36,862 nt of DNA from an uncultured Hyphomicrobiaceae bacterium (GTDB lineage: Bacteria > Pseudomonadota > Alphaproteobacteria > Rhizobiales > CALHAX01). Location: assembly GCA_937931785.1 (NCBI GenBank), contig CALHAX010000119.1, positions 1 through 36,862 of the forward strand, read 5' to 3'. The position numbers and the translations under genes are program-made. Under the pieces are notes generated by a model. It was not told the origin of the DNA and ran no database searches. It worked only from the letters and a program-made list of their open reading frames with translations. Positions within the stretch are counted from its first letter, which is position 1; each line of letters begins with the position of its first letter. This document shows positions 1-36,862 of this stretch, one piece after another.

Positions 1-2209
1 TCTTGCTGTCCGGATGTGAAAAGCCGATGGCATTCGACAGGAGGTTGAACAAAACCTGCTTCATCCGGTTGGCATCCGCCACGACCTCATTGATACCGGG
101 CTCAACCTGTACCTGAAGCTGGATACGCGCACGATCCAGCTTCTCGCGAATACCAAGCACGGCACCTTCGATAATATCTGCGATGAACACAGGTTCCCGG
201 GACAGTGCAAACGCACCAGCATCAATCGTGGCCAGATCAAGAATATCATTGACGATGGTAAGAAGCGTATTTGACGAGACGTGAATATCTCCAAGATATT
301 CTCTCTGCTTTTCATTCAACGGTCCGGTTCGTTCGTTCCGCAGTAACTCACTGAACCCGATGATGTTCGTCAAAGGTGTTCTAAGCTCGTACGACACATG
401 TGAAACGAAGTCGTTTTTCAGACGATCCGCTGCTTCCAGCGCTTCCGTGCGCTCGATAAGCGCGCGTTCGACACGCATCTGATCCGTAATGTCGATAAAG
501 GTCAACAGGGTCGCACTATCGGGTAGTGGAATGCAGGTCCACGCAATAACGGTCCCATCCGATCTCGTCATTTGCCCGCCGACAGGTTCGCGTGTATCTG
601 CAATCGTTGCAACAGATTGATGAATCTGGGTCCACGCTGACGTATCATCGTACAAGGCACGGCATGCGTTGATGACCTCTTCGATGTGCAGTTTCTTCTC
701 CAACGCATCAGTCGACAAGTTCCAGATTTGGGCAAAAGAGGGATTGAAAAGACGAATGCGCCCGTCCGGCGCAAACACCGCAACACCCTCGGCCAGATTG
801 TCCAGCGTTTCGCGCTGAACATTGATCATCTCATTGTAACCGCGCTCAAGCGCCAGCCGTTCGGTCACATCATCGTAAAGGTACGCCATCCCCCCGTCAG
901 GTCGTGGTTCGGCGCGGAGATGGATCGAACGACCATTCGGCAAATGCCACCAGTCTTCATGCGGCATGCGCGTGCGATATCCCTCAAGCAGTCGTTCCCG
1001 CCATTTTCGGTAGTTCCCGCTATCGGGAAGCGCCCCGGCATTACGAAGATGATCAAGTATTTCCGTATCGCGCGGTTTGCTGTCCAGCAACTGGGCATCA
1101 AGGTTCCATAGACTGACATATGCTTCGTTGTAGAACGTAAGGTGCTGATCTCTGCCAAAGATCGCCACCGCAGTCGAAACCCGATCGAGCGTTCCTTCGT
1201 TGGCAGCACTCTGACGAGACAATTCGCCTTCAGCCACCTCAAGAGCTTCCGCGTCAGAGGCAAAAAGTGCAATTCGCTTATCCAGCGGCACAACAACCAG
1301 ATCAAATGCCCGGCGCTCGCCATGAATGATCATGTGCAGGCGCTTACGTGTAGGGGCCACTCCGTCCATATCATTCGGCAATGCAGCCCGGTCCCGCGAT
1401 TCGAGCAGTTCAAGTTGCGCTTCAAGGACATCATCAAGAGACGACGCATCGACCGCTTCAACATACGCTTTGTTCGCCCAATCAATCATTCCGTCTTCAT
1501 CATGGAACCAGACAAGCATGGGGAGTGTGTCGAGCAGTGCCCTGTTGCTTCGCGTGTCTTGCGAAAGAACCTGGTACTTCTGTTGCAGTTCAGCAAACCT
1601 GAGCCGCTCACCAGCCGCATCGCGCAATTTCAGATAAGCCCTGCTCCCGTGAACCCGGCACGCGGCTTCGATCGAAGCTCCGCTCGCACTTCGAATGACG
1701 AACATGCTCCCCGTACCGAACCGGAACATGGTGTCGAGATGATCCGTCAGCAGTTTCGCAGAATCCGCCTGCAGCCACGTTGGAAACCGCAAGAGCGTAT
1801 CGATGTCTTGTGGTGCATCAGAGAGATTATGAGCGAGGAGAGAGGCTGCTCCATGATGATCCCAGGCGATAACGAGTGCTGGCTCGGCCTGAATCACCAT
1901 TTCCGCAGCAGCAAGATCCCCTCTCAGATGGTTCGCTTCGTTGGCGGCCTCGCGCTCGAACCGACGGGCATCCCGCACAGCGCGCAAGAGCAGAGCGACC
2001 GCGATCGACATGAAAAAAAACGCTCCACCAACCACAGCAAGAACGACAAGCGTGCGCGGCGCCAGCGCCCAGTTTTGGGCATTGGCAGATGGTGTTCCCG
2101 AAGAAAGCGCAATCGTCAAAATGCCAACGCAAGCCACACTCACCAGCATGAGACCGGCAAGTTGACGAAAGATATTCGCAGATTGGGCGTCATCTGGCTC
2201 GTAAGCCAT
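1..2209 (-). CDS. divL: DivL-like PAS sensor (pseudo)histidine kinase, 3' end cut by window edge
   Basis: This reading frame is open from the ATG at 2209 to the window edge (about 736 residues). An in-frame TAG lies just upstream of the ATG and a GGAG sits 11 bases before it. Two hydrophobic segments (about residues 16-36 and 52-75) are followed by PAS-type regions (about 230-590), a HisKA dimerisation helix (about 596-660) and the start of a HATPase domain. In the H-box (HVSYELRTPL) the phospho-accepting His is replaced by Tyr at about residue 607 (codon 389-391). That is the hallmark of Caulobacter DivL, which binds DivK and controls CckA/CtrA in the cell cycle. The membrane anchor and PAS domains also fit DivL. 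It lies downstream of ahcY on the same strand, 266 bases away. The C-terminal ATPase domain cannot be judged because the gene runs off the window. Confidence 0.85.
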   Translation of the reverse strand, partial: MAYEPDDAQSANIFRQLAGLMLVSVACVGILTIALSSGTPSANAQNWALAPRTLVVLAVVGGAFFFMSIAVALLLRAVRDARRFEREAANEANHLRGDLAAAEMVIQAEPALVIAWDHHGAASLLAHNLSDAPQDIDTLLRFPTWLQADSAKLLTDHLDTMFRFGTGSMFVIRSASGASIEAACRVHGSRAYLKLRDAAGERLRFAELQQKYQVLSQDTRSNRALLDTLPMLVWFHDEDGMIDWANKAYVEAVDASSLDDVLEAQLELLESRDRAALPNDMDGVAPTRKRLHMIIHGERRAFDLVVVPLDKRIALFASDAEALEVAEGELSRQSAANEGTLDRVSTAVAIFGRDQHLTFYNEAYVSLWNLDAQLLDSKPRDTEILDHLRNAGALPDSGNYRKWRERLLEGYRTRMPHEDWWHLPNGRSIHLRAEPRPDGGMAYLYDDVTERLALERGYNEMINVQRETLDNLAEGVAVFAPDGRIRLFNPSFAQIWNLSTDALEKKLHIEEVINACRALYDDTSAWTQIHQSVATIADTREPVGGQMTRSDGTVIAWTCIPLPDSATLLTFIDITDQMRVERALIERTEALEAADRLKNDFVSHVSYELRTPLTNIIGFSELLRNERTGPLNEKQREYLGDIHVSSNTLLTIVNDILDLATIDAGAFALSREPVFIADIIEGAVLGIREKLDRARIQLQVQVEPGINEVVADANRMKQVLFNLLSNAIGFSHPDSK

Positions 2210-2413
2210 AGGCTATGGCGCTCCGCTAGGGACCACCCGGCAAACGTTCCGCAACGCAGCACAAAGACATGCGGCCCCGGCGCGCGGTGACCTCGATCAG
2301 AAAAAACGAATCAGCAGTATTATGCTCGCACGTTATGCAAAAGTACCAGCCCGACGCACATGCCGGACAAGTTTCTTGCCGTCAGCGTGCCTCGAACGCA
2401 CGGATGTATGCAG

Positions 2414-2451
2414 ACGCGCAGCCTGGAAGGCATAGCCTCTAGGCTGCGCGT
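2414..2451. repeat. Perfect 11-bp inverted repeat downstream of ahcY
   Basis: The arms acgcgcagcct (2414-2424) and aggctgcgcgt (2441-2451) are exact reverse complements around a 16-base loop that itself holds a small aggc/gcct pair. It lies 25 bases beyond the ahcY stop and before divL. There is no T-tract on either side, so it may be a 3' stabilising hairpin or weak terminator for ahcY rather than a classical Rho-independent terminator. Confidence 0.5.
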
Positions 2452-2475
2452 CGTTCGATGGGGTGCGATACCGTT

Positions 2476-3876
2476 CTAGTAGCGGTATTCTTCAGACTTG
2501 AATGGCCCAGACTGCTCAACGCCAATGTAAGACGCCTGCTCTGGTGTCAGTGTTGTCAGTTTTGCACCAAGCTTTTCAAGGTGCAGGGTAGCGACCCGCT
2601 CGTCCAGATGCTTTGGCAGAACATAAACCTTGTTTTCGTACTTCTCACCTTTTGACCAAAGCTCTATCTGCGCCAGCGTTTGGTTCGAGAACGAAGCAGA
2701 CATGACAAAGCTTGGGTGACCGGTTGCATTGCCAAGGTTCACGAGACGCCCCTCGGACAGCAAAACCATGCGCTTGTCGTCAGGAAACGTGATCAAATCA
2801 ACCTGCGGTTTCACATTCGTCCATTTGTGGTTTTTCAGCGCTGCGACCTGAATTTCATTATCGAAGTGGCCGATGTTGCAAACAATCGCCATGTCCTTCA
2901 ACTGGCGCATGTGTTCGATCGTTACGATGTCCTTGTTGCCAGTTGCCGTGACAACGATATCAACGCGAGGTGCAGCTTCTTCCAGGGTCACGACCTCGAA
3001 GCCGTCCATTGCCGCTTGCAGCGCGCAGATCGGATCCACTTCTGTCACCAGAACACGTGCACCAGCACCTGCCAACGACTGTGCCGAACCCTTGCCAACG
3101 TCACCGTAACCGCAAACAACCGCAACCTTCCCGGCCATCATCACGTCAGTGCCACGACGAATCGCATCCACCAGAGACTCCCGGCAGCCATACTTGTTGT
3201 CGAACTTCGACTTGGTTACTGAATCGTTCACGTTGATCGCAGGGAACGGCAGCTCACCTTTTTCCTGCAACTGATACAAGCGCATAACGCCCGTGGTTGT
3301 TTCCTCAGACACGCCTTTGATCGCATCACGCACCTTCGAATACCAACCCGGCGTTTCAGCCAGACGCTTCTTGATCTGGGCGTAGAAGTACTCTTCTTCC
3401 TCGGATTCCGGTTTGTCGAGTACGGATGGATCCGTTTCGGCCTTGGCGCCGATCAGCGCCAGCATCGTGGCATCGCCGCCGTCATCCAGGATCATATTGG
3501 CGGTTTCGCCATTACCCCAGTCAAGAATACGGTCCGCATAATCCCAATACTCTTCGAGCGTTTCACCCTTTACAGCAAAAACCGGAATGCCAGCAGCCGC
3601 GATTGCCGCTGCCGCATGGTCCTGGGTGGAGAAGATATTGCACGACGCCCAGCGAACCTCGGCACCGAGTGCCACAAGCGTCTCGATCAGAACCGCCGTC
3701 TGGATTGTCATATGAAGTGAACCAGCAATCCGCGCGCCTTTCAGCGGTTGTGCGCCACGGTGCTCTTCCCGAACGGCCATGAGACCCGGCATCTCGTGCT
3801 CGGCAATCGTAATCTCTGTCCGCCCAAAATCTGCAAGAGAAATGTCGGCAACAACGTAGTCTGGGTTCGCACTCAT
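2476..3876 (-). CDS. ahcY: Adenosylhomocysteinase (S-adenosyl-L-homocysteine hydrolase)
   Basis: The 466-residue product is the usual length for the rhizobial enzyme. It hydrolyses S-adenosylhomocysteine to adenosine and homocysteine in the cytosol, which relieves product inhibition of methyltransferases and feeds the methyl cycle. Visible hallmarks are the substrate-domain [13 protein letters not shown] region near residue 57, the NAD-binding GYGDVGKG loop, the VTATGN strand, and the conserved C-terminus ending in YRY that closes the active site of the neighbouring subunit. The ATG at 3876 begins a clean N-terminus ([12 protein letters not shown]). It is divergent from the TadG-like gene and is followed by an 11-bp inverted repeat and then divL. 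No SAH riboswitch consensus could be recognised in the leader. Confidence 0.97.
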
Positions 3877-4217
3877 GGATCGGTCCGATTTGTCTGAAAA
3901 TGAAAGGTTATGGGTTTGCGCCCTGTTAGCACCTGCAGATGCCGGACGCCAAAAGGTTAATTCTGCAGCCTGTTAATCATTGTGTCGCGTACAGTTCAAG
4001 CATTGATCCCCTCACACATGGCGTCATCGCGTCGCTTCGGGTTGCCGCATAATTTAGATCGCATTTTAGCAAATCCAGCCACACACCATTGAGGTTAACC
4101 GCGAGCATTCCCGGCAAATTTCGCCAAATAACGAGATGCATAAAATTGTAGGAATAGATTTCAGAAATCCCGAAGTGCTCATGGTGTTTCCTGTCTCCAC
4201 CAAACAGGAGGCGAACT
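3877..4217. other. Divergent intergenic region between ahcY and tadG-like gene
   Basis: These 341 bases hold no credible gene. The stretch around 3960-4160 is more AT-rich than its surroundings and should contain both divergent promoters. An ideal SD (AGGAGG, 4206-4211) lies 6 bases before the TadG-like ATG at 4218. No promoter hexamers could be assigned with confidence. Confidence 0.5.
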
Positions 4218-5567
4218 ATGTTCTTTTTCAAATCAAGACGTGTACCGCACGTTATAGACAAGGTTCCGGGTCTTTCCCCGCAACCTCACCAGGATCTTCA
4301 GGCATCAAGTACGATGCGTCGCACACGCCGGTTCAGCGAAAGCCGTGCCGGTAACGTGTCGATTATTTTCGGTCTCATGGCCGTGCCGTTTGTATCGTTT
4401 GCAGGATTGTCTGTCGACTTTGCAGCAGCCACACGGGAAAAATCAAAAATCCAGTCCGCACTTGACTCCGCAGCACTCGCTGCCGGTCGTGCCTTCCAGG
4501 TTTCAGGATCGGAAGCAGACGCAAAAGCCGCTGCTGCGCTCTACTTTAACAAGCAGACCGGATACAACCTGACAGTGAACACGGTCGATCAGGGCACATT
4601 CGTTCTGACGGTTGGCAGCCAGGAAAACATTCCAACATCCTTCATGGGCGTTCTGGGATCCAACTATGACACACTTCCGGTTCAGGCCCTTTCGCGGGCC
4701 CAACTGGTCCGTGAAGAACAGGGCGATGAAGTCGAAGTTGCCATGATGCTCGACATCACGGGCTCCATGAGCGGCTCGCGTATCGCGGATTTGAAATCGG
4801 CTGCGTCTGATCTGGTCAATATCCTGGTCAACGACGGGGAAGATGAAGTGCGGGTTGCGCTTGCACCGTTTTCTCACGCTGTGAATGTCGGTCCTTACTT
4901 CAACCAGATGACCAACACCGACGACGACGATGGCTACGGCGGAACGTGCGTCGTTGAACGCACCGGCAACAAGAAGTACAGGGATCATCCACCGAGTTCA
5001 GACAACAAATACTTCAGAACTCTCAACGCCGGTCGTATAGACGAAAATAAAACCAGCAGTTACTGGCGCTGCCCAGGGGCAGAAATTGTTCCTCTCACAT
5101 CTGACAAGTCGCTGTTGCTGAGTGAAATCGGCAGTCTGCCAACTCACGGCCACACGGCTGGTCACTTGGGAACGGCATGGGCCTGGTATCTCGTATCGAA
5201 GCGTTGGAGCAACATGTTCCCATCAAAACGTGCTCCGAGCAGTACGACAGACGGTGTCCGGAAAATTGTCGTGCTCATGTCTGATGGTAAATACAACCGG
5301 CAATGGTTCAACGACAATCACGACTCCGACGAGCAGGCCAAAAGGCTTTGTGAACAGATGAAGACATCTTCGAGCGGTGTCGAAGTCTTCTCTGTCGGGT
5401 TCGGTCTGAGCGAAGGAAGCGAAGCCTACAACCGTCTTGAGGCTTGTGCATCCGAGGATCAGGAAGACGGCATCAAGCACTTCTACCCGGCAGCAAACGG
5501 TGCCGAGCTGAAAGCAGCCTTCCGTGCCATTGCCTTCAACATCGCACAACTCCGCCTCGTGGAGTAG
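4218..5567 (+). CDS. TadE/TadG-like pilus-associated protein with von Willebrand factor A domain
   Basis: The product has 449 residues. The ATG at 4218 is supported by a perfect SD (AGGAGG) 6 bases upstream. A basic stretch ending about residue 46 precedes one hydrophobic helix (about 47-65, SIIFGLMAVPFVSFAGLSV). The helix leads into the Tad/Flp N-terminal module with the typical KSKIQSALDSAALAAG sequence. A VWA domain begins at about residue 175 with the MIDAS motif DITGSMS (DxTxS form) and continues to the VVLMSDGKYN strand. TadG proteins are pseudopilin-related, envelope-located components of tight-adherence pili. No other tad gene is in the window, so this is a solitary copy. It is monocistronic, with its own promoter region and a strong terminator at 5595. 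Cargo or partner is unknown. Confidence 0.85.
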   Translation: MFFFKSRRVPHVIDKVPGLSPQPHQDLQASSTMRRTRRFSESRAGNVSIIFGLMAVPFVSFAGLSVDFAAATREKSKIQSALDSAALAAGRAFQVSGSEADAKAAAALYFNKQTGYNLTVNTVDQGTFVLTVGSQENIPTSFMGVLGSNYDTLPVQALSRAQLVREEQGDEVEVAMMLDITGSMSGSRIADLKSAASDLVNILVNDGEDEVRVALAPFSHAVNVGPYFNQMTNTDDDDGYGGTCVVERTGNKKYRDHPPSSDNKYFRTLNAGRIDENKTSSYWRCPGAEIVPLTSDKSLLLSEIGSLPTHGHTAGHLGTAWAWYLVSKRWSNMFPSKRAPSSTTDGVRKIVVLMSDGKYNRQWFNDNHDSDEQAKRLCEQMKTSSSGVEVFSVGFGLSEGSEAYNRLEACASEDQEDGIKHFYPAANGAELKAAFRAIAFNIAQLRLVE

Positions 5568-5594
5568 CAACAACGACCAACTGCCTCTTGGTAG

Positions 5595-5627
5595 GCCCGA
5601 GGGTGCGTTATGCGCCCTCGGGCTTTT
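5595..5627 (+). terminator. Rho-independent terminator of the tadG-like gene
   Basis: A 12-bp stem (gcccgagggtgc at 5595-5606 with gcgccctcgggc at 5612-5623, one G-U pair) has a 5-base loop and is followed by TTTT. It lies 27 bases past the stop codon. Confidence 0.9.
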
Positions 5628-5724
5628 GGGGCTTTCGCTAACACATAAGCCGCAGCGCGAAATCACAACGGAACTGTCACCTCAATCAGACTTATTTCTC
5701 TCCCATCTGATGTAACGGTCCCAA

Positions 5725-6021
5725 TCACCCAGCATCTGAAACACCGTACTGATCATCCTCACCAAAGCCGCTTTCAATCAGAATTTTCAATGCTTCAAGA
5801 ACGTTTTTCGCCTCAAGCCCGCTGGCCATGATGTCCAGCATCGAGCCCGGCCCCGCCGCCAGCATCATCAACCCCATGATTGACGTTCCACCAACAGTTT
5901 GCCCATCGCGCGTCACCGTCACGCTTGCATCAAACCCTTCCACGCATTGCACGAACTTGGCCGACGCCCGCGCGTGCAGACCGCGTTGATTGCAGATCGT
6001 GACTGTTATGGATTCCGTCAT
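5725..6021 (-). CDS. ptsH: HPr family phosphocarrier protein
   Basis: This 98-residue protein is close to typical HPr length with a short C-terminal tail. The phosphorylated histidine is His16 in the NQRGLHARAS motif. The regulatory serine lies at about residue 47 in GGTSIMGLMML, the site an HPr kinase would modify. In alphaproteobacteria such HPr proteins work with EIIA domains in regulatory rather than sugar-transport phosphorelays. It is the last gene of the chvI-chvG-hprK-manX-ptsH series on this strand, 62 bases after manX. No enzyme I (ptsI or ptsP) is in the window and must be elsewhere. Confidence 0.95.
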   Translation of the reverse strand: MTESITVTICNQRGLHARASAKFVQCVEGFDASVTVTRDGQTVGGTSIMGLMMLAAGPGSMLDIMASGLEAKNVLEALKILIESGFGEDDQYGVSDAG

Positions 6022-6083
6022 GAGAATAACCGTTGCCGCGCAAATGCTGTCGCAATGAACTGCGAATAAATGGTGTCGGTAAA

Positions 6084-6485
6084 TCAGTTACGTGCGAGAA
6101 TCTGGCTCGCCACGTTGATATACTTTCGCCCGGCATCGCGCGCCTGTTCCGCAATAGTGTCCAGCGGCCCACTCTCTCGAATGCTGGCTAGTTTCACAAG
6201 CATTGGAAGATTGACGCCAGCGATCACCTCGACCTTGGCCTCTTCCATGATCGAAATCGCAAGATTGGATGGTGTACCGCCGAACATATCCGTCAGCACA
6301 ATGACGCCGTCGCCCTGATCTGCGGTTCGGACACACTCCAGAATGTCCTTGCGGCGCTGCTCCATATCGTCGTCTGGACCAATGGTGACGGTCTCCAACT
6401 GTTCCTGGTCGCCAACAATGTGCTCCACCGCAGCCCGAAACTCCGTTGCGAGCCCTCCATGAGTCACGATCACCAATCCGATCAT
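6084..6485 (-). CDS. manX: PTS mannose-family EIIA component
   Basis: This 133-residue stand-alone EIIA domain of the mannose class has its phosphorylatable His9 in the VTHGGLA motif and the characteristic LTDMFGGTPSN segment near residue 65. No EIIB, EIIC or EIID partner is nearby, so the protein probably has a regulatory output, receiving phosphate from HPr (next gene). It lies between hprK and ptsH on the same strand. The gap to hprK is 90 bases. Confidence 0.94.
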   Translation of the reverse strand: MIGLVIVTHGGLATEFRAAVEHIVGDQEQLETVTIGPDDDMEQRRKDILECVRTADQGDGVIVLTDMFGGTPSNLAISIMEEAKVEVIAGVNLPMLVKLASIRESGPLDTIAEQARDAGRKYINVASQILARN

Positions 6486-6575
6486 GTCGCCCTCCAGGCA
6501 AACGTTTCAGTACAGTCTTCGCGCTCCTAACACAGAGGAACAGCGTTTGCATGCAGGTTGTGAACAGCTCTATGC

Positions 6576-7034
6576 TTAGGGCACGCGCAAATGTTCGAGT
6601 GCAACAAGCACTTTGGCGACAGCCGACGGTTCGATCAGAACCAGTTCAAGGCGTGGCACAGCGACAGACAGCACAAGGGCCGTCTGATCGTCTTTCGACG
6701 GCATGCGCGACACATCACCTGCAGGCACAGCGTCCACGACGAGGCCAATTGTCGTTTCAGGCTGCGAGCGCACGGGCATGATTCCGAGTCCTCGCACTTC
6801 GATCTGCCCCGCCAGATTGGGAGCAGCATGCGCAATCAGCCGGTCGTCTACAACGCGAAGTGCAACCTGATCGTCGCTGACCAGCCGAACAACATCGCCA
6901 GCAACGGATGCTGCAGTGTATAGCAACCTGAGCGCCAGATCAGATTTCCCGGAACCGGATGGACCACGGATCAGGATGCCGCTGCGCCCGATCGCTACGC
7001 AAGTTGCGTGGATTGTGCTACCGTCTGCGGCCAC
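6576..7034 (-). CDS. hprK: HPr kinase/phosphorylase, short alphaproteobacterial form
   Basis: The product has about 152 residues and consists only of the C-terminal catalytic domain, as is usual in alphaproteobacteria; the N-terminal domain of Firmicute HprK is absent. The P-loop GPSGSGKS is at residues 24-31, and VSDDQVALR and the EVRGLGI signature follow. The GTG at 7034 was chosen because GAGG (7041-7044) lies 6 bases upstream and because it overlaps the chvG 3' end by 17 bases. A longer open frame upstream runs antisense-free through chvG coding sequence and has no family resemblance. It should phosphorylate Ser47 of the HPr encoded two genes downstream. Confidence 0.92.
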   Translation of the reverse strand: MAADGSTIHATCVAIGRSGILIRGPSGSGKSDLALRLLYTAASVAGDVVRLVSDDQVALRVVDDRLIAHAAPNLAGQIEVRGLGIMPVRSQPETTIGLVVDAVPAGDVSRMPSKDDQTALVLSVAVPRLELVLIEPSAVAKVLVALEHLRVP

Positions 7035-8841
7035 GCAACGCCTCGTACAATGGCAATTCAACAACGAAGCGCGCACCTGTGGTGGCCTTGTTGTTCTTAT
7101 GTGTGTTTGCAGAGGCGTCCGTACTTCGGTTTTCGGCCCACAATTTACCCTTGTGCGCTTCCACAATATCACGCGCAATACTCAACCCCAGCCCGGAATT
7201 GTTACCGAAATCATCCGCGCCTCCCGGTCGATCCGTGTAGAAGCGATTGAACACGTTCTCAATACTCTCGTCCGGTATTCCCGGCCCGCTATCAACGACC
7301 TCAATGCGGAGCATGGTACCGCTCACGCGACCATAAATTTCGACGACACCACCTTCCGGAGAAAAAGACAGCGCATTGTCGACAAGGTTGGTGAAGACTT
7401 GCGCAAGACGTGTTTCATGACCGGATATAAAATAGAGAGCAGGCGTCGTGTCATAAGCGTCAAGTCTCAGGACGACGGACCGGTCACGCTCGCTCCACGA
7501 CTCGTTGAACATGTCGACTACAGCATTGAGAATACCTGCAACATCGATCCGCGACGCCGATCCCAGCGCCATCTCCGCTTCGAACCGCGTTGCATTTGAG
7601 ATGTCATCGATCAAACGGGTCAAACGCTTGACGTCGTGCTGGATGGTACGCGCAAGCACGGAGCGATGTTCATCCGTTTTGACCAGTTCGAACGTTTCAG
7701 CCGCACTCCGCACTGATGTGAGTGGATTCTTGAGTTCGTGCGCCACATCGGCGGCAAACCGTTCGCTACGCTCAATCCGTTGATACAGCGCATTTGTCAT
7801 CTCACGCAGTGTCCCGGATAGCATACCAATTTCATCCGCGCGATGCGTGTAATTCGGCAGCGACTCTCGGCTTCCAAGGTTGGCCTTCACGCGCTCCGTG
7901 CCCTGCGAGAGACGGTGCAGAGGGAGTGATATCGTGGCAGCCAGAAGGCCTGACAAGGCAAGCATTGCTAGCGCTGCTGTAACCGCAACCCAGAGGATGG
8001 ACTGCCGTTCCTTGCGCAACAGGGTATCGATCTCGCTCCCCTGTGTCGAAATAAGCAAAACGCCCATGATCCGCGTCATGCGCTGGATCGGCACCGCGAC
8101 CGACACCATGTGTTGGCCACGTTGATTGACAAGCAACAAAGCCTTGCGTTCGCCCTTCAGCGCACTCAGCAGTTCCGGGTAGGCTTTGCCGTTGGCACCG
8201 CCGATATCCTTGTAAACTGGCAGTTCCTTCGGTCGGAACCAATTCAGAATGCCGTCCCAGACCCCATCAACCAGCCCGACATCCTGTGACGGATCCGCCC
8301 CTCCCGGCGGCGGCAATTGCTGGCGGTGCACGCTGACCTGAGATGCGAGATATTCACTGTCCAGGATCAGTTCGCCATCATCCGTATAAATGCGAGCACG
8401 CGTATTGGTTGGCTGAACAAGTTTCTTGAGCACCGGCGCAATCCGTTCAGGCCGGATCAAAAACTCGAGATCACCGAAAATATCATCTTCTGCGGGAAGA
8501 TCACGCCCGACACTTGGGGCAAGCTCATCCGGGTTGACGACAATGCGTCCTGTGTTGACCTGCGCACTGCCTGCAATCGCTGCAGCAATCATCTCGCCCT
8601 GAATCTGCAAGCTGTCCTGCTTCGCGTCGATCAGCCACGCTTCGGTGCTCCGCACCATGAAAATTCCAACCACCAGGAAAATCAAACCCAGCAGGTTGAG
8701 GATGGCTATGTGCCAGGTGACACTTGGAAAATGATAGAGAAATCGAGCATTGACGATCGCATCGGCCATTCGACTCAACAAGCCGGACAGGGATGCCCAC
8801 CACCCGGTAAACCGTTCTGCGAAGTCTGTCTGGATTGCCAT
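7018..8841 (-). CDS. chvG: Sensor histidine kinase ChvG (ExoS type)
   Basis: The product is about 607 residues from the ATG at 8841 (AGGA just upstream). An earlier in-frame GTG at 8916 would add 25 residues with no charge or sequence sense. Two transmembrane helices (about residues 47-65 and 285-310) flank a periplasmic sensor domain and are followed by a HAMP linker. The H-box is ADVAHELKNPLTSV. The HATPase boxes NLVDNALSFSP, DSGPGIPDE and SGLGLSIARDIVEAHKG are intact. ChvG/ExoS senses acid and envelope conditions and phosphorylates ChvI; in Sinorhizobium and Agrobacterium it controls exopolysaccharide, motility and virulence. It lies downstream of chvI and overlaps hprK. Confidence 0.93.
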   Translation of the reverse strand: MAIQTDFAERFTGWWASLSGLLSRMADAIVNARFLYHFPSVTWHIAILNLLGLIFLVVGIFMVRSTEAWLIDAKQDSLQIQGEMIAAAIAGSAQVNTGRIVVNPDELAPSVGRDLPAEDDIFGDLEFLIRPERIAPVLKKLVQPTNTRARIYTDDGELILDSEYLASQVSVHRQQLPPPGGADPSQDVGLVDGVWDGILNWFRPKELPVYKDIGGANGKAYPELLSALKGERKALLLVNQRGQHMVSVAVPIQRMTRIMGVLLISTQGSEIDTLLRKERQSILWVAVTAALAMLALSGLLAATISLPLHRLSQGTERVKANLGSRESLPNYTHRADEIGMLSGTLREMTNALYQRIERSERFAADVAHELKNPLTSVRSAAETFELVKTDEHRSVLARTIQHDVKRLTRLIDDISNATRFEAEMALGSASRIDVAGILNAVVDMFNESWSERDRSVVLRLDAYDTTPALYFISGHETRLAQVFTNLVDNALSFSPEGGVVEIYGRVSGTMLRIEVVDSGPGIPDESIENVFNRFYTDRPGGADDFGNNSGLGLSIARDIVEAHKGKLWAENRSTDASANTHKNNKATTGARFVVELPLYEALRGRRR

Positions 8842-8993
8842 ATTATCCTGCGCCTGACGCATATTCGAAAACTGCACGCAGCATGATCGCAAGCAAAAGG
8901 AGGAGCAATCGATCACAGGCCACGATGATCCCGCTAAGACCTCTTTAAGGCCAGCGAATGGAGCAGTTCCGGATCAGGTTCGAAGTTTAGACT

Positions 8994-9017
8994 GCCCGTG
9001 GCGCTCACGCCACAGGC
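8994..9017 (-). repeat. Hairpin between chvI and chvG
   Basis: On the minus strand the RNA would read GCCUGUGGCG-UGAG-CGCCACGGGC, a 10-bp stem with one U-G pair closed by a 4-base loop. It lies 37 bases beyond the chvI stop. There is no T-tract after it. It may trim or partly terminate the chvI transcript and set the chvI to chvG expression ratio. Confidence 0.5.
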
Positions 9018-9053
9018 TTTTGCGTCGATTGGTACCCTGTATCGGGCCAACCG

Positions 9054-9761
9054 TCAGACTTCCTTGAAGCGATACCCGACACCGTAGAGTGTTTCGATCA
9101 CATCGAAGTCATCATCCGCAACTTTGAACTTCTTGCGCAGACGTTTGATGTGACTATCGATCGTCCGGTCATCCACATAAACGGAGTCATCATAAGCGGC
9201 GTCCATCAAAGCGTCCCGGCTTTTTACGACGCCCGGGCGTTGTGCCAACGCCTGGAGGATCAGGAACTCTGTCACTGTCAGCGTCACCCCATGACCATCC
9301 CAGTGGCACGTATGCCGCTCCGGATCCATCTTCAGCTTACCGCGCTCAACAATGTCTGCGCCTGAGGCTTCCCCACTCGTGTCGGCACGCGCACTGGCGC
9401 GTCGCAACACGGCTTTGACTCGCTCGATGAGCAGCCGTTGCGAAAACGGCTTCGCAATATAATCATCAGCGCCCATCTTGAGCCCGAACAGCTCGTCGAT
9501 CTCGTCGTCTTTCGATGTCAGGAAGATGACAGGCAGTTCCATGGTCTGGCGGATTTTTCGCAGCAGTTCCATGCCATCCATACGTGGCATTTTGATATCA
9601 AGGATCGCAAGATCTGGTGGATCTTCCGCAAATGCCTCAAGAGCAGATGCCCCTTCATTGTAGGTGCGGATCTTGTAGCCCTCGGTCTCCAGTGCCACGC
9701 GCAGTGACGATAGAATATTCCGGTCATCGTCAACCAGGGCGATAGTGTTGTTCGTTCTCAT
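9054..9761 (-). CDS. chvI: Response regulator ChvI (OmpR/PhoB family)
   Basis: The product has 235 residues from the ATG at 9761, which has AGGGG a few bases upstream; an in-frame GTG at 9776 is less likely. The receiver domain shows the acidic triad near residues 11-13, phosphoacceptor Asp55 ([13 protein letters not shown]), the switch Thr (FLTSK) and the AKPF lysine. The C-terminal winged helix ends with the usual YGVGYRF motif and includes [17 protein letters not shown]. It is the cognate partner of ChvG, whose gene follows after a 212-base gap containing a hairpin. It is divergent from pckA, the classical rhizobial arrangement. Confidence 0.94.
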
Positions 9762-10213
9762 GTCAGTCCCCTTCACGAACTCGCATCCAGCGTCATCTCG
9801 GTGTTCGCCCAGAATTTCGGAATTACGGTTCCGAAGTGTGCGAAATGTGACGTACCGGATATCGCGGTGTGTCGCTGAATGCCAGCTGAACGCAATGTCC
9901 GTGTACCATTCAAGAATCGTGGCGCCACCATTGCAGTTTAGACTTTCGTTGTTCCGTAAGGCTGTTTCTGGGGAAAAACCGTTTGTATCGTCATTTTAAC
10001 GCATGCCAACCGCATCACAGCCTGTGGACGTCCTCAGGTACAGCACTTATACCATCTGGCACCTTCCATGCACCGAGAACGGTTGTTTCACAACGACCTT
10101 GTGTGCAACCATCGCGACTTGACGAGAGCGGCCCAGCGATCTGACAAGCATTTACCGTGATCGCAGCACGTCCCAAAGTCGGCCATTCTGAACAATCTGG
10201 AACACGAGACGAT
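9762..10213. other. Divergent intergenic region between chvI and pckA
   Basis: About 450 bases lie between the two chosen start codons. No credible gene is seen. There is a TTGACG-like hexamer near 10124, but no convincing -10 partner at the right spacing. A TGTGA half-site lies near 9845 without a matching TCACA. An open frame from a GTG at 10157 reads into pckA but adds no family sequence. Confidence 0.45.
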
Positions 10214-11797
10214 ATGAGCGCCAAGCGGTTTACACCACCTGCCACAACGAAACTGAATCTGAACCATACGTCGGACGAACTGTTCGATCTTGCTGTTCAA
10301 CGTGGCGAAGGAAAAGTAGCTTCCACCGGCGCACTCGCCGTTGAAACCGGAGAACACACAGGTCGCTCTGCCAAGGACAAGTTCATTGTCCGTGATGCTG
10401 GAACCGATAGTACAGTGTGGTGGGACAACGCCGCGTCGATGACGACCGGCCAGTTCGATCTTCTCTACAATGACTTCATGACCCACGTCGACGGCAAGGA
10501 ACTGTTCGTTCAGGACCTCTTCGGCGGTGCTGATCCAGCCCATACGTTACCAGTCCGCGTCTTCACGGAATACGCTTGGCACGCGATGTTCATCCGTTAT
10601 CTCCTGCGTCGACCAGAAGCGGGTCAACTCGAGAATTTCGCAGAGGAATTCACGGTCGTTGACCTGCCAAGCTTTCGCTGCGATCCCGCGCGCCACGGCG
10701 TGAATTCCGAAACAGTCATCGCCTGCGATCTGACGCGCCGCATTTTCCTGATCGCCGGCACGTCCTATGCGGGCGAGATGAAAAAATCAGTCTTTTCCTT
10801 CCTCAATTATGTTCTGCCAACCAAGGGCATCATGCCGATGCATTGCTCTGCAAGCGTCGGTGACGCGGGCGATTCTGCCGTATTCTTCGGACTGTCCGGT
10901 ACAGGCAAGACGACACTCTCCAACGACCCGACCCGCCAGTTGATCGGCGACGACGAGCACGGTTGGTCAGAAAACGGAATCTTCAATTTCGAAGGCGGCT
11001 GCTACGCCAAGACGATTAATCTGTCGCCCGAAGCAGAACCGCTGATATGGAAGGCAACCAACGCCAAGGGCACGCTACTCGAGAACGTGGTCCTGAACGC
11101 TGATGGTTCACCAGATTACGATGACATATCGCTGACACCAAACGCCCGGTCCGCATACCCGATGCACTACGTCGACAATGCGAGCGAAACAGCCCGTGCC
11201 GACCACCCAAAGAACATTGTCATGTTGTGCGCAGATGCGTTCGGTGTCCTGCCGCCCATCGCGAAACTGTCGCCCAGTCAGGCCATGTATCACTTTCTTT
11301 CAGGTTACACTGCCAAGGTCGCCGGCACCGAAAAGGGTATGGGGAACGAGCCATCCGCCACCTTCTCCACCTGCTTCGGTGCGCCTTTCATGGCCCGTCA
11401 CCCAAGCGAATATGGCAACCTGCTTCGCAAACTCATCGCTGAACACGACGTAAGCTGCTGGCTCGTCAATACTGGCTGGACCGGCGGCAAGTACGGCGAA
11501 GGGTCGCGCATGCCGATCAAGGCCACGCGCCGCCTTGTCAACGCAGCACTGTCTGGCGAACTCAACGGGCAGGAGATGCGGATCGATCCGACTTTCGGAT
11601 TCGAAGTACCTGTCGCGCTTGAGGGGGTCGACGCAAGTATCCTCGATCCGCGCAGCACATGGGCAGACCCGCAGGCCTACGACGCGCAAGCCGCAGCACT
11701 CGTGACAATGTTCTGCGAGAATTTCCAGATTTTTGCCCCGCACGTTGACGATGACGTGCAAGCCGCAGCGCCATCACTCTGCGAAGCCGCCGAGTAG
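10214..11797 (+). CDS. pckA: Phosphoenolpyruvate carboxykinase (ATP)
   Basis: The product has 527 residues from the ATG at 10214, close to the family length of about 535; a GTG 19 codons earlier is possible. It decarboxylates and phosphorylates oxaloacetate to phosphoenolpyruvate using ATP, the entry step of gluconeogenesis. The PEPCK P-loop [11 protein letters not shown], the metal-binding GDDEHGW loop, the [13 protein letters not shown] strand and the substrate-binding [12 protein letters not shown] segment are all visible. It is divergent from chvI and convergent with the rhomboid gene. Synteny with chvI and chvG is typical of Hyphomicrobiales. Confidence 0.97.
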
Positions 11798-11813
11798 AGT
11801 TGCCGTTCACATA

Positions 11814-11842
11814 TCCTGACAGACAATCGTAATCTGTCAGGA
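11814..11842. terminator. Inverted repeat between convergent pckA and rhomboid genes
   Basis: The arms tcctgacaga (11814-11823) and tctgtcagga (11833-11842) form a perfect 10-bp stem with a 9-base loop. The right arm covers the rhomboid stop codon (11837-11839), and the hairpin starts 16 bases after the pckA stop. There is no T-tract on either strand, so a bidirectional terminator role is inferred from position. Confidence 0.55.
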
Positions 11843-12454
11843 GAAGTGGCTGATAAAGATTGAAAGCGCCTCCGGGTAAAGCAGGCACGTCAGGACGATG
11901 CCGCCTATCGCACCGCCAAGGTGTGCTTCGTGCGCAATCCCGCCACCACGCGTATTCCCCATCGCATACATTGAATAGGCGAGGTATAGCCCGGCGTACA
12001 TGAATGCCGGAATACCAAACGGGATGAAAAAGATATAGATCTCGTCCAGTGGTCGCAGCAGACAAAACCCGAGCAGCACACCCGACACCGCGCCCGAAGC
12101 TCCAATGGACGCATACATCAGATCATCCTTTCGCGCCCACAGCGAATAGCCGTTCGCCGCAAGTTCCGATCCGAAATAAAGAATCAGAAAACCAACCGGC
12201 CCCAGAACCAGCTCCATATACCGCCCGAAAAAGAACAACGTCACCATGTTGAACAGGAAATGCGGCGGATCCCCATGCAGGAAGCCCGACGTCAGAACGC
12301 GGTGATACTCCTTGCCCCGCAGGATCGCGCCAACCTGCAGCGACCATCTGTTGATCAGCCCTGAGTCCACAAAGAAGGCGTAACCGCTGATGACTACGTT
12401 CGCGAAAATGATCGCGTAGGTTATCGGGAAACGTGCAAAATCCAGCTCGCCCAT
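11837..12454 (-). CDS. Rhomboid family intramembrane serine protease
   Basis: The product has 205 residues and about six hydrophobic helices. The catalytic serine is in GASGAVSG and the catalytic histidine in the AHEAHLGG motif of the last helix pair. The HFLFNMVTLFFFG segment is the usual loop and helix 2 region. Rhomboids cleave transmembrane substrates within the inner membrane; the substrate cannot be told from sequence. It is convergent with pckA, and the next gene upstream on this strand is pyrE, 133 bases away. Confidence 0.92.
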   Translation of the reverse strand: MGELDFARFPITYAIIFANVVISGYAFFVDSGLINRWSLQVGAILRGKEYHRVLTSGFLHGDPPHFLFNMVTLFFFGRYMELVLGPVGFLILYFGSELAANGYSLWARKDDLMYASIGASGAVSGVLLGFCLLRPLDEIYIFFIPFGIPAFMYAGLYLAYSMYAMGNTRGGGIAHEAHLGGAIGGIVLTCLLYPEALSIFISHFS

Positions 12455-12587
12455 GATTAGCCCTTCAAACCCGTGCGGAGCGCCAACTCGAAAGAAGCAG
12501 CGATGTCGCGTCGTGATATGTTATTCGGCCTGTGTATAGCAATCGATCGTTCCGAAACCATCACATCCAAACGACAACGCAACGTCT

Positions 12588-13157
12588 TCATAACTTGAAG
12601 GCATCTGCCTGCAGGATAGCCTCAAAGCCGATACCGGCAGCTGCGAAGCTGTCGACGGCTCCTTCCTGACGGTCCACAATCGTGATGACGCGCAACACGT
12701 TGGCCCCTTCGCCCTTCAGCGCCTCAACCGCCTTGATCGCAGACCCACCTGTTGTGGTGACATCCTCGATCACAATGACGGACTGCCCCTCCATGGTTTC
12801 ATCCGGCCCAAGCCCTTCAACAAGCTTCTGCGTCCCGTGCTCCTTGGCCTGCTTTCGCACGAAGAACGCGCGGATAGGTCGCCCCTTGGCATGGCTGACT
12901 GCCGCAACGGCGGTCGCGAGCGGAACCGCCCCCATCTCGAGCCCGCCAATCAGGTCCACCTGATCATCAGTCAGGGCCTCAAGCACAAGTTCCGCAATGA
13001 GATGCGCACCTTCCGGATGCATCATGGTGGGTTTCATGTTGAAATAGAAGTTTGAACTCCGCCCCGATGCCAGTTTCATCTCGGCACCGACGGAAAACGA
13101 CCGGTCACGAATGATCTCGATCAGGCGGGTCTTTGAAGCGGATGGGGAAGCGGACAT
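12588..13157 (-). CDS. pyrE: Orotate phosphoribosyltransferase
   Basis: The product has 189 residues. It transfers the phosphoribosyl group of PRPP to orotate to form OMP in pyrimidine synthesis. The PRPP-binding motif [17 protein letters not shown] is at about residues 125-141 and is preceded by the [13 protein letters not shown] catalytic loop. The ATG at 13157 starts a short Ser-rich leader (MSASPSASK). The 177-base gap to the divergent antiporter gene should hold both promoters. Confidence 0.95.
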
Positions 13158-13334
13158 CGGAAATCCTCCAGTTGTGTTGACGCCGTTGTCGCGCGTGCTG
13201 CGATTATGTCAACGTTCGGACACGGCACGGTCCACGATAATCCCCGACAATCGCATGAACGGCTTGCGCCAGACGCTGCCTTGGGCGAATCATGGCGCTG
13301 ATTTGCTGCTTCGCAACCCACAGGCGCGAGAACC

Positions 13335-14687
13335 ATGACACTCCTCGACATCATCGCAGTTCTGCTCGGTCTCTCGGCCGTCTTTGGCTACATCAACCAC
13401 CAGTATCTGAAGTTGCCACACACCATCGGTCTGATGGTCATTGCGCTTGTTGCCTCGGGCGCTGTGGTCGTCATCGATATTCTTCGTCCCGATTTCGGTC
13501 TTGGAGACACCGCACGCGCAACACTGTCGCGGATCGACTTCCACGATGTCCTGATGGAAGGTTTCCTTTCGGCCCTTCTGTTTGCCGGTGCCGTGCATGT
13601 TGACCTGTCGCAGATTGCCTTGCGCAAATGGACCATAGCCTTGATGGCAACGCTTGGCGTGATCGTGTCGACGTTCATTGTCGGATCTGCCACGTGGTTG
13701 CTCGCCAATGCACTCGGAATTAACCTCCCGTACATTTGGGCTCTTGTCTTTGGCTCTCTCATTTCCCCAACGGATCCGGTCGCTGTTCTCGCCATTCTGA
13801 AGCGCGTCCGCGTCCCCCCGTTGCTTGAAGCCAAGATTGCTGGCGAAAGCCTCTTCAACGATGGCGTTGGCGTTGTGGTCTTTGCGATCATGCTTGCGCT
13901 GGCAACGGGAACCGGTGCCCACGGTGGCGACACCATCGGTGCGATGGACATCGTCTCGCTCTTCGCATTGGAAGCCCTCGGTGGTGCGCTACTGGGCCTC
14001 GCCTTCGGTGTCGGAGCATTCCTCATGCTCCGCGCTGTCGACGATCATGTGCTCGAGGTCCTCATCACCCTCGCGCTGGTGACCGTGCTCTATTCCATCG
14101 CGCTACACCTGCACATTTCGGGGCCCATCGCCGTCGTTGTTGCCGGCCTTTTGATCGGCAACCAGGGCGCACAATTCGCGATGAGCGACAAATCGCGGGA
14201 ACATGTCTTCAATTTCTGGGAACTGACGGACGAAATCCTCAACTCTGTTTTGTTCCTGCTGATTGGTCTTGAAGTGCTGGTCATCGGCATCACAACGCAA
14301 TCCGCCGTACTGGCCTTGCTCGCCATCCCGATCACCCTCACAGCACGTTTGATTGCGGTTTCCCTCCCGATCAAGCTTCTGAGCTTCCGCGAAACCTTCA
14401 CCGATGGCGCAATCCGGATGCTGACCTGGGGCGGCTTGCGCGGCGGCATCTCCGTCGCATTGGCGTTGTCCCTGCCGAACAACGAGTACAAAGGACCAAT
14501 CCTCGCCGCAACCTATGCTGTGGTCGTGTTCTCGATCATTGTGCAGGGCCTGACGATGGAGGGACTGACCAAACGCCTCGTTGGCGACTACCGCCCCGAA
14601 GTTGACGGTCAGCCCGATCCCAGGGACACAATCGACACCCCTGTGTCACCACTAGGACCGGAGCCGAAACAGACCAAAGGCGAGTAG
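13335..14687 (+). CDS. CPA1-family Na+/H+ antiporter (NhaP type)
   Basis: The product has 450 residues and about 12 predicted membrane helices. The ion-binding helix carries the diagnostic [16 protein letters not shown] motif, followed by [32 protein letters not shown] is the conserved late-helix motif of the family. It should exchange cytoplasmic Na+ (or K+) for external H+ at the inner membrane. The C-terminal tail of about 35 residues is hydrophilic. It is divergent from pyrE and convergent with the aminotransferase (5 bases between stop codons). Ion preference cannot be told from the sequence. Confidence 0.93.
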
Positions 14688-14692
14688 CACAT

Positions 14693-16003
14693 TCACGCCT
14701 TCGCCAACGCCGCATCGAACCCGGCTTCCACCTGATCGAGATCGGCCATCGAAAGACAGAGCGGCGGCACGAGGCGCAACACGCTCCGGTGCGGTCCGGA
14801 CTTTGAGACAACCAGCCCCTGCGCCCGCGTTTCGTCAAACACGCGTGCGGTTTCGTCCGTCGCGGGCTCTCGTGTTGCACGATCCTTGACCAGCTCGATC
14901 GCCAGCATTAGCCCTTTGCCGCGTACGTCGCCGATGATGTCGTGCTTCTGCTGAAGTTTTCGCAGACGCTGCAGCAATTCCCCACCGACATCTCGTGCAT
15001 TATCTTGAAGTTTCTCCTCCTTCATCACGTCAAGCACCGCTCTCCCGGCAGCGCATGACATCGGGTTCGCCCCGTAGGTGTGGAAGAGGAATTTTCCATC
15101 CATTGCTTCAGCAATCGCGCGTTTCACAACCACCGCACCGAGCGGATAACCGTTCCCGATCCCCTTCGCCATCACGACGATATCCGGCACGACGTCATGA
15201 TCCTCGAACGCCCAGAACGCGTCACCAGTCCGCCCGAAACCCGATTGCACCTCATCGATAATCAACAGCCCGCCTGCCGCGCGAACGCGTTCCGCAGCAC
15301 CCTTGATGTACCCCTGAGGCATCGGAACAATACCGCCATAGCCCTGCACGGGCTCGATGATCATGCCCGCAAGCGCACCGCAGGTTTCACGGTGGATCGT
15401 CGTGTCGAGCGCATCCAGATACGGTTGCACACCCGCACCGAATTGTCCGCGGTACTGGTTCGGCTCCGGCGCAAACGCCACCCCCGGCAACTGAACGACA
15501 TTGTGCCGAAACCCACTGATCCCCGTCACGGACTGCGCCCCGAACGTCGCCCCGTGATAGCCCGTCTGCAACGCGATAACGTCGGTATTGCGCGTATGCG
15601 ACCGCGCCATGAGCAACGCCAGATCAACAGCTTCCGCACCGGAATTCGTCAGGTGAACAACCCAGTCGTGTCCCGTTGGCATCGTCGCCGCAAGTTCTTC
15701 GCAAAAATGCGCCGGCACCGGGTGAAAGAACATCGTTGTGCAATGCGGAAGCTCATCGGCCTGCGCCCGCGCCGCCGCGTTCACCCTGGGGTGCGCATGC
15801 CCAACGCTGATGCACACGTTCATGCCCAGCAGGTCGATATACTTTGCTCCGGTTTCGTCCCAGAGGTACTGACCAACACCCTTTCTAAAGATCAACGGCG
15901 TCTTGTACGGCACGAACGCACGCTGCGATGCGGCATAGAACGCTTCTCGTCGCTCAACAATCGCATCGGTGCTCCAATCGGTTACTGGCCCAGACTGATC
16001 CAT
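14693..16003 (-). CDS. Class III aminotransferase, AGXT2-like
   Basis: The product has 436 residues from the ATG at 16003, chosen because GGGAG (16011-16015) lies 7 bases upstream; upstream ATGs at 16009 and 16036 have poorer spacing. It is a PLP fold-type I aminotransferase with NSGAEAVDLAL, IIDEVQSGFGRTG and the Schiff-base lysine in VMAKGIGNGYP. The N-terminal IDLLGMNVCISVGHAHP block resembles the alanine-glyoxylate aminotransferase 2 group more than acetylornithine or GABA enzymes. The substrate remains uncertain. It is divergent from the Crp-like regulator with about 150 bases between them, so shared control is possible. Confidence 0.88.
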   Translation of the reverse strand: MDQSGPVTDWSTDAIVERREAFYAASQRAFVPYKTPLIFRKGVGQYLWDETGAKYIDLLGMNVCISVGHAHPRVNAAARAQADELPHCTTMFFHPVPAHFCEELAATMPTGHDWVVHLTNSGAEAVDLALLMARSHTRNTDVIALQTGYHGATFGAQSVTGISGFRHNVVQLPGVAFAPEPNQYRGQFGAGVQPYLDALDTTIHRETCGALAGMIIEPVQGYGGIVPMPQGYIKGAAERVRAAGGLLIIDEVQSGFGRTGDAFWAFEDHDVVPDIVVMAKGIGNGYPLGAVVVKRAIAEAMDGKFLFHTYGANPMSCAAGRAVLDVMKEEKLQDNARDVGGELLQRLRKLQQKHDIIGDVRGKGLMLAIELVKDRATREPATDETARVFDETRAQGLVVSKSGPHRSVLRLVPPLCLSMADLDQVEAGFDAALAKA

Positions 16004-16153
16004 ACTCATGCTCCCGTCTTGCATTGCATGCCTCATGCTTTGCCCGAATCTGCCTTCTGCGCAATGTTGACCGCATCGTGAGAAGACTCTTTGTGACGCT
16101 GCCCGAAACCGCTACAACGACGATTACGACGCCTACGACGGAAAGAACGCCCC

Positions 16154-16861
16154 ATGGCCGCACCGAAAACCGACATTGAAATTCTCGGCAATTCACCGCT
16201 GTTCGACGGCATCGGTGACGAGGAAATGGAGCGGTTGAGCGAACTTCTGCGCGACGTGAAATTGAAACCCGGATCACCGCTGTTCATGCAGGACGATGCG
16301 CCAGATGGCTGCTACGCCATTTTCGAGGGCACCGTGACAGTCTCCGTCGTGACGCAAACCGGAGAAGAAAGCCTCCTCGCCGTGCTTGGCGAAGGCGATA
16401 TGATTGGCGAGATGGGCCTGATCGACGACCAACCGCGTTCGGCGTCCATCGTCGCCCTGAAACCCTGTCGCCTCGGTTTTCTCTCCCGCGCGGAATTCCA
16501 ACGCTTTGCAGATCAGCACCCGTCAATCTATCGCCACATGCTGCGCCTGCTCAGCGCTCGCCTGCGCGACACGAACGCAAGCTTCACATCACAACAAACC
16601 CTGCCCCTGAGCGGTCGGCTGGCCGGTGTGCTGCTCCGCCTTGCAAAAGGGTTCGGCGAACCGCTTGATGGCGGCGACCGTATTTTGATCCGTCAGGTCT
16701 TCACGCAGGATGTGCTTGCCCGAATGGCCGGCGGCGCCCGCGAAAACGTCAGCCGCCAGATCAACAAATGGCGCAAGGACGGCACACTTAGCAAGATCAG
16801 CCGCTACTACTGCATCGAGAATGAGGAAGTTCTGGAAGACGAGGCGAATCCGCCGGGGTGA
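16154..16861 (+). CDS. Crp/Fnr-family transcriptional regulator with CRP-like recognition helix
   Basis: The product has 235 residues, with a cyclic-nucleotide-binding beta-roll (about 10-125), a dimer helix and a winged HTH (about 150-225). The phosphate-binding cassette GEMGLIDDQPRSAS keeps the Glu and Arg used for cAMP binding in E. coli CRP. The N-terminal cysteines of FNR are absent, so no oxygen-sensing cluster is expected. The recognition helix ARENVSRQI has the R-E-x-x-x-R spacing that reads TGTGA half-sites. A perfect TGTGA-N6-TCACA site lies 1.2 kb downstream at 18024. It is divergent from the AGXT2-like aminotransferase gene. Confidence 0.9.
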   Translation: MAAPKTDIEILGNSPLFDGIGDEEMERLSELLRDVKLKPGSPLFMQDDAPDGCYAIFEGTVTVSVVTQTGEESLLAVLGEGDMIGEMGLIDDQPRSASIVALKPCRLGFLSRAEFQRFADQHPSIYRHMLRLLSARLRDTNASFTSQQTLPLSGRLAGVLLRLAKGFGEPLDGGDRILIRQVFTQDVLARMAGGARENVSRQINKWRKDGTLSKISRYYCIENEEVLEDEANPPG

Positions 16862-16954
16862 CGGCCGCTTGACGGATAGACGGTGAACCGGCGAAACAGG
16901 TTGCGAAGGGAATTTTACAGCGGCATTCATGCGCGCGTGGCTCGGGGCTATTGG

Positions 16955-17884
16955 ATGTCAGAGGAACAGGATCGCGGACAAACAAGTCCGTGGTCGGAAG
17001 CTGCGGCGATTGCAACCATACTCGTTTTGTCGTTTGGCCTCGCATTGCTTGCATCTGATTGGAATGCAAGCCGTGGGTTATTTGAGTACCATAATGCCAA
17101 GCAGGAGCAGGGTCGCACCCAAGATCGATATTGCTATCCCGCCCTTCATTCGAACGCCGGAAGTCCAACCTCCGTAGGGAATAAGAGCGCCGCCAGCGAT
17201 GATGAGAAGAAACGATACGATCTTTGTCAGCAATGGCGAATGGCCAAAGCAGCTGAGGCAGAAGCTACCGACAGCGGCAGACAGGTTGTGCTGGGCGGAT
17301 TTAGCGTCGTTCTTTTGATCCTCGCCACTTGGGCTGCGTGGTTAGCAGCTCGGTACACCAAGAAGACCATCACGATTACTCGTCAGCAACTCACTGAAAC
17401 CCAGAGAGCTTTTGTATTTCTCGACGGATTCAGAGCTACGATGGAGGAAAGCGGGAGTGTCACGTTCGTCGGCCAATTGGTCAACTCGGGGAACACGCCA
17501 ACACAGAAGATGGTTTCTCATGTGAGTTCCAGTTCTATGCCTAGCGATCTTCCAGAAGATTTTGGCTACCCTGATATACCCGGAAGATATCCGTTGAGCC
17601 CACTTCTCATCGGCCCAAACGGTCGTATTGATACAGTAGGAATTCGCCTTCCACCTGACCGAGTCGCATTCATGCAGCAGGGCATGACCCGGACATACAT
17701 CTGGGGCTGGGTGGAGTATGATGATACGTTTGACAGCACGCCGAGGCATAGGACGGAGTTTTGTTTCGAGGTATTTTTGCCGCCTGAAATATCCGAGGCT
17801 ACACCTTGGCGACTCCAAATGTACGGACCGCACAACGGGCATGATGACACTTGTTTTAAAAGTACAAAACCTTACCCGTTCTAA
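16955..17884 (+). CDS. Hypothetical two-helix membrane protein
   Basis: The product has 309 residues from the ATG at 16955; a GTG at 16883 would add 24 Arg-rich residues. I do not recognise a named family. Helix 1 is at about residues 14-34 and helix 2 at about 110-133, separated by a hydrophilic, Cys-containing loop. After helix 2 come a Thr-rich segment (TKKTITITRQQLTETQRAF) and a C-terminal domain of about 150 residues with beta-strand character. That order (coil, QRAF, beta domain) is common in uncharacterised rhizobial membrane proteins. Codon use looks more relaxed and AT-richer than in neighbouring genes, which hints at recent acquisition. No operon partner is evident. Confidence 0.75.
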   Translation: MSEEQDRGQTSPWSEAAAIATILVLSFGLALLASDWNASRGLFEYHNAKQEQGRTQDRYCYPALHSNAGSPTSVGNKSAASDDEKKRYDLCQQWRMAKAAEAEATDSGRQVVLGGFSVVLLILATWAAWLAARYTKKTITITRQQLTETQRAFVFLDGFRATMEESGSVTFVGQLVNSGNTPTQKMVSHVSSSSMPSDLPEDFGYPDIPGRYPLSPLLIGPNGRIDTVGIRLPPDRVAFMQQGMTRTYIWGWVEYDDTFDSTPRHRTEFCFEVFLPPEISEATPWRLQMYGPHNGHDDTCFKSTKPYPF

Positions 17885-18023
17885 TTCCTCATTGCCTAAA
17901 AGCGCTAGAATTAGAGCCACCACCGTGCCCAGCACGGCGCGCGCATATTCGCTCCTCCTCATGTCAAAGCTCCCCATTTCCGTGGTTCCGTGCACTGCTC
18001 CCCCTCCCCGAAACCGCAAAAAG

Positions 18024-18066
18024 TGTGACGCACATCACATTCTTCTGCACGGGCGGGGGCCATAGT
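18024..18066 (+). promoter_or_regulatory. CRP-type operator and class II promoter
   Basis: TGTGA (18024-18028), a 6-base spacer and TCACA (18035-18039) form a perfect CRP consensus palindrome in a flank that also fits (aaaag before, ttctt after). The hexamer CATAGT (18061-18066) matches 4 of 6 TATAAT positions. If the start is about 18073, the operator is centred at -41.5, the standard class II activator position. The likely binder is the Crp-like protein encoded at 16154. The site precedes a structured, gene-free stretch. Confidence 0.65.
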
Positions 18067-18072
18067 CATCTC

Positions 18073-18275
18073 AAGTTGAGCAGCACAGACACAGGCGACG
18101 TAACGTTCTTCCTCCCCTCGGAACCCAAGCGTCCCTCGTGTTGCCAGAGCAGACCGCCGGATCAAACGACCAGTTTCCCCTGTCTGGTAGAAACGGTCCG
18201 GCAAACAAACAGACAGCAGTTTCTACTCCTCCCTCTGACGACTTTAAGGGCGCCTTTCCCCGGGCGCCCTTTTTC
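18073..18275 (+). ncRNA. Candidate CRP-controlled small RNA with C-rich (anti-SD) loops
   Basis: This stretch has no open frame but ordered structure. Hairpin 1 is GACG/CGTC (18097-18100, 18130-18133) outside GTTC/GAAC (18105-18108, 18121-18124), with loop ttcctcccctcg. Hairpin 2 is GCCGGA/TCCGGC (18156-18161, 18197-18202) outside ACCAG/CTGGT (18169-18173, 18184-18188), with loop tttcccctgt. A single-stranded CTCCTCCC (18226-18233) and a Rho-independent terminator follow. GTAGAAAC (18187-18194) can alternatively pair with GTTTCTAC (18219-18226), so a switch is possible. CCUCC-type loops resemble alphaproteobacterial anti-SD sRNAs such as the CcsR/cuckoo type. It could instead be a leader or attenuator for the gene at 18377. 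The start is inferred from promoter spacing. Confidence 0.6.
18246..18275 (+). terminator. Rho-independent terminator of the candidate small RNA
   Basis: The perfect 9-bp stem aagggcgcc (18246-18254) / ggcgccctt (18263-18271) with an 8-base loop is followed directly by further T residues. No coding gene ends nearby on the plus strand (the nearest stop is at 17884), so it must serve a noncoding transcript or leader. Confidence 0.9.
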
Positions 18276-18376
18276 TTTGGTCACGCCGCAGATCCTGGCA
18301 GAGGGCAGCCTTGAACTTGTTCCACCCGAAAAACCGGCGTACCACTGCGCCCTCGTTCGGGTTGAGGGATTTCAGT

Positions 18377-19366
18377 ATGGCCGCGCCGCTTACAATTGAC
18401 TGCCTGCAATATGCCAACTGGTCGGAGAAGATTTTCCGCCAGATGAAGAACGGCGGCGTATCCGCTGTCCACGTCACGATCACCTATCACGAGGATTTCC
18501 GCGAAACCGTCGAACAGATGGCCGACTGGAACCGCCGCTTCGAGCAGTTCCCAGACCTCATCATGCCGGGTCGCACCGCCGCCGATGTCCGCAAGGCTCA
18601 AGCCAACGGGAAGACCGCCATCTTCTTCGGTGCGCAAAACTGCTCTCCCATCGAGGATGACATCGGCTTGGTTGAAATCTGCCATCAGCTTGGCCTGCGC
18701 TTCATGCAACTCACGTACAACAACCAGTCCCTGCTCGCGACCGGCTGCTACGAGGCGGAAGACCCTGGCATCACGCGCATGGGCAAGCAGGTGATCAAGG
18801 AGATGAACCGCATCGGCCTTGTCGTCGACATGAGCCATTCCGCTGATCGCTCGACCCTTGAAGCCATCGAGATATCCGAGCGCCCCATCGCCATTACACA
18901 TGCCAACCCCGCGTCATGGCACCCGGGCCTGCGCAACAAATCCGACGATATCCTGAACGCACTGGCGCAAAGCGGCGGCATGCTCGGCTTTTCCCTCTAC
19001 CCGCATCATCTCAAGGGCAAGTCCGAGTGCACCGTGCAGGACTTTTGCGAAATGATTGCCCGCACCGCCGAACAAATGGGCGTTACGCAGATCGGCATCG
19101 GCTCCGACCTCTGCCAGGATCAACCGGACAGCGTTGTGGAATGGATGCGTGTCGGTCGTTGGTCGAAGGAGATCGACTACGGTGAAGGCTCCGCGAGCAA
19201 TGCCGGTTTCCCGCCCCAACCCGAATGGTTCAAGGACAATCGCGACTTCGGAAACATCCGCAAAGGTCTCACCGACGTAGGATTCTCCAAGGAAGACGTG
19301 AACCGCATCATGGGCGAGAACTGGCTCGCGTTCTTCGAGACATCATTCGGCCCGCAGTCGGCGTAG
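18377..19366 (+). CDS. Membrane dipeptidase-like protein (peptidase M19 fold), atypical metal site
   Basis: The product has 329 residues from the ATG at 18377, which has GAGGG 8 bases upstream; an upstream ATG at 18311 lacks a site. The M19 barrel is recognisable from VDMSHSADRST, AITHANPASWH and IGIGSDLCQ, which supply the second-half ligands. The first-half HxD motif is missing: the N-terminus reads IDCLQYANW. The usual glutamate region reads FFGAQNCSPIEDD. The binuclear zinc site is therefore altered, and dipeptide hydrolysis should not be assumed. It is the first gene of a plus-strand series whose next members are the unknown 568-residue protein and the DUF3726 protein, and it lies 102 bases after the sRNA terminator. 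Confidence 0.85.
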   Translation: MAAPLTIDCLQYANWSEKIFRQMKNGGVSAVHVTITYHEDFRETVEQMADWNRRFEQFPDLIMPGRTAADVRKAQANGKTAIFFGAQNCSPIEDDIGLVEICHQLGLRFMQLTYNNQSLLATGCYEAEDPGITRMGKQVIKEMNRIGLVVDMSHSADRSTLEAIEISERPIAITHANPASWHPGLRNKSDDILNALAQSGGMLGFSLYPHHLKGKSECTVQDFCEMIARTAEQMGVTQIGIGSDLCQDQPDSVVEWMRVGRWSKEIDYGEGSASNAGFPPQPEWFKDNRDFGNIRKGLTDVGFSKEDVNRIMGENWLAFFETSFGPQSA

Positions 19367-19408
19367 TCAAACGCTTGCACAGCGTGCCAAATCAGGTTTG
19401 ATACGGCC

Positions 19409-21115
19409 ATGGAAACTCACACGAACACATCGGCGGAACCCACTGGCAAACGCCCGCCTGAACTGGTCATGCGCCTCGCCCGCATGGGGGCCAGTTTCCC
19501 GACACGCCTCAGCTTCATGCGCACCGTGATCCGTGAGCTGCACGACAACAACTGGACCATCGCACCACGCACCATAGAACTGGACGCAAACGGTTACGGG
19601 CACGCCGTGATCTCTGCCGAGGGGCCAGACCGTACCTACAGCCTGATTGCCTACAGTCACGAACTGGATCCGGACAAGCGCACCGACCGTGTGATCGCGG
19701 AAGCCTGGGACGCGACATTCGCACTGTTCGACGGTGTGCCGAGTGCTGCGGACATCGAACGCCTGCGCGGCGAAGTGCCCCGCCAGGAGGCCGGGCGTTG
19801 CTCACCCAATGAACTCACGCTATCGCGCGCGAACAAGAGCGTGCGCCTGTTTGCCCACGTCGTCGACCGTCTCGCAGCCGGCCAGCAACCCGATATCGCG
19901 TTCGTTGCAAGTGTCGGCTATCTCATGCGTACAACAGCGGTTTACGGAAACGGCAAGTTTGGCATCGCCGACCGCCACAAGTTTGCAGCACGCCCCGAAG
20001 TGTCCGCACCATTCCAGGCCGAATTGCTGACGGTCTATCTCATCCGCTGTTTCACGCACCTGCTGGTGGAGCATGTCGCCAGGGCCAGGTCACCCGACAC
20101 ATTCACGCCGCTTGCTCCCGCCATCAGACGCTTCCTCGGGATTGGAAATTCAACCGGGCTCGGCATGGCGCCGTTCATGCACAGCCATCCAAAGTTGATC
20201 CACAATTGGGTGAATGCACGCGAAACCGCACTCGCACGTGTTCGGGCAATTGAAACGGCCACACCGCAAAGCGTCGCAACGTTCCGCAAAATTCTGGCAC
20301 GCGCACGCCAGAACAACCTCGAGTGGAATGTCGAAGATATCCGACAAATGGAACGGATCAAAATCCTGCGTTCCGAAGTGGAGGCCATCTCAGTTCACGC
20401 GAACGATCCGAATTTCGCTACAGGCAATCTCCCATGGGACGCGCTGTACCGGCATGTTGAGGCCACCGCATCCCTCGAAGCCCAGGAATTGATTGTCGCG
20501 CTGATACTCGAACCGCACGGTGATCTGATCGATGACCTCGTGCACACCATGAGCGACGACGACACCACCGCGTTCAATCCCACAACCTCATCCAGCGCAT
20601 TTACGGATCACGTTCGCGACGCATATCAGTGGGCACTCGAACAGGACCTCAGCAATCCCAAGTCAGAACCTCAGTTCTGGTATGTCTCCGAGGAAAAACT
20701 CGAACCACGCCTTGGCGAACGCGCGAGCGAACCCGGTGCAGACAAGGAAATGCCGCTTCATGTCGTGCGCGACGTGCAGGCCATGATGCGTGACCTTGAG
20801 AATTTTGCACCGGACAAGATCCTCGCCGAGTTCCTTATGGCCCATCCCGCACATCGCCACATCGCCAAGCGCATCCAGGCTGTCATCGGTGCCCCCTATG
20901 GCGAGGTCCGAGACAATCTCGTCGGCCCGGACATGCTTGCAATCGATCTTCTGCGCTTCAAGCTTGCCTTTTTCGGTGCGACGAAATTTGACCCAAAATC
21001 CGATCGCTGGACACGCATCACGATGTATCAAGGCGCGCCGCTTCCCGAAGAACTCGCCAGCCCGGGTGCAGACGACTGGTCATTCGGCACGACCCCGGCG
21101 GACTTGTCCTCGTGA
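19409..21115 (+). CDS. Conserved protein of unknown function (568 residues)
   Basis: I do not recognise a named domain in this protein. It has no signal peptide or membrane helix and looks cytosolic, mostly helical and mildly acidic. Landmarks that would help a search are YLMRTTAVYGNGKFG (about residue 171), RRFLGIGNSTGLGMAPFMHS (about 235) and the C-terminal DLLRFKLAFFGATKFDP. Asp/Glu/His/Arg are spread through these conserved-looking blocks, so an enzymatic role is possible. The stop codon overlaps the GTG start of the DUF3726 gene by 4 bases (GTGA), implying translational coupling. It starts 42 bases after the M19-like gene. The three probably act together. Confidence 0.8.
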   Translation: METHTNTSAEPTGKRPPELVMRLARMGASFPTRLSFMRTVIRELHDNNWTIAPRTIELDANGYGHAVISAEGPDRTYSLIAYSHELDPDKRTDRVIAEAWDATFALFDGVPSAADIERLRGEVPRQEAGRCSPNELTLSRANKSVRLFAHVVDRLAAGQQPDIAFVASVGYLMRTTAVYGNGKFGIADRHKFAARPEVSAPFQAELLTVYLIRCFTHLLVEHVARARSPDTFTPLAPAIRRFLGIGNSTGLGMAPFMHSHPKLIHNWVNARETALARVRAIETATPQSVATFRKILARARQNNLEWNVEDIRQMERIKILRSEVEAISVHANDPNFATGNLPWDALYRHVEATASLEAQELIVALILEPHGDLIDDLVHTMSDDDTTAFNPTTSSSAFTDHVRDAYQWALEQDLSNPKSEPQFWYVSEEKLEPRLGERASEPGADKEMPLHVVRDVQAMMRDLENFAPDKILAEFLMAHPAHRHIAKRIQAVIGAPYGEVRDNLVGPDMLAIDLLRFKLAFFGATKFDPKSDRWTRITMYQGAPLPEELASPGADDWSFGTTPADLSS

Positions 21116-21840
21116 GCCTGTCGCTCAATGAAACCCACAAACTCGTCAAGGACGCCGCACGTGGCAGCGGCTTGTCCTGGGGTGAAGCCGACGAACTCGC
21201 CCGCGCGGCGGTCTGGCTGGAAGTTGCGGGGCAACATGGCCTCATCAACGCATGCCGCGCCGTCGACGAGCATCTGAACGCTCTGGCCAGCACTGTCGAA
21301 TTTTCTTCTGCAGATGGCACGATCATCCTGTCTCCATGCTATGGCACAGGCGATGGTCGCATCGGTGCACTCGCAGCTGGTCTTGCAGCGCGCGACCTCC
21401 TTTCTCCTGCAAGAGGAGAAAATGTCATCACAATAAAATCTGTTTTCCTTCCGATCCTGGCCGTTGGTTTGATCGCGCCTGTTGATCCTGCCCCAAACAA
21501 TCAACACACGATAACGGTGAGCACAACCGACGGCAACACAGCAACATTTGTGAGAACGCACCATGACGTACGCGTGCATAATACACCGCAACACAAAAAA
21601 TCTCCGCACGCGTTGGTCGACATGACGATTACAAGCACCGTATTGGACATCAGCAAGCCACGAACAGCAGGTGAGATTATCTGGTCCGAGACAATTCACC
21701 AAACGGCACTGGAAAACGGTTTGTCACCGGATATCACAGCGGTGAACCCGTTGCGGGCCTTGGCACACAACTGCCTCGTGCCCGCGACAGAAGAATCGCG
21801 CCTGAAAGGCGCCGGGGCAGGCACCGTCGACCGCGACTGA
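21112..21840 (+). CDS. DUF3726 family protein
   Basis: The product has 242 residues and starts with GTG at 21112, inside the stop of the previous gene. The N-terminal block SLNETHKLVKDAARGSGLSWGEADELA is characteristic of DUF3726, a family of unknown function. The N-terminal 60 residues look like a helical dimer or binding module; the rest shows a two-lobed alpha/beta pattern with Gly-rich segments (about 85-115). No signal peptide or membrane helix is present. Tight coupling to the 568-residue protein suggests a stable complex or sequential steps. An Ldh-type dehydrogenase follows 25 bases later. Confidence 0.8.
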   Translation: MSLSLNETHKLVKDAARGSGLSWGEADELARAAVWLEVAGQHGLINACRAVDEHLNALASTVEFSSADGTIILSPCYGTGDGRIGALAAGLAARDLLSPARGENVITIKSVFLPILAVGLIAPVDPAPNNQHTITVSTTDGNTATFVRTHHDVRVHNTPQHKKSPHALVDMTITSTVLDISKPRTAGEIIWSETIHQTALENGLSPDITAVNPLRALAHNCLVPATEESRLKGAGAGTVDRD

Positions 21841-21865
21841 CACACCACTCAAGGGGAAAATATTC

Positions 21866-22876
21866 ATGAGCACACGCAATCTGTCACTGGACGACGTCGA
21901 AGACATCGCCTTCCGCGCACTCGTCGGAGCGGGGACATCACAAGGTTCAGCCCGCGCTGTCGCCCGTTCCAGCCGTGCGGCAGAGTACGATGGTATTCGC
22001 AGCCATGGCCTGCACTACGTCCCGATCTATGCCGAACATGTTCAGTGCGGCAAAGTAATCGGTGACGCCGTTCCCATCGTCAGTCGCCCCAAACCCGGCG
22101 CAATCACCGTGGACGCTGCCTCAGGCTTCGCACATCCGGCCATTGATGCCGGATTCGAAATTCTGGGCGATGCGGCACGGGAACAAGGCGCCGTCGTCAT
22201 GACGGTGAAAAATTCTTACAACTGCGGCGTCCTCGGTTACCACGTGGAGCGTCTTGCCAATATGGGACTGCTCGGCATTGGGTTCACCAACGCGCCAGCC
22301 TCCATTGCACCAACCGGCGGCATCAAGGCTGTTGTGGGCACCAATCCGTTCGCGCTCGGCGTTCCAGCGGCAAGCAAAGGGGACGCCGCATTCGTCCTCG
22401 ACCAGAGCTCAAGCGCGATTGCCAAAAGCGAAATTGCACTACGCGCCCGAGAAGGCGAAAGCATTCCCGAAGGCTGGGCACTCGATGCGGAAGGCAACCC
22501 GACAACAGACCCCAACGTTGCTCTGAAAGGCACCATGGTGCCCTCCGGCGGCTACAAGGGGTTCGGTGCAGGCCTCCTGGTCGAAGTCATGGCAGCAGCA
22601 CTTTCCGGTGCCACACTTGGCATTCACGCCAGCCCGTTCGCTGGAACGGTCGGTGGTCCACCGCGCACGGGCCAGTGTTTCATCGCCATAGATCCGGACA
22701 CATTTTCAGACGGTGATTTCACCCAACGTATCACCGATCTTTGTGGCGCGATCGAAGCTCAGGATGGCGCACGCCTGCCCGGTGCACGGAAGAAAAATGC
22801 CCGTACAAACACATCAGAAAATGGCGTTGACGTTGACGAAGCTCTGCTCGCACGGATCGAAGCTTTCATCACGTGA
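21866..22876 (+). CDS. Ldh-family (malate/lactate/ureidoglycolate-type) oxidoreductase
   Basis: The product has 336 residues; the ATG at 21866 has GGGG 10 bases upstream. Family signatures are SRAAEYDGIRSHGLHYVP (catalytic region), SGFAHPAIDAG, NSYNCGVLGYHVERLA, and GTNPFALGVPA with the later PSGGYKGFG loop. Members are NAD(P)-dependent 2-hydroxyacid or imine reductases unrelated to classical LDH, including sulfolactate, ureidoglycolate and Delta1-piperideine-2-carboxylate enzymes. The exact substrate is not decidable here. It follows DUF3726 in the same operon. Confidence 0.9.
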   Translation: MSTRNLSLDDVEDIAFRALVGAGTSQGSARAVARSSRAAEYDGIRSHGLHYVPIYAEHVQCGKVIGDAVPIVSRPKPGAITVDAASGFAHPAIDAGFEILGDAAREQGAVVMTVKNSYNCGVLGYHVERLANMGLLGIGFTNAPASIAPTGGIKAVVGTNPFALGVPAASKGDAAFVLDQSSSAIAKSEIALRAREGESIPEGWALDAEGNPTTDPNVALKGTMVPSGGYKGFGAGLLVEVMAAALSGATLGIHASPFAGTVGGPPRTGQCFIAIDPDTFSDGDFTQRITDLCGAIEAQDGARLPGARKKNARTNTSENGVDVDEALLARIEAFIT

Positions 22877-22929
22877 TGGCTGAATGTGATCCGTCCGGGA
22901 CTTGACGAGACACCGTTCCAAGGCGTCAA

Positions 22930-23760
22930 ATGCAGCGTATGTTGCGTTACCTGTTCACATGTCTGACACTGATAGTGAGCATTACTGTGCTTACCATCGA
23001 TGGCCGTGCGCAACAGGGCGGCCTGCCAAGCCATTGCCTCGCCATGGTCGATGCGCCGCAGCATGCCGTCATTCAACGCGTAGCGACAACAACCACGAAA
23101 CTCGACCTCTCGGAGGTCCGCATCCGCTACGTCGGCCATTCGACATTCCGCATTGAAACCGCTAATGGCGTGGTGATCGCGACCGACTATGCAGGGCATG
23201 CCGGTGATGGCCCCGTGCCAACAGTCGTAACGATGAATCGCGCGCACTCATCGCACTTCACTCACTTCCCGGACAAGGAGATCAAACATGTTTTGCGCGG
23301 CTGGAACCCCGAAGGTGGCCCGGCGCGTCACAATCTGAGCGTCAAAGATGTCCGCATTCGCAACGTCCCAACCGATATTCGGGATTGGGCTGGCGGCACG
23401 ATCAAGGATGGCAACTCGATTTTTATCTTCGAAGCGGCAGGATTGTGTATCGGACATGTCGGTCACCTCCACCACAAGCTGACACCTGAAGACATCGGTC
23501 AAATCGGCCGTCTTGATATCCTTTTTGTCCCTGTGGACGGAACGTTCACGATGGATCAGGAAAGCATGGCGGAAGTCGCCACCGCGTTGAAGGCCCGACT
23601 GGTCATTCCGATGCATTACTTCAGTAACGAGTCGCTTAACGCATTCCTCCTGAAATCCATGCAGCAGTTTGAAGTGGAAATTTATCCGACACCGGACATC
23701 GTCATCTCGGGTCGAACGCTGCCAGAGAAACCAAAAATGCTTGTCCTGCCGAGCTTTTAG
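22930..23760 (+). CDS. Exported metallo-beta-lactamase-fold protein with degenerate metal motif
   Basis: The product has 276 residues. The N-terminus (about 1-27, RYLFTCLTLIVSITVL... ending GRAQ) looks like a signal peptide, so a periplasmic location is likely. The MBL fold of the UlaG-like branch is suggested by RYVGHSTFRIET, the HVGHLHH segment and the late VIPMHYFS strand. The canonical HxHxDH is replaced by NRAHSSHFTHF, so two of four ligands are changed. A metal site may still exist using the extra histidines. It follows the Ldh gene by 53 bases and precedes queC by 87. Confidence 0.75.
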   Translation: MQRMLRYLFTCLTLIVSITVLTIDGRAQQGGLPSHCLAMVDAPQHAVIQRVATTTTKLDLSEVRIRYVGHSTFRIETANGVVIATDYAGHAGDGPVPTVVTMNRAHSSHFTHFPDKEIKHVLRGWNPEGGPARHNLSVKDVRIRNVPTDIRDWAGGTIKDGNSIFIFEAAGLCIGHVGHLHHKLTPEDIGQIGRLDILFVPVDGTFTMDQESMAEVATALKARLVIPMHYFSNESLNAFLLKSMQQFEVEIYPTPDIVISGRTLPEKPKMLVLPSF

Positions 23761-23847
23761 CGCCACCGTCTGCCACGAAGCAGACAAGGTCAAACCCATG
23801 CAGTTACATCGAACAACACACCTCGCACCAGGCGGTTTGATCCCGCA

Positions 23848-24543
23848 ATGACCGACACCGCACTCGTCCTCTTCTCCGGTGGGCAGGACTCCACCGTCTG
23901 CCTGGCGTGGGCACTGGATCGCTTTAAGCGCGTCGAAACAGTCGGGTTCGACTATGGCCAGCGTCACAAGGTTGAGCTCGAATGTCGGCACAACATTCGC
24001 GCCACATTCACCCATAACTTCCCAACCTGGGCTGAACGTCTCGGGGAAGATCACATGCTCAACCTTGGGGTGCTTGGCGAGGTCAGTGAAACGGCCCTCA
24101 CACGCGAAGCTGAAATCACTTTCAACGCAGACGGGCTGCCCAACACCTTCGTGCCGGGACGCAATCTCCTTTTCTTTACCCTTGCCTCCGCCATCGCCCA
24201 CCGCCGCAACCTCAAACACCTCGTCGGCGGGATGTGCGAGACAGACTATTCCGGTTACCCGGATTGCCGCGACGATACTTTGAAAGCCCTCCAGGTCGCA
24301 CTGAACCTCGGCATGGATCGACGTTTCGTCGTCGAAACGCCGCTCATGTGGATCGATAAGGCCGCAACCTGGCGCATGGCACACACACTCGGCGGAAACG
24401 ACTTCGTCCAACTCCTGATCGACGAAACGCACTCATGCTATGCCGGCAACCGCATCAACAAGCACAACTGGGGTTATGGCTGTGCAGACTGTCCCGCATG
24501 TGACTTGCGGGCAGAGGGCTGGTCCCGCTATGTCAGCGCATGA
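23848..24543 (+). CDS. queC: 7-cyano-7-deazaguanine synthase
   Basis: The product has 231 residues, the typical QueC length. It converts 7-carboxy-7-deazaguanine with ammonia and ATP to preQ0, the precursor of queuosine in tRNA. The ATP-pyrophosphatase loop FSGGQDST is at residues 9-16. A C-terminal zinc site is formed by the cysteines of SCYAGN and [26 protein letters not shown] is a family block. No queD, queE or queF lies in the window. The stop overlaps the SDR start by 4 bases (ATGA), so queC is embedded in an oxidoreductase operon. Confidence 0.95.
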
Positions 24544-25304
24544 CCGATACACTTTTTTCCGTTGAAGGCCGGGTCGCACTTGTCACAGGTGCGTCATCCG
24601 GCATTGGCCGTCACATGGCTGGCGTTCTGGCCCGCCGCGGCGCATCTGTCGTTGTGAGCGCAAGACGCGCCGATGCTCTCGACAAACTTGTGAACGAGCT
24701 CACGTCTGACGGGCACGCGGCACATGCACTGCAAGCAGATCTTGGCGCACCAGACGACGCGGCAAAGATTGCAGTCGCCGCAAGGGAGCCTTTCGGCGCG
24801 CCCGACATACTGATCAATACAGCGGGTTTCAATCCGCGCAAACATGCCGATGATGTCACGCCTGAGACGTGGCAACAAACTCTTGATCTGAACCTGGCCG
24901 TTCCATTCTTCCTGGCGCAGGCACTCGTGTCTGGCATGCGGCAGAAGGGCTATGGAAAGATCATCAACATCGCGTCGCTGCAATCAACCCGCGCGTTCGC
25001 AAATGGTCTCGCGTACGGCGCTTCGAAGGGCGGCATTACGCAGTTGACCCGCGCCATGGCTGAAGCCTGGTCAAAGGACGGGATCACCGTAAATGCGATC
25101 GCACCAGGGTTTTTCCCAACAGAACTGACCGCGCCTGTGTTCGGCGACGAAGCAATGTCAAAGCATCATGCATCCATGACGGCGATTGGTCGGAACGGAG
25201 AGATGGCAGACCTCGACGGCGTAACCGTGTTTCTTGCCTCCCCTGCCTCGGACTATATCACCGGGCAGATCATTCCCGTAGACGGCGGCTACACCGCAAA
25301 ATAA
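24540..25304 (+). CDS. SDR-family NAD(P)-dependent oxidoreductase
   Basis: The product has 254 residues of the classical short-chain dehydrogenase fold. The cofactor motif TGASSGIG is at about residues 17-24. NTAG stands in place of the usual NNAG. The catalytic Ser lies in the IASLQS strand and YGASK supplies Tyr and Lys. The C-terminus ([13 protein letters not shown]) is standard. It overlaps queC by 4 bases and precedes the zinc dehydrogenase by 13 bases. The best guess is a sugar-acid or polyol 2-/3-dehydrogenase of the gluconate 5-dehydrogenase kind, but the substrate is not shown. Confidence 0.9.
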
Positions 25305-25317
25305 TCGGAGAAAAAAC

Positions 25318-26307
25318 GTGAAAGCGCTCGTCTACACAGCACCTGAAACACTGGACTACCGCGACGAACCAGATGTTCCAGACACCGAAGATATCATAGT
25401 AACAGTTGAAGCTTGCGGTATCTGCGGATCCGACATGCACGCGTATCTCGGCCATGATGACCGTCGCCCTGCCCCACTCATTCTGGGTCACGAGGTTGCC
25501 GGAATCGCACAATCCGGAAAGTTTTCCGGCCAGCGTGTCGCGATCAATCCGCTTGTGACATGCATGGAATGCCCGGCCTGTATCGAGGGTCGCACAAATC
25601 TGTGCCCGTCACGGCAGATCATTTCCATGATGCCGCGTCCGGGTGGCTTCGCCGAGTATGTTTGCATCCCGGAACGTAACCTCCTGCCTGTGCCAGACGG
25701 TCTCGCCCCGGCGATCGCTTCTCTCACGGAGCCCATTGCCGTCTCGTATCACGCGATCAACCTCGCAGAAGAGGCACTGCATCGCTCACCAAGCGCAAGT
25801 TCGGCTGTCGTCATCGGTGGTGGGGCAATCGGGGTTGCCGCCGCTGCCGTACTGAAATCACGTGGCGTGCATCGCCTGCGCGTCGCTGAAACCAATCCGC
25901 TGCGGATAGCGGCACTTGAAACGTCCGGCCAATATGAGGTTTTCGACCCGGCCGCGGAGCCCAACATCGACAACACCGCAGACCTCGTGGTGGACGCCGT
26001 TGGTTACGAGCCAACTCGTGCGCTCGCTTGCCGGATCGCCAGTCCCGGCGGCGTGATTGTCCATGTTGGTCTTGGCTCCGCAACCGGTGGCGTAGATGTC
26101 CGTAAATTGACTCTGCAGGAAATCACCTTCATCGGAGCCTACACCTACACCATGACCGACTTCGCAGAAACATTGGCCGGCCTCGCTGCCGGTCGGTTCG
26201 GAAAAATCGACTGGACGGAAGAACGTTCACTGGCAGATGGCGCGACGGCCTTCCTGGAACTCCGTTCCGGAACAGTCCCCTCCGCAAAAATCATCCTCTG
26301 TCCCTGA
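25318..26307 (+). CDS. Zinc-dependent alcohol dehydrogenase (MDR family)
   Basis: The product has 329 residues, starting with GTG at 25318 preceded by GGAG 7 bases upstream. Catalytic zinc ligands are in CGICGSDMH and GHEVAG; structural zinc cysteines are in TCMECPACIEGRTNLC. The Rossmann loop VIGGGAIGVAAA is intact. It resembles sorbitol, threonine or L-idonate dehydrogenases. Substrate inferred only as a secondary alcohol or polyol. The SDR before it and the flavodoxin-like gene after it (11-base gap) are probably in the same transcript. Confidence 0.9.
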   Translation: MKALVYTAPETLDYRDEPDVPDTEDIIVTVEACGICGSDMHAYLGHDDRRPAPLILGHEVAGIAQSGKFSGQRVAINPLVTCMECPACIEGRTNLCPSRQIISMMPRPGGFAEYVCIPERNLLPVPDGLAPAIASLTEPIAVSYHAINLAEEALHRSPSASSAVVIGGGAIGVAAAAVLKSRGVHRLRVAETNPLRIAALETSGQYEVFDPAAEPNIDNTADLVVDAVGYEPTRALACRIASPGGVIVHVGLGSATGGVDVRKLTLQEITFIGAYTYTMTDFAETLAGLAAGRFGKIDWTEERSLADGATAFLELRSGTVPSAKIILCP

Positions 26308-26318
26308 ACAACAGTACC

Positions 26319-26786
26319 GTGACAAAAAAATCCATCGTCATCATTGCGCACATGCCGTCCGCCAATACGCGCGCATTGGCGGAGGCCACACTTGAAGGTG
26401 CGCAATCATCAGAAATCGAAGGGGTGACATCCCGGTTGATATCCCCTTTTGATGCCAACGCCGCCGACGTTCTGACAGCAGACGCAGTCATTCTCGGCAC
26501 AACCGAAAATCTTGGCTACATGAGTGGGGCCCTGAAGGATTTTTTTGATCGCACGTACTACGACTGTCTCGACAAGTCAGACGGCAAACCCATGGCGGCC
26601 TTCATCAGGGCGGGACTCGATGGCACGGGAACAAAACGCGCAATCCTGAGCATCACCAGCGGCCTGCGTTGGCGTGCAGTGCAGGAACCAATCGTTTGCA
26701 AGGGGGCGTTTCGTTCGCAATTTGTCTCGGACTGCCGCAACCTCGGAATGGCGGTCGCAGCCGGACTTGAGGCAGGCGTTTTCTAG
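26319..26786 (+). CDS. Flavodoxin-like / NAD(P)H-dependent FMN reductase-type protein
   Basis: The product has 155 residues from the GTG at 26319. The flavodoxin fold is seen as a first strand KSIVIIAHMPSANTRALAE with an FMN-phosphate loop of the PSANT type. The ring-stacking loop is GTTENLGYMSGALKDFFDRTYYDC. The C-terminus has TSGLRWRAVQEP. It probably moves electrons for a neighbouring oxidoreductase, or is an FMN-binding reductase; its partner is not known. Confidence 0.8.
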   Translation: MTKKSIVIIAHMPSANTRALAEATLEGAQSSEIEGVTSRLISPFDANAADVLTADAVILGTTENLGYMSGALKDFFDRTYYDCLDKSDGKPMAAFIRAGLDGTGTKRAILSITSGLRWRAVQEPIVCKGAFRSQFVSDCRNLGMAVAAGLEAGVF

Positions 26787-26852
26787 CTGTTCTGTGCAAG
26801 CATTTCGCATGCTAAGCTCCGTCAAACTCTTGATTCAAAGCGGGTTTCCACA

Positions 26853-28568
26853 ATGGCTGCAAGCGAGCGCTACGATTACATCATCGTCGGAGCCGGCTCG
26901 GCGGGCTGTGTTCTGGCCAATCGTCTGAGCGAAGACCCGACCAATAACGTCCTGCTACTGGAAACCGGCGGTAGCGATCGGAGCGTGTTCATCCAGATGC
27001 CAAGCGCACTCGCGATCCCGATGAACATGCCACGTTACAACTGGGGCTTCGAAAGCGAACCGGAACCCTGGCTCGACAACCGCAGGCTGGATTGCCCACG
27101 CGGCAAGGTGCTCGGCGGTTCCTCCTCCATCAACGGGATGGTGTACGTCCGCGGCCACGGCGCTGATTTCGACGAGTGGGAAGAACACGGCGCCAAGGGC
27201 TGGGGTTACCGGCACTGCCTACCCTACTTCCGTCGTGCAGAAACATGGACGGAAGGTGAGGAAGGCGACGGTGATGAATATCGCGGCGGCGACGGCCCAC
27301 TCACGACGTCGAACGGCAATGGCATGATCAGCCCACTCTACGGAGCATTCATCGACGCTGGCAAACAGGCCGGATACCTCGAGACTGATGATTACAACGG
27401 TTATCAGCAGGACGGCTTCGGACCTATGCACATGACCGCAGCCAACGGTGTGCGAGCGTCAACTGCAAACGTCTATCTCAAACCAGTCATGGGGCGAAAA
27501 AATCTGCGCATCATCATGTTTGCGGAGTGCGACCGCATTTTGATGGACGGGACCAAAGCGACAGGCGTCCGTTACCGGCGCGATGGAGGGTATATTGACG
27601 TTCATGCTGACAAGGAAGTCATATTGTCAGCAGGTTCAGTCGGGTCACCCGTCATTCTGCAACGTTCCGGCATTGGCCCGGCACATGTGTTGCGCAATGC
27701 TGGCGTTGAAGTCATTGCCGATCGTCCGGGCGTTGGTGCGAACCTGCAAGACCATCTGGAAGTCTACTTCCAGTTTGAGTGCAATGAACCTATCACCCTG
27801 AACGGACAACTCAGCCTGTTTAACAAGGCGTTGATTGGTGCCCGCTGGTTGTTGTTCAAGGATGGGCTCGGAGCGACGAACCACTTCGAATCCTGCGGTT
27901 TCGTGCGATCAAAACCCGGCATAAAATGGCCGGACATCCAGTTTCATTTCCTGCCAGCCGCGATCCGTTACGATGGACGCCTTGCGTTTGATGGCCATGG
28001 ATTCCAGGTTCACGTCGGTCCAAACAAACCCAAGAGCCGCGGTTCAATCGAAATCCTCTCCCGCGACGTTGAGCGTAAACCAAAGATCTTGTTCAACTAC
28101 ATGCAACACCCGGACGATGTCGAAGCGTTCCGCAACTGCCTGCGCATAAGCCGCGAGATCATGCATCAACCGGCTATGGATCGCTTCCGTGGAAAGGAAA
28201 TTCAGCCCGGTGCAGATGTGACAAGCGATGCGGATCTTGACGCCTGGATTCGTCAGCATGCGGAGAGCGCATACCACCCATCCTGTACTTGCAAGATTGG
28301 TGCAGATGACGATCCCCACGCCGTCCTCGACAGCGAATGCCGAGTGCGTGGCATCGGCAATTTGCGCGTCATCGACTCGTCCGTGTTCCCAACAATCACA
28401 AATGGCAACCTCAACGCCCCGACAATTATGGTCGCAGAGAAGGCAGCCGACATGGTGCTGGAAAAAGATCCCCTGCCCGCATCCAACGCCCCTTATTACG
28501 TGTCACCGGACTGGCAGACAAAACAACGCGAGGGCACCCCATTGCGTAAACTGGACGCCGCCGCATAA
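26853..28568 (+). CDS. betA: Choline dehydrogenase, BetA-type GMC oxidoreductase
   Basis: The product has 571 residues, the BetA length. FAD motif [13 protein letters not shown] is at the N-terminus, then [20 protein letters not shown] (GMC signature 1) and the second GMC signature in [20 protein letters not shown]. The catalytic His is in [12 protein letters not shown] and the Asn in TNGNLNAPT. Overall block order closely follows bacterial choline dehydrogenase ([28 protein letters not shown]), which oxidises choline to betaine aldehyde at the inner membrane. No betB or betI lies near it, so a related alcohol such as 3-hydroxypropionate (DddA-like) is possible. It is convergent with the aminotransferase, 9 bases away. 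Confidence 0.88.
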
Positions 28569-28577
28569 GCACAGTTT

Positions 28578-29996
28578 CTATCCGGCCCAGAGACCTTCAG
28601 ACCGCAGGTCATCCTGCGTGCGAACAATACCATTGCGTAGAATCCCGACCAGCTCATCCACCTCTTTGCATGTAATGATCAACGGTGGCGACATCACGCA
28701 CATATTGTAGATCGGTCGAACCAGAAGTCCGAGATCCTGACAGTGTCTGTCGATGCGGCTCCCAAGGTCACCATCAGAATCTAGAATCGTGTTGGCGGAC
28801 GGATCAAGCGAGCATTCCACACACGCCATCAACCCCACGCCGCGCACGTTCGCAACCAGTGGGAGGTCCATCAGTTTCCCGAGTTCCGCCTGAAAATACG
28901 GTCCGACCTCCCGCACATGTTCGAGTAAATTCTCGTTTTCAAGAATATCGAGATTGGCCAGCGCCGCGGCGCATCCTGCAGGATGGCTGGAATAGGTATA
29001 GCCGTGTGAAAACGTGGCATCATCCTGCCCTGCAGCTTTCATCCGCGCGAACAACGCGTCTGAAATCGCTGTCCCTCCAAGAGGAAAATACCCGGATGTC
29101 ACACCTTTCGCAAAGGTGATCATATCAGGCACAACTCCGAACACTTCTTCGCAGGAGAACACATGCCCTAACCGACCGAACGCCGTCACCACCTCATCTG
29201 CGATGAAGAGGATGTCGTGCTGTTTGCAAACATCCCGCACACGTTTGAAATATCCGTCCGGTGGAACGACAACACCGCCAGATGCAAGAATAGGTTCCGC
29301 TGCAAATGCAGCGATTTTGTCTGCTCCCAGTTCATCAATCTTGTCTTCGAGTTGCTGGATCAGGAGATCGCAAAATACGTTTTCCGACATGTCGGTGGGT
29401 TTGCGGTGTGTCGCAGGAGATGAAAGGAACACGGCAATATCATCATGCTGGTCCATCCAGCTCTTGTCTCGCATCTTCCCACAAATTGAACCGGAGAGAT
29501 ATGTGCTGCCATGATACGCATCAGCACGACTGAGAATGATTTTCTTCTCCGGGCGCCCCAGAACGTTGTTGAAGAACTGAACAAACCGCAACGCCGTCTC
29601 AACAGCCGTGGATCCACCTGTCGAGAAGAAGATGTGATCCAGATCGCCCGGTGTGTAGGTCGCGATGCGCGCTGCCAACTCCGCGGCAGGCCCGGATGTT
29701 GTATACCAGGGCGAGACATACGGCAGATTCTTCAACTGCTCCGCCACCGCATCAGCGATCTCGTGCCTGCGATGCCCGACATTCACACACCACATGCCCG
29801 CTGGCCCATCGATCAATGGTCGTCCAGTTTCATCATAGACAAGGATACCGTCCGCCGCACGAATGATCGTGCGCACATCGTCTCCAGCCTTCCCGACCGA
29901 AGGCCATGGTTGAAGCAAATGCCTGGCTTGCTCAGCAATATCTGCGGAAAGCGTATCGTTTGCACCAACAACAAAAGGTGGGGCAGGTTTGGCCAT
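28578..29996 (-). CDS. Class III (omega) aminotransferase
   Basis: The product has 472 residues. PLP-binding features are [32 protein letters not shown] and the Schiff-base lysine in [15 protein letters not shown]. The WCVNVGHRR and [15 protein letters not shown] blocks fit the beta-alanine:pyruvate / putrescine:pyruvate transaminase group. It differs strongly from the AGXT2-like enzyme at 14693, so the two are not recent duplicates. An AGGA sits upstream of the ATG at 29996. It is 74 bases after the DUF6352 stop on the same strand and may be cotranscribed with the formate dehydrogenase accessory operon, or belong functionally to the convergent catabolic cluster. Confidence 0.9.
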
Positions 29997-30070
29997 TTGA
30001 AAATGTCCTGGATGAAAGGTTCAACGACAGTGTAGGCGGTGACCGTTCGCCCGGCAATCGAGGTCAACGC

Positions 30071-31099
30071 TCAACTGTCAGCTGCCAGAGGCAGGTTCAC
30101 GATCAGGTTTTGCGGTTTCATCTTGACCCGTCTCGCACCGCTCATCGCAAGCGCGAGATAGATTGGTCGGCCACGTACGTGTGCAGCGATCGCAGAATCG
30201 TCCACAAATACCATCTGGAACAGACCGACAATCCGCGCAATATCATCGAGCGGCACCGTCTCACCTTTGTAGAGCCGGTTCAGGATATCTGTGCCATCCC
30301 GATCCAGTCCGATATGCCATCGCCAGTCTTCATCATCGATCTGCTTGCGCGGCTGCACCCGTACCGCATGACCAGTGAGATGTTTGACCCAAGTTTCGAC
30401 AACACGTGCAAACGCGTCAAGAGGTGGCAGTCCGAAGCGGAAATCCACAACCGTATCGAACCGGTCGGAACGATCCCAGTAAACCGCAGCATTGTCTTCA
30501 TCGAGCACATCAAGCGCGATCGACTTCATCTTCGTTCCGCTTTCTACGAGCAATTGCCCAAGGCCACCTGCGCCACCGCTCTGCGCATGCATGTCGACCA
30601 CTTCTTCATCTGCCAGCATCAGCCGACTGTCATCCGTATTCACATTCTGCTCGCGGAAGAAAATTTCTGCAGCGCGCAGCCGGATCGGATCGCTCACGCC
30701 GTCAAGAGCATGGCGCAGGATGACATGTACAAGTTGGTCAAGAAAAACCGGCGGAACTTGAATGCTACCACTGCGCATCAACGCCAGATATGCCCCTTCC
30801 ACCGTGCCAGCATCGGCGAGCGCATCACGGAAGGCCAAAACCACCTTGTAGTTGTCGATTGCATCGGCGTCAGCAATGGCCGACAGGTCCTTGTCCGTCA
30901 CAGCGCGGAACGGATCTTCCAGCAAGTTGTCAAACAAGGCGACTTCATTCGCACATGACGTCTCAATCGGATGAACTTCAGGACGCGTGATGTACGCGCG
31001 CAAAAAATCCGGCGTCACTTTCAGCCACCCGTTCTCCGCCGGCTCTAATAAGTGTCGCCCAGCCGACTTCCAGAAATCCTGAGTTTCAACGTCAGGCAT
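30071..31099 (-). CDS. DUF6352 family protein
   Basis: The product has 342 residues from the ATG at 31099, which overlaps the DUF6505 stop by 8 bases; a longer frame from 31192 is unlikely. The MPDVETQDFWKSAGRHLLEP start and the DEEVVDMHAQSGG segment are typical of DUF6352, a family I know only from its repeated occurrence with formate dehydrogenase genes. No signal peptide or membrane helix is present, so it is probably cytosolic. It is mixed alpha/beta and acidic, with a C-terminal basic stretch (ARRVKMKPQ). It is the most distal member of the accessory operon. Confidence 0.82.
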   Translation of the reverse strand: MPDVETQDFWKSAGRHLLEPAENGWLKVTPDFLRAYITRPEVHPIETSCANEVALFDNLLEDPFRAVTDKDLSAIADADAIDNYKVVLAFRDALADAGTVEGAYLALMRSGSIQVPPVFLDQLVHVILRHALDGVSDPIRLRAAEIFFREQNVNTDDSRLMLADEEVVDMHAQSGGAGGLGQLLVESGTKMKSIALDVLDEDNAAVYWDRSDRFDTVVDFRFGLPPLDAFARVVETWVKHLTGHAVRVQPRKQIDDEDWRWHIGLDRDGTDILNRLYKGETVPLDDIARIVGLFQMVFVDDSAIAAHVRGRPIYLALAMSGARRVKMKPQNLIVNLPLAADS

Positions 31100-31580
31100 C
31101 GTCGTCCACCATTTCCCAAATACGGCTATGAAGCGGCTTGTCCGTCGGTGGCTGGATGGTACGGAATGCCTCCCGAATTTCCCCATCATCATCGAAAGTG
31201 CGGCGGACTGTGAAAACGGTATTGATCAATGCCTCTTCGCAGAGCTCGGAAACAAATGCGATTTCCTCCAGCGCAGCAGGCATGGCTGTCGCAACATCAG
31301 GCGCACCATAAACCTCTACAAAATGTGCCGCGAGCATCTCGGCCACGTGATCCCGCTCTGCATCTGTAATTTCGGCCACGGTCACAAACGTCGAACGGCC
31401 AAAGGATGGAAGACCGAGAAATCCGTTGGAGAAAGCTTGTTTGACCTTACCGGTCAGGGCTGATTCATTCAGCGTTGCAAACGCAAAGCCACCTGAGACA
31501 GCCCACTCATCCGTCGGTGCCGCTTCGGCAAAGACATAATCATCAGAGCCATCAAAGCGAATGGTGCGAAGGAGCTTCAC
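31092..31580 (-). CDS. DUF6505 family protein
   Basis: The product has 162 residues starting with GTG at 31580, which overlaps the stop of the ligase-like gene by 4 bases (GTGA) and follows a GGAG. The MKLLRTIRFDGSDDYVF N-terminus and the AFSNGFLGLPSFGRSTFV segment are typical of DUF6505. No membrane segment is seen. It sits between a ligase-fold protein and DUF6352, all coupled by overlaps, which suggests the three work as a unit, probably in formate dehydrogenase maturation. This role is inference from position only. Confidence 0.82.
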   Translation of the reverse strand: MKLLRTIRFDGSDDYVFAEAAPTDEWAVSGGFAFATLNESALTGKVKQAFSNGFLGLPSFGRSTFVTVAEITDAERDHVAEMLAAHFVEVYGAPDVATAMPAALEEIAFVSELCEEALINTVFTVRRTFDDDGEIREAFRTIQPPTDKPLHSRIWEMVDDDA

Positions 31581-32332
31581 GTCTCCTTCTCCATCGACAA
31601 CAGAGCATCAGCGAACGTAACGAGTGTCATATCGCCCGCGGGCGTCTTGAGCAGCATGTTCCCGTCTTCATCAAGTCCCGTGAATGTACCCTTCACCGTT
31701 TGCCCACCAGGAAGTTCACGCGAATAATCTTCCTTGAGTCCAAACGCACGAAAAAGCCAGGCGCTGTGGATGGGATGGAACCCGTCATCATTCCAGGTAT
31801 TCAACCAGGTGAGAAAATGTCTGGAATATGACTCGATCATGCTCGAACGTGTCAGATCCGGGCATCCTTCTTCATCAAGAGATGTAACCCCCGGCCGTTC
31901 CCCCGGCTCAACACGCGCATCGCGTTTCAACTGAACGTGCAACCGAACGACAAGCCAATCTGGCACGACCTCAAGGTCCATCGTCGACGCAGCAACCTCA
32001 ACATGCCCCGCAGCCCCGCCATTGACCATGATGGTATCAGGCCATTGGTACATCAAGCCAACCTGGGGCGGTGTCAGAACACCAATGCAATCCCCTGCCG
32101 CCACCATGGCGAGAGGGACCATCTGCAAGGCCCGTCCAAGCGGCACATCCGGCTCCAGGACAATCGCCCAGTCCACGACAGATGTATTGCGCGCCCACAC
32201 AACATGCCCCGCGCCAAGCGATCCGTCACGCGCACCGCGAACAGCAAACGCAAACGGTTGATCCGGCGCAGATACGCCAACACCACTCATCAAGGGTGGA
32301 AATGTCGGATCGTTCGGTTTTTGTTCGGTCAT
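31577..32332 (-). CDS. Biotin/lipoate protein ligase-fold protein, probably degenerate
   Basis: The product has 251 residues. It matches the small biotin/lipoate A/B ligase-like family found beside formate dehydrogenases (VWARNTSVVDWAIVLEPD, VGLMYQWPDTIMVNGG, and a C-terminal SH3-like DUF4444-type domain near 205-250). In true ligases the corresponding block reads KWPND, followed a few residues later by the acyl-adenylate-binding lysine in KxAGI. Here it reads QWPDT and NGGAAGHVEV, with no lysine. The Gly-Arg-rich GRGRxGR loop is also not seen. A non-ligase, binding or chaperone role is likely. The next gene starts inside its stop codon. Confidence 0.82.
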   Translation of the reverse strand: MTEQKPNDPTFPPLMSGVGVSAPDQPFAFAVRGARDGSLGAGHVVWARNTSVVDWAIVLEPDVPLGRALQMVPLAMVAAGDCIGVLTPPQVGLMYQWPDTIMVNGGAAGHVEVAASTMDLEVVPDWLVVRLHVQLKRDARVEPGERPGVTSLDEEGCPDLTRSSMIESYSRHFLTWLNTWNDDGFHPIHSAWLFRAFGLKEDYSRELPGGQTVKGTFTGLDEDGNMLLKTPAGDMTLVTFADALLSMEKET

Positions 32333-32358
32333 GGCAGGAATAAAATCACTTCAGGAGA

Positions 32359-32550
32359 TTATTTCAGGTCAATCTCGCCATCAACAACGTGATTGAGCCC
32401 CGTGCCCTCGGCCGTAAGCACCACCTTGACCTTGAGTACATCACCGCTAACGCCACCATCGCGCGCAATCTTTTCGATCTGCTGCTGCGAGGTAACGCCA
32501 ACTTGTTTGAGAAACTTGCGCATCGACATATTGAATTTTTCATCGTCCAT
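32359..32550 (-). CDS. DUF6494 family small protein
   Basis: This 63-residue protein starts at the ATG at 32550, with GAAGGGA upstream. MDDEKFNMSMRKFLKQVGVTSQQQIE is the typical N-terminus of DUF6494. It has a helical N-terminal half (about 5-35) and beta character after about residue 37. It is cytosolic, with no signal peptide. It lies between the exported protease (22-base gap) and the ligase-fold protein (26-base gap). Its regular presence in formate dehydrogenase loci suggests an assembly role. Confidence 0.85.
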   Translation of the reverse strand: MDDEKFNMSMRKFLKQVGVTSQQQIEKIARDGGVSGDVLKVKVVLTAEGTGLNHVVDGEIDLK

Positions 32551-32572
32551 AGTTGATCCCTTCCCGTAGAGG

Positions 32573-33559
32573 TTATTGCACCGGTTTCGAAGCCTGAGCT
32601 TTCGACCAGTCTGTAGCGGGGATTTTCAGAACCGGCGACAACTTTCGAGTTCCACGCATGACCTTAAGAGGCAAATCGAACGGCGGACTGCTGAGGTTCA
32701 TGACGCTACGAAAATCTGCCGGTTTGCGAATACGGCGCCCACCAGCGCTGTAGACCGCGTCCCCCGGCTTGAGACCGGCTATAGCGGCTGGCGACCCTGG
32801 ACGAACACGCACAACCCGCGCCGCGAGTTTTCCCGTGCCAAGACGTCCGACAGCTCGCCCCAACTGCAAACCAGACAACACCCGTGTCACACGGCCTTTC
32901 ATGGCAAGATCCTTCACAACACGCTTGATCAGTTTCGATGATACCGCAAAGTTCACACCGATATTGGCATCCGAAGTTTTCGTGAAAATAGCGGACAGCA
33001 TGCCGATCAGCTTGCCATCGCGCGTCACCAGGGCTCCGCCTGATGCACCGGGATTCACCGCAGCATCAGTTTGCACAAAATCTTCCACACGATTGAAACC
33101 GACACCAGCCTTTCGTGTCGCCGACACAACCCCACAGGTCACCGACAAACCGAGTCCGAATGCATTGCCGATTGCACACGCAGGCGTGCCAATCTCGATA
33201 TCGTCTGTTCCGTAAATAAAGGGTGGTGCAGAATACCGCTCTTTCAAGCGGAGCACAGCAAGATCGGTCAAGGGGTCTTTGGCAGTTACAACCGCCTCGA
33301 TAACATCCCCATCACGCGTGCGCACGCGAACAGACAGGGCTTTCGACACGACATGCCATGCGGTCAGAACGAGGGGGCGACCGTAGTCATCGCGTACAAT
33401 GACACCACTCCCCTCAGGCTGCTCGTTATTACGTTGCCCTTGGGGCCATTCCGGCAATACGCTGACAACCGATCGCATTGCCGTTGCGACAGTTTCAGCC
33501 TGCGCCGGTGTCCCTGCTAGACCGAAACTGATCAACGCAGCAAAGAGAACGCGGATCAA
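32573..33559 (-). CDS. Exported trypsin-like serine protease with PDZ domain (DegP/HtrA type)
   Basis: About 328 residues are expected from a TTG at 33559 that lies 5 bases after the stop of a 42-codon upstream gene. The open frame extends to an ATG at 33706, but that part reads through the small gene in another frame and has no sense. The mature start is preceded by a signal peptide (IRVLFAALISFGLAGTPAQA). The triad is His in AWHVV, Asp in TDLAVLRL and Ser in NPGASGGALV. A PDZ domain (about residues 225-310) has KPGDAVYSAGGRRI. Periplasmic action is expected, perhaps quality control or processing of formate dehydrogenase subunits. The start codon is the least certain part. Confidence 0.85.
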   Translation of the reverse strand: MIRVLFAALISFGLAGTPAQAETVATAMRSVVSVLPEWPQGQRNNEQPEGSGVIVRDDYGRPLVLTAWHVVSKALSVRVRTRDGDVIEAVVTAKDPLTDLAVLRLKERYSAPPFIYGTDDIEIGTPACAIGNAFGLGLSVTCGVVSATRKAGVGFNRVEDFVQTDAAVNPGASGGALVTRDGKLIGMLSAIFTKTSDANIGVNFAVSSKLIKRVVKDLAMKGRVTRVLSGLQLGRAVGRLGTGKLAARVVRVRPGSPAAIAGLKPGDAVYSAGGRRIRKPADFRSVMNLSSPPFDLPLKVMRGTRKLSPVLKIPATDWSKAQASKPVQ

Positions 33560-33564
33560 AAACG

Positions 33565-33693
33565 TCAGAGCCGAACATTGCTGGTTGGTGTGGTGTTCAC
33601 TGTCGCAGACGACAAGTCGACCTGATCGAGCGCAACCTTGGCGATCACGGTAATGCCAACCATTAGCACCAGGGCCATAAGAAATGCTTTCAT
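33565..33693 (-). CDS. Small single-helix membrane peptide (42 residues)
   Basis: The ATG at 33693 is preceded by a purine-rich GAGAGAGAAG site. The product begins MKAFLMALVLMVGITVIAKV, one strongly hydrophobic helix with a Lys at each end, and continues with a polar tail ending SNVRL. The stop (33565-33567) is 5 bases from the proposed protease start, so translational coupling is likely. It fills the space between the WD40-cytochrome c gene and the protease in another frame. Helix plus short hydrophilic tail fits an inner-membrane micro-protein or small subunit of the formate dehydrogenase membrane complex. No homologue is claimed. Confidence 0.65.
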   Translation of the reverse strand: MKAFLMALVLMVGITVIAKVALDQVDLSSATVNTTPTSNVRL

Positions 33694-33722
33694 CTTCTCT
33701 CTCCATGACGGTACGTCATCGG

Positions 33723-35132
33723 TTATTGTGGCGCCGACGATGTCCCTTGCGCGTCATCGCTCGCCACCTTGAGATAGGCGATCAGCGCGTTTATTTTCTT
33801 TGGGTCCGTGATCTTTTGCAACGGCATTTTCGTACCCGGCGTATAGTGCTCTGGCCCAAGGGTAAAGAGCTTGCTTAGGGTTTCCGCGTTCCAGATGATA
33901 TCTCCATTCGCCAGAGCGTCAGAGTATGGATAGCCTGGCACTGTGCCAATCTTTCGCCCGAACACCTTGTAAAGCGTGGGCCCGGCGCGATTGCGACCAT
34001 CCTTTTTCAGAGTATGGCACACGCTGCATTTCCGCGCGAATTGACGCTCTCCAAGCGAAACCTCGCGACCAACCTGAAACCGGCGCGGAAACTGGCTCGT
34101 GACCTTCTCGAAGGCCTTGCGGGGGCTGACCTGCCAGCGCGTGACGAAATCATCAAGCCCGGCATAATAGAGTGTCGCACCCGATTTGCCGAAATCCATC
34201 GCCCAAACCGGGCCGTAAGGGTTGCGGTGCTCCTCCAGAAGCTTCCAGTCACCAAGGCGATACACCCGGACAATACCATCGCCTCCCCCCGTCGCAAGCA
34301 ACCCGGGCTTGTCCAGAATACTCATGGAAAGCACCGGACGTTCGTGCCCAGACAAGTCACGCACGCGCACGCCGGTTTCGACATCAACAAGTCCAACCGC
34401 ACCATTCAGCGAACCGAACACAAGCTGTTTGCCTCCAGGCAACGCCTTGAGAACGTTGAGCCCCCAGCCGTGCTTGTAAATCATCCGATCCAGTTCACCA
34501 CGTGCGAGCGACCAGCGTCCAATCTGACCATCATACCCAGCTGAAAACACCGTTTTGCCATCACGATGGAGGACCACCCCGTTGACTGGACCACGGTGAC
34601 CCTTGAGGACTGGACCAGGTTTGCCCGCTTGCAGGTCCCAAAGGCGCACCGTTCCGTCCCAGCTCGCCGTCGCAGCCCACCGACCATCAGCACTGACGTC
34701 GAGTGCCAGAACCTTGCCCGTATGTCCCGTGAAGGTATGCAGCGCCTTACCGGTAACAAGGTCCCAGACTTTTACGCCGCCATCGTCACCCGCGGCCACG
34801 ACACGCTGGCCATCAGGCAAATAAGCCACAGCGTTCACGGCGCCGTCGTGATCATCGAAACGGCGCTCGACCGGGTCGGTTGTCGCCGATGCCTCGTCGA
34901 GGTTCCAATGAATCATGGAATAATCGAAACTACCGGACACGGCGGATGCTCCGTCCGGACTCACGGCTATCGCTTTAACCGGGCCACCATGACCAACCAG
35001 ATGACCTGCAGCGCGCGCCTCGGCCTCGGTCTGTTTATCGAGAGCGTATGCAGACACTCCCATCCACACGTCCCCACATAGCATTGCACCAACCATTGCA
35101 ATGCGCGCGAACCATGTGCGTAGCGTGAACAT
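33723..35132 (-). CDS. WD40-repeat / cytochrome c fusion protein
   Basis: The product has 469 residues. A signal peptide (about 1-31, ending VSAYA) sends it to the periplasm. Seven or so WD-type repeats follow (about 45-340), e.g. VKVWDLVTGKALHTFTGHTGK and VRLWDLQAGK. A C-terminal cytochrome c domain has the haem-binding CSVCH at about residues 369-373 and a likely axial Met in GTKMPLQ. The architecture suggests a propeller docking platform tied to an electron carrier. It lies 17 bases after fdhC, so it may accept electrons from the formate dehydrogenase cytochrome b or link the complex to another oxidoreductase. Confidence 0.9.
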   Translation of the reverse strand: MFTLRTWFARIAMVGAMLCGDVWMGVSAYALDKQTEAEARAAGHLVGHGGPVKAIAVSPDGASAVSGSFDYSMIHWNLDEASATTDPVERRFDDHDGAVNAVAYLPDGQRVVAAGDDGGVKVWDLVTGKALHTFTGHTGKVLALDVSADGRWAATASWDGTVRLWDLQAGKPGPVLKGHRGPVNGVVLHRDGKTVFSAGYDGQIGRWSLARGELDRMIYKHGWGLNVLKALPGGKQLVFGSLNGAVGLVDVETGVRVRDLSGHERPVLSMSILDKPGLLATGGGDGIVRVYRLGDWKLLEEHRNPYGPVWAMDFGKSGATLYYAGLDDFVTRWQVSPRKAFEKVTSQFPRRFQVGREVSLGERQFARKCSVCHTLKKDGRNRAGPTLYKVFGRKIGTVPGYPYSDALANGDIIWNAETLSKLFTLGPEHYTPGTKMPLQKITDPKKINALIAYLKVASDDAQGTSSAPQ

Positions 35133-35149
35133 GCCAGTGAGCCCGAGCT

Positions 35150-36406
35150 TTACTCCGCAGGTGTGGGATCAGCTCCGGCCCCGCTTCGACGCCCTTGCTC
35201 TTGTCCGGCCACCTCTTCGTACCAGATACTATGGTGTTCTTTCGCCCAGTTTACATCCACTTCGCCATTACTCATGGCATCAAACGCACCCTCCATGCCG
35301 ATGGTACCAATGTAGATATGCGCAATAATTACGGCGACCAGGAAAATTGACACGGCGGCATGCCAGAGCGAGGCAAGTTGTTGCTCCTGAACGAGCGTCA
35401 AGCTGGTTTCCAGATTGAACCCGAAGGTATTGAGCAATGCGAAGGTCTTGCCAAACATCGCGGTCTGGTAAGGGAACATCAATGCGATTCCAGACATGGA
35501 AATTGAAATGCCGCAGAGAACAACGAGCCAGAAAATAATCTTTTGACCGAAGTTGAATTTTTTTGCTGGCGGATGCGACCCCTTCACAAAAATCCCGCCG
35601 CCCTTCAGGACCCAGGCGATGTCCGTTCGGCTTGGAAGGTTATGACGTAGCCACATGATGGTAATCATCGCGAGGCCGACCATAAAAGCGAACGCAACAT
35701 AATTGTGCAGGAATTTCCCATACACGGCGAATGTGGCAAAGAAGCTTTTGTTGATATAGCCGGTGCCAATCAGCGTTTTACCATAAGTGATTGTAAGGCC
35801 GGTAATGGCGAGGATGATAAATGACACGGCAAGGAGCCAGTGTCCGATACGCTCGATGTTCATGAACCGTGTTATCGTAAAGCCACTCATGCCATGATCA
35901 ACACGAATGCGACCGCGGATCAGAAAGAAGATGGCCAGAAGCAGGATTATTCCACCGAGTGCATAACCACCCCAAAGCGGAAGGATATCATCACGGACTG
36001 CGCGCCAGCCATTACCGGAGAGATTCGGGTTTGTCACGCGTGACAGTGCTCCACCGTTTGCAACGGCATCGCGAATTGCGTTTTCGTTGTTGAGGCGCTC
36101 ATTGGGGGCACGAATGGCCTGTCCGGCTTGCTGTGCATTGATTTGTGTCGAGCCTTCATCCCCTTTACGCAGCGCACGCCAAAAATCGGACTGGGAGTTT
36201 GGACCGAGGGCATTCGACAGATTTCCTGTGTCACCACCACTGCTAGGCGGTTGGCTAGATTCAGTTGCGTTAGACGGTGGCCGTACATTGCCTTGCGCGT
36301 CCGCGGTCCCTGGAAGAACCACAAACGTCGAAATGAGGACTAAAATCCCGAAGACAGCTCCTGTGACTTGCGACAGACGGGGCATACAAAAAACGGGACG
36401 AAGCAT
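35150..36406 (-). CDS. fdhC: Formate dehydrogenase gamma subunit (cytochrome b556)
   Basis: The product has 418 residues from the ATG at 36406, preceded by GAGGA 9 bases upstream; an ATG at 36472 is less likely. A signal peptide or first helix (ending about residue 37, PGTADA) and a hydrophilic periplasmic stretch (about 38-125, Gln/Asn/Ser-rich) precede a block of helices. Likely haem b ligands are the histidines in ERIGHWLLA, KFLHNYVA, SLWHAAVS and IIAHIYIG. It anchors the enzyme in the inner membrane and passes electrons to quinone. The C-terminal tail (EEVAGQEQGRRSGAG) is unusual and hydrophilic. Confidence 0.92.
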   Translation of the reverse strand: MLRPVFCMPRLSQVTGAVFGILVLISTFVVLPGTADAQGNVRPPSNATESSQPPSSGGDTGNLSNALGPNSQSDFWRALRKGDEGSTQINAQQAGQAIRAPNERLNNENAIRDAVANGGALSRVTNPNLSGNGWRAVRDDILPLWGGYALGGIILLLAIFFLIRGRIRVDHGMSGFTITRFMNIERIGHWLLAVSFIILAITGLTITYGKTLIGTGYINKSFFATFAVYGKFLHNYVAFAFMVGLAMITIMWLRHNLPSRTDIAWVLKGGGIFVKGSHPPAKKFNFGQKIIFWLVVLCGISISMSGIALMFPYQTAMFGKTFALLNTFGFNLETSLTLVQEQQLASLWHAAVSIFLVAVIIAHIYIGTIGMEGAFDAMSNGEVDVNWAKEHHSIWYEEVAGQEQGRRSGAGADPTPAE

Positions 36407-36523
36407 CTTACGAATCCTCGATATCAACTGAAACACTATTGTGCACCTGATCCATTCAAGATCAATCCACACACTTGCCGGACTTGGCCACCCTGAGTCA
36501 GACCGAAACGCCTATAGCCATAA

Positions 36524-36558
36524 AAAACCCGGGGAAACCCTGTTGGCCGCCCCGGGAC
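36524..36558 (-). terminator. Rho-independent terminator between fdhB and fdhC
   Basis: Read on the minus strand, CCCGGGG (36552-36558) pairs with CCCCGGG (36530-36536) across a 15-base loop and is followed by six T (36524-36529). It should end transcripts coming from fdhB, so fdhC and the accessory genes may depend on readthrough or an own promoter. Confidence 0.85.
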
Positions 36559-36619
36559 TTTATCAGAACGTTTGGCCAAAGACCAACCGGGTTTGCAGTG
36601 CAAGTCCGTATCGAACGAA

Positions 36620-36652
36620 GCCGGGGGAGAAGTGTCACACTCCTCCCCCGGC
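36620..36652. repeat. Long GC-rich inverted repeat 18 bases after the fdhB stop
   Basis: The arms gccgggggag (36620-36629) and ctcccccggc (36643-36652) are perfect complements. The 13-base loop itself contains agtgt/acact. It has no T-tract on the minus strand and sits upstream of the true terminator, so it may be a 3' stability hairpin for fdhB mRNA. Confidence 0.7.
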
Positions 36653-36669
36653 ATATGTTTTGCGAGATC

Positions 36670-36862
36670 CTAGCCGGACTGGCCAGGATAAGCCTTGCCC
36701 CAGCCCCATGCGCCAGAGCCAAAGCCACGGCCAACAACGCGCTCGCGGTAGACATCGGAAACGACATCACCGTCGCCAGCGAGCAGGGCTTTCGTTGCGC
36801 ACATTTCAGCACACAGCGGCAGCTTGCCCTCGGCAAGGCGGTTACGGCCATACTTCTTGAAT
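36670..36862 (-). CDS. fdhB: Formate dehydrogenase beta (iron-sulfur) subunit, C-terminal fragment
   Basis: Only the last 63 codons are present; the gene continues beyond the window edge. The fragment contains PLCAEMCATKALLAGDGD, two cysteines of a ferredoxin-type [4Fe-4S] site followed by the block seen in Fdh3B-type proteins. It ends RERVVGRGFGSGAWGWGKAY then a short tail. This C-terminal sequence is typical of the beta subunit of periplasmic formate dehydrogenases of the Methylobacterium Fdh3 kind. It supports assigning the downstream operon to formate oxidation. The catalytic subunit fdhA would lie further upstream. Confidence 0.82.
   Translation of the reverse strand, partial: FKKYGRNRLAEGKLPLCAEMCATKALLAGDGDVVSDVYRERVVGRGFGSGAWGWGKAYPGQSG

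Follow-up and report, generated by a model that had tools for sequence, protein, structure and literature searches.

The stretch from 18073 to 18275 on the plus strand of the window, i.e. of the whole 36,862-nucleotide DNA analysed here (contig C119 of a 3.66-Mb genome), looks like a real, previously unannotated small regulatory RNA. As judged from the sequence, it is probably a free-standing gene for a Crp-activated, trans-acting anti-Shine-Dalgarno (aSD) sRNA that belongs to a small co-regulated set. Such an RNA would add a new lineage-specific member to a kind of sRNA that is already known. The preliminary description had read the element as a discrete non-coding sRNA that carries aSD loops and is driven by a Crp-type promoter, and this part is upheld by a promoter layout that is repeated across the genome, where it drives sister RNAs. 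In contrast, no support was obtained for the switch, the link to the CcsR/cuckoo group and the tie to the following gene that it also suggested.

Promoter, elements and fold of the predicted RNA

All sequence elements named in the preliminary description were found in the window at their positions. A perfect Crp-type palindrome, TGTGACGCACATCACA, occupies positions 18024–18039, placing its centre at −41.5 relative to 18073, and the −10-like hexamer CATAGT (18061–18066, plus strand) follows 21 bases after the site. This arrangement fits a class II promoter, from which transcription is predicted to start at approximately 18073; the predicted 5′ end carries a CAAG start motif that is common to the sister promoters described below. 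TGTGACGCACATCACA is the sole perfect Crp site within the window. Searching the 3.66-Mb genome for TGTGA-N6-TCACA, that is with the six central bases left unconstrained, yielded 16 matches as compared to a single match for the reversed pattern. One site was counted twice, as it lies where the starts of contigs C53 and C73 overlap, leaving 15 distinct sites; the two contigs are probably adjacent. The 15 sites define the extended consensus TGTGA-YGYRCR-TCACA, which the site in the window fits. Since the central consensus YGYRCR is shared without having been searched for, and since the sites are enriched over the control, the set constitutes a genuine regulatory motif. Moreover, a Crp site followed after 20–22 nt by YATNNT occurs seven times at six distinct places, with no match in the reversed-pattern control. 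In most promoters of this layout a CAA start follows ~33–34 nt on, which the window fits exactly. Thus, comparison with the other promoters of the genome supports the predicted start at 18073.

The gene at 16154–16861 (plus strand) encodes a Crp/Fnr-family regulator with cNMP-binding and Crp-type HTH domains, and may provide the activator. Its RENVSR motif is comparable to the recognition motif RE(T/M)VGR of the main-cluster Crp proteins (PMC10127613). Similar recognition motifs, REAVSR and REVISR, are present in two other genes of the genome (C92 and C81), and the product of the gene at 16154 is therefore best regarded as a candidate. The interval separating the sRNA from the regulator gene contains a 333-codon open reading frame (16883–17884) that has no Pfam match and a lower GC content (52%), and that was possibly acquired.

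The predicted transcript comprises ~203 nt (18073–18275, plus strand). Hairpin 1 (18080–18144) presents the C-rich apical loop UCCUCCCCUC at 18110–18119, and hairpin 2 (18156–18202) the C-rich apical loop UUUCCCCUGU at 18174–18183. A third aSD element, CUCCUCCC (CTCCTCCC), resides at 18226–18233 in a weakly structured linker, and is followed at 18240–18271 by a GACUU-type spacer and a strong intrinsic terminator, AAGGGCGCC..GGGCGCCCUU with a subsequent U tract, the terminator itself covering 18246–18271. The plus strand folds with a z-score of −3.0 relative to dinucleotide shuffles (1 of 200 shuffles was as good), as compared to +0.1 for the minus strand. The terminator supplies most of this score, which drops to −1.6 upon its removal. 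According to the base-pair ensemble, the terminator stem forms with a probability of ~1, the stems of hairpin 2 with 0.94–1.0, and hairpin 1 with 0.96–1.0 in its middle stem and 0.66–0.80 in its lower and top stems. Both C-rich loops are predicted to be unpaired with probabilities of ~0.75–1.0 (0.77–1.0 for the loop of hairpin 2), while the free element CUCCUCCC is unpaired only in part. In this model, exposed C-rich segments would be available for pairing with ribosome-binding sites. A switch had been envisaged, in which GTAGAAAC (18187–18194) pairs with GTTTCTAC (18219–18226) in competition with the hairpins. These complementary segments are indeed present, but their pairing probability is a negligible 0.002, and the switch is therefore rejected. 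An alternative switch pairing, CTGTCTG with CAGACAG, was likewise discarded, having a probability of 0 in the ensemble.

Sister RNAs under the same promoter plan

Two further loci combine the same promoter plan with a non-coding, C-rich and terminator-bounded RNA. On contig C53, the Crp site at 83–98 precedes a predicted RNA at ~130–321, and on the minus strand of contig C105 the site at 51136–51151 precedes a predicted RNA at ~51105–50936. The two RNAs can be aligned with each other from the CAAG start through the U tract. A joint model of both (R2) recovered exactly these two places in the own genome and nothing convincing in 396 other genomes. By sequence, they are clear paralogs of each other. 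A third RNA, at C67:22576 on the minus strand, features a hairpin with a CCCCUCCUCCCU loop (GATGCGT-TGCCCCTCCTCCCTCG-ACGCATC) and a terminator-like hairpin with a long stem. It probably belongs to the co-regulated set as well, and is listed as probable because its terminator was not called by the scanner. A search of Rfam with the C53, C105 and C67 RNAs gave no sRNA match for any of them. The single-sequence covariance model of the window RNA (R1) does not match the three RNAs, nor does R2 match the window. Hence, what the window RNA, the C67 RNA and the C53/C105 pair appear to have in common is promoter, C-rich content and terminator, with no detectable overall homology.

To quantify this combination, a scan rule demanded a terminator and two C-rich clusters within 300 nt, which 0.12% of the positions in a 347-kb sample meet by background. 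Two of 27 Crp-site orientations comply with the rule, including the preselected window, and 1 of 26 does so when the window is left out (P ~0.03); the C105 RNA falls narrowly below the two-cluster requirement. Taken alone, the enrichment of C-rich sequence and terminators behind Crp sites is modest, and the paralogy of the C53 and C105 RNAs under the same promoter is the stronger argument.

Promoters of this kind also precede genes for tiny, secreted-looking peptides of 46–49 residues, at C6:2509, C39:71604 (minus) and C105:50813 (minus). The Crp site carries a single mismatch in one of the three cases, the promoter layout being the same. The peptides share an ending of the type Y-S-NPF-A-R, e.g. 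MTKTLTAATVAIALSFTAIAGTATAAPTYGLSIGSGEVNPFVAIDGR. Two tandem copies of CAGTGAAATCCGTCTCGAAAACGTA lie in the interval that separates the C105 sRNA from the following Crp-driven peptide gene (L224, reverse complement, 9118–9168).

Outside this genome, a DNA search of 397 genomes of the order as well as of phages and plasmids detected only short matches to the terminator or the Crp site. Of 249 genomes of the order, model R1 recognized none but the own genome, and 289 genomes of the class gave weak matches only, four of which were inspected and looked like chance. Accordingly, no homologue of the full element emerged from the covariance search of order and class genomes. A pattern scan around the 3′ aSD in 84,980 species genomes returned 17 matches, none recognized as the element; the match in Jhaorihella corresponds to a CcsR/ar14 locus. 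Sub-threshold suhB matches were considered as hidden homologues, and those inspected turned out to be mostly BjrC1505-like, mmgR-like or AbcR-like loci. One relative (G058:C101, L117) was observed to have a pair of C-rich hairpins together with a TAAACTTC spacer and a terminator.

The downstream gene, known sRNA families and coding potential

An M19 dipeptidase gene starts at 18377 on the same strand, ~100 bases past the terminator. The element might thus represent the 5′ leader of this gene, with the Crp promoter driving the gene and hairpins plus terminator forming an attenuator. Position and orientation agree with this idea, and the region yielded no sigma-70-type consensus promoter, hence none between the terminator and the M19 gene. 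However, the terminator stem is essentially always formed in the ensemble (probability ~1), with no competing antiterminator, and elsewhere this promoter layout serves RNAs with no co-directional gene behind them; at C53, the next large open reading frame faces the opposite way. In addition, the element is absent upstream of the M19 relatives in 12 genomes: at their 12 loci (71–78% identity) neither a Crp site nor a terminator nor any similar structure lies upstream, and the M19 gene mostly comes directly after another coding sequence. By this comparison, the M19 gene has no conserved leader of this type, and the functional tie to the following gene that had been suggested reduces to a positional link to the catabolic cluster. 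A leader function is therefore unlikely.

Slightly less likely still is that the RNA derives from a known family, ar8/mmgR or ar15/AbcR, and acquired its Crp promoter and additional hairpins in the course of divergence. In the window, no Rfam family reaches its gathering threshold. The best weak match is to suhB/mmgR, covering the 3′ module at 18215–18285 (28.9 bits versus a cut-off of 41, E = 5e-4), and Rfam groups suhB and ar15 in one clan, both of which speak for such an origin. So does the absence of an ar15 match elsewhere in the genome. The ar15 search of the own genome gave nothing at E ≤ 1, the window RNA thus not attaining the Rfam cut-off of 40 bits either. The AbcR1 and AbcR2 sRNAs of S. 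meliloti (ar15, RF02345) act in trans through the aSD sites CUCCUCCC (aSD1) and UUCCCCUC (aSD2) (PMC8844928). The window RNA resembles them in part, with C-rich aSD segments ahead of a terminator: CUCCUCCC is present exactly, and UUCCCCU covers 7/8 bases of UUCCCCUC. However, AbcR carries CUCCUCCC in the 5′ hairpin loop and UUCCCCUC between stems, whereas in the window CUCCUCCC lies in the linker and the aSD2-like bases in loop 2, in an RNA of ~200 nt with a third aSD. Most AbcR-like loci contain the core CAGCUGUUCCCCUCUGGAA, in place of which the window has CCAGUUUCCCCUGUCUGG. The promoters appear to differ as well, the window having the Crp layout and AbcR being controlled by LsrB/VtlR or RpoH1. 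That the regulator adjoining the window RNA is not of the LysR type counts against AbcR membership.

As to the second family (mmgR/SisA-D; ar8, suhB RF00519), its members act through the 10-mer UUUCCUCCCU (PMC12559287). The likeness lies in the 3′ module, i.e. single-stranded CCUCCCU, GACUU spacer and terminator. In the window the contiguous 10-mer is absent, its place being taken by the interrupted UUUCUACUCCUCCCU, albeit with the terminator present. The RNA is set further apart by the two long hairpins of its 5′ part, which present C-rich loops, and by its score below the cut-off. Furthermore, the genome encodes two true mmgR/suhB copies above the Rfam cut-off elsewhere, in tandem at C45:12273 and C45:12475 (L031, 5274–5349 and 5476–5555). 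A BjrC1505 sRNA (57 bits) was also noticed, on C128 (L032, 4351–4487, minus), and contains CCUCCC close to its 3′ end. The presence of mmgR and BjrC1505, together with the members of the order that were searched, points to an alphaproteobacterial genome. All in all, the window RNA looks as if it worked like the AbcR/ar8 RNAs, yet it does not come out as a member in the tests run.

The preliminary description had likened the RNA to the CcsR and cuckoo groups. CcsR1–4 and the ar14/SmelA075 group are multi-hairpin sRNAs with CCUCCUCCC in C-rich aSD loops (PMC3927594). Indeed, the window RNA likewise presents C-rich aSD loops on several hairpins, but these lack the CCUCCUCCC 9-mer, and the element is not located behind a DUF1127 gene. 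Its promoter is of the Crp type, whereas CcsR is under stress-sigma control. The ar14 score amounts to 14.1 bits versus a cut-off of 58.8, CcsR1 is absent among the matches listed up to E 10, and with no Rfam match above threshold the assignment finds no support. For comparison, in the control locus of Jhaorihella thermophila (L049, 3748–4149, minus) a DUF1127-like gene is followed by a CcsR/ar14 locus that has several CTCCTCCC hairpins.

It is highly improbable that the Crp promoter drives a short transcript coding for a small peptide, a situation encountered behind three further Crp sites in the genome: although promoters of the same layout do lead to the 46–49-residue peptides mentioned above and a 124-codon frame with a GTG start (18025–18399) traverses the element, this frame, the only long one through the region, begins before the inferred transcription start without a ribosome-binding site, crosses the terminator, has a GC distribution by codon position that is not clearly coding and bears no resemblance to the Crp-driven peptide family, and 18041–18300 contains no ATG start but only TTG or GTG starts without ribosome-binding site. 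In agreement with the earlier view, the element lacks a convincing open reading frame.

Proposed mode of action and a possible Crp-controlled RNA circuit

We favour the following scenario for the predicted sRNA. A Crp-type regulator with bound cyclic nucleotide would bind at 18024–18039 and activate the class II promoter. Transcription would proceed from near 18073 and end at the terminator (18246–18271), yielding an RNA of ~200 nt that, according to the fold model, may expose C-rich aSD segments in two hairpin loops and in the linker. By analogy to AbcR, NfeR1 and mmgR/SisA in relatives, whose mode of action the proposed one resembles, these segments could base-pair with several mRNAs at their purine-rich ribosome-binding regions, thereby lowering translation. 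In this analysis ~10% of the genome was read directly. Target prediction over 311 predicted start regions taken from ~10% of the genome performed no better than the controls (mean pairing energy −15.5 kcal/mol versus −15.2 and −16.0 with shuffled or reversed controls), and therefore no targets are named. Outside these families, GsrN of Caulobacter uses an exposed C-rich 5′ loop to pair with G-rich mRNA sites (PMC5869019), but differs in its sigma-T promoter, its length of 106 nt and its structure. In enterobacteria, CyaR is an sRNA that is activated by Crp and has a partial aSD loop (cited in PMC3927594). The aSD loop, and the Crp activation proposed for the window RNA, liken the two, no sequence relation to this gammaproteobacterial RNA being apparent.

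The signal may be cAMP or carbon status. That no fewer than two further RNAs, and probably three, share this promoter plan suggests a lineage-specific RNA circuit that responds to carbon or cAMP. More tentatively, and with the balance tipping slightly against it, the Crp-type regulator may control a set of four or more aSD sRNAs together with the tiny secreted peptide family, members that would share a promoter and have evolved in part independently, only the C53 and C105 RNAs being recognizably homologous. If true, Crp would here govern a circuit of several RNAs, for which we found no alphaproteobacterial precedent in the literature searched. The known control of aSD sRNAs in Alphaproteobacteria is of the LysR, RpoH and EcfG types. 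A set under Crp control would link this class of RNAs directly to cyclic-nucleotide signalling and carbon status, comparable to CyaR in enterobacteria. With several loci for tests available in one genome, it would also show how unrelated RNAs with like seeds come under the control of one promoter type.
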